Of a DNA stretch of 64,000 nucleotides, positions 1-64,000 are shown piece after piece. Each line of letters starts with the position of its first letter. The stretch's first letter is position 1. The notes under the pieces were generated by a model. The model was not told the DNA's origin. It saw only the letters and a program-made list of their open reading frames with translations, and ran no database searches. Made by a program: the position numbers and the translations under genes. Origin of the DNA: Ariolimax columbianus (lineage: Eukaryota; Mollusca; Gastropoda; Stylommatophora; Arionidae); contig JAVGWX010000008.1 of assembly GCA_036924085.1 (NCBI GenBank), positions 52,535,314 to 52,599,313 on the forward strand, given 5' to 3'.

Positions 1-87
<87 letters not shown>

Positions 88-97
88 TATAGATAGG
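1..97. repeat. (GATA)n microsatellite
   Basis: Uninterrupted tetranucleotide repeat from the window edge, decaying at about base 86. The window edge cuts it, so its full length is unknown. Confidence 0.97.
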
Positions 98-216
98 AAG
101 ATTGATTACCGTGACGTCAGTCAATGGCGAAGGCTTGACAACACTGGTGCCATTTCAACGTTCTGGAATTCGCTAAACGTATTGCCTTGCTGCATTACCT
201 TCAAATTTTACCGTGT

Positions 217-345
217 TGTTGTTGTTGTTGTGGAATGTCCACAATGAGTAAGTCTGCTCGTGTGTGCGCCCAGAAAATATCGTCAAGTGGCGGGTTGAAG
301 CAGCTTTCAACACATCTCTAGCATGCTGATGAAGGTGTTTACCGT
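217..345 (+). repeat. GTT-headed interspersed repeat, partial copy A
   Basis: A short (GTT)n run is followed by a body containing AATGAGTAAG and GGCGGGTTG. The same body recurs near 5.7 kb, 49.5 kb and, inverted, 52 kb. This copy lacks the TGACCCTGAC core seen in the others. Confidence 0.6.
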
Positions 346-629
346 GTTATTTAGCCACTTAACTTTAGATAGTCTGCTTTCGGGGTTGAATTGTTTGAGA
401 TAGTTAATTGTATTGATGTCAGCTGTTTGTCGGGCGTGGTTGACCCATTCCCTTGCTCACTGCATTTTCGTGCCTAGATTTAAGTAAAGTGGCCATTTAC
501 ATCTGGGTAGAATTTGAAAAAATGCTATGAAATTACAATTATTTTCTGCGTTACATCTCGTGGAAATGAAAATGCCTTTGGGACCGAAGATACATCACAG
601 CGACTTATATCTGGCTGCTTGCATCAGCG

Positions 630-832
630 GCAGCGAATAAAAGCTGATCGAGAGCCTATTATACCTTCAAGCCACGGTCCTGGAAACAGCCTGCGCCAGC
701 GTAGTCTGTCTAAAAGAATAGGGATCGCAGATGGAAACAATTCCGGACCTAATACTGCCAGCTGAAACAGGATTTTTCGTACCGAAATGCACATATTTCG
801 CAGCCTAGCTGTATACTATGATACAGCGTCAG
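630..832 (+). mobile_element. Decayed SINE of the GGACCGAAAGG family
   Basis: The body matches the copy near 51.6 kb in order: GCGAATAAAAG, a GAAACAG block, a GGATCG block, then a diverged core with ACCGAAATGCACATATTTCGCAG. It is old and has no clear tail. The 83-residue ORF across it is not a convincing gene. Confidence 0.55.
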
Positions 833-882
833 GAACAAAGAAAAAGACGAAAGCGTTCTTGATCCAAGAATATTTATAGTAT

Positions 883-1745
883 ATGCATAATTGTAGATGT
901 TACTGTACTCCTGTGATCTGGACGTACATCAACAGACATATCTTGGACATTCGGAGACCTTCGACCTATGGGGACATGGGAACGCATACAAATCTGGTAT
1001 ACGTGAAGACATTTTGTGGGACACATGGAGAGCTGAGATCTCTGGAGATCTGGAACGCATACATACCTGAAGCACATGAAGACCCGTTGAGACCTGAGGC
1101 CCATGGAGACCTGGGCCCGGTGGAGACATTTTGTGGGAAACGTAGAGACGGGGAATCTCTGTTGACCTGGAACCCATAGATACATGAGACCCGCTAAAAC
1201 CTGTTGCAAGGACCCGTGGAGACTTGGCACAGGTTGGGACTTGGGAGCAGTAGAGACCTGAGACGCGTTGAAAAATGGGGACAATAAGGCTATCTTGTAC
1301 CCCTGAAGACATTTTGTGGAACCCGTAGAGAAGGGGAATCTCTGTTGGCCTTGAACCCACAGAGACCTGAGGTCCGAAAAGAGATTTAGGAAGACCAGTG
1401 GAGAATTTGGACCCATGGCGACATGCGACCAATAGAGGCCTTATGACCCATAGATACCTGGGACCCATGCAGACCTGGGACGTGTAGAAACCTTTTGTGT
1501 GGCTGTGTAGATTTTTTGGCTGTGGAGATCGTTCGTGTGACCTGTGTAGTGATCTTGTAACAAATGTTGCTTATTTTTAAGCAACTCAAAGATTTATTAG
1601 CACTGCTGTACACTAAAGTTATGAACAGTATAATAAGAAGTCATATGTGTTTCACATCGACAAACTGGAATATACAGTAGTTGCTCACACATATGATCGC
1701 ATGTTTTATTCTTAAATCCAGATTTCCTTCATCATTCATGGTCAT
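883..1745. repeat. Degenerate GAGACC-type satellite
   Basis: Loose, diverged repeats built on GTGGAGACCTGGGACC-like words, spaced about 25-30 bp apart. Long ORFs on both strands come from the repeat and are not genes. The region 1,560-1,745 is AT-rich and has no recognisable feature. Confidence 0.7.
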
Positions 1746-1796
1746 TCGTGGGGACTTGGAGCAGGAGGAGACTTGGGGCACGTGTAGACCTGAAAC

Positions 1797-2560
1797 CAGT
1801 GGAAGTTGATATAGGACTCCTAGAGATCAGAGACACGTGTAGATATGAGACCAGTGGAGGTAGATATAGGACCTGGAGACATGGGACACGTGTAGATATG
1901 ATAGCAGTGGAGGTAAATATAGGACCTGGAGATATGATACACGTTTAGATATGATAGCAGTGGAGGTAAATATAGGACTTGGAGACATGATACACGTTTA
2001 GATATGATAGCAGTGGAGGTAAATATAGGACCTGGAGACATGGGACACGTGTAAATATGAGACCAGTGGAGGTAGATATAGGACCTGGAGACATTCGACA
2101 CATGTAGATATGAGACCAGTGGAGGTAGATATAGGACCTGGAGATATTCGACACATGTAGATATGACACCAGTGGAGGTAGATATAGGACTTGGAGACAT
2201 GGGACACGTGTAAATATGAGACCAGTGGAGGTAGATATAGGACCTGGAGACATTCGACACATGTAGATATGAGACCAGTGGAGGTAGATATAGGACCTGG
2301 AACATTCGACACATGTAGATATGAGACCAGTGGAGGTAGATATAGGACCTGGAGACAAGGGATATATGTAGATATGAGACCAGTGGAGGTAGATATAGGA
2401 CCTGGAGACAAGGGATATATGTAGATATGAGACTAGTGGAGGTAGATATAGGACCTGGAGACAAGGGATGTATGTAGATATAAGACTAGTGGAGGTAGAT
2501 ATAGGACCTGGAGACAAGGGATGTATGTAGATATAAGACTAGTGGAGGTAGATATAGGAC
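1797..2560. repeat. 53-bp tandem array, about 14 units
   Basis: The unit contains GACCAGTGGAGGTAGATATA and GGACCTGGAGACA. Higher-order variants alternate between GGGACACGTG, TTCGACACATG and AGGGATATATG. Units at the right edge change to AAGACTAGTGG. The long - strand ORFs across it are artefacts of the repeat. Confidence 0.93.
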
Positions 2561-3300
2561 GCCTGAAGATCATGAACGCGCGAACACCTGGGACGCCTAA
2601 CGATCTTGAACATGGAGACTTGAGAGTTGATTATACCTGAGACTCCGGGGGATTTAGCACCCGTGGAGACCTCACGTGAACACCTTTGGTGGGAACTGTA
2701 GAGACCTGGAACTCGTCAAGACGTGGGACTCGCGGAGACACAAGACACTTGGAGATTTCGGATAGGTGAAGGCATCGTGGAACTCGTGGACATCTGTGTT
2801 GGGACTATGGATGCCTGGGACTAGTAGATACATGGGATCCGTGGAGACCTCATGTGGAACAAGTGGACGCCATCTCTTGGGACCTGTGGAAACTTTATCT
2901 AAGAACTGTGTAGACGTGCAATCCGTGGAGACCTCACTTGGAACAAGTGGGGGCCATCTCTTGGGACCTGTGGAAACTTTATCTAAGAACTGTGTAGACG
3001 TGCAATCCGTGGAGACCTCACTTGGAACAAGTGGGGGCCATCTCTTGGGACCTGTGGAAACTTTATCTAAGAACTGTGTAGATTTGCGAACCGTGGAGAC
3101 CTCATGTGGTACAAGTGGAGGCCATCTCTTGGGACCTGTGGAAACTTGATCTAAGAACTGTTTAGACTTGCGATACATGGATACGGTGAACATGTAGAGA
3201 CATGGGACCCGGCAGATCTGGCATATATAACACATGGCACGCGAGGTGGTCTAGGCCCAGTATGGACATTTTTCAGAATCAATTGAGACCTATGCCAGTG
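2560..3300. repeat. GAGACC satellite with an 84-bp sub-array
   Basis: Degenerate GAGACC words continue here. Inside, four copies of an 84-bp unit (about 2,839-3,175) contain CATCTCTTGGGACCTGTGG and TCTAAGAACTGT. The unit length is a multiple of three, which keeps ORFs open on both strands without implying a gene. Confidence 0.85.
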
Positions 3301-3359
3301 GGGACATTACGTGTAATAGGTTATGAGAATCCTTGACCAGTCCTGCCATGACGATCAAA

Positions 3360-3612
3360 TAACTTTTTTTTCTTCATTTGCTGACCTAATGTTGTCTAGA
3401 TCAAATGGGTGTTTCATCTTCGCCTTTCCTAATGTTGATGTCTAGATAAATTAGTTGTTTAATCTTCTCCTGATCTAATGTTGCTATCTAGGTCAAATAG
3501 CTGTTTCTTCTTCTACTGATCTAATGTTGCTATGTAGGTCAAATAGCTGTTTTATCTTCTCCTGACGTAATGTTGCTATCTAGGTCAAATAGCTGTTTCT
3601 TCTTGTTTATTT
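3360..3612. repeat. Imperfect 50-58 bp tandem repeat
   Basis: About five diverged units contain TCTAATGTTGCTATCTAGG and TCAAATAGCTGTTT. The following 3,612-4,160 is T-rich unique sequence in which I see no gene. Confidence 0.75.
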
Positions 3613-4164
3613 TATTCACTCCATATTCTGGATATATCTACGATGTATCTGACCTTTTTCAAGAAGCCGACATGAAAGCACTTATGAACGCTTGTAGCAG
3701 CTATTTCTGTTGCAATTCATGATTCAATGAAGTGGTTGAAAGCCCCATTCACAATCCCCTTTTGTCGATTTTTACGTCACGTTTAGAAGGTAACAGTGAC
3801 TGACATCTTTCGTCCTCAGGTACAACTCGGCTGAACCGTATGTGTGTTGTGTTATTATTACACTTAGTCCAAGCTCCTATCACCATATTCATGTTGTCGT
3901 CATCTTTTTGTTCTTGTTCATGTTCTCTTTCTTATTCTTGTTCTTGTTCTTCTTCCTTTTTTCTGTTTTGCATTCTTATTTTTCTTTCTCATTTGCTTGA
4001 AAATATAATGTATGTGTCTGCAATGTTGTTTCTTGCATAATCTTAATGGTCTTTTGTAGCTCACATACAGGTTCATCAAGTTTTTTTTTCCAGTAGGTTT
4101 TTTGCTCAGTTTATCATATTCGCGGCAGCTTTGTGGTATGTGCTCTGCACTCTGGGATGCCTGT

Positions 4165-4346
4165 CCGCATGTTCACATGGCTGAGTTTGGCTGCTGAGGC
4201 GGTCATGTTCACATGGTTGAGTTTGGCTGCTGAGGCGGTCATGTTCACATGGCTGAGTTTGGCTGCTGAGGCGGTCATGTTCACATGGCCGAGTTTGGCT
4301 GCTGAGGCGGTCATGTTCACATGGCCGAGTTTGGCTGCGGAGTCGG
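4165..4346. repeat. 36-bp minisatellite, five units
   Basis: The unit is TTCACATGGCTGAGTTTGGC followed by TGCTGAGGCGGTCATG. The length is a multiple of three, so both strands stay open (119- and 183-residue ORFs). I read these as repeat shadows. 4,350-5,010 has nothing I can name. Confidence 0.9.
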
Positions 4347-5019
4347 TTTTGTCCTTTTTCGAGACGCAACAACAGTCTGCTTCTGTCTGTTGCTCTAGCT
4401 TTGGAGCACGTACAAACGTCACAAGAAATAATCTCGATTTGGTAAACAGAGTTTTGGCTTGTCTTGGTACACACCAGCTGGCTGGCAGCTGATAACATAT
4501 TTATGATGAAATCAAATTTAAGCTCAGAGATTTCAAACACAACGAGAGCTGTGGATAAACAAGCAGCTACTAACTGCACACTTGGACAAGAATGTTGTGT
4601 GTTATATACGACTAAATGTGTGTTGTGTGCGGCTTTATATATTTTTGCGTGTTGCATTTAAAAAGTTCAACAACGAAGAAATACTTACCAAATTGTGTGC
4701 CAGCATTACCAAATATGTTTAGCAAAACTATTTTTGATCTTTACTAATTTATTTCCGAAGTTTACGGCAATGACGCTAACTATTTTGTGCTAGCTTTGAA
4801 AGCCGGCGCAAAGGAGTCGTTAGACATTAATCATTGATCGTCTGTTATGTGGCGATGCTCAATTTGATAAAGCAACGGTTATACGATTGTAGGAGTTTGC
4901 GATCAGCCGTGGCTCGAGCACGAAAAAGTGCTTAATTGGAAGTGTCAGGAGGATCTACAAGTTGAGAGTTCTATGGACCATTAGCTTCACATTCCGTTCA
5001 TGGAGCGAAGAGTAATCAG

Positions 5020-5375
5020 GGTCATGTGAAACGTGCTGTTCTTGGTGGGGGCGAAGAGTAATTAGGGTCAGGTGAAACATATTGAATCACGGTGGGGGCG
5101 AATAGTAATCAGGGTCAGGTGAAACGTACTGATCACGGCGGGGGCGAATATTAATCAGGGTCAGGTGAAACGTACTGATCACGGTGGGGGCGAATAGTAA
5201 TCGGGGTTAGGTGAAACGTACTGATCACGGTGGGGGCGAATAGTAATCAGGGTCAGGTGAAACGTACTGATCACGGTGGGGGCGAATAGTAATCAGGGTC
5301 AGGTAAAACGTACTGATCACGGTGGGGGCGAATATTAATCAGGGTCAAGTGAAACGTACTAATCACGGTGGGGGA
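5020..5375. repeat. 46-bp minisatellite, about seven units
   Basis: The unit carries AATCAGGGTCAGGTGAAACG, then TACTGATCACGGTGGGGGCG. The TCAGGGTCAGG word links it to the core of the GTT-headed repeat next door and to the 37-bp array at 16.1 kb. Confidence 0.9.
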
Positions 5376-5674
5376 GGTGAGGGGATGAGGGGGAAGGGAT
5401 GGGTGGTCCGGAAGTGCAGAAGGCGTACATTTGTATAATTGACCCATGAATATAGTAATCTCATTGCACTGTCGTCTAAACATACGGTCATGTAATATTT
5501 GCTGTTGATTATTGTAATAGTTAGCGGCAGTGTTTGTTAATTATAGTTCGCGTTATTAAGATCAAAGACACAATCATTGTTAACTACACTTTGATTTGAG
5601 ACAGAAAACCGAGAAGCGGGCCTTCGAATTAAAAGGTTCGGATCTGAAGAAGAAGTTGCATGAGGTCTTTACTA

Positions 5675-6225
5675 TTATTAGTTGTTGTTTGTGTTTATTT
5701 TGTTTCGAATGTTAACAATGAGTAGGTTTACTCTTTTGCGCGCCCTGATAAGGAGGTTAAGTGGCGGGCTGCTGTACTTTCCCCACATATCGAGCGTGCT
5801 GATGAAGGGGGACCAGTGTCTCCAGGCGGTTGTGATATGCTTGGTTTCATCTGCGTGTCGCTAACTACTACGGGGATTACGTCGATCCTTCACCTCGTTA
5901 GCTAGGCTGCCATGAAAATAGCTCGTTTTCAGGCAGGAAGTCGAGCTGATGGTTTTGGCCAGTACATTTTGCCTGACCCTGACTAACATGCCTGACCCTG
6001 ACTAACATGCCCAACCCTGACTAACAAGCCTGACCCTGGCTAACATCCCTGACCCAGGTTAACATGCCTGACCCTGATAAACATGCCAGACCCTGACTAA
6101 CATGCCTGACCCTGACAAACATCCATGACCATGACTAACATGCCTGACCATTACTAACATGCCTGACCCTGGCTAACATGCCTCACTAGTATGGTGTGCC
6201 TGACCAAACGTTAGTCTTCCTCCCC
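5675..6225 (+). repeat. GTT-headed repeat, copy B, with an expanded 19-bp core
   Basis: The body (GAATGTTAACAATGAGTAGG, later AAGTGGCGGGCTG) matches the copies at 0.2, 49.5 and 52 kb. At about 5,975-6,190 the core CCTGACCCTGACTAACATG is repeated roughly eleven times, while the 49.5 kb copy has it once. The element ends with GCCTGACCAAACGTTAGTC, as at 49.5 kb. Confidence 0.8.
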
Positions 6226-6436
6226 ACTATTATTACTTAGTTGTTGTAGATCTGAATCGAATGTTCAGCAGTTAATTTATTTGTTTAAATTGACCAATGG
6301 GAATAGTAATTTCCAGTGCTCGTCCATGGTAACCGTACAACCAGGCAGCAATCATGAGGTTGTGGACCAGGAAGTGAAAGAATCACTTTTCTTCATTCTA
6401 TTTTCTATTTGTCATTCGGCTAAGATAGGTTAAAGG

Positions 6437-6670
6437 AGCCGCGTAGCGCAGTGGTTAGCGCGCTTGCTTCGCATCTGAGTGGTCCTGGGTTCATTTCCCA
6501 GTTGAGGCGGTAATGTTTCTTTCAGACCGCAATGGATCCCGGGTCGACCCAGCCTTAAACGGGTACCGGTTCAGTCCGAGAGGTAAAAGCGGCGAGGGAG
6601 AGGAAATGGCTACCGCCCTCATATAGCCGAGTCTTTGAAATGTGAGATCGCTAGCACTTCACACTACTAC
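6437..6670 (+). mobile_element. tRNA-derived SINE
   Basis: The head resembles a tRNA: an A-box-like TAGCGCAGTGGTTAGCG, and a B-box-like GGGTTCATTTCC about 50 bp later. The body then runs through GGATCCCGGGTCGACCC. It is too degenerate to be a working tRNA. 6,670-7,040 has nothing recognisable. Confidence 0.65.
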
Positions 6671-7049
6671 GGCAGTAATGCTATGGGTTACTTTACGTTT
6701 TAAGATCTGCATCCATGATCCATCTTATATTCGTGTTTGTTTTGTTGTTTTTCAGTTGTGCTATTGACTTTCTTCTGTTGACTTTGTACCGGTGTTGTGA
6801 TTGATGAACCAACAAGTTCAGGTTTAAGCTGCCGCTCGGTGAATGAACCCGACAGTTGCCAGCGACTCACAGATGTGTGCTTATATGATGATCGGTGAGC
6901 CACAACAATTTACAGAGTGGTTCGCCGGGGTCTTTGTGTATGACAAGGACAAGACTAGCACAACTGCCACACAGAAAGCATGTCGTAAGATGCGATTAAT
7001 TGTGCGACATTGCATAATACCGGTTATGGTTAGGAGGTTTATTTAGAGC

Positions 7050-7300
7050 AGCATAGATGGCGCCTAACAGGCTGCAGGTCTACTTTTCTCTAGTGCTTGA
7101 TGGCCGCATCGGTTAACCACCCTCCGGGACACGTGTTCCAACGCAGTAGAGTAATAAGCTGATCTAGCCTAGCCCGCTGAGCAGAAAATCCTCTTCCCAG
7201 CTACATCCAGCTCATACCAGAGCTGGGACCCGCACAGGCACATCCGTCCCTGTAGAAGAACAGGTCCTCTGAGAACTCAGAAGAAGAGCTACAGCAAACC
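7050..7300 (+). repeat. Interspersed repeat with GATGGCGCCTAACAGGCTG head
   Basis: The head and GGTCTACTTTTCTCTAGTG recur at 8.93 kb and 44.58 kb. The 44.58 kb copy continues into the hairpin tail of the CR1-like LINE. This copy instead runs into an unrelated-looking GC-balanced body. Confidence 0.5.
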
Positions 7301-7421
7301 AACATCTTATTCCGCGTTCCAGTGGTGGTTAAGGAAGCAGGTTGCGCTAGTTTAGTATGGCTAAGAGAATTACGATGGCAGTAAGAAAGCCCACCAGGTC
7401 CTCAAAATACTGTGCTATAAC

Positions 7422-7490
7422 CGGATGTGTCGGTCCGAAGGACGCAGATATCACAGCCTTGCTGTAAATTCCCACACAACCTTGCAACCT
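7422..7490 (+). mobile_element. SINE core fragment (GGACCGAAAGG family)
   Basis: Contains CCGGATGTGTCGGTCCGAAG followed by CAGATATCACAGCCTTGCTGTAAA, a diverged match to the core seen at 10.1, 39.7 and 62.1 kb. The flanks 7,500-8,120 show nothing I can name. Confidence 0.55.
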
Positions 7491-8124
7491 CCTTTTTCTG
7501 GACGAACGCAGAAGCATAACACGATAAACTAACAAGTACAAGGCATTCTGCCTTAGGAGCACGGCAATATAGGGATAGTTCCCATAGCAGACACGGCTGT
7601 CGGGGATGAAGTGTATCGATGTAAGCGTTTGTACGTATACCGGTGTGTGTTGGTGTGTATTCGTATGTGTATGTTAGTGTATCTTTCGCTATTATCCTTC
7701 TGCAATTTCGTTTGTAACCTATGTGTGTTTCTTTACGTAGAGTGCTTCCCCAAACGAAACGTAATATACCGTAATTACGCATATTTTCTTGCCAGTTTGC
7801 GCATGCCTTACTCCCAGCAGACAATGTGCGTCACTAATCACGGCATATCATTATAGTAAGACACGCAACTTGCGAATATAGACCTAGCTAAAAATAGTTG
7901 CAGAGAATAAAGTCATTAAGAAACATAATTAACGCTAAAAAAATCAATCATCAAACAAACTCTGTCAACGTTTGAATGGCGTTAAGCAGAAAATCTGGCT
8001 AAATTAAAGAAATAAAACAGTGATAAATGAAACAAATTGGAAAGGTTGAGAATTCACGTAAAAAGGAAACTGAAATTGCACATTTTTCTCTGCCTATGGA
8101 ACATTAACACGCATCTTATCCTAA

Positions 8125-8180
8125 AGTCATTATACTGGTTTAGAAGACTATGTAGAGTCTGTGTACAACCAGTTTCTGCT
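8125..8180 (-). mobile_element. 3' hairpin tail of the CR1-like LINE (fragment)
   Basis: The reverse complement contains ACTGGTTGTACACAGACTC and TCTTCTAAACCAGTATAATG, matching the 3' UTR of the LINE at 57.2-58.7 kb. Only the tail is present. Confidence 0.7.
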
Positions 8181-8589
8181 ACTCCTTGTCTTGTCCTGGC
8201 TTTCTCATAACCCTAAGAGGTCGTAGGGGCATTATTGAGACGTTTGTGATGTATCTTGGGCATCTTGGGCATAATAATTCTTAAATCAAAACAATATTTA
8301 CAAAAATAACAAAGTACATCTAAACTATATAACCATTATATATATATTTAACTTCATCGGAGGTTTTAAGCACTAGCTTTTGATATTTTCCATAAACCAC
8401 ATAACCCAAGCTCTCGCCGCTACACTCCCCTTATCTGCACACACTCACAAACTCGTCCTCACAATCGGATTACGTACTGTCGTTCTGTGCATTCGCATAT
8501 AGTCAGATCACCTTCAATTAGGTGATCTGTATATCCTCATACAATCGGTTCACGTATGCTCAGGCGATCTGTGCATTCATATGTAATTA

Positions 8590-8860
8590 GATCACGTCCC
8601 AGTGGTTTCGAGGTAAAGTGTTCTCCTCAGGTGCTGGAGCTCGCAGGTTCAAATCCCGGTGGAGACACCAGGATTTATTCACGTGGATCATCCGGTAAAT
8701 ATTTTCCCTGATCTCTGAGTAGTGAGATCAGACACCCGTGTACAGTGGCGCGCACGTCAAAAATACTTTAGCAGTTGGAAATAGAAAAGAGTAGGCCTAA
8801 CGGCCGCTGCTCGAGCAAAATTCAAGTTGAAAATATACTCAAAATTATTCTAGGGATATT
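8590..8860 (+). mobile_element. tRNA-headed SINE, second family, copy 1
   Basis: A B-box-like GCAGGTTCAAATCCCGGTGG precedes a body ending GGCCTAACGGCCGCTG. A second copy of the same layout lies at 50.2-50.45 kb. The A-box half is weak. Confidence 0.7.
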
Positions 8861-8924
8861 CGCTCCACAGAGAATATGTCGCAAAAAGGGAACTGTGTGG
8901 CTATAACATCAGGTCTTGGTTATG

Positions 8925-9110
8925 TGGTTAGCAGAGCGGCTTAGATGGCGCCTGACATGCTATGGGTCTAACTTGCTCTAATTTACTCTTCCACCTCCAC
9001 CTGTCTAAAAAAATAGGCGATCGTATATTCCAGGGACTTAACAGATGCTGGGATTGACCTGGCAAGTCCCCAGTGGAATTTTACCTGCCAAAAAAAATGA
9101 AACAAAGTAG
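8925..9110 (+). repeat. Interspersed repeat related to the 7.05 kb copy
   Basis: Contains GATGGCGCCTGACATGCTATG and GGGTCTAACTTGCTCTA, matching the 7.05 and 44.58 kb copies. It ends in an A-rich run near 9,095. Confidence 0.45.
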
Positions 9111-9174
9111 GTCACACCTTCCCACGACGTTTAACAACATAAGTGCACTGATGATAGATATATATAATAGATAG

Positions 9175-9800
9175 ATTGTGAACACACTAGAGAAACAATT
9201 TGATGATAATCAACCACGAGACCAATCAGGTTTCAGGATAGGCTGCTCTACACAGACCATCTATATAAAACCAATCATATAATGGAGAGGGCACGTGAAG
9301 TGCATCTGTCTTTGTGCCCTGTGTTTGTGGACAATGAAAAATGCCTTTGACATAATTAAAGTAACGGCAGGTGTGAATGTCTGAGGCATTATGAGACGAA
9401 TGGAAAGTTCATTAAAGAGATGAATATAGTCCACTTTATCGATATTACCCAATTTCATCGACCAATGCAAGATGGCGTTAGATGCGTGATACAATCTTGC
9501 CAACAGTGTTTCCGTTAGCTCTTGAGAAAGTCTTTACAAAATATAATTTTGAAGATAAATGATATAATCTTGCCAAAACTGTTCACGCTAGACCTTGATA
9601 AACTCAGTATAAAATATAATTGGGAAGATAAATGCATTAACATTGACGGAGAAATGTTCACTTAACTATTGCTGACGACATAGCGCCCTTAAGTCACAGC
9701 GCCAGATAGGATGAGTAATGTCTAAATGAGTTCAACAACGCCAGCGTGGCAGGTGGCCTTACAATTAATAGAAATAAAACTCATTAAATACTGAACACGT
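9175..9800 (+). pseudogene. Decayed LINE reverse transcriptase
   Basis: Translating in broken frames gives pieces of a reverse transcriptase: a NQPRDQSGFRIGCST block (the usual EQAGFR region), then a KNAFDIIK-like block where AFD catalytic motif A would be, and further on an ADDIA-like block near 9,670. Stops and frameshifts break every frame, so no protein is made. The order of motifs A and C supports a + strand non-LTR element of the endonuclease-reverse transcriptase kind. The clade cannot be named from what survives. The right edge merges into sequence before the SINE at 10.0 kb. Confidence 0.6.
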
Positions 9801-10002
9801 TTTGCCACAAGGAGAACTGTGGAAGCAAGTTTTCTTTCCCTTATGTCGCTGAGCGGAGCGGAAAGCTATAGTCGTATGTCCTGCGCCGAGTGCGTTGTGT
9901 CGGTCATTGTGAATCCTTGTCGTTGTCCAATCATTCTCATGTCAGCTATTCACCTTGGATCAAGACGCTGCAAAGACCCTTCTACACCTCCATGCAGTGA
10001 TC

Positions 10003-10225
10003 CTGGATAATAGGCTGCAACAGAGCAGACTGTCTAAGGAGAAGGGATCGAAGAGGGAATGCTAACCCGGTACTTCACAAATGCTTGCTGAAGTCGGATG
10101 TGTTGGACCGAAAGGTGCAAATATCGCAGCCAAGCTGTAAACTACGACACAACGCATTCCGTTCTGGACTAAATTCTGCTACGTAAGCCCTTTCAGGGTT
10201 TGGTAGCGGGAGATTGAGAACGAAC
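10003..10225 (+). mobile_element. SINE, GGACCGAAAGG family, near-complete copy
   Basis: Matches the 39.6 kb copy nearly throughout: GGATAATAGGCTG head, GGATCGAAGAGGGAATGC, core TCGGATGTGTTGGACCGAAA, then CCCTTTCAGGGTTTGGTAGC and the 3' end GGGAGATTGAGAACGAAC. The next 600 bp show nothing recognisable. Confidence 0.8.
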
Positions 10226-10845
10226 CATGCCAAGCCATTCACCTGCCTCGTGGCTTCTCTCTTACCACGTAATCAGATCTACCAGCGTTGTAAACCATCC
10301 GTGGAAGCTGGTGAGGGTGCATTCTCATGAGCTAACGGAACCAGCATATTTTGTGTCTGGAAATGTACTCTGCCCAAGAAGTAGTGCCGACTATACTTCG
10401 AATGACGCCGTTCGGATTCTGCCTCTCCTGGTAACATCGATGCCCTTCCTCAAACATTTCATTTCACTCGACGAAATTCTGCTCTCACGCGCCTTGAACA
10501 GAGGCCATGTTTGGCACTGGTAGCATAGAGTAGGCATACATATACTGTTTATCAGCTGTTACTTTGTTGCCAAACTAATGCTTGACAAAAGCTGAAAAGT
10601 AGCGGCAGATGCCTTCTGAAACCTAGCCTCGATTTCCCTGTCGAACCTACCGGCATATCAGTGAACTTATCACGTCAAAAAAATGTGAATTCGCACATTT
10701 ACCTGGGACAAGAGATTACGAGCTCCCACATAACACAAATGGACATATTTCGCTAAGGATAACAACAGAATGCATAACGTCAAAGGTATGAAACTCCTAC
10801 TTCAGCAGACGAGAAGCGACTTTCAACATTATGGTGTATGGTATG

Positions 10846-11422
10846 GAACCTACGAAAGAGCAGCACTCTGCAAACTGTGCCAGCAGACCGCACCAAAAAG
10901 GGTAGTGGTACAGTGGGTTCCGTCACACTGCAACATCCAAGGCAACGAGGAGGCAGACAGACTGGCAAAAGAAGGTGCAAGACTACCACAAACAGATACC
11001 AGTATGACGTACGAAGAGTCAAAACGGCTTATCAAAGCCAGATACATGACCAAATGGGAAACCGAACATACTGGTTACACCAAAAACGATGCCTATTACC
11101 AGTTGAACCGAAGAGAGCAGGTCGTTGTCTTCAGACTTCGCACTGGCCACAACAGACTGAGGTACCACCTATTCAACAAATTGAAGATAGGGTGTACCGA
11201 CGAATGCCCGTGCGGTACTGGTAAAATGACCACTGAACATCTGCTGCAAAACTGCCCGACATACGAGGATCAGAGAGAGCAGATGTGGCCATTACCAGTG
11301 GAACTGCAAGACAAGCTCTATGGCAGTGGCGAGAGCCTTAGGATGACCGCCGCTTTTTTCGAAAAAATAATGGTTACTGTCTGACTGTGTACGCAGAAGA
11401 AGAAGAAGAAGAACCTACGAAA
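10846..11422 (+). mobile_element. 5'-truncated LINE copy with (GAA)n tail and 12-bp TSD
   Basis: The body 10,858-11,410 is a nearly identical copy of the 3' end of the large - strand LINE at 28.2-32.1 kb. It encodes the end of RNase H (QWVPSHCNIQGNEEADRLAK) and the Cys/His tail CPCGTGKMTTEHLLQNC. The stop codon is followed by only about a dozen bases before (GAA)n. GAACCTACGAAA occurs exactly at both edges (10,846-10,857 and 11,411-11,422), showing a standard target-primed insertion with 5' truncation. The 204-residue ORF here starts in flanking DNA and is not a gene of its own. The close match suggests a young insertion. Confidence 0.93.
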
Positions 11423-11627
11423 AATAGACGGAGACAGGCTTCGAGTTGCTCAAAGGGCAAAGGAACGTAGAGCACTGACAATCTTTACACAGGACCGAAT
11501 TCATAAGACAGAAATCAGGCGCGAAACGTCCTGAATGACGTCGTAGATATTGCGTTGTTAAGAAAATACAGATGTGACGAGGATGTGGCGCGTAAGCCTA
11601 ACAATAGATAAACACGAAAAGTGACGC

Positions 11628-11815
11628 CCTGAAGGCTCTACAAAATCCAGTCGGACGTCCTGAAGGCCCTACAAAATCCAGTCGGACGTCCTGAAGGTCC
11701 TACAAAATCCAGTCGGACGTCCTAAAGGCCCTTCAAAATTCAGTCAGACGTCCTGAAGGCCCTATAAAATTCAGTCGGACGTCCTGAAGGCCCTACACAA
11801 TCCAGTGCCTCGGTT
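11628..11815. repeat. 31-bp minisatellite, six units
   Basis: The unit is GACGTCCTGAAGGCCCTACA followed by AAATCCAGTCG, with few differences between copies. It abuts the 17-bp array on its right. Confidence 0.92.
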
Positions 11816-12060
11816 CGGCAATTGCTTTGGTTCGAAAAATACTTCGGTTCGGAAATTGCTTTGGTTCGAAACATACTTCGGTTCGGCACACGATTCGGTT
11901 CTGCACATGGTTCGGTTCAATACATGGTTTGGTTCAACACATGGTTCGGTTCAACACATGGTTCGGTTCTGCACATGATTCGATTCAACACATGCTGCGG
12001 TTCAACACGTGCTTCGGTTCGACATGCTCTTCGGTTCAACACATGCTTCTGTTCACTACA
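11815..12060. repeat. 17-bp minisatellite, about 14 units
   Basis: The unit is close to GGTTCAACACATGGTTC. Variants (TGCTTTGGTTCG, ATACTTCGG) mark the left edge. ORFs in two + frames are shadows of the repeat. 12,060-12,370 is unique sequence without a recognisable feature. Confidence 0.92.
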
Positions 12061-12374
12061 GAAGTCCAGCAACATGGCACGCTGCAGTGATATCCCAGTA
12101 CATCTGTTGTAGTATAAAAGGAGGAGGGATTAGGTTGGTTATAATACCGTTTCTTCAGTATGAACCCCCGCCTATCCTTACTGATGAAGCCATAACAAGA
12201 CACCTCACACTACGTGTAGTATCATTCAATCAAGCCGGATTGTGCATGTAAGGAACTGTCATTATTATTATTAAACCAAATTGCCACAGAAGCTGCCGCT
12301 ATAGAAGAGCATAGGTTCTGTGTTGCAGGCTTCCTATTATAGCGTGAAAGTAACGATTAAAAGGATTATGACGG

Positions 12375-13200
12375 AGCTTTCTTTTGTGTGCGTGGGAGTA
12401 CGAATTTAGCTTTGTTTTGTGTCCATGGATTTCAGAATTTAGCTCTGTTTCGTGTTTCCTGTTCATATGATTGAACGGGGACGGTGTGGCCTTATGGATA
12501 AGGGGCACGGCTCACAACCCGAAGGTGCTTTGGTTCGATCCCCATCACAGCACCGACCGTTACCCCGGGGAAGCAAACCCATAGAAAATGCAGGAGGAAG
12601 CAGACCCTTGCATAAAATGTATGCTGAAGTCGGATGCACTGGGCCGACAGGCGCAAAAATAAAAACCACAGTGCAACGCACACCGCCTTGGGGATTAGAG
12701 AAATAAGGCGAACGCAAAAAAAAATTGATTGAACATTTAGCTGTGTTTCGTGTTCATATAATTGAACATTAAGCTTCCTTTTGTGTTCATATATTTAGCT
12801 TTGTTTCGTGTTCATATGATTGAACAATTAGCTTTGTTTCATGTTCATATGATTGAACATTTAGCTTTGTTTCGTGTTCATATGATTGGACATTTACCTT
12901 TGTTTCGTGTTCATGTGATTGAACATTTAGCTTTGTTTCGTGTTCATATAATTGAATATTAAGCTTTAATGTACATGGGATTTAGTATTTTGCTTTTTTG
13001 TCTGTACTTATATTTCTGTATTTTGATTTTGTTTTATGTACATTGTATAACATTTTTGCTTTATTTGAGTTCCATGGAATTGAATATCTTGCTTCGTTTA
13101 GTCTGCAATGGAATTACAAATTTAGCTTTGTTTTTTGTGCATGGGATTGAGTATTTTTCTTTGTTTTGTGTACATGTGATTAAGCATTTGTAGTATAAAA
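12375..13200. repeat. 33-bp minisatellite interrupted by a SINE
   Basis: The unit is TGTTCATATGATTGAACATT followed by TAGCTTTGTTTCG. Good copies run 12,735-12,965, and degenerate copies lie on either side. The SINE at 12,477-12,725 sits inside the array. Confidence 0.88.
12468..12734 (+). mobile_element. tRNA-Arg-like SINE with 9-bp TSD
   Basis: The head resembles tRNA-Arg: GTGGCCTTATGGATAAGG (A-box side) and GGTTCGATCCCC (B-box). The body holds a diverged core GTCGGATGCACTGGGCCGAC, then CAGTGCAACGCACACCGCC, and ends in poly-A. TGATTGAAC flanks it at 12,468-12,476 and 12,726-12,734. A 5'-truncated inverted copy lies at 63.5 kb. Confidence 0.88.
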
Positions 13201-13439
13201 CAAAGAACAACACTGTTCCAAACGCAGGTCAGGAGAAAAATATAATCTCGTGTCACCGCATGGGCTAGAGTGCGTGACAGATGGATCAATCATCTGAGAA
13301 AACGAATTGCCTTTGTCGTCTGTACATTCCATCAACATTGAGAAAATCCATTTCTACATATCCCCCTGTGTAACGTGCTGATACTAACATACTCTTATGG
13401 TAGAGGCACACGAGCGTACAAGGCAAACCCTACACACAC

Positions 13440-13670
13440 ATTCACTGAAGACTAAATACACACATACACACGACTTTACAAGTACGCTCTCGCGCGCGCA
13501 CATACACACACACACACACTCACGGGCACCCAACTATGTACATACGCACGCACACAAACAAGACATGATGTAAAATTAGCCGGTTCAACTTGGCAACCAT
13601 ACATACATACACACACACACAGACACACACACGCACGCACGCACACACACACATACTCGTTTACACGCAT
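13440..13670. repeat. (CA)n-rich microsatellite
   Basis: Broken CA runs with CG and TA interruptions. The - strand ORF of V/C-rich residues is an artefact of the repeat. Confidence 0.92.
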
Positions 13671-13876
13671 TCAATAACGCATTCTCTTTCTCTATAACAC
13701 AGCATCACACACAATAATTCACACAAAAATAGGCATACACACACATGTACTTTAGCAGAATCATCTACACGATTGAACACGACGACAAAAGCAGAAACAT
13801 ATCCTAGGATGTTGCATTTTGTCCGAAACGACTGAATCAAAGTTATTCGCTCTTGTCCAAGTGTCTTCGAACAAGG

Positions 13877-13915
13877 GTGGGGGGGGGGGGGGGGGGGGGT
13901 GGGGGGGGGGGGGGT
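13877..13915. repeat. Poly-G run with single T interruption
   Basis: Nearly 40 bases of G broken by one T, preceded by AAGGGTG. It could form G-quadruplexes, and its assembled length may be unreliable. Confidence 0.95.
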
Positions 13916-14599
13916 CGGTGTTCTGTGGTAGCTCTTTTTATATCTCTTCGTGCACCAAAGAAGAAATTATTGGATCCTTTTGTCTGTATTGCAATGATAA
14001 GCATCCTAACAGGATCGCTCTGAGCATAATTAACAATCCCTACTTCCTTGGTCAGGTTACAGTTTTATAGCTGTTACCAAGCACACCTTGCGGAGGTGAG
14101 GTCTTGGTCAGAATGTTGCACCTAAACCTGACGCCAGCGACGTAGCCCTAACCCCTATGATATCTACCCGAAGTATAATTTATCGTATGGCAAACAGGTT
14201 TCCCACTAAAACAGACATCTTATATACATTTACAAACTGGAATCGTACTACATACATAACACAATCTCTGATATATATATATATAATTTCCGTTCTTCTT
14301 ATTTCCTATTGAGGAATGCGTTGTTAAGTGTGTGTGCCTTCCAGTGCATTCTACTTAAGGACGTGTTTTTAATGAGCTTACTTCCCACAGGAATACGACC
14401 TTGCTGTTCCATAAATCCTAAAACTTGCAAGTTGAGTCGGTGAGCTGTGGCACTATTCACTTCGTTAAGCAGTCTCCTCTGGTTCATATGATCCCTGCTC
14501 CCTCAAATTGAAGCCTGAAATACTTAACTAATTGCACATCTTGCCGCCACTACCTCATGCGGAAAACTCACATCTACAACTGACATTTTCGAGACTTTG

Positions 14600-14865
14600 A
14601 TCATGTTTCTCTTTCCTATACCACTGCTAAACTGTCCTGTCCTACGCCTTTTTGCCATTGCTGGTGTAGTCGAGGGGCTTAAAAGCTGCGGACTACAGGC
14701 CGCTTCGCCACTGCTGTCGCCACGTCGTGTGATGGCTATGTTTGTTTCTTTTACCCCTAACAGAAAAATAACATATGCCATACCGGGGATTCGAACTGCT
14801 GTCCTCCTTGTCGGAAGGCAGACCTTGAAGCCAGTCGGCCACGCGCTTTTCTGCTGAACATAACT
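14600..14865 (-). mobile_element. tRNA-headed SINE, inverted
   Basis: The reverse complement starts GCGTGGCCGACTGGCTTCAA and has a good B-box, AGTTCGAATCCCC, about 45 bp later. The tail reads through GGGGTAAAAGAAACAAAC. The 86-residue + strand ORF across it is a shadow. Confidence 0.65.
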
Positions 14866-15452
14866 TCCCCAATACTGATACCTTATATTCCCACAAGCCA
14901 TATATTGTCCCTGTGCGTCTAATAACTATGGCGGAAATTACTTCTGCAAAACGTGCGTATTATATGCCTGAACGGCAAAGTATTTAGCCTGGAAATCGAC
15001 TGTACTTGCTCACACATAACCATGAGTACAGGCATTTGTTCAGAGCTGGAATGATAATAGAGGAAAGAACAAATGAAGTGGCTATCGTAAAACACACATT
15101 ATCTTGTTGTCCCCTCTCTTCAATCGTTATTACGATTATCGTGTGATTTGGACCGTAGCATTGAAAAGCATCTGTGATCACAAAGAGGAGAGGGCGGCAC
15201 TGGGTTCTCTATGTGCACGGGGTTGAATGTACCCTTGATGCCCAGGCTGGCTGGCAACACGCAAGCTCTGATTGGTTTCGTTAGCTAATACGAGTATATT
15301 GTCTTCTTTGCCGGACATTTACAATTGAAACGGTTACGTTTTGCTGTGACCTTGGATTATATATCTGTTAGATGTACTTACCAAATATGAGCCTTTGTTT
15401 GCTTTCTGAAAGATTAATTACTCATTCCTCTGGGATAAGTTGGATGAGTTTA

Positions 15453-15545
15453 GCTTGTAGAGCAAGGTGATGTAAATGTAACTGGTTTTATACAGACTCT
15501 GCAGAGTCTTCTAAACCAGTATAAAGACGTTAAGTTATGTTAAGT
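15453..15545 (+). mobile_element. 3' tail of the CR1-like LINE
   Basis: Starts TAGAGCAAGGTGATGTAAAT as in the LINE at 58.64 kb, then the ACTGGTT...AACCAGT hairpin with inner AGACTCTGCAGAGTCT palindrome, then GACGTTAAG and TTAAG-type repeats. It is a severely 5'-truncated insertion. 15,545-16,060 has nothing else recognisable. Confidence 0.85.
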
Positions 15546-16064
15546 TATTTGATATTTATGACATTGGCTATATGGTTATTTATGTGAATAGGTAGGATTG
15601 TGTACGTACGTACGTGTGTGAGTGAAGTACACAAGGTTATGTTTTTTTTGTGGGTCAAATAAAAAATATCCTTCACACTACGGAGCTTTTGCTGGAAGAA
15701 AGTCGCTTTTATTCCTCATCCTTATAAATGTGGGCCGATCTGAGACAAGTGAATAATTATGTAATACTATGAATTTAATTACTAGCAGATGTGAAATATG
15801 AGTAGTACACTGCTTCTAAGGTTTACATCGGCTTGTAATGTTTCAAATAATAAACAAAACAGCAATACATGCTATAACAAAAGCAAAATCCTCCAAGATT
15901 ATTGTGTAATGCCATTACTTTACGTCTTCCAGAATTTGTATTCTTTGCTACTGAATGTACACGAAATGTATTTATGAAATGGTAACTACAACAACCCTTT
16001 CTGGGAACTGAGAAGCAAGTCCAGTCATGCACGTACGTCAGAGTCAAGGACAATATACTGATCA

Positions 16065-16390
16065 GGACGTCACGTCAGAGTCATGCACACCACACTGACC
16101 TGAACGTCGCATCAGAGTCAGACAAACCATACTGACCAGGTCGACAGGTCATGGTCAGGCACATAATACTGACAAGGACGTCGCGTCAGGGTCAGGCACA
16201 CCATACTGACCAGGACGTCGCGTCAGGGTCAGGCACACCATACTGACCAGGACGTCGCGTCAGGGTCAGGCACACCATACTGACCAGGACGTCGCGTCAG
16301 GGTCAGGCACACCATACTGACCAGGACGTCGCATCAGAGTCAGGCACACAATACTGACCAGGACGCCGCGTCAAGGCCAGTTACACCACC
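16065..16390. repeat. 37-bp minisatellite, about eight units
   Basis: The unit is GACGTCGCGTCAGGGTCAGG followed by CACACCATACTGACCAG. Its reverse complement contains AGTATGGTGTGCCTGACC, which is the terminal part of the GTT-headed repeat at 6.2 kb, so the array appears derived from that family. Confidence 0.92.
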
Positions 16391-16399
16391 AGGTCTTGC

Positions 16400-16560
16400 C
16401 AGCGAACTCCAAGGACACGACGTAGGTTGGACATTTTGAATACCTCGAGCCACCTAATCTCCACCTAAGACCGTCCAGATCTCGGAGCCGTACAGGAGGA
16501 TTGGAATGACAAAGAATCTGTTTAGTCGTAGCTTGGCTTACAAAGACAGTCTCTGCTTGG
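16400..16560 (-). pseudogene. LINE reverse-transcriptase C-terminal relic
   Basis: The reverse complement encodes VIPILLYGSEIWTVLGG, the conserved block downstream of the catalytic domain in many LINEs (usually ending YGSETW). A stop follows shortly after. Only about 150 bp is recognisable. The + strand ORF at 16,506-16,733 is not supported as a gene. Confidence 0.55.
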
Positions 16561-16884
16561 ACCAGACTATGTGCAGAGAGTTCATGAATGACCTAGCAGC
16601 ACTAATCCTTAGAGTAATTTATAGACCACTGCTTGCATCAGAAGTCAGTCTGCTGACGTCTTCTGACGAGGTAGATGAAGTTCTAGGTGGGATTGACGTG
16701 GTTGCCGTTGGCAGTGATTACATCGCAGGCTGACCACTGTCAAGACTTTCAATCGTGATCTTTTCTCCCAGAAGTGTGTGCGGTAAAAAAATGGGATCAC
16801 TTCAAAATAATAATAATTATGTGATAACTGACACGGTCTTCGAAGGTAGAATATTAGCGAATAACTCATGGTCCAGAAGGTATC

Positions 16885-17395
16885 TGCAAGCTGTTCATAC
16901 TCAGCCTGGACTATTAGTTTGAAACTCAGCCTGCATCATTAGTTTTATAATAGCCTGGATTATTAGTTAGATACTCAGTCTAAACCATTGGTTTGATACT
17001 CAGCTTGAACTACTGGGTGGATCATCAGCTTGGATTTCTAGTTTGCAACTCAACAATGGACTGTTAGTTTGATACTCAGCCTGGACTACTGGGTTGATGC
17101 CCAGTCTTGACTACTGGGTTGATACTCAGCCTGGACTACGGTGTTGATGCTCAGCCTGAACTACTGGGTTGATACTCAAACTGAACTACTGGGTTGATAC
17201 TTAAACTGAACTACTGGGTGAATCACCAGCTACGACTTCTGGCTTGCAACTCAACAATGGACTGTTAGTTTGATACTCAGTCTTGACTACCGGGTTGATA
17301 CTCAAACGGAACTACTAATTTGATCTTCAGTCTTGACTACTGGGTTGATACTCAGTCTTGACTACTGGGTTGATACTCATTCTGGAATTAGAACT
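16885..17395. repeat. 25-bp minisatellite, about 20 diverged units
   Basis: The unit is close to TTGATACTCAGCCTGGACTA then CTGGG. Divergence between units suggests an old array. A short poly-C run follows at 17,486-17,498. 17,500-17,770 would contain the promoter, 5' UTR or a splice acceptor of the receptor gene; I cannot place any of these firmly. Confidence 0.88.
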
Positions 17396-17770
17396 CTTCA
17401 CGAAACAGAAAATCAACATATTCGTCGTCCGCTGGATACATCAAAGGACTCGCATAGACGCCCGAGTGGCTCACAGGTTAATCCACCCCCCCCCCCCCGC
17501 ACCCAAAAGCCACTGCTTCCTACTGAGGAGGTCAAGACAAACAACTGGAGAAGATTGTGCATGGAACTAGCTACCTCATCATGTAAAAACTATTGCTACC
17601 GAAATCTCATTGACATTAATTCATCGACTAAAGTAAACTAAAATTAAATACGTTCTAGCCCATATGCTACTCATGTGATTATAGAAAGTTGTTTTTTCTC
17701 TTGTTCTATTCCAGGTGAAAATATGATCCTTTGTTAACCTAAGTATTTCTAGCAACAACCGCAGTCGGAC

Positions 17771-17917
17771 ATGGAGTGGAACAACGGGCCATACACGATG
17801 TCACCCTTGGATCTGAACAGCTCAATCAGCAACAATAGCAATGGCAGTAATGTCAACTCATTACTGATGACAGGAGCAACAATCGCTTCTCCAATCATTA
17901 TGTTCATGTCTGGGCTG
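17771..17917 (+). CDS. Exon 1 of a prostanoid (EP4-like) receptor GPCR
   Basis: First coding exon of a rhodopsin-family receptor whose closest pattern, from memory, is the prostaglandin E2 receptor EP4. It encodes 49 residues from the ATG at 17,771: an extracellular N-terminus with three N-glycosylation sequons (N16-S-S, N21-N-S, N24-G-S), then the hydrophobic start of TM1 (ATIASPIIMFMSGL). The exon ends after a whole codon at a consensus donor, CTG|GTGAGT. Exon 2 at 55,121 begins IGNLLALIIL, which completes TM1 in the same phase. There is no stop between the ATG and the donor. A 42-bp minisatellite begins only 20 bp into the intron. A non-coding exon upstream is possible (acceptor-like TATTTCTAG ends at 17,752), but I cannot prove it. 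The protein would act at the plasma membrane. Confidence 0.78.
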
Positions 17918-17936
17918 GTGAGTTATGTATTTGTGT

Positions 17937-18135
17937 ATAGTTTCATGTAGGATACAGATCAACACTTTACAATCTCCCATTATCTCCTCTAGCATACAGG
18001 CCAACACTTTACAATCTCCCATTATCTCCTCTAGCATACAGACCAACACTTTTCAATCTCCCATGATCTCCTCTAGCATGCAAGTCAACACTTTTCAATC
18101 TTCCATGTTCTAATTTAGCATACAAGTCAACACTT
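17937..18135. repeat. 42-bp minisatellite beside the exon 1 donor
   Basis: Four to five units of CATACAGGCCAACACTTTAC then AATCTCCCATTATCTCCTCTAG. It lies immediately inside intron 1. Each unit ends in a pyrimidine-rich stretch plus TAG, which resembles a 3' splice site. Confidence 0.92.
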
Positions 18136-18506
18136 TGCAACCTTTCTTCCTCTTTCATTCTTTTCTATCGAATTCTCAATCCGTCGGCCTATCTTTCCTC
18201 CCGTCCAATTATTTATCTTTTCCTCCTTCTCTTTGTATTTTCTCTATCTCTCTGTTTCTTTCTTCCTCTCTCTCTTCCTGGTACAGTTTCCTCTTATCTA
18301 TATATTTCTCTCGTCGTGTCCTTCTTATTTTACCTATGTTTCTTCTTTTCTCTCCGTTTCCTTCATTAATTTCATTTGTTTTGCACCCTTGCATTATCCG
18401 TATCGTTGTCTCTCACTGTTGCATTATCTTTAATTTATGTTATGCTCTTACTCCATACTAATATATTGATGTATTTCACTCTTGTTCTTTCATTCTCCAC
18501 AATGCT

Positions 18507-18541
<35 letters not shown>

Positions 18542-18600
18542 TCTCTATCTCTCTTTTCCTTCTCTCACTAACCAATCATAGTTTCTGATTCCCGTTTCTG
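18136..18600. repeat. Pyrimidine-rich, (CT)n-bearing stretch
   Basis: A T/C-rich run with a pure (CT)n block at about 18,510-18,540. ORFs rich in S, F and L on the + strand come from base composition. Confidence 0.85.
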
Positions 18601-18884
18601 TTAGTCGTTGTTTTATTCATTCTCTCACTCTTACAGTATCTCCCGTCCATGGTATATCACCCACTAACATTTCTATCTCACAACCTTGTGGGCCTACCCT
18701 CAGACCATCCTACACAAGACTAACAAAGACGCTGGTTGTGCATTAATAGTCCCGGTTCTAAATGATCGGTTATCACACAATCCGCTCTCAGCTATATTCT
18801 TAAGACACTCAATTTAACAAAGAGAACTATCAAAATATCAGATTCCAGCCACACACTGTCAAACACATCTCATACTCAATGGTT

Positions 18885-19430
18885 GGTTTTTTCTTCTTCT
18901 TCTTTATCGTTCGTTCTCAATCTCCCGCTACCACGCCCTGAACGTTCTCAATCTCCCGCTACCAAGCCCTGAACGTTCTCAATCTCCCGATACCAAGCCC
19001 TGAACGTTCTCAATCTCCCACTACCAAGCCCTGAACGTTCTCAATCTCCTGCTACCAAGCCCTCAACGTTCTCAATCTCCCGCTACCAAGCCCTGAACGT
19101 TCTCAATCTCCCACTACCAAGCCCTGAACGTTCTCAATCTCCTGCTACCAAGCCCTGAACGTTCTCAATCTCCCGCTACCAAGCCCTGAATGTTCTCAAT
19201 CTCCCGCTACCAAGTAATGAACGATCTCAATTTCCCGCTACGAAACCCTGAACGTTCTCAATCTCCTGCTTCGAAACACTGAACGTTCTCAATCTCCCGC
19301 TACCAAGACCCGAAAAGGACTTTGCAAGTAATAGAATGTAGTCCGGAGAACGGGATGCGTTATGTTGTAGTTAAAAAGCTTGAGTGAGATATTTGCACCT
19401 TTCGGTCCGATTCATCCGATTTCAGCATGG
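18885..19430 (-). mobile_element. SINE with its 3' end amplified into a 31-bp minisatellite
   Basis: Read on the - strand, the core (TCGGACCGAAAGGTGCAAAT, about 19,395-19,425) and AACGCATCCCG body are followed by about 13 copies of the SINE 3' end, AGGGCTTGGTAGCGGGAGAT then TGAGAACGTTC, and then (GAA)n. Other copies (10.1, 39.7, 62.1 kb) have this 31-bp segment once. The array therefore arose inside a SINE. Confidence 0.88.
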
Positions 19431-20190
19431 TATTTTTGGATACAGGGCTAGCCTTCCCTCTTCGAACCGTTCTCTTTGGCCAGTCTTCCCTGGTGCAGCA
19501 TGTTATCATGATCATCCCGTGTTTGTGGAGAAGGGTCTTGGCAGCTCTGGATGGCTGACCCTGATGCTACCAGTCAGCTTTGTGGCGCTGACCTCTACCG
19601 CTCATGTACTGATCCTCATCTTGATTCCCCAATATTCGTTTATAATGTATTGGGCTATCCTGTTACCTATTGTACTCTTACCAGCGTTGAACATTTCTTC
19701 TTTAGCTAATCCTCCAGGCGAGTTATTGACTCTATCCTTGCCATATCATTTGCAGGGTATTTTGTAATGTTTTCTTTCAAATTCTAAAGATTATTACACA
19801 CTCAGCAGACGTCGATTGTGTGCTTAAGAAGATTGCGAACTTATCATCTGGAGAGCTTTGTACCATGCATGTCGTGTGTATTCACTGTACATATTCAAAA
19901 TATATTAGAAGACAAATGACATATTTAATGCCTGTCTGATGGAATACGTTGCCTGTATCAGTGAAGATAGAAGGAGATTGGTTATCAGAAACAACGTATA
20001 AGTTATCCTCTGTGTAGCATGCGTGTAAGGCATAAATAAACACATTGTTTGGTTATCTTATACAGAAGAGAGATAATAAGCTATATAAAATGATAAGATC
20101 TAGTTTCATGAAGAGGATAACCACATGGAATAAATGGATAGATGGTATTACTTATGTGTTTGAAAAACTAGGCAGCTTGGATTACGTTCG
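19431..20190. other. No recognisable feature
   Basis: Unique intronic sequence. The 127-residue + strand ORF at 19,384-19,767 starts inside the SINE, is rich in L, S and P, and shows no domain I recognise. Confidence 0.5.
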
Positions 20191-20610
20191 AAAACATTGG
20201 TATCATAATACCAACGGACTAGGTTCGAATCCCACCCTGTCCAACTTGGCAGACACGGAGAGTAATGGTTGCCTACCGTACTGTACACCTTTCAAGAAAT
20301 TGATAACAGACAACCAGGTTAGCGGTTGTACGAAGCGACATTCATCAAAGGACAGGCTTTTTACTTTTGCTTACAACAACAAGGAGGCTGCGTGGCCTAG
20401 GGGTAAAACTCGCTCGGTTTTCACAATCCCAACGTTCCGAGTTCGATTCCCACTTGTGTCCAGTTTGGCAGACACTGGTTTTTTTTCTCGGGCGAAAGTA
20501 ATGACAACCTACCGTATTGCACACTTGGCAAGAAACCTATAACAGCCAAATAGGTGACAGTTGTAAGAAGCTACGTTCTGTAAAAGGACATTTGACCTAC
20601 TTTACAACAA
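20190..20610 (+). mobile_element. Two tandem copies of a tRNA-headed SINE
   Basis: Copy 1 has GGTTCGAATCCCACCCTGTC, copy 2 (from about 20,385) has GCGTGGCCTAGGGGTAAAAC and AGTTCGATTCCC. Both continue CAGTTTGGCAGACAC or a close variant, then a shared body with CCTACCGTA, AACAGCCAA and AAAGGACA. They are diverged, so the pair is not a fresh duplication. Confidence 0.75.
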
Positions 20611-22080
20611 CACAGGATTGTCAAGTGCCAACACAGCACATTTGTAAATAGTAATTATACTCCAACTGGCAGGAAGATTGTCAGTAACATAGGTTGGTAG
20701 GTAGGTAACCTGTGTGGGGGACAGGGCCTGTCGTGCCAACCGCCGATGAACACGATAGGTGACCCTAGTTTGTATGGATGAGCGAAATGTCTGACCGGCT
20801 TGACCAAACCAGGTGGTGTGTTGCGTCTAGGGACCATAGTGATGAGGGTCGCTTCCCATACTTGATATCAATGGCCTGCTTTAAGTGATGGTTGGCCGGA
20901 TCATTCTCGGCAAACAGGTAGACAAAGAAGTTGAAGAAGAGGAAGTCATATAATGAAGTAGACGAACAGGTAGACTTTTTTAAAAAAGTTCGGAAAAAAT
21001 ATTTAATTGGCCACACACTCGCAACATGCGGCATAACGAATCTTTTAACAACGATAGAGGATCGAGGATAAGTGAGACCAAATTGCCATAAAACAAATGT
21101 CTTGGCTGAACGGATAAACAAAGAAAACAAATGGGAATGCTTGAAACGCGAAAATGTCGGATGAGTATACAAATAGTTATCAATTGCCCCGAGGCATAAC
21201 ACGTGATGATGATGGTAGCATATGTGGCATAACTCATACAAAAATGGAAGCCACAAGAGGTATCCCAGAATGCCTCATCACGTCACAAGTGGGCAGAAAA
21301 ACTGCAACATTGGGCAACTGCACGCTTTAGTCGCGGATCATTAGCTTTGTATAGGTTGTTGATGTACGTTGAGCGCAGGCATTGCATGTCGTATTCACAA
21401 CGATTATCTGTTTCATAATTGGCACGGCTTCGAGTCCTTAGAGAATCATATTTCATGTATGCTGCTACTGGCTTCAGGACGCGAAACTGTACATGGCAGG
21501 GGTTCCCCCAACCTGGGATTTGAAATGAGGACTCTCAGCAAGATCGACATAAATATTTAAATACTTGTAAATCTGAACAATAAATCAGGTGTTTTAATTA
21601 ACAACGGACAATTATTAATATCAATATATCAATATACAATGACGATATTTTTTAATGGTATTTTTAGGTACATGCTTTTATTTACTCCAAGACTTCTTTT
21701 TGTTTTATTTTGAGGCTTCACGGGTGTAAGTTTTTAGTTTTTTGTGAAAATTGTTGAATTTGGTTATGGGGAAGTTGGTTGAAATATGAGAAACAGAAGT
21801 CCACGCAAACGGACAACGGCCATATTAAGTTAAAGAAAAACTAGTGAAAATGTAACCTTCTTTAACTTCCCTAACTGTAAATCAGGTATACATTTACAGC
21901 TGGGTAGACAGTTCCATGTCGAAATTGAAGACCGAGTGTAGGCCATTTCCTGCGACATATATTTATATATTATTTTTCTGTTTGTTATGAAATATAAAAA
22001 AAAATAAAAGCTGGCGATCATTATCATATCTTGACTAAAATATACTTAACTGCATAATTATATAGATAACACAATAAGGC
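20610..22080. other. No recognisable feature
   Basis: AT-rich intronic sequence. I see no domain in the ORFs at 20,655-21,256 on the - strand and no repeat shared with the rest of the window. Confidence 0.45.
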
Positions 22081-22088
22081 AATGTCAC

Positions 22089-22450
22089 CAGGCTGTATTC
22101 CTTGCAGACACAGGGTCAGTTCTACAGGTCCACAAGAATGATAAACTGTCACATCTTTAAACAATTATTTCGTGAACTAGAAGCAAAGCGAATGGCAGTC
22201 ATACATTGGATACTATCACACTGTGGCCTACCAATAAACGGAAGACCAAACAAGTTAGCAAATGAGAGAGCAGCGCGAGAACATTAAGAGCAACTAATTA
22301 CTTTCCGGGAAAATAAAACCTTATGCAAGTCATAGGTAAAATCGACTAAACGAGAGACAACTATCACTACATTTCTCGAGTGGAGCGAGTGAGCCTGATC
22401 CGTATAAGAGCGGGATCTAATATATTGAATGGCTACTTATTTAGACTGAA
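22089..22450 (+). pseudogene. RNase H domain relic of a LINE
   Basis: Pieces in broken frames match the end of a retroelement RNase H: AVFLADTGSVLQ (the usual D-SxSVLQ block), VIHWILSHCGLPINGRPNKL (the usual WIPSHCGIxGNExAD block with the catalytic Asp position degraded), then LSRVERVSLIRIRAGSNILN, which matches the RxEQVxxFRLRTGHxRL block after RNase H. It belongs to the same general architecture as the LINE at 28 kb but is far more diverged. Confidence 0.62.
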
Positions 22451-23660
22451 ATTTACATCATGATTTAAAAAAAACTGTTATTTGCATAGATAATTTCCTA
22501 CTGAGCCAAGGCGACTGATCCCCCAGAAAACCTGGAAGAACTCTCCACAAGAGGTACATTTATACAGATAATTAGACTACATGAGCATGCATTATAGAAA
22601 ACACGACGAACGAGAATAAGTAAGATAAGGTAGAGTTCATAAACAGGAATGAACTTCAGCAACAGTTAGGCAAATAAATAGGTAGACCTCACAGAATGCA
22701 TCATTCTGATTCCCCTTGAAACAAAAAGCTGTAACAGGCGCTGTACACGTTTCAATTTTTATTTGTGCCGTCTTTTTGGTTCTCGCTCATGACAACTGCA
22801 TCTACCTTAGACATCTTTATACATTTCTTGCTAAGTTATCTTTTACTTTTGCACTCTACTGTTTTTCTCTCGGCCTCACTGTAGGGACTGTCTGGTTTTA
22901 CTGCTAAATTTTTTATCCTGAATGCTCCTATTGGCATCCACTTTCTATCTCCAATCGCTGTCTACATGCTCCTATCTACATATAAGTGCCTGCCGCTACA
23001 GTTGGAGATATCGATCATACAAATCCAATGTTTAGAAACTTGAACTATTCTCGATTACTGTACATAATAAAATCAAATCTTGGATATATCTATTCTCGCT
23101 CCCCTATAGTTCATGGGGCTTAGACATCTTTCTTGTTTTTACGTACAATCCAGTGTGCAGGCAAACAAGTAATTTGCCTGTTGTCTTTGCATGATGGAGG
23201 GGATGCATATTTATTGGCCCTCGTGCCATTAGGTAGATAGCAGCTAACAGCCTGCTCTTTTCGATTTCAACTGCAAAGGGAACTTTGACTTGCACCACAT
23301 CGTATACGGGACCTCCATGTGTATGGTCCGATATGACTAGGCGCCGATCTCACCTCCCTTGAGACCAGGAGACTCTTTCAACTTGTCGGACTCGAATACC
23401 CACCTTTTCGCGATTTCGTTCGTTCGTGTCTTGAGAGGCGAGAGCCTTACCTATCATATACAGTGAGCTCTAATCTTTCCTATTTTTGCAATATAAAAGG
23501 TGAAGTTATTCATATTAGGGAAACTGTCATATACTTTATGCCATAGAGACTTTGTTGTTCCAATACTCAGCTTGTCTGTGGAATTGGTGACCAGTACCAT
23601 CTCACAGCTTTATCTACACATGTCCGACATGTTAACTGGAGCATAAAGCGATTAGGATAT
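22450..23660. other. No recognisable feature
   Basis: AT-rich sequence. A short acceptor-like tract is present, but no conserved coding stretch is visible. Confidence 0.4.
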
Positions 23661-23667
23661 ACGAGTC

Positions 23668-23760
23668 GTATATGTCCTGTATGTTTTCTATATGTCCTGT
23701 ATGTTTTCTATATGTCCTGTATGTTTTCTATATGTTCTGTATGTTTTTTGTATGTCCTGA
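23668..23760. repeat. 20-bp minisatellite, about 4.5 units
   Basis: The unit is TATGTCCTGTATGTTTTCTA. Confidence 0.93.
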
Positions 23761-23854
23761 ATGTTTTCCCAATGATAAGTAAGGTTTGAATATACATCGT
23801 CGCATCAATACTAATGTATTACCCGATACAGTAATAACAATAACAATAATAGTT

Positions 23855-23942
23855 GTCCATTCAAGTGAAGATGGCGACGGCAACAGACTATTGCTGAGAA
23901 ATGTGTTCTCAGATGGCGGTAAAGACCAATGCTGGAACGGCA
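23855..23942 (+). mobile_element. SINE body fragment (27.7 kb family)
   Basis: GCTGAGAAATGTGTTCTCAG and CCAATGCTGGAACGG match the 3' body of the SINE at 27,687. The tRNA-like head is missing. 23,945-25,235 has no feature I can name. Confidence 0.6.
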
Positions 23943-25237
23943 TATCCTGTCCAATTTAGGGCACACGCGTGAAGAGCCGGAATCGTTGTTGGTTTTTTGT
24001 TGTGCATTTTGTAAACACGATTTCGGTGAGCCTACGCGATGGCTGTACTCTGAGCCCAGGAGATCACTGACACATCTTGGTGTAGGATTTTAGGCTCCTC
24101 GGAACGAACAGCCGACCTTTCGTCCTGTACCGTTGCACGTGATGTTCATGCAATACAGCAGTTGCATGCCAAAAGCATAATTGTTATTGGACAGAATTTC
24201 ACATAAATTTGGGAACTGCTGAAACATAATATATTTATACATTTGCGAGCTAGTCTTCTGAGTTCTTCTATGGATAACAAGGGGGATAAACAGGCAGCGA
24301 TGTACTACATTTTGGACACCGCTGCAACAGGACAGCGTTATACTAAATGCCAAATGCATCTGTTATTGTTGTTCGCAGCTTAACGAGCTCTTTTAATTTA
24401 ACTCTTGATGATGTTTATTTTGTAGCAGGTTACAGTGACTTCTCTTACATATCGACGAGCACTGAAGAAAGTAGACCTAGGTCCTCGTTACTCTAGTGCA
24501 ATACGAGGCGTCTAAGCAGGCTCATCACTATGGAGATCACTTTGAGCACTGCGAGGAAGTGTGATGGCCAATATGGTTTACCTGGTACTGATATTACTGT
24601 TCATTCCCATAGTCAAATGTAAAAAGAGACACGGATTTCGGATAAGACACGCATCAATTATCAATACAGATGTCCAACGATAATAGACGAGGAGATAGGC
24701 AGAAGACACAATGAAGACATGTTTTTGCAAACTGGCGTGAGACACACGCAGCATTTGAACTTACAAAGAAAAGAAACAATGACATAAGAAACACGTGTGA
24801 ATATTTAAGAAAGAAGAGACGATTGCAATTAGTGTGTCATAGGCGGAGTTCAAAGAGACGGCCCAAATTTGGAAGTAACTGTTGTAGTCTTCCGTTCCTG
24901 CGGAATTGAAAGGGAAAGGTCATTAAGTCTTATGCAAGAAACCAGTGTCAGAAATAAATAGATACTATTATAGAAAACTTTTGCAAATTTATGTACAGTA
25001 AAAACTAACGATTACCACCCACATGACATTTCCAAGTGGCTGCTAAACGTTATATGGCTAGCTAGTCACTTAAATAGTTCTGACCGGCCAGTCTCTATTG
25101 ACGTTAGGTCAGCGGTATCGTCTCTTATCCGTCTAACAGCAAACGACAGTTTATACCAGAATGGCCCTTAAACTTTCACATGGGTTGTCTCAGGCTTAAT
25201 CGTTTAAATATATGATACACTTTATTCTCAGGTAATC

Positions 25238-25261
25238 GTATTTCTCTCTCTCTCTCTCTCC

Positions 25262-25303
<42 letters not shown>

Positions 25304-25350
25304 CTTTATCTCTATCTCTCACTCTCACACACTCATATATAAATATATAT
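25238..25350. repeat. (CT)n/(TA)n compound microsatellite
   Basis: CT runs followed by about 25 bp of TA, then mixed CT and CA. It directly precedes a truncated LINE, whose right edge also ends in (TA)n. Confidence 0.93.
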
Positions 25351-27627
25351 CACGAGTGAAATACTGGATTTATGTGACAAGAGACGACAATTGAAGGGAA
25401 CGAAGAAAACGCTAGATGGGATTCAGCGATATAGAGAGATAAAAGGATCCATAAAGACCAAGATGAAACAGGCCAAGATGGAATGGATAACGGCTCAGTG
25501 CGCAGATATCGAACGCAATCTGGGAAGAAATGATGCCAAGGGAGCATATAAATTGGTCAAGGACTTAGTAAGACCTGTCCGAAGTCGAAATACAACGATT
25601 CAGGACAAGAGTGGGAAATGTCTCACAGAAGCTACAGACATTCGTGAGCGCTGGACAGAGTACTATTCGGAGCTATATAAGCATGAAGATCGAGGTGACC
25701 CAAGAATTGTAATGTCTCCTGAAGTGAGTCTGCTAGAGGAAAATCAAACGATAACAAGGGAAGAAGTATATGAAGCTGTGAAAATGCTGAAGAGAGGGAA
25801 GGCTGTCGGTGTGGATAATATTCCAGCAGAGCACCCACAAGTGGGAGGTGAGGCGACACTTAATGCCCTGACATACATCTGCAATAGAATTTGGCAGACA
25901 GGAGTGTGGCCCACCTGCTGGACGAAATCAGTCATTATACCACTGCCTAAATCAGAAAACCTAAATATGTGTCAGAACTATCGAACAATCAGTCTGATAA
26001 GTCATCCAAGTAAAGTTCTCTTGAGAATATTACTTAACAGACTGAATCCTCAGGCGGAGAATATCATTGCCGAAGAACAAGCGGGCTTTCGAGCGGGAAG
26101 GAGTACCATCGAGCAGATATTTAATCTTCGGCTACTGAATGAGAAGTTTAAGAGTATCATAAATCACTCTACCATGCCTTCATTGACTATCGAAAGGCGT
26201 TTGACAGAGTGTGGCATGCGGCGCTATGGTCAACAATGAGGCATTCTAAGTTCAACAGTGATATTGTGAGGGTAATTGGAAACCTTTTTACAGCAGGCGA
26301 CCAGCGCTGTCTCAGTAGAGGGAACGCTAGGCGATTGGTTACATGTTGGCACGGTTAAAATAGGTGACAGGCTTATCACAAACTTCCGATTTGCTGATGA
26401 TATTGATGTATTGACAGGCACAGAAAGGGAACTCCAGGAGTTGATTGGTAGATTGGATAGAACGGCCCTGAGTTTTGGTATGGAAATATCATTGCCGAAG
26501 AACAAGCGGGCTTTCGAGCGGGAAGGAGTACCATCGAGCAGATATTTAATCTTCGGCTACTGAATGAGAAGTTTAAGAGTATCATAAATCACTCTACCAT
26601 GCCTTCATTGACTATCGAAAGGCGTTTGACAGAGTGTGGCATGCGGCGCTATGGTCAACAATGAGGCATTCTAAGTTCAACAGTGATATTGTGAGGGTAA
26701 TTGGAAACCTTTTTACAGCAGGCGACCAGCGCTGTCTCAGTAGAGGGAACGCTAGGCGATTGGTTACATGTTGGCACGGTTAAAATAGGTGACAGGCTTA
26801 TCACAAACTTCCGATTTGCTGATGATATTGATGTATTGACAGGCACAGAAAGGGAACTCCAGGAGTTGATTGGTAGATTGGATAGAACGGCCCTGAGTTT
26901 TGGTATGGAAATAAATGCTGATAAAACAAAGCTCATGACCAATAACGTAGCAGGGTTTCAATCTGTAATAGAGGCAAATGGGCAGGTACTTGAGGTGGTA
27001 GAACGTTTCAAATATCTTGGGTCATGGATCAGCGAAGAGGGTTCGAAGCCAGAGGTAATTGCTAGAATTGCACAAACAACAGCGGCGCTGACTAGGCTGC
27101 AACCTTTATGGCGAGACAAGCGCCTCGCCCTCGGCATAAAAGTCATAAAAGTCATACTGCGCTCTTTGGTGCTGTCACTATTTATGTATGCCTGCGAGAC
27201 CTGGACCGTTACAGCAGATATCCAGGGCAGGATACGTGCAATGGAAATGCGGTGCTATAGAAAACTCCTAAATGTTACATATAAGGATCGTGTCATGAAC
27301 GTAGAAATCCGTCAGAGAGTTGAAGACGCTATTGGTCCTTTTGAAGATCTGTTCACAGCTATCAAAAGACGAAAGATGGCCTGGTGCTGGCACGTCGTGA
27401 GGTCCAACGGAATTCCCAACTCGATACTCTTTGGGTCCGTACCGGGTCAGAGAGGGTGAGGACGTCCAAGGAAGAGATGGGTGGACAACATCACTGAGTG
27501 GTCAGGCCTTTGTCCCGGTGAGATACGTTAGGCGGCGACAGACAGAGAGGGTTAGCGTGGGATTTTCATGTCTTCATGTGTGCCCCAACGACCTGATGGG
27601 TTACGGGATGAACTGAACTGAACTGAA

Positions 27628-27630
<3 letters not shown>
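25350..27630 (+). pseudogene. 5'-truncated LINE reverse transcriptase with an internal duplication
   Basis: A non-LTR retrotransposon copy starting within the linker before the RT domain. From 25,391 the frame reads through YYSELYKHEDR, GVDNIPAEHPQ and the NYRTISLISHPSKVLLRILL block to AEEQAGFRAGRSTIEQ. It then leaves frame near 26,175, before the AFD motif. A second frame (26,701-27,459) carries the FADDID catalytic motif, INADKTKLM, a YLGSWISEEG block and YACETWT. The 3' end is four TGAAC repeats at about 27,608-27,630, followed by (TA)n. The cause of the scrambling is the 425-bp duplication listed separately, plus a frameshift. I cannot assign the clade. It cannot make a whole polymerase. 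Confidence 0.88.
26061..26910 (+). repeat. Exact 425-bp tandem duplication inside the LINE
   Basis: 26,061-26,485 and 26,486-26,910 read identically base for base as far as I compared them. The junction joins TATGGAA to ATATCATTGCCG, with ATA microhomology. 425 is not a multiple of three, so the duplication also shifts the reading frame. Confidence 0.93.

Positions 27631-27686
<56 letters not shown>
27631..27686. repeat. (TA)n microsatellite
   Basis: About 55 bp of pure TA between the LINE tail and the next SINE. Confidence 0.97.
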
Positions 27687-27690
<4 letters not shown>

Positions 27691-27950
27691 GGCGAAGTGG
27701 TTAAGCCGTCGACCTCGTGATCAGTTGGTGTGGGTTAGACTCCGGACTCCACCGTCTTTTTCAAGAGTGCTTGATGTGGAGTCCTCTGCATCTCGTAGTC
27801 TCTCCTTAGTCGTCTTGTCCTTGACTTGCCACTGTTGCTGAGAAATGTGTTCTCTGATGGCTGTAAATACCAATGCTGGAACGGTGAGTGCAACTCACAT
27901 TGATCAGGAGGCTCGAGACGAGAGAGTGAGGATAAAAAGTAAGGAAGTTA
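27687..27950 (+). mobile_element. tRNA-headed SINE
   Basis: The head CCGTGGCGAAGTGGTTAAGC resembles an A box, and GGGTTAGACTCCGG is a degraded B box. The body includes GCTGAGAAATGTGTTCTCTG, shared with 23.86 kb. It is inserted directly after (TA)n. Confidence 0.75.
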
Positions 27951-28220
27951 ATCCTTACCAAATATATCGCTGGCAAAATTAATTATGGCATCATCGTCTA
28001 CGATGAACGGCGGAATTTACCTTTTTTTTTTAAAATAAATACCTGTGTTGTCCATGTTTCAGAGCTATGTAATAGAACAGATCTTACGTTATTTATAACA
28101 CGCACGCACGCACACACACACATATATATACATACATACCTTTGTCTCTTCTCATTTTCCCACTTTCCTTGTTTTTCTTAATCCTTTTAATATTTACTTC
28201 TTCTTCTTCTGCGTACACAG

Positions 28221-29525
28221 TCAGACAGTAACCATTATTTTTTCGAAAAAAGCGGCGGTCATCCTGAGGCTCTCGCCACTCCCATAGAGCTTGTCTTGCA
28301 GTTCCACTGGTAATGGCCACATCTGCTCTCTCTGATCCTCGTATGTCGGGCAGTTCTGCAGCAGATGTTCAGTGGTCATTTTACCAGTACCGCACGGGCA
28401 TTCGTCGGTACACCCTATCTTCAATTTGTTGAATAGGTGGTACCTCAGTCTGTTGTGGCCAGTGCGAAGTCTGAAGACAACGACCTGCTCTCTTCGGTTC
28501 AACTGGTAATAGGCATCGTTTTTGGTGTAACCAGTATGTTCGGTTTCCCATTTGGTCATGTATATGGCTTTGATAAGCCGTTTTGACTCTTCGTACGTCA
28601 TAATAGTATCTGTTTGTGGTAGTCTTGCACCTTCTTTTGCCAGTCTGTCTGCCTCCTCGTTGCCTTGGATGTTGCAGTGTGACGGAACCCACTGTACCAC
28701 TACCCTTTTTGGTGCGGACTGCTGGCACAGTTTGCAGAGTGCTGCTCTTAAGTCATTAAGCTCAGTGTTTTTCTGGCTTTTTAGCGCTGTGACTACGGCG
28801 AGAGCATCTGTCAGCAGGACTATATGGCTCTCATTTTCACTGTGTGTCACCATTTCTTCCACTGCCGCCCTCAGTGCCTCTGCCTCCGCTCTGAAATTGC
28901 TTGTGAACTTACCAGTAGCGAATGACAGTGTTATTTTTCTGCCATTTGGTAGGTTCAGGAATGCTCCTGCCCCTCCGTTCTGTGTAGTGTTTGTTACAGA
29001 ACCGTCGGTGTATGCATGGGTCCAGTCCATGCTTGGGTAGCTTTTCGTTATGAAGCTTAGGGTAGTGTCTCTCCTTTCTTTTTCAGTCTGGCAGTTTTTG
29101 TTTGCAATACCTGGTATATTTTCTACCACCTCTGGAAATATATCCTGCCTCCAGGTAGGTTTTCGTACAGTAGTGATGGGTTTTGGTGTTGTTAGTGTGT
29201 TTATGGGATTTTCGTGCATCTTTGCTTTGGCTATTTCTGCAAAGTTTCTCCGCTTTAGTGTCCCATTTCCCAAATTGTTTAGTCTCTGGTACATTGGATG
29301 GTCCGTCAGTCTTCGGAGTTTCTCTGACTGCAGCTGGGCTCTGCAGTCTCTTCTATCGGTCATGGATTGCAGTTTTGAAATCTTTTCAAGTTCTACAATT
29401 GGCGTTGACTTCATGCCACCTGTTATAATTCTCATGGCTTGGTTTTGAAGTTTGTTAACTTTATCGAAGTTCGCCTTCGCTGCTGTTGTCCATGCCGCTA
29501 TGCCATACTCGAGAACTGGTCTCAC
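28221..29525 (-). CDS. LINE ORF2, C-terminal part: RNase H and Cys/His tail
   Basis: This 434-codon stretch is the downstream part of the polymerase ORF, separated from the EN-RT part by a one-base frameshift. It starts with the end of the RT region (RPVLEYGIAAWTTAAKANFD). An RNase H domain follows at about residues 165-290: YTDGSVTNTTQNGGAGAF (first catalytic Asp), FRAEAEALRAAVEEM (Glu), HIVLLTDALAVVTAL (Asp) and QWVPSHCNIQGNEEADRLAK (His and last Asp), so all expected catalytic positions are present. After it come RREQVVVFRLRTGHNRL and a Cys/His motif, CPCGTGKMTTEHLLQNC. RNase H in an APE-type LINE is typical of I-like and some Jockey-group elements. The stop is followed by only about 10 bases before (GAA)n. 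The Met used as a start is probably an internal residue. Confidence 0.9.
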   Translation of the reverse strand: MRPVLEYGIAAWTTAAKANFDKVNKLQNQAMRIITGGMKSTPIVELEKISKLQSMTDRRDCRAQLQSEKLRRLTDHPMYQRLNNLGNGTLKRRNFAEIAKAKMHENPINTLTTPKPITTVRKPTWRQDIFPEVVENIPGIANKNCQTEKERRDTTLSFITKSYPSMDWTHAYTDGSVTNTTQNGGAGAFLNLPNGRKITLSFATGKFTSNFRAEAEALRAAVEEMVTHSENESHIVLLTDALAVVTALKSQKNTELNDLRAALCKLCQQSAPKRVVVQWVPSHCNIQGNEEADRLAKEGARLPQTDTIMTYEESKRLIKAIYMTKWETEHTGYTKNDAYYQLNRREQVVVFRLRTGHNRLRYHLFNKLKIGCTDECPCGTGKMTTEHLLQNCPTYEDQREQMWPLPVELQDKLYGSGESLRMTAAFFEKIMVTV

Positions 29526-32125
29526 TCTTCCAGTGTACAGTTTAGTATGCCTTCGTCTGCTCCCCAGCTTGTGCCAGCAAGTTTCCTCATGATTGCCATT
29601 CTTTCTCTGGCTTTCATTCGGTTTCTCTCAATCTGACTTTTCCATGTCATGCGCCGATCAAATGTGACTCCCAGATAGGTTGGGTTGTCGTTTGGCTGCA
29701 GGATTTTGCCATTTAGACTTAATTTGGTACTTTGGGGTTTTAATGAAAGCGAGAATATTGTGCATGTGGTTTTCTCCTCGTTTATTTTGAGCAGCCATGA
29801 GTTCGCCCACTCTTCCAGCGATGTTAGGGCCGTCTGCATCCGATTTCTTGCTATGGTGAGATTCTTTTCAGAGGTCCACATAGCCAGATCGTCTGCAAAC
29901 ATTGAGCTATGGACTCTTCTTGGTATATTCTCTGTAATATCGTTTATATATACCAGGAAGAGTGTGGGTGACAATACTACCCCTTGGGGTACTCCCTGCT
30001 CGAGTGTTACCTTTTTGCTCATCTGCCCTTGTACTTGGACTCTGGCCGTTCTTTGTTTGAGGTAGTGGTTGATCCACTTGTACATTCTCCCACCGACATC
30101 ACTTCTTCTTAGCTTTACTCTAAGTCCATCTTTCCAGACTTTGTCAAATGCCTTTTCCAGATCCACCCAAACAGCTACTGTGTGTTTCTGTGCCTGGTAG
30201 GCATCTTCTATCTCTTGGGCTATGAGGATGACCTGGTCCTCAGTGGATCTGTGCTGTCTAAAGCCGGCTTGCTGTGGAATTAGTATTCGTTTTTCTTCCA
30301 GATGCCACATCAGTCTGGTGTTTATCATCCGTTCCATCAGCTTGCCGACACAGCTCAGTAGGCTTATGGGCCTGTATCCATTTGGATCTGTTTTGTCCTT
30401 TCCTGTTTTTGGTACTGGTACCAGTATTGCATCTTTCCATGCCTGTGGTACAATTCCCCTTTTCCAGCTTTGGTTCAGAACCGATAGCAGTTTCTCCTTC
30501 GCTGTTTGGCCCAGCGCCATCAGCATTTCGTTTGTTATCCCGTCTTTTCCGGGAGATTTCCTTTTCTTTAGTGTTCTCATAGCCTCTTCCATTTCGCGCA
30601 TTGTTAGTTTGGCCATCATGTGCTCTTCAGGAGCCGTATTCATGTTTTCGTGTCCCTTTAGTTCTTCGCTAATGTCTGTATGCTTATCTGCAGGGACCTC
30701 GATGTGGTTTGCTCTGGCATAGTGATCGACAAAGGCGTTTGCGGCTTTCTTACCTGTGATCAAGTTCTCGCCCTGCTTGATAGTAATTTGTTTATTTGAC
30801 GGGGTTTCGTCGTTCATGGCTCTGACTAGCTTCCATAGCTTGTTCCCGTCTTTGTCCAGGTTTAGACTTTCTGTTTTATTTTTCCAGCTTTCTCTTGCTG
30901 TTTGCTTGAGAGTGTGTTTGTACTTCGCCGCGGCGGCTTTGAGGGCGATGTTTGCCTCCATGGATTTTTCTCGCTCTGCCATGTTCCTAGCATTTGTTAC
31001 TGCATCTTCCACTTTCTGCAACTCATCATTCCAGTAGGGCTTATAGTTTTTCCTAGCTCCTCTTGGGATGGTTTCAGTGGCGGCCTGCATTATTGCCTTG
31101 CTTAGGCTCTCTACCATGTGCTTCATTTTGGTGTTTCGTGTGTTGATGGTTTCACACAGCCCATCTGTCAGGATTGCAAATCTGTCCCAGTCGGCTCGTT
31201 TGTAATTCCAACGTGGGAGCGGTTTTGTTTCCTGTGGGCCTACTTCCACGTCAATGGTTAGCCTGATCGGCCTGTGGTCGCTACCTGCCAGTTGGTTTAG
31301 CACCTGGCGGTCTATTTTATGGTGTATGTCCTGTGTGGAGAAGGCCAAATCTGGAGTCGAGGTGGTATGCCATGTTCTTGAATAGAAGCTAGGGCTATCC
31401 TCCGGCCTATTGATTAGGGAGAGATTTGCATCTATCTCCCAATCTTCCACTTCGTCACCTCTGCTGTCTGTGTCAGAGTATCCCCATCTCTCCGAGTGGC
31501 TGTTGAAATCTCCAACTACTATGCAGTTGGAGTCTCTGACCTCCATACTCGAGAGCGAAAGGTCTCTGTTTGGTGGTCCGTACAGATTGAAAATGCGGAG
31601 CTTCGTCTCTTTAGCCATTATGTCAACTCCTACAATTTCTGCTTGTCCGGTGTGATTGACAGATACCGCGCTACTCGGTATACAGTTTCTGGTCAGTATC
31701 AGGACCCCTCCTTTGTGGCCTTCTCTATCTAGACGGAAGGTCTGATGTCCTCTGATTGAGAATTTATGGTTATTGTTGAGGTGCGTTTCCTGGATACATG
31801 CCACGTCAATTTTACCTTCATGCAAGTGGTGTGTTAGGGAAAGTTTTTTGTTAATGACTCCCTCCGCATTCCACTGTAGTATTTTGAGGGTCTTGAGGTT
31901 TTGGCCAATAGAAGTTGCCCCATAGCCATGTGCCTTGACTCCACGACACATGGGTGGGTGACCACCAGTAGTCAATGGTGGGCCCCTTCGAGGCGCGAGG
32001 CCCGGCCCTATCGCTGCCTGGCGGGACTCCGCAGGATGAGCGCCATGCGTTTTTCTAATAGGTTGTACTGCCATCATACTGTGATTTACGTTGCACTGTT
32101 TTGTTAGGCTTGCGGTCCCGTGCAT
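29522..32125 (-). CDS. LINE ORF2, N-terminal part: AP endonuclease and reverse transcriptase
   Basis: 867 codons. A short basic and proline-rich N-terminus precedes an AP-like endonuclease at about residues 84-300: LKILQWNAEGV (metal-binding Asn), CIQETHL (Glu), VVGDFNSHS (Asp-x-Asn), and SDHRPI (final Asp-His). The reverse transcriptase follows at about 530-800: GYRPISLLSCVGKLMERM, QAGFRQHRSTEDQ, VWVDLEKAFDKVW (catalytic Asp), GVPQGVVLSPTLFLVYINDI, MFADDLAMW (catalytic Asp pair) and YLGVTFDRRMTW. All catalytic residues I can check are intact, so the only lesion is the frameshift near 29,530-29,545 that ends this ORF and leads to the RNase H ORF. That indicates a recent loss. The ATG at 32,125 lies in sequence similar to the SINE core, so the true start is uncertain. 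No ORF1 with zinc knuckles precedes it. Confidence 0.9.
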   Translation of the reverse strand: MHGTASLTKQCNVNHSMMAVQPIRKTHGAHPAESRQAAIGPGLAPRRGPPLTTGGHPPMCRGVKAHGYGATSIGQNLKTLKILQWNAEGVINKKLSLTHHLHEGKIDVACIQETHLNNNHKFSIRGHQTFRLDREGHKGGVLILTRNCIPSSAVSVNHTGQAEIVGVDIMAKETKLRIFNLYGPPNRDLSLSSMEVRDSNCIVVGDFNSHSERWGYSDTDSRGDEVEDWEIDANLSLINRPEDSPSFYSRTWHTTSTPDLAFSTQDIHHKIDRQVLNQLAGSDHRPIRLTIDVEVGPQETKPLPRWNYKRADWDRFAILTDGLCETINTRNTKMKHMVESLSKAIMQAATETIPRGARKNYKPYWNDELQKVEDAVTNARNMAEREKSMEANIALKAAAAKYKHTLKQTARESWKNKTESLNLDKDGNKLWKLVRAMNDETPSNKQITIKQGENLITGKKAANAFVDHYARANHIEVPADKHTDISEELKGHENMNTAPEEHMMAKLTMREMEEAMRTLKKRKSPGKDGITNEMLMALGQTAKEKLLSVLNQSWKRGIVPQAWKDAILVPVPKTGKDKTDPNGYRPISLLSCVGKLMERMINTRLMWHLEEKRILIPQQAGFRQHRSTEDQVILIAQEIEDAYQAQKHTVAVWVDLEKAFDKVWKDGLRVKLRRSDVGGRMYKWINHYLKQRTARVQVQGQMSKKVTLEQGVPQGVVLSPTLFLVYINDITENIPRRVHSSMFADDLAMWTSEKNLTIARNRMQTALTSLEEWANSWLLKINEEKTTCTIFSLSLKPQSTKLSLNGKILQPNDNPTYLGVTFDRRMTWKSQIERNRMKARERMAIMRKLAGTSWGADEGILNCTLEE

Positions 32126-32647
32126 CCGATTTCAATAGGCGTTTCTCTAGGGATGCCCTCCTTAGCCTTTGGCTGTCCCCAGCCTATCTGCAAGGCAGCA
32201 GTTGTTTATGATCAGAGTTTTCTCTCTTATGGAAGTTGTCTTACCAGACTATCGAGTCTTCACTACTCGTGTCTGTAGGGTGCAATGATGATATGTGATG
32301 ATATATGAGATGGACTGGTTTACCCGGAAGAGAGGCAGTCCAGTGTGTCTGTATCCCAGGATCGTCACGTCCTGCCAGAAACGTAGCATTTGCATGTGAG
32401 TGGGGTATCTCTTTTTCCCTTTATTTTCTTGGCTTCTATGCAGGGATGGTACGCCTAGCATTCCCCGCCACCTGGGGTGTTGACACAGTGGGGCAGGTGT
32501 GCAATGTCCGCTGGTCTGCATCTCTTCTGCGTCCAGTATGATAGTTATATGGCTGATAACGTACAGAGGTAGATATCGTAGCCGGAGTGCATTCAGCCAG
32601 AGGACAAGCCTGGTAATGTCACAGAGATGTTGTTCGCCTGATGTGCG
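32126..32647 (-). other. LINE leader between 28S and ORF2, no ORF1
   Basis: About 520 bp from the end of the 28S match to the first ATG of ORF2. A 136-residue ORF (32,249-32,659) crosses it but starts inside 28S-like sequence and has no Cys/His knuckles, coiled coil or other ORF1 hallmark. Its 3' part (GATAGGCTG, GGCTAAGGAGGGCATC, GAAATCGGATGCACGGGACC) resembles the GGACCGAAAGG SINE in the same order. Some of it could instead be rDNA 3' external spacer. Confidence 0.6.
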
Positions 32648-33160
32648 GACAACTCTCACGGTCAGTGGTTGAGTCTTGACAGTTCACAGTGAGGTGGCTG
32701 CTCTACTGTTTTCGACACCCCGACCAGGTACTAAGTCTTTGGTTGGTGTTTTCGCACCCCATCGCCGTATAGGGTGAGTATCAAGCAGTTGTCCGCCCGC
32801 TTTGATTGGCGGACGGCAAGGACCTCTTACTGTGGCTCTACCTGATAGGGCTGGGGCGCAAGCCCCAGGTCCCGAGCATGTAGGAGCCTCCCATTGCAGT
32901 GGTGCTGATATTTTGGGCGGCATTGCGGCTTACAAGGGTTCGGCCGTAATCCCCCACATAGTAGCCTCGCGCCCTTGGCTTATCAGCCTGGTACGTGAAC
33001 CAAAGTGTCTGCGGCTCCTCTCGATTTGAGCTGGTTTTCCGTAGCAACGCCCTGTCATTTGTAGGGTAAAACTGACCTGTCTTCAGATGATCTATTTCCA
33101 GCACCCGTTCACTATTTGATCAGACGAATTTATTGAGGGCTTTTGTTTGTCAATGACCAG
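32648..33160 (-). pseudogene. Diverged 28S rRNA 3' end
   Basis: Read on the - strand this follows the end of eukaryotic 28S: ATAGTGAACGGGTGCTGGAA, GACAGGTCAGTTTTACCCTA, a sarcin-ricin-like TCAAATCGAGAGGAGCCGCAG, GCTACTATGTGGGGGATTA, TAAGCCGCAATGCCGCCC, and the last helix GTAGAGCAGCCACCTCACTG through GAGAGTTGTC at 32,648. Compared from memory with typical animal 28S it is roughly 75% identical, far below what a working gene would show. It stops at what would be the mature 3' terminus. ORFs of 79-88 codons across it are shadows of the rRNA sequence. Confidence 0.82.
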
Positions 33161-33704
33161 GTATTTGAAATCTGCGGTTTCTGCGGAGTTAAACACGATT
33201 TCCGTAGAGTTCTTTCATTTGAGTGTTTGAGAGCTGACTTGTCATCCGTGAGTCTAATACCAGCGTACGTTCATTATTAGACCCAAACGGCAGTGCTCTC
33301 GATTTGTCAGTTGTTCTACAGTATTGGCGTGTTCAGTCAAATTAAGCCGCAGGTTCCACACCTGGTGGTGCCCTTCCGTCAATTCCCTTAGCAAGACAAT
33401 CAAGTTTCTTATAGGGTAGCCCCAGGTTTTCGAGGGTCTAATTCCAGCACATGTTCTCTATTAGACCCCACGAAGGTGTACTTTTTGATAGTCATTCTGC
33501 AGTATTGGCGTGTTAAGTAAATTTAGGTCTCAGGCTCCACACCTGATAGTGCTCTTCCGTCAATTCCTTTTTCAGAACACTGGATGCAGACCAAATCGGG
33601 CCACAGGGGGCATAACCCCAGATTTCTAGGGGTCTAAATCCAGCACCAGTTCCATATTAGACCCCAGAAGAGTGGTCTCGGCATGTCAATCATGTCAGTG
33701 TTGG
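33161..33704 (-). repeat. Tandem mosaic of short 28S and 18S rRNA segments
   Basis: Three units of about 170-200 bp, each joining a 28S piece from just past the A-loop (GGGTCTAATA...GAAC...GCTGG...TTAGACC...CCTA) to an 18S piece (GGAATTGACGGAAGGGCACC through TTTGACTCAACAC). The 18S pieces are at about 33,327-33,393, 33,508-33,572 and, continuous with the long 18S, 33,705-33,770. The 28S pieces form 9-10 bp inverted repeats at 33,250/33,275, 33,434/33,460 and 33,629/33,657. Units differ by about 10-25%. The segment 33,161-33,245 may be more diverged 28S, but I am not sure. Confidence 0.8.
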
Positions 33705-33728
33705 CCGTGTTGAGTCAAATTAAGCCGC

Positions 33729-33777
<49 letters not shown>

Positions 33778-34931
33778 TTTGCAACCATACTTCCCCCGGA
33801 ACCCAAACACTTTGGTTTCCCGGAAGCTGCCCGCAGAGTCATCGAAGCAACTCCTGCGGATCGCTAGTCGGCATCGTTAATGGTCAGAACTACGACGGTA
33901 TCTGATCGTCTTCGCGCCTCTGACTTTCGTTCTTGATTAATGAAAACATTCTTGACAAATGCTTTCGCAGTAGCTCGTCTTGCGGCGATCCAAGAATTTC
34001 ACCTCTAACGCCGCAATACGAATGCCCCCGTTTGTCCCTGTTAATCATTACCTCCAGTTCCGAAAACCAACAAAATAGAACCGAGGTCCTATTCCATTAT
34101 TCCATGCACCATTATGCAGGCAGCCGATGCCTGCTTTAAACACTCTAATTTTTTCAAAGTAAACGCGCCGGCCACCCAGGACGCTCAGCGAAGAGCACCC
34201 GTGGGAGAGAGCCGGCAGACGGTAGGGCAGGAGACAACGGGCAGTGAACCGGCGCGAGCCGGACCGCCCGCCTGCGCCTGAGATCCAACTACGAGCTTTT
34301 TAACTGCAACAACTTTAATATACGCTATTGGAGCTGGAATTACCGCGGCTGCTTGCCCTCCAATAGATCCTCGTTAAAGGGTTTAAAGTGTACTCATTCC
34401 AATTACGGGGCCTCGAAAGAGTCCCGTATTGTTATTTTTCGTCACTACCTCCCCGTGCCGGGAGTGGGTAAGTTGCACGCCTGCTGCCTTCCTTGGATGT
34501 GGTAGCCGTTTCTCATGCTCCCTCTCCGGAATCGAACCCTGATTCCCCGTTACCCGTTACAAACATGGTAGGCATGTCACGTACCATCGACATTTGATAG
34601 GGCAGACATTTGAAAGATGCGTCGCCGGCACATGAGGCCATGCGATCAGCACAAAGTTATCCAGAGTCACCAGTGGGGACGCCGCAACCCCGCGAGGGGA
34701 AACGATGATTGGTTTTGAACTAATAAAAGCGCTCTTTCCGCGAGGGTCGGAGCTTGGTAAGCATGTATTAGCTCTAGAATTGCCACAGTTATCCAAGTAG
34801 GATCGTGTCATCTAAGGAACCTCGACTGATTTAATGAGCCATTCGCGGTTTCACCGTGAGACAGTGTGAACTTAGACATGCATGGCTTAATCTTTGAGAC
34901 AAGCATATGACTACTGGCAGGATCAACCAGA
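33705..34931 (-). rRNA. Partial 18S rRNA (5' two-thirds), pseudogene
   Basis: Starts at 34,931 with CTGGTTGATCCTGCCAGTAG, the universal 18S 5' end, and runs in register through ATTACCGCGGCTGC (as its complement), the variable V4 region, ACTTTGGTTTCC and GGAATTGACGGAAGG. It breaks off after TTGACTCAACACGG. The normal sequence would continue for about 600 bases more. An 11-base deletion at 34,353/34,354 removes GGTGCC and neighbours from the 530 loop, one of the most conserved parts of the small subunit. The molecule could therefore not work in a ribosome even if complete. Confidence 0.95.
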
Positions 34932-35571
34932 TATCTGTCGGAGACGTACGTACAGCACACACCGGTCGGCGGAGGAAGGGTGTGTTAAAAAGCCTCGCTG
35001 GGACGACGGCCGCAGGGACCGACTGACGGGACGGACGGACGGTTTGTTCCACCCGTCTCTCACTCCGTCGACCTAGGACCGCCTGACAGGGGCCTCCCAC
35101 ACGCACCAGACGACCGACCGACCGGGCTCGCTCGAGGAGGGATGGCAGCGCTCTGTGCAGAACGGATCCCAACGACCTCGGCGATGAATTTTACTGGAAC
35201 TGGAGACAATTTGGCCTGCCGGCCTGCCCTTCTCCGTAGGAGAACGCAGGGCCTCGAGGCAACGATTCCTGCTTTCCATTTGCCGGTCACAAGCTCTTTG
35301 CGAGAGTCGGACCACCAGCGAGACGTACTGTCGAGCTCTGCTATAAGCCTTAGATAAATCACCAAGGACGGACCACGTTTCCTGATACGGACCAGACCAG
35401 CGCACCTCGGTGGAGGAGCCACTACAACAAACCGCACCCAATTCGCACTTCGGGGAAAGGCAGGCGAGCGTTTTCCGCAAGCCCGCGCTATCGCTCCGCC
35501 TGGCAGGACTGAGATCGCTTTACGAACACTGGTTGAAATTGAGTCGCTGCGGCGAGACAACTACCCCAGAT
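34932..35571 (-). other. GC-rich 5' external-transcribed-spacer-like segment
   Basis: Directly upstream of the 18S start, about 640 bp of GC-rich sequence with GACG and GACC simplicity (ACGGACGGAC words near 35,027) stops sharply at AT-rich DNA at the TSD. By position it should be the rDNA 5' ETS. ETS diverges too fast for me to confirm by recall. The ORFs of 113-166 codons across it reflect GC content. Confidence 0.65.
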
Positions 35572-35584
35572 CTTTTAATATTTA

Positions 35585-36262
35585 AATAATGATATTTCTC
35601 TAACCAAAAATCTTTTCCATTTTTTCTTCCTTTGTTTCACATTGCATCTTCTACCAACGAACTAATTTTTGGTTTTTTATCCCTTAAGAACATTCATCTA
35701 CACCATGTAGATTTGTTAGGAAGTGTCATCAATGTTGTCCCGTCAGCAATAAAGATATTTAGGTCGATAGTAGGTTCTCGCTTGAAAAAGAATTGTGTTA
35801 ACGCAGAACTGACCCATACTAGTTGTTGGTAGTGTTTACACTTACAGACAATGTCGGTTTCAACTATTTAGTTCTGAGTATTGTAAAATCCATCCGTATC
35901 AGCAGCATTACTATTGACCTGGTCCTTCAGATGTTGGAGAAGAGGTCCAACATTGAATTGGCTGCACCTTACTCCGCTTGTAAACAATCCTGAGCTAATT
36001 TATTTACATTTCGGAAGCACAGATTGGATAGATGAGAAGAAATAGAAGGACCACGGTAAGAGATGACTGAAGGTTATTGTGCTATAGACTAGTACTCTTA
36101 TCATGAACACAAATTACTACGCCAACTACCACTGCAGGAATGTTCACATGCAATTGGTACAAACTGGTATTATCTCCCATTAATGTATTCTTCTCTTCTT
36201 CTATGATTCGCAAGTTAATTATTGTGATTGTTCAATGTCCATGATGAAGTCAGAGTTGCCGG
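35585..36262. other. No recognisable feature
   Basis: AT-rich intronic DNA between the rRNA-LINE unit and the next LINE fragment. No domain or shared repeat seen. Confidence 0.45.
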
Positions 36263-36720
36263 AACGTAGGTTTTCTTCTTCTTCTTCGTACGTTGTCAGA
36301 CATCAACTTGAATTTGTTCGAAGAAAGCAGTAATTCTGAGGCTGTCGACACTGCCATAGAGCTTGTCTAGTGTTTGCATTGGTGATGGCCACATGTGCTT
36401 TCTCTGGTCCTCGTATGTCGGGCAATTTTGCAGCAGATGTTCAGCGGTCATATCCCCTGTACCACAGGTGCATTCGTCAGTAGCACCTATCTTCAGTTTA
36501 TTGAATAGATGATACCTCATTATGTTGTGGCCTGTGCGGAGTCTGAAGACCACGACCTGCTCTCTTCTGTTCAACTGGTAATAAGCATCCTTTTTTTGTG
36601 AAGCCAGTATGCTCTGTTTCTCATTTGGCCATGTATCTGGCGATAATAAACCTTTTGGACTCTTCGTAGGTCACACTAGAATCTAGTTGTGGTAACCTTG
36701 CACTTTCTCAACGTATGTTT
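36263..36720 (-). mobile_element. 5'-truncated (GAA)n-tail LINE copy, subfamily B
   Basis: The body 36,274-36,709 encodes the Cys/His tail (NRREQVVVFRLRTGHNIMRY, TCGTGDMTAEHLLQNCPTYE) with a frameshift upstream. The (GAA)n tail is at the left edge. AACGTAGGTTT (36,263-36,273) and AACGTATGTTT (36,710-36,720) form an 11-bp TSD with one mismatch. It shares diagnostic changes with the 48.7 and 56.6 kb copies and not with the 28 kb element. Confidence 0.87.
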
Positions 36721-36924
36721 CGAATGTGTCTTTCTGACCATACCTATTTTAAACATTTTTTTCACTTAAGTTTTTTCATACTTTATACATCCACAGTTCC
36801 ACAGCAGGCTAGTCTTATTTTAATTTTACATACTTCTTGTAACGCGCCAGCTGCAGAGGTCACCTTAAGCTTTGCAGCGATGGAAGACAGAACAGTACGA
36901 TTACAATAATGAAAACACGCATGA

Positions 36925-38540
36925 AAGTGATACCATCATATACACTGACGGGTCGGTGTAAAGTAGTGGAACATCAGGCTGGGGTTTCTCGGCTAGAATA
37001 AAAGACCGGATCGTTGCTGAACGAAGTAGTGGAACATCAGGCTGGGGTTTCTCGGCTAGAATAAAAGACCGGATCGTTGCTGAACGAAGTAGTGGAACAT
37101 CAGGCTGGGGTTTCTCGGCTAGAATAAGAGACCGGATCGTTGCTGAACGAAGTAGTTGAACATCAGGCTGGGGTTTCTCGGCTAGAATAAGAGACCGGAT
37201 CGTTGCTGAACGAAGTGGTGGAACATCAGGCTGGGGTTTCTCGGCTAGAATAAGAGACCGGATCGTTGCTGAACGAAGTGGTGGAACATCAGGCTGGGGT
37301 TTTTCGGCTAGAATAAGAGACCGGATCGTTGCTGAACGAAGTGGTGGAACATCAGGCTGGGGTTTGTCGGCTAGAATAAGAGACCGGATCGTTACTGAAC
37401 GAAGTGGTGGAACATCAGGCTGGGGTTTCTCGGCTACAATAAGAGACCGGATCGTTGCTGAACGAAGTAGTGGAACATCAGGCTGGGGTTTCTCGGCTAG
37501 AATAAAAGACCGGATCGTTGCTGAACGAAGTGGTGGAACATCAGGCTGGGGTTTCTCGGCTAGAATAAAAGACCGGATCGTTGCTGAACGAAGTGGGGAA
37601 CATCAGGCTGGGGTTTCTCGGCTAGAATAAAACACCGGATCGTTGCTGAACGAAGTGGTGGAACATCAGGCTGGGGTTTCTCGGCTAGAATAAAACACCG
37701 GATCGTTGCTGAACGAAGTGGTGGAACATCAGGCTGGGGTTTCTCGGCTAGAATAAATGACCGGATCGTTGCTGAACGAAGTGGTGGAACATCAGGCTGG
37801 GGTTTCTCGGCTAGAATAAAAGACCGGATCGTTGCTGAACGAAGTGGTGGAACATCAGGCTGGGGTTTCTCGGCTAGAATAAAAGACCGGATCGTTGCTG
37901 AACGAAGTGGCGCATGTGAAACTCCAACATCAAGTATGAGAATGGAGATGGAGGCAGTGACAGAAGCTCTGATGTGGCTGTCTGAGATATCTTCAACAGT
38001 AGCAGTCATCGTGTCAGACTCCCAAACAATACTTCGGAAGGTGTAGAATGGGTGGCTACGACAAGAGTGGATAGCAGCGCTAGAGATCTCAAAACTCAGG
38101 GGCTGGTATGGATCTACTGTCCTGGTCATGCTGTGGTTCCGGGCAACGAGCGAGCTGATTTTTTGGCGTCACTCGCACCCATAACAGGCACAGTGGAAAT
38201 AGATAAAGGTGACATGGTGAAGGTTTTCAAGGCCCACCTGCTGGAAAACGACACTGCTTTGGATGAGTTTGCAAGGCACAGGCTCCGGCACTTTGAAATC
38301 AAGTTTCGATTCAGTGGATCAAGGAAACTGACAGGACGAAACAGGAAGGTGTACAACCAACAGGCTGCAGGCACTATCAGCATCCACACTTTGCGCCATC
38401 TACTGAGAGAGACTGAGCACCTATGGGTTTGCCCGAAGTGCATTGAAGTCGACTCATACAACAGAACAGAACAGAAAACACGAGCTTTTGAGACCGATGT
38501 GAAACGGTCTCCTATTTTTGAAAATACTCAGCAATAACGT
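36925..38540 (+). pseudogene. LINE RNase H relic expanded by 63-bp repeats
   Basis: The first RNase H strand is visible as DTIIYTDGSV at about 36,930-36,960, followed by a stop. Then come about 15 copies of a 63-bp (21-codon) unit encoding SSGTSGWGFSARIKDRIVAE, which corresponds to the second strand of the domain. One unit near 37,594 has lost a base. After 37,910 the domain resumes: MEMEAVTEALMWLSEIS (catalytic Glu region), VIVSDSQTILRKV (Asp), then GLVWIYCPGHAVVPGNERAD (His, Asp). The C-terminal part (38,052-38,537) keeps an open frame of 161 codons ending LRHLLRETEHLWVCPKCIEV. The element is a different family from the 28 kb LINE. With a stop and a frameshift it is dead. Confidence 0.85.
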
Positions 38541-39580
38541 ATGGCGATATCGACTAATATATAGCTTCAATCGTGATAAATGCGGAGTCTGTGTGTCGCT
38601 TGGTAACGACCATTAATCTTCCAAGATCGCCGCGCGAGGATTTCTGTAGAAGCGAAAAACGGTTGATATGAATTTTTGTGTCCCGTTATCTGTTGCTTCC
38701 AAAGGGAATTATAAATGATATTCAATTTATTCTTTAGAGAGATATCAGCATTGTAAAAAGCCACATAATTATATTGGAATCTTGAGCATATATAAGCATA
38801 TCATACAAGCATAATTTACTCTAAAATGATAATGCGTTAGGTTTGTCGTATCTGTACCTATTATATTATAACTGTTTCTATTCTTCTTCTTCTTTTTATA
38901 ATAATAATAATAATTGTTATTATTATTATTATCATATACACTACTTACTTAAAAGAAATATGGCCTACAGATCATACATCAGCAGTCCTCATTCGTACGA
39001 AGAAGAAGAAGCAGTCCTCATTCCGATACCCTAGAAAAAAGCGAAAGAATAAGAAATCGTACGATACTACTAAGATCACACGCTTTTAAAATTAAATTCA
39101 AAAACAATTAACAGAAGAATTGATAACAAGATAGAATGTATGCTGAACGAAAATCTGTTTTGGGAACGAAATGATAGTGGCACTAGAGACGCAGTTGAAA
39201 CCATTACAGTTTCTTGCAGAGAGAGAGTGGTCATTCAGTGTAGAGGTATTTTTATATTCTTTATTAGCTGTTTGTACATGGCTTCGCAAGGGAAGTAACA
39301 TAATTTTCAGATCGGATGGGATTATGGGAACTCTTGGAATTGAACAATTTTCCCGCGGTGTACTTCTTTCAAGGTTGGGGCCTCAATTACGCAAATGATA
39401 GTAAAACAAAAACTATGGTAACAGCCAAACAAACGCAAACAATAAATATCAGCATCGAAATGCAACGTGTTAGAGGTTTTAATGTTTTGGACAAATTATA
39501 GCTGCGAATGTCTTGTGAAGCTGATGTTAGAAGTAAGGAAGGCACTCTGTGAGAAACACAATCTTTAAAGAGTAAATAGA
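38541..39580. other. No recognisable feature except short A/T and GAA runs
   Basis: Contains (ATA)n near 38,900 and a CGTACGAAGAAGAAGAAG word at 38,995-39,012 that resembles the end of the (GAA)n-tail LINE, without enough flanking match to call a copy. Confidence 0.45.
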
Positions 39581-39581
39581 T

Positions 39582-39830
39582 TCTGGATAACAGGCTGTAG
39601 CAGGGCAGAGTGGCTAAGGAGATGGGATCGAAGAGGGAATGCTAACCAGGTACTAAGAAATGCTTGCTGAAGTCGGATGTGTTGGACCGAAAGGTGCAAA
39701 TATCGCAGTCGAGCTGTAAACTACAACACAACGCATTCCGTTCTCTGGACCAAATTCTGCTTCTTTAAGCCCTTTCAGGGTTTGGTAGCGGGAGATTGAG
39801 AACGAACGAAGCCAAGCTAAGCCAAGCCAA
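39582..39830 (+). mobile_element. SINE, GGACCGAAAGG family, near-complete copy
   Basis: Collinear with the 10.0 kb copy: GGATAACAGGCTGTAGCAGG head, GGATCGAAGAGGGAATGC, TCGGATGTGTTGGACCGAAA core, CCTTTCAGGGTTTGGTAGCG and GGGAGATTGAGAACGAACGA, then a GCCAA-rich end. Confidence 0.82.
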
Positions 39831-40029
39831 ACAGCAAATAACCTCAATCTTGAGCTGCGGACTAAAATAATCACCACTAATTTCTTGTCCGCGACGCCCA
39901 GGAACATAAATTATAACATATAAGAGAAACTTTTGAGATGTGATGCTATTGCAGAAAGAAAAGCGTGAGATGGACAGAAACAAGATCAAACAGCAAGTGC
40001 TTACCTATAAAGACAATTAAATAAAGACA

Positions 40030-40265
40030 AGTATACAAGGAGAGGTAGATCATCTTGGCTTTGTCACGATGTGAGACATCAGACCTACTAGAGAGATCAC
40101 TGGAAGGGAAAATTCAGGGGGGGGGGGACAAGCAGGAGATGGCGCAAAAAGCAACGAGCACGTAACGCAGGCGTCCAAGAAAATCGGAGTGGAGACATAT
40201 GCTGACTGAGCTCAAGAGATCTGATAACACACGACTTCAAAAGGTGGCTCCACAGCACCTAACCT
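40030..40265 (+). pseudogene. Possible LINE C-terminal relic
   Basis: The end encodes words like TRLQKVAPQHLT before stop codons and CCTGATGATGATC, the kind of stop plus ATG repeat that ends the LINE fragment at 50.7 kb. The upstream part is basic and glycine-rich around a (G)11 run. No catalytic motif survives, so the call is tentative. Confidence 0.4.
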
Positions 40266-40274
40266 GATGATGAT

Positions 40275-40470
40275 CATATATATGTGTTTGTGCGTGAGTA
40301 TGTGCGTGCGTATGTGTGCGCATTTATGTAAATATGTATGTTTACGAGCAAGTGCGCGCATACTAGTAGGTGTGCATGTGTCTGTGGGTCTGTGTCTTTG
40401 GGTTGGATGAATTGTGGGGTGGATGGGTGTGTGTGTGTTTGTGTGCGTGTGTGGGCATGCATGTTTATTT
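40275..40470. repeat. GT-rich simple repeat
   Basis: Broken (GT)n and (TG)n with GTGCGTGTG variants. The - strand ORF across it (89 codons) is compositional. 40,475-40,970 has no recognisable feature. Confidence 0.8.
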
Positions 40471-40979
40471 GCGTTGATAGCCTGCTATAGTGGTTTTCAA
40501 ACTGGATTTTGTGGACATCCAAATAGTAAAATATTGAATGCAAACATTAATTAAGAGAGAGTTTTTCTTTTTACCTGAGTTTGAGACCCACTGCCTTATG
40601 CTATTTTAAGTGACATTCTCATTCACATCTGACATCTAGATTTCACGACGCCCACAAACACAACTAAGTAACGTTCAGGACATGTCCTGTATCGATTACA
40701 CTTAATGAAATTATTCAGGGCACACAGTTTTTATTTCCCAGAGCACGATATATATATATTTATTTATAACGAAAAGCTGAAAATTAAATTGAAAATGAAG
40801 GCACAAATAAATCAGAAAATAAGAGAGCATTCAGTTTTGTGGCGTTGCTACGTGATATTAAATTCTGTGTTTTACAGCGTTTAGTTAATTATTAATATAT
40901 TATATTGACATGAAAATAATAGCAAATGTGATTATAATTTTCACATTTGTATCTCCAAATTGAGGTGTTCTTCTACTGC

Positions 40980-41250
40980 TTTCGTTCTCAATCTTCCGCT
41001 ACCAAGCCCTGAACAGGACTTTGCAAGTAGGAGGATGTGGTCCAGAGAACTGAATGCGTTGTGTCGCTAGTTTACAGCTTCATTGTGAGGGGTTCATGGA
41101 TGCAGTATAGTGAAGGAGCTGACATCAGCCAGTGACTAATCGTTTGCATCAAGACCAGCGAACCGAGCTGACCACGACCCTTTTCCGTCTCCAAGCGGCA
41201 ACTATGGAAACAGGCTGCCTTAGTGTAGGCTGGATACAAGGTTAGGGTAT
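40980..41250 (-). mobile_element. SINE, GGACCGAAAGG family, inverted and diverged
   Basis: TCTCAATCTTCCGCTACCAA and GCCCTGAACAGGACTTTGCA are the reverse of the SINE 3' end, followed by GAACTGAATGCGTTGTG and TTTACAGCTT. The core part beyond 41,090 is replaced or diverged. Confidence 0.7.
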
Positions 41251-41284
41251 GAAGGCAAATCCGATACACAAGAAAAGGCCAACT

Positions 41285-41345
41285 AACTCCGCATGTATCG
41301 GGCCGAAAGGTGCATATATCATAGCCTCGCTGTGAACCGACAAAA
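41285..41345 (+). mobile_element. SINE core fragment
   Basis: TATCGGGCCGAAAGGTGCAT and ATCATAGCCTCGCTGTGAAC match the family core in + orientation. Confidence 0.55.
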
Positions 41346-41395
41346 AGTCCTTTTCAAGATAAACGCTGAATAGGAAGAAGAACAAGACGAAGAAT

Positions 41396-41420
41396 ATATA
41401 TATATATATATATATATGTA
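41396..41420. repeat. (TA)n microsatellite
   Basis: Short pure TA run. Confidence 0.93.
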
Positions 41421-41669
41421 GTATATATAATATTTGAAAAAAAAGAAGAAGATGACTCACATAACCGACTGAATTACTCCTGTGCGTTTCTATTCGTCCC
41501 TTTCATTGCTGAAAGTACCAGCTACAGAATGCTGACTCGGCAGTTTCCACATGTCCTACCATTAAATACACCCACGACACGCGCGGTCGGTGAAACCGAG
41601 TGCAAGGGGATTTGAGCCTGGTACGTTTGAATTATATCCAAGCCTACAAACCTTTGCCACACGCTCCCA

Positions 41670-41670
41670 C

Positions 41671-41716
<46 letters not shown>

Positions 41717-41732
41717 TGTATGTATGTATAAA
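41670..41732. repeat. (TA)n/(TATG)n compound microsatellite
   Basis: TA run passing directly into ten TATG units. ORFs of I, Y and C residues on both strands come from it. Confidence 0.95.
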
Positions 41733-42404
41733 TATATGCGCGTGTGTGTATACATGTAGTTCCTCTACACTGTGAAGTTTACAAGACTGTGCATTTTTGT
41801 GTGGCTAGTAGTTTCTTGGAAATGTGGTGTTCAGCCCAATGACCAACTCTCTATTCGCTTCATGCGACATGCCTGGCAGGTTGCAGTGTTTTATTTCTTT
41901 TTCCCTCATTCCGACCTGGCAACAGGGGTAAAGACATACAATAATGTAATCTAACAGATCAGCGAAGATCAATTTATCATCTCTATATTGAAAGTCATGA
42001 CCAATATATCTTGTCTCTCAAACCTTGATGGTGGAATTATAAAAACAACAAAAAAAAAAACAATTCCTTTCTGTCATTTCACGTTAACCCCAAACACTTT
42101 ATAGCATCGTCTTTCTCATGAACTTTTTCCTGCTATTTTCCTTTCCAGAGATAGCCTACATCAAAAGTGTACGTCTTATTAAATGGTCTTACTAGTGGTA
42201 CTTTCTGACAGTGATTTATTTAATTAATTCCGTTTCTTTTTTTACCCTTTACTTGGCCAGTACCACCATATTGTGTGTTTCTCTGAAGGTTCTCTCAATT
42301 TTGCTATATAAAAACATCCACATTTGAAAGTATTTCTTTTTCTTTTCTCAAAATGTTTGTTCATTGCCAATGTTTTAATGCCGAATATAAATGACTAGGT
42401 ATAT

Positions 42405-42475
42405 GGAACTGGTTGTATACAGACTCTGCAGAGTCTTCTAAACCAGTATAAAGACGTTAAGTTAACAAGTATAGA
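42405..42475 (+). mobile_element. 3' tail of the CR1-like LINE
   Basis: ACTGGTTGTATACAGACTC, TGCAGAGTCTTCTAAACCAG and AAGACGTTAAGTTAAC match the 58.7 kb 3' UTR. Flanks 41,735-42,400 and 42,480-43,460 show nothing I can name. Confidence 0.83.
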
Positions 42476-43469
42476 TAACGATTGATCAATATCTATTTAA
42501 AAAAACCGTTGTCAGTCTTCTATAATAGAATGGTGGTAACAAAGTACGTAACATAGAACAGAACATAAAGAGGAATTAAACACACTTTTGAGATTACAAA
42601 CATGTCGATTAAAGTCAGAGTCTTGCTTTGCTGCTAAACAGAGACATCTGGGAAAGGTCTAGCCTATGTCGAATTGTGGTGCCAGCCTTCCCAGAAGCCT
42701 ACTAGGTTATGCGGCGGCGATCTCATTGGTGTTGTACGCGTTGGCTGGCATATTGCAGACAACCCAGAATTGGTGCGGACTAGGGAAATCCGGCTGTCTA
42801 ATTGTAATAAAACATTTGATTATGCAATGAAAACAAGGTCTTGAGACGACAGGTAAACACAAAGCTTTGCGCTTGAATGCTGTTACGTGTCAGGGAGACA
42901 TTACACGCGCGCGGTAGACGCAACAGATCCACAAAATCTTCATCGTCCATCGGTGCAAATGTATATAAAAATTACAGGTGACCAATCAGTGATAAGCAAC
43001 AGATGAACGAATTAGTAAGACTAAGAGGCTCAAAGCGTCGACGTGCGTTTCGCAAAACTAAGAGGGAGTGGATTTTTGTGGCAGTAGGAAATGCATAGTC
43101 GTAAAAAGGTCAATGCGTGCCGTTGATTGACAGCAAGGAGTATTAGATTTATTGGCTCAGCTAACGTTGAATTTTTCCATTGTCTTCAGACACCGCTGAT
43201 CGTCTCTCAAGTGACTCACGCAAGGTCCCAGTACTTAATAAGTCGAGTCATTATTCCCTTCGAAGAGGGATAAGTCCGGCGACTAAGGAATCTTGTGATA
43301 GTGTTGACAATCTCACTTGTGTAAAAACCATTGACAATAAGACAATACTCCGAACAAATGAATCCAAGTACCGTTGAAAAAATGGTACTGTGTAACCTAA
43401 TGTAGTATTGGAGTGACATGTTTAATACGAAGTGTGTTGAAATGTTAACGAACGAGTTTATGAAAGATC

Positions 43470-43700
43470 TTATACAACAATATACGCCTGACATGGTCTC
43501 AGAATATCTTTCGTTAACTCACGTTCTTCTTGAAACATCGTTGTCCAGTTCTTCACTGTTGTCTTCGTCACACTTTTGTCAACATACACTGCTTGCATTC
43601 TGCGATGAATATTAATTGGTCGACATCTTTCAGCTGTTAGAAACCGAATCACCACTGGCTGATCAACTCTGAACGGATTCCGTATCACACACGCCATATT
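43470..43700 (-). pseudogene. mariner-type transposase N-terminus relic
   Basis: The - strand frame from 43,697 encodes MACVIRNPFRVDQPVVIRFL, TAERCRPINIHRRMQAVYVD and VTKTTVKNWTTMFQEERELT, the helix-turn-helix DNA-binding half seen in mariner transposases and in proteins that captured them. The frame breaks soon after KDILRPCQAY, and I see no catalytic D-D-D half. Only the 5' part survives. It is unrelated in sequence to the mariner relic at 55.5 kb. Confidence 0.75.
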
Positions 43701-44574
43701 TTCAACAGTCTGCTGAGTAAACTATGAGTCGGAGGATAACCAAATTTGACAAACTTGATAGTTGGTTTGTGTTGTTTACATCTGAAGTGACGTCGTCATG
43801 CGCATCGTACGTATGTTCAATTGGTACATTTCGGTCCGGTTTCACGTGAACACACCTCGTACCATAATTTCTATTGGCCTATTTTTCGCGAGCTCAATTG
43901 GCAACAATGTTCTGTACAGAAGTATTCGATTACACATACAAGTGCATTCTAAATGCTTGAAAAATATATACCCATCAACAAAAAGGAGTTGACAAAAAAA
44001 GAAAGGCCTTTATTTGTGTGCACGTTAAGTGCGTGAGAGAATGGGCCAATGAAAGCAGTTTATGTGTGTGTACAGTTGGCCAATTTTCCTAAACAGTTTT
44101 ATTTATATTTTATAACAGCGGAACAATTGGCATTCGCGTTTCTAGAGTGTATATTTCTGCTTCTTTTCAGTTTTTGTTTTGTGTTTTGTAGTATTGTTTG
44201 GTATACGTGATTTTCCAGTGGGTTCCCGCGCCCCTGTTGGTGCTTCTCTATCACAGTAGATAACTAAAAGTGCATCATTCCCCAGCCAATATAGGAGCAG
44301 TCTGTTCCACTTCTAAGAATCTACGTCACTGCACTCCGGGAATACTCATAGGTTCTCGATCTCTCCCAGCAAATGGCAGTGGATAGTTAAGGTTACTGTA
44401 GCTCGTTGGGTGTACACACATGCTTCGTCATCCCACCACCCCCCCTCTTTCCCACCTTCCACAACGCGTGATTTTTGTTTGATTTATAGGCTTTACAGTC
44501 TGTATATCACTGACTCATCTATTGCGGTGCCATCATCCAAACACACCGGTGTTGATAAACGTTCAACATGTCAC

Positions 44575-44735
44575 TACCAATGGGCTGCGGGTCTACTTTG
44601 CTCTAGTGTTTCAGTCTATTAAAATAGACTCAACATCGGTTAACTACCCACCAAAAAAACTGGTTGAATACAGACTCTATATGCTCTACTAAACCAGTAT
44701 AAAGACGTTAAGTTAAGTTAAATTAAGTGTATCCA
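44575..44735 (+). mobile_element. SINE-like body joined to the CR1-like LINE tail
   Basis: The body GGGCTGCGGGTCTACTTTGC and ACATCGGTTAACTACCCACC matches the 7.05 kb repeat. It continues through an A-run into ACTGGTTGAATACAGACTC, ACTAAACCAGTATAAAGACG and TTAAG repeats, the 3' hairpin and tail of the LINE at 58.7 kb. Confidence 0.72.
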
Positions 44736-45034
44736 CGATTGGCGCCTGTGAAGCTGGAATGTCAGCCCTTTCGTTGCCCTGAACCCACAAAGGACCAGAC
44801 CATTAGATCCCCACCAGCCTATAGAGGTTTAAGACCTCAACAGCTGTCATCCCCTGGTATCTTGGACAACTCTTCTGTGCCTTCCACAATACGGACTATA
44901 AGTCTGACAAGATGACTGAAATTGCCACATCTATAAAACGCTTTTTATAGTTTACTGAGATAGCACATCGTTTTCAGATGGCAAGCATTGTCCACTACCA
45001 TCTTGCGCTTTTTAAACATCCTGGACTGCAAGTT

Positions 45035-45790
45035 TCAACAAACAGGAGGTTGATCAACACGCTTGTCATTCCTACTTTATGTTACCAGTGTCAATCGTGG
45101 TTTCTTATTGGAACGTCACAAGAGCAATATTCAGAGCTGTGAAATGCGTTGTGCGCGAAGTGCAGTTGGCAAGTCCATCCAAGTCCGTATCAGATACACC
45201 ACGTTGAGGCAGATGGTTGGAACGAACACAGTAAATGCCTACATTGAAGCCCAACAAATCAAGTGGTTTGGCCACTTGGTTCGGATGCATTATGACCAAC
45301 CAGCAGCAAAAGCCTATCACATGCAAGTATCAGGTCCTCGTGCCAGAGACCGCCTTCGTCGCAGATGGATAGAAGATGTGTCTGAAACACTCGGGAGGTT
45401 CCACTTGTCGACCCCACACGCTTCTCACCTGGTCCAAACAAGAGATCTACGGACCGCGCCTCTCTGCGACGCCGCATGACAAGAGCAATAGGACATCCCG
45501 CCTCTCTGCGCCGCCGCATGGCAAGAGCAAAAGGACATCCCGCCTCTCTGCGCCGCCGCATGAAAAGAGCAGTAGGACATCCCGCCTCTCTGAGACGCCA
45601 CATAGCAAGAGCAGTAGGACATCCCGCCTCTCTGCGACGCCGCATGGCAAGAGCAGTAGGACAAAAGAAGAAGACTGAAGTTAATAAAGCTAAAGCCTCT
45701 CGTAGAAATGACATCTCTACCACTTCATCTCCAGCTGCAGAATCTGCTACCTTCACCTTTTACCAAAATAGACATTCTTTGAAGATCTAG
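45035..45790 (+). pseudogene. LINE C-terminus with in-frame 42-bp repeats
   Basis: Begins with LINTLVIPTLCYQCQ (the usual LVxPTLxYG block), shifts frame, then reads SCEMRCARSAVGKSIQVRIR, IEAQQIKWFGHLVRMHYDQP and RARDRLRRRWIEDVSETLGR, the standard end of an endonuclease-reverse transcriptase protein. From about 45,455 the tail becomes about five 42-bp (14-codon) units encoding ASLRRRMARAVGHP, ending AVGQKKKTEVNKAKASRRND. The units keep one frame, but this frame differs from the one carrying the RT-end block. It is 5'-truncated and dead. Confidence 0.83.
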
Positions 45791-46184
45791 CACAGTCATG
45801 CGGCTACCACTTTAGCGTATCTCATATTTCCAATTATATATGCACTTTTGTCAAGTTCATTTCTATGCCACTCTGCATCACACAAAGACAGCCCCATGCA
45901 CAGACAAAGTCCCACTGCGACATTTTAAATATATATGACGAGTCAGTGACGCAATAAAATGATGAACGAGTTGGCAAGACTAAGAGTACCAAAGAGTCAA
46001 AGCGCGATTGTCAGAACCTAAGAAGGTTATTAGCGTCAATGAGAAGAAGTTGGTTTATTTGTGGGAGTAGCAAGTGTTTTAACGCCCAAAGGTCAATGCG
46101 TACAAGGACAATGAGATTTGTTAGCATGGCAGACGATCAATATCACCACTTTCCGTCAGCGCTGCTGACATTAATATGCGCTCG

Positions 46185-46227
46185 CGTGTATATATTTAAA
46201 CACAAACACACACATATATATTTACAA

Positions 46228-46275
<48 letters not shown>

Positions 46276-46363
46276 CTCTGTGTGTGTATGTATATGTTTT
46301 ATACATGAATGTATGCGTATCTGTGTATTTATCGGGCGTGCATTTACATATATATATATATGT

Positions 46364-46446
<83 letters not shown>

Positions 46447-46500
46447 TTTTTGTATGTACGTGTGTCAGAGTGAGTGTCTCTGTGTGTGTATGTAATGAAA
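46185..46500. repeat. Long (TA)n and (TG)n microsatellite block
   Basis: Two TA runs (about 46,230-46,270 and 46,372-46,442) separated by TG- and CA-rich sequence. ORFs of alternating I and Y are artefacts. Confidence 0.96.
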
Positions 46501-46504
46501 TGTA

Positions 46505-47565
46505 ATGTTTAGTAATGCTATGTAGTGTTACGTGGTGGTTTGTAATGTATTAGCGTTCATTGTGCCTATAATTTGCTTTGTAATAAGAGTCATCGGAATC
46601 CTCCACACTTGACATTTGCCTGACTTCTATTTGGCATTTAATTCGTCATTGGCCACGATTGTTTTACTTGACATTTATAAAGACATGCAGACAAAAAAGC
46701 CAAAATGCTAGACAAGAACATAATTTAGTGAGAATGGAAAAAAAAAAAAATGCAATGCATCAATACAACAAGCGGCGAACAGAGTGGATATGTCAAAGTA
46801 ACCCTGACAAGAAAAGGTCAAGGCGGAATAAACAACTCTTGGTGGAACTCAAGAAGACGACCCAAAAAAGTTATTGATGTAGTGTTACATATGCTCTCGT
46901 GTTTCTATTGAGTGTTAATGGACATTGATGGAAGCAGTTATATGTAGCCGAAGTTTTCAAAAATGGAATCGAGTTTAATAGGGAGACGAAATAATCAAGG
47001 GAAATAATACCGACAATAACTGGCGTAAAAAACGTTCTAATGTTATAAATTATGTTGTTTTTATCAATCATATTGTCTTTATCAATCATTTGCTCATAAT
47101 TCACATGTTTTATCGTGCTGTAAATAACGTATTTTGTCTTGAATTACATGAAGATAAAAACAGTTGCTTTTCTCTGTTTGATTTTTAAAATAGTTTGCGA
47201 TCTCAGGACGACATTAGCTGTTTTTGTTTTTGTCAGGAAAATGAAGTAAATAATGGTGACTATAATTTATAGGTACGAATCGGAGTACAAAATAGAGCAA
47301 ATAATATTAACACTAAAATCTGCCAGGCATGTCGTAAGAGGCGACTAAGGAGGGCATGGAATTGCGCTAGCTACTTCATAATGTTTAAGCTGCAAAAACT
47401 TCCACAGTTACAGCCAGGTCAAAATTTAATGACTTGTCAAGTATTTTTTTAAGACCTCTGCTCCGCTGGAAGCTGAAAAGGCTTTGATTTATTGATTGCT
47501 TGATTGAGGAAATGGCATACAGCTACAATTTATGTTAACGAAATATCAAATATGGTTAACGTGTT
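46505..47565. other. No clear feature; one possible short repeat
   Basis: AT-rich. A GTCGTAAGAGGCGACTAAGG word at 47,330-47,350, followed by GGAATTGCGCTAGCTAC, weakly resembles GGAACTAGCTACCTCATC at 17.56 kb and may be an old short element. Confidence 0.35.
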
Positions 47566-47569
47566 GGAT

Positions 47570-47800
47570 ATTATTCTGTAGACAGAGGGATGAATGATTT
47601 ATGTTTATCATGTTGGCATTTATGTATGTAGCCAAAGGGATGCAGGATTTATGTTTATCATGTTGGCATTCATGTATGTAGCCAGAGGGATGCAGGATTT
47701 ATGTTTATCATGTTGGCATTCATGTATGTAGCCAGAGGGATGCAGGATTTATGTTTATCATGTTGGCATTCATGTATGTAGCCAGGGGCTGAGAGCATAT
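47570..47800. repeat. 50-bp minisatellite, four units
   Basis: The unit is GATGCAGGATTTATGTTTAT then CATGTTGGCATTCATGTATG and TAGCCAGAGG. The middle units are nearly identical. 47,800-48,090 has nothing recognisable. Confidence 0.93.
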
Positions 47801-48094
47801 AATGTTAACATGATAAATATTTTGAATGTTGTCTATCCACCTTCTCCTCGGCTTGCCTCTGCTTCCCTTGCCAGGTAACATACTTGACAGTATCGTGTTT
47901 GTTTACACCACTGTGGCGATTGATATGCCTGAACTATTTTAGTTTCGTAGACGAAATGCTGTTTACTTGCCATTTTTGAGAAATATTCTGCTCTTTGGGG
48001 ATTTGATCGCTACACATAATATTTTAAGGGCATTTAACTAGAATGTTAGCTCGAAGGATGACATATTTTTTTAAATTTGTGAGTGCGTGTGAAT

Positions 48095-48127
48095 GTTCTT
48101 CTTCTCCGTCTTCTCCTTCTTCTTCTT

Positions 48128-48158
<31 letters not shown>

Positions 48159-48279
48159 TCTATTTCTTCTTCTTATTCTTCTTCATCGTCATCCACTTCT
48201 TCTTCTTTTTCTTTTTCTTCTTCTTTCTTCTTCTGCTTCTTCTTTTTCTTCGTTTTCTTTTTCGTTTTCTTTTTCTTTT

Positions 48280-48314
<35 letters not shown>

Positions 48315-48430
48315 ATCATCATCTTCTTCTGTGTTCTTTCTCAATCTTCCGCTGCCAATCACTGAATAGTTTATAGCTTGACTGCGATGTTTGCACCGTT
48401 CGGTCCGACACATCCATCTTCGGCAGAATG
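48095..48430 (-). mobile_element. Inverted SINE with a 230-bp (GAA)n tail
   Basis: The SINE end and core (TCTCAATCTTCCGCTGCCAA, GTTTATAGCTTGACTGCGAT, GTTCGGTCCGACACATCC) occupy 48,338-48,430 on the - strand. Its 3' tail is a very long impure (TTC)n on the + strand at 48,095-48,335. ORFs of S, L, F or E and K across the tail are artefacts. Confidence 0.85.
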
Positions 48431-48436
48431 TGTGTA

Positions 48437-48520
48437 GTGTGTGTGTGTGCGGGTGCGCGTGTGTGTGCGTGTATGCGGGTGCACGTGTGTGTGTGTGTGT
48501 GTGTGCGTGTGCGTCATTGT
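48437..48520. repeat. (GT)n microsatellite
   Basis: GT runs broken by GC steps, just beyond the SINE. Confidence 0.93.
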
Positions 48521-48672
48521 CTCGCATCTGCACGTTGTCACTGGAATGAACGATGCAAGTCCTAAAGATTTGTTGGGGTCATTTTTTAGTGTTTCGTGTA
48601 TGTTCCTCACGTTATTGAACGTCTGCCATGCCCTGGCCATTCTTTTTCTCACTCCCGTCGTCTATTAGATGC

Positions 48673-48683
48673 AATGACTATTT

Positions 48684-48715
<32 letters not shown>

Positions 48716-48902
48716 GCTGTCGGGCGTCAACTTGAATTCGATCGAAGGAAGCAGCGGTCATCCCGAGGCTGTCGACACTGCCATAGAGCTTGTCTAGTGT
48801 TGGCACTGGTGATGGCCACATGTACTTTCTCTGGTCCTCGTATGTTGGGAGATGTTGCAGCAGATGTTCAGCGGTCATTTTCCCTGTACTATGACGATTT
48901 GA
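48673..48902 (-). mobile_element. 5'-truncated (GAA)n-tail LINE copy, subfamily B
   Basis: After (TTC)n at 48,683-48,712, the body up to about 48,890 matches the last 190 bp of the LINE, including the Cys/His tail remnant TAEHLLQHLPTYEDQRKYMW. ATGACTATTT on the left and ATGACGATTT on the right form a 10-bp TSD with one mismatch. Confidence 0.8.
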
Positions 48903-49464
48903 ACTCGCCAGTCTGATTTCTGTCAATGTGTCTCCTACTTAACCTTGTCGTTGCAACGAGTCCTACTGCATGTGTTCAATACAAATCTTTCTTCTGATTT
49001 CTATTCAACTATTTCTGTAAAGGGCGGCACTGCGCTCTATCCCGGATTGTTCGATCTTTTCTCTTTCTTCTACGAGTCTCAATGTCGTTTCTATTATGGA
49101 ATTCTGATTTTTGTGCCACTGCATACATGTTTTACTACTTGCTAATGAGATGGGAGTATGTCTTTCTCTTTGTAGCAAGTCTATGTCGTGTCATAACTTT
49201 TTGTACTTCGTTAAAAAAAAATGTGGTATAAGGTTGACGTCATAGTGGATTGACCATGGGCATTTCATCAACTTTTCATATTAATCTTGATGTCCGCGGC
49301 AAGTACCAACTGGCAAAACAAATCCCTCAGGGTCTATGGGTGCAGAATTTATTTTAGGTTATGGGTCAATTTACCCTACAGATACACATGGCAGTGCAGG
49401 TACTCTAATAAATACTGCAGATACTTGGCCCACCGTAATTGCATTCGAGACCTCGCCCATGGAA

Positions 49465-49815
49465 CAACCGTTGTTTGTTGATGTTGTTGTTGAATGCTCA
49501 CAGTGAGTAAGATAAATCTTTTGTTCGTTCTGAAATGGGTGTTACGTGGCGGGTTGCAGTAGCTTTCTTCACATGCCGAGCGTGTTGGGGAGCATGCACG
49601 TGGCCCTGCTATACTTATCTTCATTTATATGTCTCTCATTACTAAAGGGATCATGCCAATCCCCCACTTCTTTAATCCAAACTGCCATTTAAGCAGTATG
49701 TTTCCATGGAAAGGTACGGGTCCGTAAGATGGGGGTCTTGGCCAGTGTATTTGACCTGACCCTGACGAACGTGTTTGATCAGTATGTTTTGCCTGACCAG
49801 GCGTTAGTCTGCTCT
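49465..49815 (+). repeat. GTT-headed interspersed repeat, copy C
   Basis: (GTT)n, then GAATGCTCACAGTGAGTAAG, ACGTGGCGGGTTGCAGTAGC, CTTGGCCAGTGTATTTGACC with a single TGACCCTGACGAACGTG core, and GCCTGACCAGGCGTTAGTC at the end. A 155-codon ORF (49,729-50,196) starts here, but its protein is not recognisable. Confidence 0.8.
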
Positions 49816-50204
49816 CCTCAACACACATTGGGTAAACAAGGGACTCGGGAAACATTAGTCTATCTGTCAGGAAGCAAACCACATCAACCAGCAGGCAATG
49901 TCTCCTCGTGGGACATCGCAGTTAAAGGGACCGTCTACCTGTTAGTATTTGTTGACAACTCTTCGAATAAGCAAATCAGGTTACTCACTTGCCCTGACAA
50001 TCAGACAGTACTATCAAAGACGGAGATCATAAATCACGGACCTGGATGTGGAAGTCAAGGAGATACCACCACTTTATTTCCCCAAGAAATCATGATAGCC
50101 AAAAATGAAGAAACTGAAAGATCAGATAGCGAGACCCCCATGGCAGATCAGGTAACCGAAGTAGTGATGAGAACGATGCCAATGGAAGTCAAATAAACCG
50201 AAAA

Positions 50205-50450
50205 CCCGACGGTAATACAGAGGATTAACCTAGCACCAGGGTCACGGGTTCGAATCTCGGTGGAGACCTGCATTTTTTTCATGTGGATTTTCTGGTAATT
50301 CCCCGGATCTCTAGGTAATAGTGATCGGGCGCACGTTAAAAATCATTCTGAAGTTGGAAATAAAAAAGACTAGACTTAACGGCCGCTGACGTGGCAAAAT
50401 TCAAAATTATGTTAAATCTATTATCTATTATCTATTATCTAACCAATCTA
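50205..50450 (+). mobile_element. tRNA-headed SINE, second family, copy 2
   Basis: ACGGGTTCGAATCTCGGTGG is a good B box. The body matches the 8.6 kb copy: ATGTGGATTTTCTGGTAA, GTTGGAAATAAAAAAGAC and CTTAACGGCCGCTGACG, ending in (TCTAT)n-like repeats. Confidence 0.78.
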
Positions 50451-50680
50451 TTACGGGATCCTCGCCGGTGCTGCGGAGGTCGTACATTGGGCAGAGATTC
50501 TCCAAAAAATGGAGAAGAACAGAACACTTACGGGTTAAACCGTGTCCCATGACATTGATACTTCGACTAAACTAAACTGAACTGAACTAAACTAAACCTA
50601 GCATCCGTCTAATTAGGAAATTGTGAATTGTAAAATACAACACCTGGATCCCAAGGTAAGCCTATGAGATTATACAACAG

Positions 50681-50881
50681 GACATTGACAGAAGGTATGG
50701 TGCCAAGTAAAAGATGAAGGGGTAGACCAAGAAGACGATGGAACCAAGATATCCAGAAGTGCTTGGGTATGACTGTGGCGGAGGCTGGAGTTTTGGCAAG
50801 GGAACGAGTTTCTTTCAGACAGACTGTGAGGGCAGAGTCGTTCTATAAAGGACATGCTACATGATGATGACATTGACAGAA
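50681..50881 (+). mobile_element. Short LINE 3' fragment with 13-bp TSD
   Basis: The body 50,694-50,868 encodes GRPRRRWNQDIQKCLGMT, AEAGVLARERVSFRQTVRAE then a stop and (ATG)n. It is the same family as the relic at 53.3-54.0 kb. GACATTGACAGAA occurs exactly at 50,681-50,693 and 50,869-50,881. Confidence 0.9.
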
Positions 50882-51544
50882 ATAACGTGAACATATTGGG
50901 AGTCTCAGGACATCGATGGGCTTCATGGCTATTTAAGCATTAAAACGGATGGATGCGTTATATTCTCAGTGTGAATATGACGGAGTTGGTTTCCTCTTAT
51001 CGAAAAAAGAGCAATGCTCTGATGTAATCCAATCAACGATCGTGTTCTAGCGATTAGATTGAAGTGGATACAAAAGAAACATGACGATAATTAAAGTTTC
51101 TGTACCAAGAACAGTAGCAGAGGAAGGATTGATAGACGAGTTTTATAATGATTTATACGAGACCTTACCAACATTAGAGAGAAGAGATATCATGCTAATC
51201 ATAAAGGGATTTCAACGTGAATAAAGGAAAGGAAAGAGAAAAGGAAGAACAAATAATACACAAGTGTTTTTCAGTTTTGGCACAAATCCTAGGTCACTCT
51301 GAAGGTGGACAGTACGGTATGGTAAAACCAGGAAGCAAAAAGAATACATTATAATGTAGCAAAGATGGAGGTCGGGAGTAGCATCCTCGAAGGCATGTAA
51401 CAAACATTACATATATGAACATACATTCACGAACAGGCCATACATACTTACTGATACATACATGTGTCAGACATTACATACTTTCTCTTAAATCTGTACA
51501 CACATAGGGCCAGATATATAGCAGATAAACAGATGAGAACAGTC

Positions 51545-51768
51545 TGCGACTCATAGTTGGCTACGTGGGACAAGGTCAGCGAATCAAAGGTGACAATCCC
51601 TCTATTCCGATCCCAAATGGCAGCTCTCGAAACAGACTGAGCCCCTGCAGTTTGGGTAAGAGAATATGGATCGAGGAGAGACGGGAAACCCTGTCCCAAA
51701 AATGTAGTGCAGATATCGGATGTGTTGGGTTGAAAGGCGCAGATATGATGTAAACTACGACACAGTAT
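51545..51768 (+). mobile_element. SINE, GGACCGAAAGG family, older variant
   Basis: Shows a longer 5' half (AAGGTCAGCGAATCAAAGG, TCCCAAATGGCAGCTCTCG, AATATGGATCGAGGAGAGAC) and a diverged core TCGGATGTGTTGGGTTGAAA. It lacks the usual 3' half. The 0.63 kb copy is of this variant. 50,885-51,540 has nothing recognisable. Confidence 0.7.
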
Positions 51769-51774
51769 GGGAAG

Positions 51775-52090
51775 AGGAGACTAACGTCTGGGCAGGCAAA
51801 ACAAACTGATCAGACAATGTTAGTCAAGGTCAGACGAAATATGACTAAGCACTGAACCTCACTTTCATGTAGTTATCCACGGAAACAGACGGTTTCATGG
51901 CAATCTGTTTACGAGGTGGGGGAATCGACGTAATCCCCGTAGTAGTAAGCAATCCCAGTCCATCTTCATTGGCACACTGATGTGAGGAAAGTTACTGCAA
52001 CCCGCCACCTAACATATTTGTCAGGGCGCAGAAAAACAGTAAACATACTCATTGTTGATATTCAACAACAACAACAACAACAACACAGCA
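51775..52090 (-). repeat. GTT-headed interspersed repeat, copy D, inverted
   Basis: GACTAACGTCTGGGCAGGCA, GTTAGTCAAGGTCAG, TGCAACCCGCCACCTAAC, ACATACTCATTGTTGATATT and (AAC)n are the reverse of copy C, in reverse order. Confidence 0.8.
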
Positions 52091-52927
52091 TCCCTTTCAG
52101 GACGAACGTTGGAGAAGAAATACACACAGAAACGTATACAAATATATGCATTCACCCACATACACAAATATACAGAAGCAAGCCTTTCATCTGGCACTGA
52201 AGCACTTACCACTATCTACGTGGCCGTTTGAAGGGAGCCAGCTAGATAATTAAAACACTAGAAAGCTACACGTAGCAAAGGTCTTCCAACAGGTGAAACG
52301 TACCACAGGTGAGTATTGCGCGCTTCGGTGACGCTTACGGTTAATGAGTACGGCTGGCTAAACAAAAATATAGATAACAAACTAGGCGAACTAAGATAAT
52401 ACTGAGACACTCGTAACGCAACAAACGAAAAGGTAGACGATTCATGAAGTTGTGAAACAGATACTACAAGGATGAAGTGGTAGAGATCTAATTGTCAGAT
52501 CTCTCCACTTGTACGAGATGATGTTATCAGCTATTTTGCTCATCGCTGCCTAACCTTCCTTAAATCTGATGATGATGTTTGTCTATTACCGTTAATAAGC
52601 ACCACTCTTCCTGCTTATCCATCAGGAATATGTTCAGTCATGAGTTCAAAGATGCCTTGGGAATCTGGAAATATCTTGGACAGATAAAGGGCTGGGAATG
52701 TACTCTTGGTGGGAAGGCTTCATTTCTCGGGTTGTCCTAACCAGTCTCCGTTGTTCAGTTACTGATTTAATGGATGTATTGCATACCGCTGCACCTTCAC
52801 GAAGATATGTGCCGGCAAGCTGTTCGGTCTTGCGCAGCAGTTTCCCAAGTGTAGGGTACTATGTCAAAGAGCTTAAACCTAACATCACCAGGTACACATT
52901 TAAAGTTGGGTAGATTGGATCGTAATT

Positions 52928-53103
52928 TTGTTTCTGTTTTCGTCATAACGCCATGAGACTGCCAATCGTATTTAGAAAGGTAATGACAGAGCGTTCTCTG
53001 TTCTGCCAAGAGAGATAATCGCTCTAACCGCTCTGCCTTTTACCTTCCTAATTACGATTGGCAGTCTCATAGCGCTAGAACGAAAAGAGAAATGAAACTT
53101 TCG
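52928..53103. mobile_element. Fold-back (MITE-like) element
   Basis: Two arms of about 60 bp in inverse orientation. The left arm has CCATGAGACTGCCAATCGTA and AAAGGTAATGACAGAGCG. The right arm has CGCTCTGCCTTTTACCTTCC and TACGATTGGCAGTCTCATAG. Between them is a spacer of about 30 bp. Arm identity is about 80%. It has no coding capacity. Upstream 52,095-52,925 has nothing I can name. Confidence 0.8.
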
Positions 53104-53324
53104 TTACAACCTAAAAGCCTTCATCAGAATAACCAAACACCAAAACGTATGAGCGAACAGTTTAATTGAGAGCTAGAGATTGATATATAAAATGGAGACA
53201 TGAACACATAAATGAGTATAAAAAGGGTACCGAAACACCAGACGATGATTTGTCAAAGACAGAAACACGTGTGCCCTTTCTTAGCCATTTCATTTCACAA
53301 GTTGTTATTTTGATCTCTTGGGAC

Positions 53325-53960
53325 ACCGACAAAACACAATGTCAGCATACATTTACAATGGGTGGTGAGGAAATAGATCAGGTCACGCATTTTGAATATC
53401 TGGGCTCCAGAATTGACAAAAATGGCGACTGCTTGAAAGAAATCAGAAGAAGACTTCCCATGGCAATGCAGAGACTGAACAGCCTGAAAAAATTAGGGCA
53501 GAGCACCAACAAAACGACAAAAGTGAAAGTCTTGAGTCTGTGTTTTCCTGTGGCAGCATATGGCTGCGAATTATGGACGATTACCAAAACATGTAGACAG
53601 AGAATCGAATCCTTCGAGTCAAAATGTTACAGAAAAATTCTCAGAATACCCTGGACAGAGAAAAAGACAAATGTAGACATTCGGCAAGAGTTGAGCAAAG
53701 AGGAGAACTAGTTTAATAATTCCATTTTCGTTAGAAAATGCAAATACTTTGGTCAAATCAAGAGATACAATGGTCTTGAGAAAACAGTGGTTGAAGGTTT
53801 GGTGCCAGGTGAAATGGGAAGGGGTAGACCAAGAAGACGATGGCACCAAGATATCCAGGAATGCTTGGGTATGACTGTGGTGGAGACTGGAGTTTTGGCA
53901 AGGGAACGAGTATCTTTCAGACAGACTGTCATAGGAGCGACATCTTTTCTCGATTACCCT
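53325..53960 (+). pseudogene. LINE reverse-transcriptase C-terminal relic
   Basis: In one frame: EIDQVTHFEYLGSRIDKNGD, EIRRRLPMAMQRLNSLKK, YGCELWTITKTCRQRIES and YRKILRIPWTEKKTNVDIR, the region from after the catalytic Asp pair to the C-terminus. A stop and frameshift near 53,710 separate this from GEMGRGRPRRRWHQDIQECL and RERVSFRQTV. The 5' part including the catalytic core is absent. It belongs to the same family as the short fragment at 50.7 kb. Confidence 0.82.
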
Positions 53961-55120
53961 AGTTTCAGTGTCTTATTCTATGGTCATAATGTTTTAATTG
54001 TCTGAATTGGGTTGTGATTTATTTTCTTGCCACCCACAACTTCTCCAAGGATCTTATTGTTTGAGGCGGTACACGGCGATGGATTAAACGACAGATGTTA
54101 TCACCCTGTTCCAGTAGCGATAACAGTATCATATTCTAACGGTCATTTTGGTGCTAGTTCGGATGCTATTATCATCATCAGCAACGTCATCAATTATAAT
54201 TATCACATCCAGTCACCAGTATAATCACGTACCCTGCCGCTTACATAGCAAAACTGAAATACCGTGGTAATGACGGATACGGCACTCTTTGAATACTACA
54301 ACTGTTGGTGGAGATTGTCAACCCGCCAAGAGCTCATCATCATTGTTTTAGCTCGGCACGAGACATTGCACACCGGCGAACGCGCGCCCGTCTGTGGTCA
54401 GGAAGGCGAAGAACAAATTTCTCGTTTCTGACCAGGATGCGAAGAAAAGGAATAGGGACACACCCCCCCCCCCCACACCCCCACACCCCATCTTCCGGCA
54501 TTATTATCTAGAATTCCCAAGAGCTAATCACTCAGGTGTGGTGGATAATAAGAATAAAAATAAGGACAAGAAGAATAATACTATCATAGACCATGACATG
54601 GAGGTTGATTGGTGCAGACAAGAGCGTATACCACTCACCGGTGTGGGTAGGGGTTAGGGTTTCTGCAGCTACACTTACAGCGCTCTACCTGCTCCTCAGC
54701 CCTTCAGTCTGGCCTCTTCCCTAGGACCTGTCCGGTTTTGGTGACCTTGCCAGGAGTAGAACTCTCCCCAGCATAGACCTCGAGAGCATTGGGCTCACAA
54801 GTGCCCAGACTTTGACACAGCAGACTGACATATGGAGAGGTGTTCAGTGATAGCCCACTGACTTCATTATGTGTTAACTCAGAAGTTTTCAAACATTGTT
54901 GGTCCCCAGCTCCCTTGACCTGTGCATAAATCACCGCGGTTCCTCTTCATACTATATATTAGCAAATGTACACAAACAATTTATATCAAAATATCGAGCC
55001 CAACACTTTTCCCATCTCACAGCGACGCCCTTAACCTCGGGAGCTGTACCGCACAGTTTGAAAACCTATGTGTTAAATGGTAGTTAGTTCACTAACGCTA
55101 GAATGGTTTTTTGGTTCCAG
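53960..55120. other. No recognisable feature up to exon 2
   Basis: Unique sequence with a poly-C run at 54,463-54,473. An 87-codon ORF (54,394-54,657) is rich in K and P and not recognisable. Just before exon 2, CACTAACGC (55,090-55,098) could serve as branch point, with the acceptor TTTTTTGGTTCCAG ending at 55,120. Confidence 0.45.
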
Positions 55121-55279
55121 ATTGGTAACCTGTTGGCCTTGATCATCCTGCATCGAACTAGAATGGAGTCTCAGAGGCTCATGTTTCACAATCTCGTGGC
55201 TGGCCTCGTTTGGAACGATCTCATCGGTATTGTTTTAACGTCACCAGTCACAATTGCGTCCTATATCAATGGCCTGCAG
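55121..55279 (+). CDS. Exon 2 of a prostanoid (EP4-like) receptor GPCR
   Basis: 53 codons flanked by a good acceptor (TTGGTTCCAG|ATT) and donor (CAG|GTGAGT). It encodes the rest of TM1 with the conserved GN pair (IGNLLALIILHRTR), the first intracellular loop and TM2 with its conserved Asp (LVAGLVWNDLIGIVLTSPVT), ending IASYINGLQ. The SPVTIASY stretch at the end of TM2 closely resembles prostanoid receptors (SPVTIATY in vertebrate EP4), which is the main reason for the family call. Exon 1 ends at the same phase, and the joined TM1 has normal length. The rest (from ECL1 onward) must lie beyond 64 kb, because no later exon is visible. As far as I recall, vertebrate prostanoid genes keep TM1-TM5 in one exon, so these intron positions differ. 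Confidence 0.87.
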
Positions 55280-55364
55280 GTGAGTTGTTCTTGATCATTA
55301 ATCAACATAATCTATGTTATAATTAGGCACTAATCTACATTTATTAAGTGATCAGATACACGAG

Positions 55365-56000
55365 GGTAATTCAGTAAGTAGGTCACAGACTGATATGGGA
55401 AAGATGAAAAACATTCGAGGGGTGTTTGATGAAACTGGGACATTTTGTTCTAGTTCTACCTGAATGGGTTATGGCATGCTGAAAATACTATCATTAGTTA
55501 GAGACACTTGTCTCCTATTACTGTTAGGTGGCCCACATGCGATGGGCCAGTCACGTGACCGATAAATAAAATGGCGGACAGCACTGTTAGTGCTTGCATG
55601 GAACAGCGTGTTACGATGAACTTTCTTGTGAAAGAAGGCGTGAAACCTGTGGAAATATACAGAAACCTGCAATCACAATAAGTTGAAGAAACACACAGGA
55701 ACAGTAAAACATTTGAATGGTGTAAACGTTTCGGAGAAAGCCGTACATTCGTGAGTGTTGATCCCGGCGTGGTGGCTCTCAACCCATCACATACACTCAT
55801 GTGAATATCCAGATTGTCGAACGCCTTATTCTAGAAAATCGACGCATAAACTGTTACGAAACTGCACAAAAGGCAGTCTTTTTCAGAGTACTGTGAGCAC
55901 TATTATCCATGAACTTTTGCATTTTCGGACTCGCAACAGCAGGTACGGTGTTCGTACTATGTCTTCGACACTTTCAGCAGTAGAAGTGACTGAGAAAATT
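55365..56000 (+). pseudogene. mariner-family transposase relic
   Basis: A terminal-repeat-like ACGAGGGTAATTCAGTAAGT starts the element at about 55,361. A broken frame then reads MEQRVTMNFLVKEGVKPVEI, YRNLQSQ, a stop, SKTFEWCKRFGESRTFVSVD and later STIIHELLHFRTRNSRYGV in another frame. These match the helix-turn-helix half and linker of a mariner transposase. The catalytic half and right terminal repeat are not seen. It lies 80 bp inside intron 2. TCGTCCACACTTTC-like short repeats at 56,000-56,080 follow. Confidence 0.75.
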
Positions 56001-56526
56001 TGAGGCGTCCACATTTTCTTGAGTCGTCCACACTTTCTTGAGTCGTCCACACTTTCCTAGGTAGTCCACACTTTGAGTAGTGAAAGTGACTGAACACATT
56101 TGTAACATCCATGTGCAATTAATTAGATTCAATAAACTATTTTCAATTTGTTGTTGTTGATTAGAATCAATACTTGTTGAGCACACATTGATATATAGAT
56201 AAATTTATCTCGTACTTTCCTCAAGTCGGCTGTCTGCTCCGGAATAAAAAATTACCCAACCTTGTTATATAATTTTCGTGAAGTCTCTTGTCAACCATAT
56301 AGCTTGATCTACACCAACATCAAACGCTTTTTAAATAACAATGCGCAACGCATTATTGTATCTAATATCGATCATTAGCATTCAGTTGTCACACACGCTG
56401 TCATAGATTGGAGTGGAACTCAGTTTGAGTTCTAAATATATTCTTCAGAAACATGCACTTCAAAGACTCATTGCATAAAAGAGCTGAGCTTCTGGCCCGC
56501 CCCCAGCAGGATGATTCCTGCTAATC

Positions 56527-56962
56527 GAAGTGGTGAGAACAACTAGATCCTAGTGTGACATACGAAGAGTCAAAAAGGCTTATTAGAGCTAGATACATGA
56601 TCAAATGAGAAACAGAACATAATGGCTACATAAAAAAACGATGCCTATTGCCAGTTGAACAGAAGAGAGCAGGTCGTGGTCTTCAGACTTCGCACAGGCC
56701 ACAATAGACTGAGGTACCACCTATTCAATAAATTGAAGATAGGTGGCACTGACGAATGCACGTGCGGTACCGGGAAAATGACCGCTGAACATTTGCTGCA
56801 AAACTGCCCGACATACGAGGATCAGAAAAAGCAGATGTGGCCATCATAAGTGGCAACACTAGACAAGCTCTATGGCAGTGTCGACAGCCTCAGGATAACC
56901 GCTGCTTTTTTCGAAAAAAATAAAGGTTTACGTCTGACAGCGTACGAAGAAGAAGAAGGGAG

Positions 56963-56993
<31 letters not shown>

Positions 56994-56999
56994 GGTGAG
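56527..56999 (+). mobile_element. 5'-truncated (GAA)n-tail LINE copy, subfamily B
   Basis: The body from about 56,538 covers the last 400 bp of the LINE: SKRLIRARYMIK, QLNRREQVVVFRLRTGHNRL, TCGTGKMTAEHLLQNCPTYE, a premature stop, then (GAA)n with a (GGGA) interruption. GAAGTGGTGAG occurs at both edges (56,527-56,537 and 56,989-56,999); the first bases are ambiguous with the tail. Confidence 0.87.
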
Positions 57000-57209
57000 G
57001 TTAAAACCATTGATACCCTTTAGCAAGAAAAGTATGTAGGCCAAAATTGATAATGCATAAGCAAGATCACAATTTTGATTTCAAATAACATGCTACCTTA
57101 CAGGAAGTCCTGTGACAGAGGCTAGAAATAGTTAACCAAACTAAAATGACTAACCGAAAGAAGTTCTGTTGGACCGAAACGAGCAGAAAGAGAAAGTATA
57201 GGAACAGAT

Positions 57210-58735
57210 GTCACATGTCATCCAAAATTGCTGTATGAAATTAGAGACCAACTAGCAAAACCATTGGCTATATTATGTTCTCAATCACTTTCAAAAGGGA
57301 TTGTTCCACGGGATTGGAAAGATGCAGAAGTGATACCCTTATTCAAAAAAGGCAAAAAATCAGATCCAGCAAATTATAGACCGCTGAGTTTAACGAGCAT
57401 AGTCTGTAAATTGTTAGAGTCAATAATCAAAGAAAACATTGTAATGCATTTAGACAAATTTAATCTAATTAGAAATAGTCAGCATGGGTTTACTAGAGGG
57501 AGATCATGCTTAACAAATCTATTAGAATTCATGGAGGAGGTTACTAAAATCATAGATAAAGGGGAGCCAGTGGATGTTATTTATCTAAACTTTGCAAAGG
57601 CCTTTGATAGAGTACCTCATCAAAGATTATTTCGAAAGTTAAAATCACATGGAATAGGTGGGGAAGTTGCCAAATGGATTGAAAATTGGTTTACGGGAAG
57701 AAGGCAGAGGGTGGGCATAAATAAGGAGTACTCTGAGTGGAGTGAAGTGAAAAGTGGTGTGCCACAGGGCTCGGTTTTTGGGACCAATTTTGTTCTTGAT
57801 AGATATATCAATGATTTGGACATAGAAATGAGATCCAAGATTGCAAAATTTGCTGATGACACAAAACTATGCAGTAGTGTCTCATCGAAAGCGGAAGTGG
57901 ATATATTGATGTCGGATTTAGATAAAATTCGAGAATGGTCTGTAAGCTGGCAAATGGAGTTTAATGTAGATAAATGTACAGTCATCCACATGGGTAGATC
58001 CAATATGGAACATAATTACAGAATGGGAGAAAACAATATTAGAAAGATAGATAAGGAAAGGGACCTAGGGGTTATAATAGATCATACAGGAAAGGTGAAT
58101 GAGCAAGTTAAGGTAGCAGTGAAAAAGGCAAATGCAATGTTAGGTATGATAAAAAGAAATATTAAACATAAGAGCAAGGAAGTGATCATCAAACTGTATA
58201 AAGCTTTAGTTAGACCTAGATTGGAGTAGTGTGTACAGGTGTGGAGTCCTTATCATAGTGGGGACATAAACATGCTAGAAAGAATACAAAAAAGAGCGAC
58301 AAAGATGATAGTGGGATTCCAGAATTACAGTTATGAGGAACGACTCAGAAAAACCGGCCTACAGTGTCTCGAGGAGAGAAGAATTCGTGGTGACTTAATA
58401 CAGGTTGATAAGATGATCAGAGGAATCGATAAATTAGACTATAACAAGTTTTTTAAAATACAGCCACCTACAATAACACGAGGGCATAGCTACAAGCTGA
58501 CTAAAGAGAGGTCCAGGCTAGATATTAGGAAATATTTGTTTAGTCAGAGAGTGGTGTCTGCTTGGAATGCATTGCCAGGGGAGGTAGTGGAGGCAGGGAC
58601 AGTTAATGCATTTAAGAATAAACTGGATGCGCAAAGCTTTTAGAGCAAGGTGATGTAAATGTAACTGGTTGTATACAGACTCTGCAGGGTCTTCTAAACC
58701 AGTATAAAGACGTTAAGTTTAAGTGTGTATTTGCA
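57210..58735 (+). pseudogene. CR1-like LINE, RT domain to 3' end
   Basis: 5'-truncated just before the RT domain. From 57,228 it reads 333 codons: VIPLFKKGKKSDPANYRPLS, SQHGFTRGRSCLTNLLEF, YLNFAKAFDRVPHQRLFRKL, SGVPQGSVFG, FADDTKLCSSV, VDKCTVIHMG and DLGVIIDHTGKVNEQVKVAV. A TAG stop at 58,227-58,229 sits where the usual LEY(C) block is, then the frame continues to 58,643 (MLERIQKRATKMIVGF, YSYEERLRKTGLQCLEERRI, VVSAWNALPGEVVEAGTVNA). Motif A has Asn in place of the first catalytic Asp (YLNFAKAF), and motif B is degraded after PQGSV, so the enzyme is dead. The 3' UTR is only about 75 bp: an ACTGGTT...AACCAGT hairpin and GACGTTAAG. The same tail is found at 8.1, 15.5, 42.4 and 44.7 kb. Confidence 0.9.
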
Positions 58736-60955
58736 TTGCGGGAGTCGACAAAGAAGAGGACATATCGTGCTGAAGAATAAGGGCCGCATGCCAAAATGCA
58801 GTCGCTGCGCCGTGTGCAGGACAGGTTTATATTTTTACACGTGACATAATACAAACGATTAAAATCCGGCGGCTCTGGCATCCTCTCCTAACTTGTAGGA
58901 TCTGATAACTAAACAGTGCGATATTTTCAAATAATAAAACGGTAACACATGATCAGTTAGTAAGATAGACTTGTGTAACAGGGGTATGTATTAGGTAGCA
59001 GTATGTAACAGAACCACCGGCCAGGATAACATAAGGGTTAGAGACAAAAGTTTATTCTCTGGAGCTAACATTAGTTTGGACTGGGATAAAATGGCTCATT
59101 CAGTGGGTATGGGTAAGTTAGAGTTCACCTCGCGTCATCCGGTTAGCGATATCGACATGTCATGAAGAGTGATGAACTAAATGAATGGGGGGGGGGGGGG
59201 GGGGGCATCAGTCCAGCCTTTTTAGGTTTAGTATCTGGAGTTCAGAGTAAAGGTAGAGGGATTAGGGAACAATTTATCGCACGTGAGACTGTCAGATTTA
59301 GTATCACAGAGTGACAAGTAACTATAGGAGGCAAAAAGGATTAAAAAACGGGAGTAACCAAGTAAGATTGACGGCTGACCAGTCAACTGGAAAGGAAGAG
59401 TGAATCTAAGGACTACCACCATCTTGGTTCGGGAGGAGCAAAAATAGGTCTATAAAATTAAGGCAGTCATAAAGAGAGAATAATTTCGAGAGCTGATCGG
59501 GGTAGAGATACACCATATGTCAAGGGCATTGCACTATTGTTCATTGGTACAAATGGTGGACTCACTGTAGGCAATATGAGAAGAAAATATGTTCACTTGC
59601 ATTGGCAGTTACACAAACTGAGGCGATATACCCAGTGGTACTTTAACAGACATCAATTCTTGATGTTCTGCTGAGCTCGAAAACAAAAGGACTGTACGTA
59701 TGATTTAGGTCAGGTGAGTTGGCCATTACCTCTAGATCGAAGGTGAGTTGTAACTTGAATTCTCAGGAAGCAATTCCACAATAATAGGAAGAAGTCATTA
59801 TTGCACAGGGAAGAACCGTTGGCCGCTAGAGATTAACGTTATCACCAACAGCTAGAGGGCACACGTTACAACATAATAGATAGTAGTTAATCAGTGTAGA
59901 ACAAGGTTGTATTAATTGTCATATATATTAGGGCATACTATATAACTGGGTTTATAGTTCCAGGGATTCTATTCAAGCTCATGCTCACATTCCATGAGAA
60001 AGAAAGATTTATTGATGTTTAAAAAGTTTAATTTTAATCATGTTGTAACCAATACCTTAGTAAATTAATGAATTATTTTGTTTTTATGGTTTACAAATGT
60101 TTTATAGTTTTCTGTATGTTGAAGTCGTCACGTCAAAAACTTAATGTTTAACAGAAAGTTAGAAAGAAATTCTAGCTTTATCACACTTAAATAAGAAAGC
60201 AGTAAGTTATGATTATATATTTAACAGTAAAATATGATCAAATAAATCATTGGCTTATTTCGTCTTGTCAGACGATAGTAATTGTGTTATTTGCACAAAG
60301 TCCGGACAGAAATATAGAGACCATGTGTTTCCCATGCAGTATAGTCCCTCTCTCGGTCTGCCTTGTTTACTTCAAGAGAAAGGTGATACCAATACATTTG
60401 GAACAGGGCAAGCTGCAGAAGCTGCCGGATCAGCAGAGCAATGCTCTATCTGTTCGCCTGTCGGGGCTTCACTCCTAGACCAGTCGCCAACCAAGGCTAA
60501 GGGCTTGGTCTGCCCTACCACAACATTCAGCTGAGGTTGTCTTTCCTCGCTCTAGGATAAGACATTATATCCTCTTGCATCTGCTCCTTCGCACATCGTC
60601 GGTTGTCACGTTTAATAGATGCTGATAAACTTTCAAAGTTAGCAGAAAACAGGTTGTACAGCCATATATGACAAAATCCCACAAGACGCAGAATCTTATC
60701 TTCAAGGTTCAGATGGTTTGAAATCAGAGTTTTCCTTCTCCTAGATGAGCAACCTTCCTAGGCTTTCGATCTCTACCTGCCTGAAACTGCTGTTTTTTAA
60801 GGCGCCAGTGGCTCGCCTTCCGCCCCTTCTCCTGTTTCTCAAAACAGTTCTGCCGTGTGAAGGCCATGAGTTGGGACTTTGTTGTCAGGTGCTATATGAG
60901 AGGCACGCTATGTAAGCATTTAGTTGGTGTTCATCCACAACCACACCCCAGGGTA
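58736..60955. other. No recognisable feature; poly-G run at 59,187-59,205
   Basis: Unique intronic sequence. ORFs near 60.2-60.5 kb are compositional, and I see no domain or shared repeat. Confidence 0.45.
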
Positions 60956-60959
60956 TAAT

Positions 60960-61450
60960 AACATTTAGAACCAGATAATATAACATAACGATATGATCAT
61001 ATAATATAACAGTAAGATATGGTCAAATAAATTAACAGAATCACAAGATCAGATAATGCAACAGTAGAACACGTTCAAATAACATAACAATAAGATGGGC
61101 TCAGATAACATTACAGTAGAAAATGTTCATATAACATAACATTAAGATAGACTCAGATACCATAACAATAATGTAAGCTCAGATAACATAACAGTAAGAT
61201 AGGGTTAGATAACATAACAATAACAATTAGGTAAGCTCAGATAACATAACAATAAGATAAGCTCAGATTACATAAGATAGGCTCAGATAACATAACAGTA
61301 AGATGAGCTCAGATAACATAACAGTAAGATAGACTCAGATAACATAACAGTAAGGTAAGCTCAGATAACATAACAATAAGATAAGCTCAGATTACATAAG
61401 ATAGGCTCAGATAACATAACAGTAAGATAAGCTCAGATAACATTACAGCA
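60960..61450. repeat. 26-bp minisatellite, about 18 units
   Basis: The unit is GATAAGCTCAGATAACATAA then CAGTAA, with variants lacking parts (GATTACATAAGATAGGC). Confidence 0.92.
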
Positions 61451-61764
61451 CGATATGTTGAGGTGTAGGAACATTTGATTTGCTTTGATGGCAGAAAGTA
61501 GACGCGAGCTAACATTTAGGATTCCCACCTCTTAGTCTGGAAACACGGGTTTGAACTTCGGTGAGCCCTAAATTTCCTCCCCACCCCCCTAAGAATGGTG
61601 AAGTTAAAGCATATCCTCTACCTTGCTCGGCGACTGCTTTGAATGAACTGCTTTTAATTGTTTTTTGCTTACAGATCTCATCTATGAGAGACACACACGA
61701 ATGATAGCGTTGAGATAACTTTCACATGATAACTACAGTCGAAGATATATATCGACACCTCTAT

Positions 61765-61990
61765 CTGTTCTCTGTCTGTTTGTCTGTCTGTCAATTTATC
61801 GGTGGGTCGGTCAGTCTGTTAGTCTTTCGGTATATATGTCTAACTATCTACCTGTCTGTCTGTCTGCTTGCCTGCCTGCCTTACTGACTGTCTGTCTGTC
61901 TGTCTGCCTTCCTGACTGTCTGTCTGTCTGACTGACTGCCTGCCTGTCTATCAAACTTTCTATATGTCTATTCTGTCTGTCTGTCTCTAT
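61765..61990. repeat. (CTGT)n-rich microsatellite
   Basis: CTGT units mixed with CTGA, CTGC and CTAT. The stretch 61,505-61,570 before it has a GGGTTTGAACTTCGGTG word that could be a weak B-box relic. Confidence 0.88.
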
Positions 61991-62064
61991 TTATATGTAT
62001 GTCTGTATATGTAGATCTTGACTGCAAATAATACCCTACAATTAATTTTAAAACCTGCATTTTT

Positions 62065-62250
62065 AAAACATTCTATTTGCCGAAGACGGATGTGTCGGAC
62101 CGAAAGGTGCAAATACCGCAGTCAAACTGTAAACTAGCGATACAACGCATTCCGTTCTCTGGACTACATCCTGTTACTTGCAAAGCCCTGTTCAGGGCTT
62201 ATGGGCTGGAGATTGAGAACGAACATAGAAGAAGAAGAAGAAAACATTCT
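62065..62250 (+). mobile_element. SINE copy with (GAA)n tail and 10-bp TSD
   Basis: The body 62,075-62,240 starts in the core (GACGGATGTGTCGGACCGAA), continues AACGCATTCCGTTCTCTGG and GCCCTGTTCAGGGCTTATGG, and ends GAGATTGAGAACGAAC followed by (GAA)n. AAAACATTCT lies at 62,065-62,074 and 62,241-62,250. Confidence 0.92.
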
Positions 62251-63190
62251 CGAAAATAATCATGAGATGATAGTGAAACAAAATAAAGCCAGTCATGTGT
62301 AATGAATTGTGCATGATTGTCAATGACTTATGCATAAATAATATGAATAATATAAAGGCGTTATTGTCGTTACTTTAAAATGATAAATATTTAAAACATG
62401 TTTAGAATTCACGCATAAACTTAAAAGAAGGCTTTATGCAAAGATAAACATATACACGTTTTCGCATGTCAGTAAGGTTAAATATTAACAGGAAAGGCCT
62501 AAGCATATTTTTTTATGTTCAAGAAGTAAGAGTTCGAGAAATGGTAATCAGATACTAAGTTTTAAGCAGATAACTCAAGAATTTTGGTTAGGAAGTTTAC
62601 CGTTACCTGATCTATTCTGTCTGTACAGTAAAAACATTATGAAATCCACCTATGATATCCCAGAGATATGTCGGTAGACATAACATAATCAACTCGCGAT
62701 CAGCTGATGGCGAATTGATATATACGTAGTGATTGATATGGTAGAAATTGGCAGTAATAACAAGCATGTTTGTGTAGATAGGCAGAAATCGGAAAGGATG
62801 GTCATCTCCAATTAACAAAGCTGTCCAAAATGTAATATCAAATATTGGTTGAAGCAATATCGTAGTTGAGTTGATGTGCGATAAGAAGTGTATGAGGCCG
62901 GGGAGTGTCATGATGGCGCTAGAATGTAAGGGTGACCCATAAGGACGAGGAAAAAAGGACGAATAATATGAAACAGAGAAGTAGAGGAAATATAAATAAA
63001 ATAAAGAAACAATTTGACAATGAAGCAGAGCTAGATAAGAAGAATAAGTAAAATAATGAGAAAATGATAGTTGACGATTTGTTTAGGGCGGCCATATTGT
63101 ACACTGGAAAATTAAACAAGTACACACAAAAATACAATTAATCCAACGCACGAAATGTCAAATATAGAAGTACATTTCAAATACATTTAA
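62251..63190. other. No recognisable feature
   Basis: AT-rich intronic sequence without conserved coding stretches or repeats shared elsewhere in the window. Confidence 0.45.
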
Positions 63191-63194
63191 AGGA

Positions 63195-63219
63195 TTTGAG
63201 CACGACAGAAAGAGAGAAA

Positions 63220-63270
<51 letters not shown>

Positions 63271-63500
63271 CGGGATAAATAGAATGACAGAGAGTGAGAG
63301 GATAAAGAAAGAAGCAAATAAGGAGGGAGAGAGAAAGGGATTGAGAGAAATAGAGAGAAAGAAAAAGAGAGAAAGCTGTAAAGAGAGGGCATGAAAGAAA
63401 GAAAGAAATAGAAATAAGCAGAGAGAGAGAATGAAATTAAGAAAGAGATATGGGGGAGAGAGAGAAAGAAAGAAAGAGAACGAAAAAATTAAAAGAAAGA
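63195..63500. repeat. (GA)n/(GAAA)n purine-rich repeat
   Basis: Pure GA at about 63,222-63,264, then mixed GAAA and GAGA. The opposite-strand ORF of S, L and F is an artefact. Confidence 0.95.
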
Positions 63501-63507
63501 ATGACCT

Positions 63508-63630
63508 TTTTTTGCGTTCGTCTTATTTTTCTTTTCCCCAAGGCGGTGTGCGTTGCACTACGGTTTTTATTTTGCGCTTATCGGCCCAGTGCATCCGACT
63601 TCGGAATGCATTTTATGTAAGGCATGAACA
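63508..63630 (-). mobile_element. 5'-truncated tRNA-Arg-like SINE, inverted
   Basis: Starts with the T-rich tail (CTTTTTTTGCGTTCGTC), then CCCCAAGGCGGTGTGCGTTG, CACTACGGTTTTTATTTTGC and GGCCCAGTGCATCCGACTTC, the reverse of the SINE 3' half at 12.5 kb. Confidence 0.85.
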
Positions 63631-63724
63631 ATACACTATGTTTGATCACAACTAATCCTTTGATTTATATAGCTGGGAAGTCCAAAAACATCAAACGCGA
63701 GATGCAGTTCAGAAATAAAGCGTT

Positions 63725-64000
63725 AAACAGTTCAGGCGAACACAGAAAACAGCTCAGACAAACGCAGAAAACAGCTCAGACAAACGCAGAAAACAGCTCA
63801 GACAAACGCAGAAAACAGCTCATACAAACTCGTAAAACAGCTCAGACAAACTCGTAAAACAGCTCAGACAACCGCGTAAAACAGCTCAGACAAACGCGGA
63901 AAACAGCTCAGACAAACGCGTAAAACAGCTCAGACAAACGCGGAAAACAGCACAGACAAACGCGGAAATCAACTCAGGAAAACGTAGAAAACAGCTCAGA
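63725..64000. repeat. 22-bp minisatellite running off the window
   Basis: The unit is CAGCTCAGACAAACGCAGAA then AA, with TCGTAA and GCGGAA variants. At least 12 units, cut by the window end. Confidence 0.93.

Follow-up and report, generated by a model that had tools for sequence, protein, structure and literature searches.

The question raised by this locus is how a LINE came to carry ribosomal precursor sequence at its 5' end, and whether that head is an accident of one insertion or a property of the element. In the window, i.e. the whole stretch of 64,000 nucleotides from Ariolimax columbianus that was analysed, the insertion is a single minus-strand unit of 7,375 bp (28197-35571) between exact 13-bp duplications, with its parts following each other 5' to 3' as ETS, 18S, mosaic, 28S-like segment, leader, EN/RT/RNase H and (GAA)n. 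The duplicated CTTTTAATATTTA stands at 28184-28196 and 35572-35584, has no third plus-strand occurrence in the window, and adjoins the (GAA)n tail (CTTCTTCTTC on the plus strand) on one side and the 5' edge on the other. The parts are as follows.

28184-28196, no strand: target-site duplication, left copy CTTTTAATATTTA, exact match to the right copy
28197-28209, minus strand: 3' end, (GAA)n tail, common to other copies
28221-29525, minus strand: C-terminal ORF portion, which includes RNase H (PF00075, 1.9e-17)
29522-32125, minus strand: N-terminal part of the same ORF, with APE-type endonuclease and reverse transcriptase (Pfam)
32126-32650, minus strand: leader, no recognised homologue in the Rfam scan
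32651-33118, minus strand: diverged 28S 3'-end-like segment (Rfam to 33053, extended to 33118 by eye)
33119-33704, minus strand: mosaic in which diverged 18S-like and 28S-like pieces are repeated in tandem every 162-197 bp or so
33705-34930, minus strand: 18S nt 1 to about 1,237, numbered from CTGGTTGATCC, close to host 18S
34931-35571, minus strand: 5'ETS, by rDNA comparison, beginning with ATCTGGGG (5' edge, putative pre-rRNA +1) and extending to the start of the 18S
35572-35584, no strand: target-site duplication, right copy, exact match to the left copy

This anatomy bears out a sequence-only reading of the same DNA, according to which ETS, 18S, 28S and LINE parts lie in one orientation within a single insertion and the LINE was inserted as one molecule together with about 2.9 kb of ETS/18S/28S-derived DNA, as the 13-bp target-site duplication bounds the whole. 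The identity of the ETS is confirmed by comparison of 33705-35571 with a genomic rDNA unit from the unit's putative start (97.7% over 1,881 columns). SSU_rRNA_eukarya matches 33797-34930 on the minus strand with 898 bits (model 4-1116), and 33768-33795 continues the match to 1145 (Rfam); an 11-nt deletion near 34352 was seen in no other copy, L022 being without that place owing to a larger deletion. At 33704/33705, the canonical 18S-to-leader junction of this copy, the 18S gives way to the mosaic, a tandem array in which an 18S-like piece occurs three times and a second piece, called 28S-like by eye, four times at a spacing of 162-197 bp. The LSU_rRNA_eukarya match covers 32651-33053 on the minus strand (61.9 bits, model 3005-3399 of 3401).

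As for the protein, Pfam identifies an EN-RT polyprotein in the window copy (RVT_1 7.5e-40, Exo_endo_phos_2 1.3e-18, RNase_H 1.9e-17), in which the RNase H part is frameshifted from the EN/RT part near 29522-29525 and lies in a second frame, and a stop-to-stop frame of at least 1,301 aa is present in eight of 20 aligned copies. Target-site duplications, a 3' repeat tail and frequent 5' truncation (13,192 exact 3' ends versus 4,210 junctions) are hallmarks of a LINE, and the single ORF with RNase H resembles Ingi-like elements, the I/Ingi-type clade being a possible placement. The snail Littorina saxatilis is the only organism named among 120 listed of 262 protein relatives of the ORF. The host 18S lacks the sequence of a cephalopod 18S primer which, according to PMC8074623, does not suit octopods. 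R2 elements have a restriction-like endonuclease; here, Pfam gives an APE-type endonuclease in its place. Nor is there insertion at a fixed rDNA site, as in R-type LINEs, among the 20 fetched copies, which lie on chromosomes with differing flanks. With 7.4 kb and an ORF, the element is likewise no rRNA-headed SINE of the short, non-autonomous kind. The leader holds a frame of 136 aa, with an early stop, seen by eye, in the diverged locus L033, an old single copy.

A young family with a common 5' end

When the genome (2.29 Gb) was searched with window 31500-33500, the 40 scored of 4,018 candidates all showed 98-100% identity. Twenty matched places were fetched with 10 kb each, and the alignment comprised 20 copies including that of the window, all selected by similarity to the window copy, after L018, which carries an inversion, had been dropped. 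At separate loci, 14 of these 20 start at the exact same base, ATCTGGGG, and have ETS and 18S in common; among them, L013 and L022 show internal deletions in the 18S. Ten of the 14 5'-complete copies have exact target-site duplications of 10-13 bp detected by script, and three (L011, L014 and L015) have imperfect ones recognised by eye, which leaves L023 as the one copy without an assigned duplication. Divergence from the consensus is 0-1.7% per segment among the aligned copies, which, together with the frames of at least 1,301 aa in eight of 20 copies, argues for a young family.

Genome-wide copy numbers were obtained as exact 31-mer matches, by which mutated copies are missed. They amount to 13,192 for the 3' end, 4,210 for the 18S-to-leader junction and, with rDNA included, 4,785 for the ETS/18S boundary. 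Starts fall into two types. The LINE-type 31-mer has 1,750 matches, of which at least six lie behind an rDNA promoter on rDNA contigs and about 1,744 are dispersed; the rDNA-type 31-mer has 396, of which we estimate about 111 to be rDNA and about 285 dispersed, assuming that 19 unlisted promoter matches are rDNA and that all but six such units are of the rDNA type (100 of the 396 were listed, all 100 on C1-C5). Altogether this gives about 2,030 dispersed 5' ends by exact 31-mers. On C1:0-50.6 Mb, an exact junction at the canonical distance follows 26 of 37 LINE-type and three of five rDNA-type starts, as well as 50 of 99 ETS/18S boundaries; the others in each set may have mutated, deleted or different junctions.

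That the unit recurs at many loci with an identical 5' end answers in the affirmative whether other long copies carry 18S upstream, and it overturns the part of the sequence-only reading that took the insertion for an individual LINE-rRNA chimera. The rRNA head is a trait of the whole family (14 of 20 aligned copies). A unique chimera made at the window locus, although compatible with a single insertion and an exact duplication, is thus ruled out, and a one-off template-switch product would have a unique junction, whereas 4,210 exact canonical junctions were counted. An artefact of assembly or annotation, which might be considered as rDNA and young repeats are difficult to assemble, can be dismissed with the same near-certainty, as 13 of the 14 complete copies possess target-site duplications of their own (10 exact, three imperfect) and exact matches number in the thousands genome-wide.

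Three minor observations concern the copies themselves. 5' truncations cluster just below the junction, and the query favoured copies reaching about there. In L018 (3352-8984), a 3' end segment is inverted at the 5' side, as in twin priming. The young copy L009 (48-8496) is flanked on either side by parts of one older 18S stretch (88% identity) and thus represents an insertion into an old relative.

The 5' end and the putative start of the pre-rRNA

Units of rDNA were located with a 24-mer from the 18S 3' end, which has 32 matches, eight on small contigs with rDNA and 24 dispersed. In all eight of the rDNA units read across this stretch, the LINE 5' end falls between TGTATATT and ATCTGGGG, 612 or 638 bp before the 18S, at a promoter-like site (TATATT/ATCTGGGG). 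Because of this promoter-like sequence and the 14 uniform LINE ends, we infer that the Pol I +1 is at ATCTGGGG. The LINE head would accordingly correspond to pre-rRNA from the Pol I start through the whole 5'ETS to 18S nt ~1,237, without the upstream promoter. The rDNA sequence upstream of +1 is absent from the window flank and from the 30-nt flanks of the examined copies, which weakens the earlier suggestion that the head may carry a Pol I promoter, since the head begins at the putative +1; a promoter element downstream of +1 and nucleolar targeting would be conceivable. A 28-mer of promoter plus start has 119 genome matches, and among the 100 listed in contig order 98 are on small contigs and two on chromosomes. 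The latter two, C10:58993498 and C12:62836865, are possible dispersed copies with an upstream rDNA promoter. All data are DNA from one species; 11 rDNA units were read over the ETS, three of them over 390 bp, and part of the fetched rDNA consists of N.

One could imagine that the family springs from a master resident in rDNA, namely a LINE located in some rDNA units near 18S nt 1,237 and co-transcribed from the rDNA promoter as ETS-18S-LINE, of which the dispersed copies would be full-length copies and in which concerted evolution of the rDNA would keep the 18S pristine. Such an origin would account for the 14 complete copies that begin at the putative +1 without the upstream promoter, for the mere two chromosomal matches among the 100 listed for promoter plus start, and for the overlap of ETS classes with rDNA classes described below. 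On contig C86, moreover, one promoter-to-promoter interval (86561-118499) exceeds the length of two units by about 7,370 bp, which corresponds to a full LINE, and this extra sequence is a possible LINE. However, no LINE was seen in the rDNA read, the extra sequence of C86 lying outside of it, and none of seven odd promoter-to-promoter intervals compared by hand fits a 5.5-kb headless LINE plus whole units. In addition, the canonical junction lies inside homology to neighbouring 18S, which a resident master does not require. We therefore regard it as unlikely, at around one chance in five.

Inheritance and possible renewal of the head

Beyond what is directly observed (the anatomy, the common 5' end, the copy numbers, the rDNA match at a promoter-like site and several other junctions), the reading that we prefer, with a rough probability of just under 0.6, is that the LINE family has a heritable head of pre-rRNA, which would have been acquired, and at times renewed, by template switching of the reverse transcriptase onto pre-rRNA. 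The carrier in this reading is a young, very numerous LINE family of the APE type with a single, RNase H-bearing ORF, and its head is followed by a decayed leader of older 18S/28S origin and by the ORF. The enzyme would jump from the LINE RNA to pre-rRNA in the course of target-primed reverse transcription and copy this pre-rRNA to its 5' end. Jumps in the 18S-like repeats, where LINE and pre-rRNA resemble each other, would create or renew the canonical head, which would then pass on with the LINE, and jumps outside of these repeats would yield one-off chimeras. Through renewal, the 18S part would stay the same as host 18S, in contrast to a decaying 28S-like part.

Junctions of the latter kind were found among the 24 dispersed loci with an 18S 3' end, eight of which were examined with DNA: seven are LINE chimeras and one, L029, is a short fragment. 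Each of the seven chimeras has its own junction of 18S-ITS1 with the LINE, located near consensus 1915 (L031), 2458 (L034), 1903 (L035), 1768 (L036), 1864 (L030), 2566 (L033) and 6112 (L032); L032 also contains 5.8S, and L031 the start of 5.8S and a piece of 28S. As all seven include ITS1, the partner was unprocessed pre-rRNA. Four of the seven (L030, L032, L033 and L036) involve LINE copies only 80-87% like the window family, from which we conclude that the joining process is old and recurrent in the clade.

The 18S part of the inherited unit is pristine in that LINE copies and eight rDNA units show no fixed difference over consensus 641-1815. Singletons, which we take as mostly post-insertion mutations, are as frequent in it as elsewhere (per kb-copy: 18S 3.95, ETS 3.91, ORF 3.82, leader 3.93, 28S-like 5.02, mosaic 6.02), and almost no variants appear to be inherited despite this ordinary mutation. 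Among the 15 copies with ETS, variants present in at least two copies number one in the 18S (1,237 sites), eight in the ETS (640), four in the mosaic (588), seven in the 28S-like segment (465), two in the leader (526) and 35 in the ORF (3,909). The deficit of the 18S is significant against mosaic, 28S-like segment, leader and ORF combined (Fisher, p=0.003), but against the three neighbouring segments mosaic, 28S-like and leader alone the value is only p=0.04, which weakens the case for renewal, as do the selection of the copies by similarity to the window copy and the reading of a single rDNA-type copy. The 28S-like segment scores 61.9 bits in the window, 62.7 in L034 and 67.9 in L035, and 78.5, 91.5 and 103.2 bits in L030, L033 and L036, the LINE parts of which are 80-87% like the window family (Rfam); this is as expected if the 28S-like part decays without renewal.

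It could also be argued that the head was captured once, long ago, and has since descended vertically, its 18S being held by selection as the LINE RNA needs it, e.g. for nucleolar residence, ribosome contact or translation. Most starts indeed represent one LINE-type ETS lineage unseen in the 11 rDNA units read, and an 18S without inherited variants but with singletons at the rate of other segments is what such selection would leave. Yet copies exist that combine the canonical junction with the present-day rDNA ETS, the LINE lineages are not followed by ETS haplotypes, and the older-clade locus L036 shows two differences in 110 nt to host 18S beside a mosaic 81-87% like that of the window family. 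We consider a single capture improbable, marginally more so than a resident master.

The ETS evidence in question comes from several sources. Haplotypes at 125/148/151/174 do not track LINE lineages in the 15 copies with ETS: L026 and L027 have seven variants in common (1894 to 3669) but differ in ETS haplotype, and so do L022 and L025 with five common variants (2754 to 4014). L020 has the rDNA form at 527/564-566/575, and L023 carries an exact 25-nt ETS deletion plus 370C that are also found in three rDNA units, although this deletion could be recurrent. LINE-type alleles at 125/146/148/151/174, in turn, occur in none of the 11 rDNA units read. When a query of present rDNA ETS and 18S followed by the LINE mosaic was used, the 40 scored of 3,435 candidates all spanned it from 1-13 to 2423-2463. 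Fifteen of the 40 come from that part of C1-C5 over which rDNA-type starts are listed in full, and 11 of the 15 have an exact rDNA-type start. One of the 11, C4:114718325, is identical to present rDNA at 180 of 180 positions of ETS 100-279 (n=1), and the LINE consensus has five differences there. Behind the same canonical junction there is hence more than one ETS class. All 13 matches without net indel end at query 2423 and all seven matches of 2,443 bp at 2461, which look like two sub-lineages; as ETS length class goes with the end of the LINE match, captures would have founded sub-lineages.

Most heads nevertheless look inherited and not recaptured per insertion, because LINE-type starts dominate and their ETS alleles occur in 0 of 11 rDNA units. 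Recapture at every insertion fails as a general rule for the same two reasons and because ETS class tracks LINE class among the matches to the rDNA-ETS query. It also proved incorrect to regard 21C/24A as specific to the LINE, as both stand behind the rDNA promoter in six rDNA units, three of which were read and show other differences; 21C/24A is probably ancestral. The units of this ETS class lie on contig C86 (11812-62054) and at C236:60620, and those on C86 are spaced 12.5-12.6 kb, compared to mostly 12.15-12.29 kb, with a few near 12.65, elsewhere. At C2:16476748 and C2:16477494, two rDNA-type starts lie 746 bp apart on the same strand, perhaps as a tandem head.

Further points weigh against the preferred reading. 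The about 1,744 dispersed LINE-type starts far exceed the about 285 of the rDNA type, and homology at the canonical junction also fits gene conversion, switching being deduced from sequence. A more far-reaching version of the preferred reading, which we put forward tentatively and to which we assign about one chance in three, is that the family lives off Pol I. Lacking a promoter of its own ahead of +1, the family would have its RNA meet pre-rRNA in the nucleolus, where the RT would renew a worn 5' end by homology-guided switching onto nascent pre-rRNA, and each renewed sub-lineage would receive a fresh, current head. The 5' end of the element, at which Pol I would begin transcription in this version, coincides with the promoter-like rDNA site. 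If this version holds true, the dispersed copies would be dated fossils of past rDNA alleles.

Relation to known elements

The nearest published counterpart that we found are human LINE-1/28S rRNA chimeras, known from 18 loci with 50-482 nt of 28S (median 269), mostly as sense rRNA at the 5' end, for which RNA ligation or template switching is given as the cause (Law and Burns, 2026, PMC13174262). They share with the slug family the position of rRNA at the 5' end of a LINE insertion. The text of that paper contains "18S" zero times; the slug family, in contrast, inherits about 1.87 kb of pre-rRNA from the putative +1 onwards. SINEs with 5S or 28S rRNA heads are short and non-autonomous (PMC3272025; also PMC13174262). 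Their rRNA head is similarly heritable through fusion to a LINE-type tail, but the carrier here codes for EN, RT and RNase H, and its head consists of Pol I pre-rRNA with the ETS. R2, one of the rDNA-specific LINEs, inserts site-specifically in 28S, is transcribed together with 28S and carries a ribozyme at its 5' end (PMC3414825; PMC3774820; PMC5035012), and a dependence on the rDNA transcript would be a parallel (PMC3414825; PMC3774820). Unlike R2, the family inserts at dispersed sites, uses an APE-type endonuclease and keeps the rRNA inside the element. LINE-1 lineages are known to replace their 5'UTR and to keep amplifying, with a new 5'UTR that is not known to be host pre-rRNA. The slug LINE likewise appears to have swapped its 5' end and continued to amplify, the difference being that the new 5' end is host pre-rRNA.

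Our searches of the open-access PMC literature listed no counterpart to a LINE family with a heritable pre-rRNA head. The published LINE-rRNA fusions that we found are rare single loci, whereas here a fusion has turned, or keeps turning, into the inherited 5' part of a LINE family whose recent copies number in the thousands. This makes it testable how a LINE comes by another 5' end and promoter, whether its reverse transcription takes place beside nascent pre-rRNA, and how new elements are built by template switching. In addition, former ETS sequences, which concerted evolution erases from the rDNA, may be preserved in the dispersed copies, and thousands of near-genuine 18S fragments have a bearing on rDNA assembly, on estimates of copy number and on barcoding with 18S.

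The window itself contains further traces of the clade. A 5'-truncated 3' end of the young LINE family lies at 10856-11408 (99.5% to the consensus over 553 bp), and older 3' ends of the same LINE clade are present at 36273-36708, 48696-48889 and 56539-56958 (78-87% identity). At 6438-6509, ARAGORN reports a tRNA-Ala-like gene with anticodon cgc, the Rfam score of which is just above threshold and which may be a tRNA-derived repeat.
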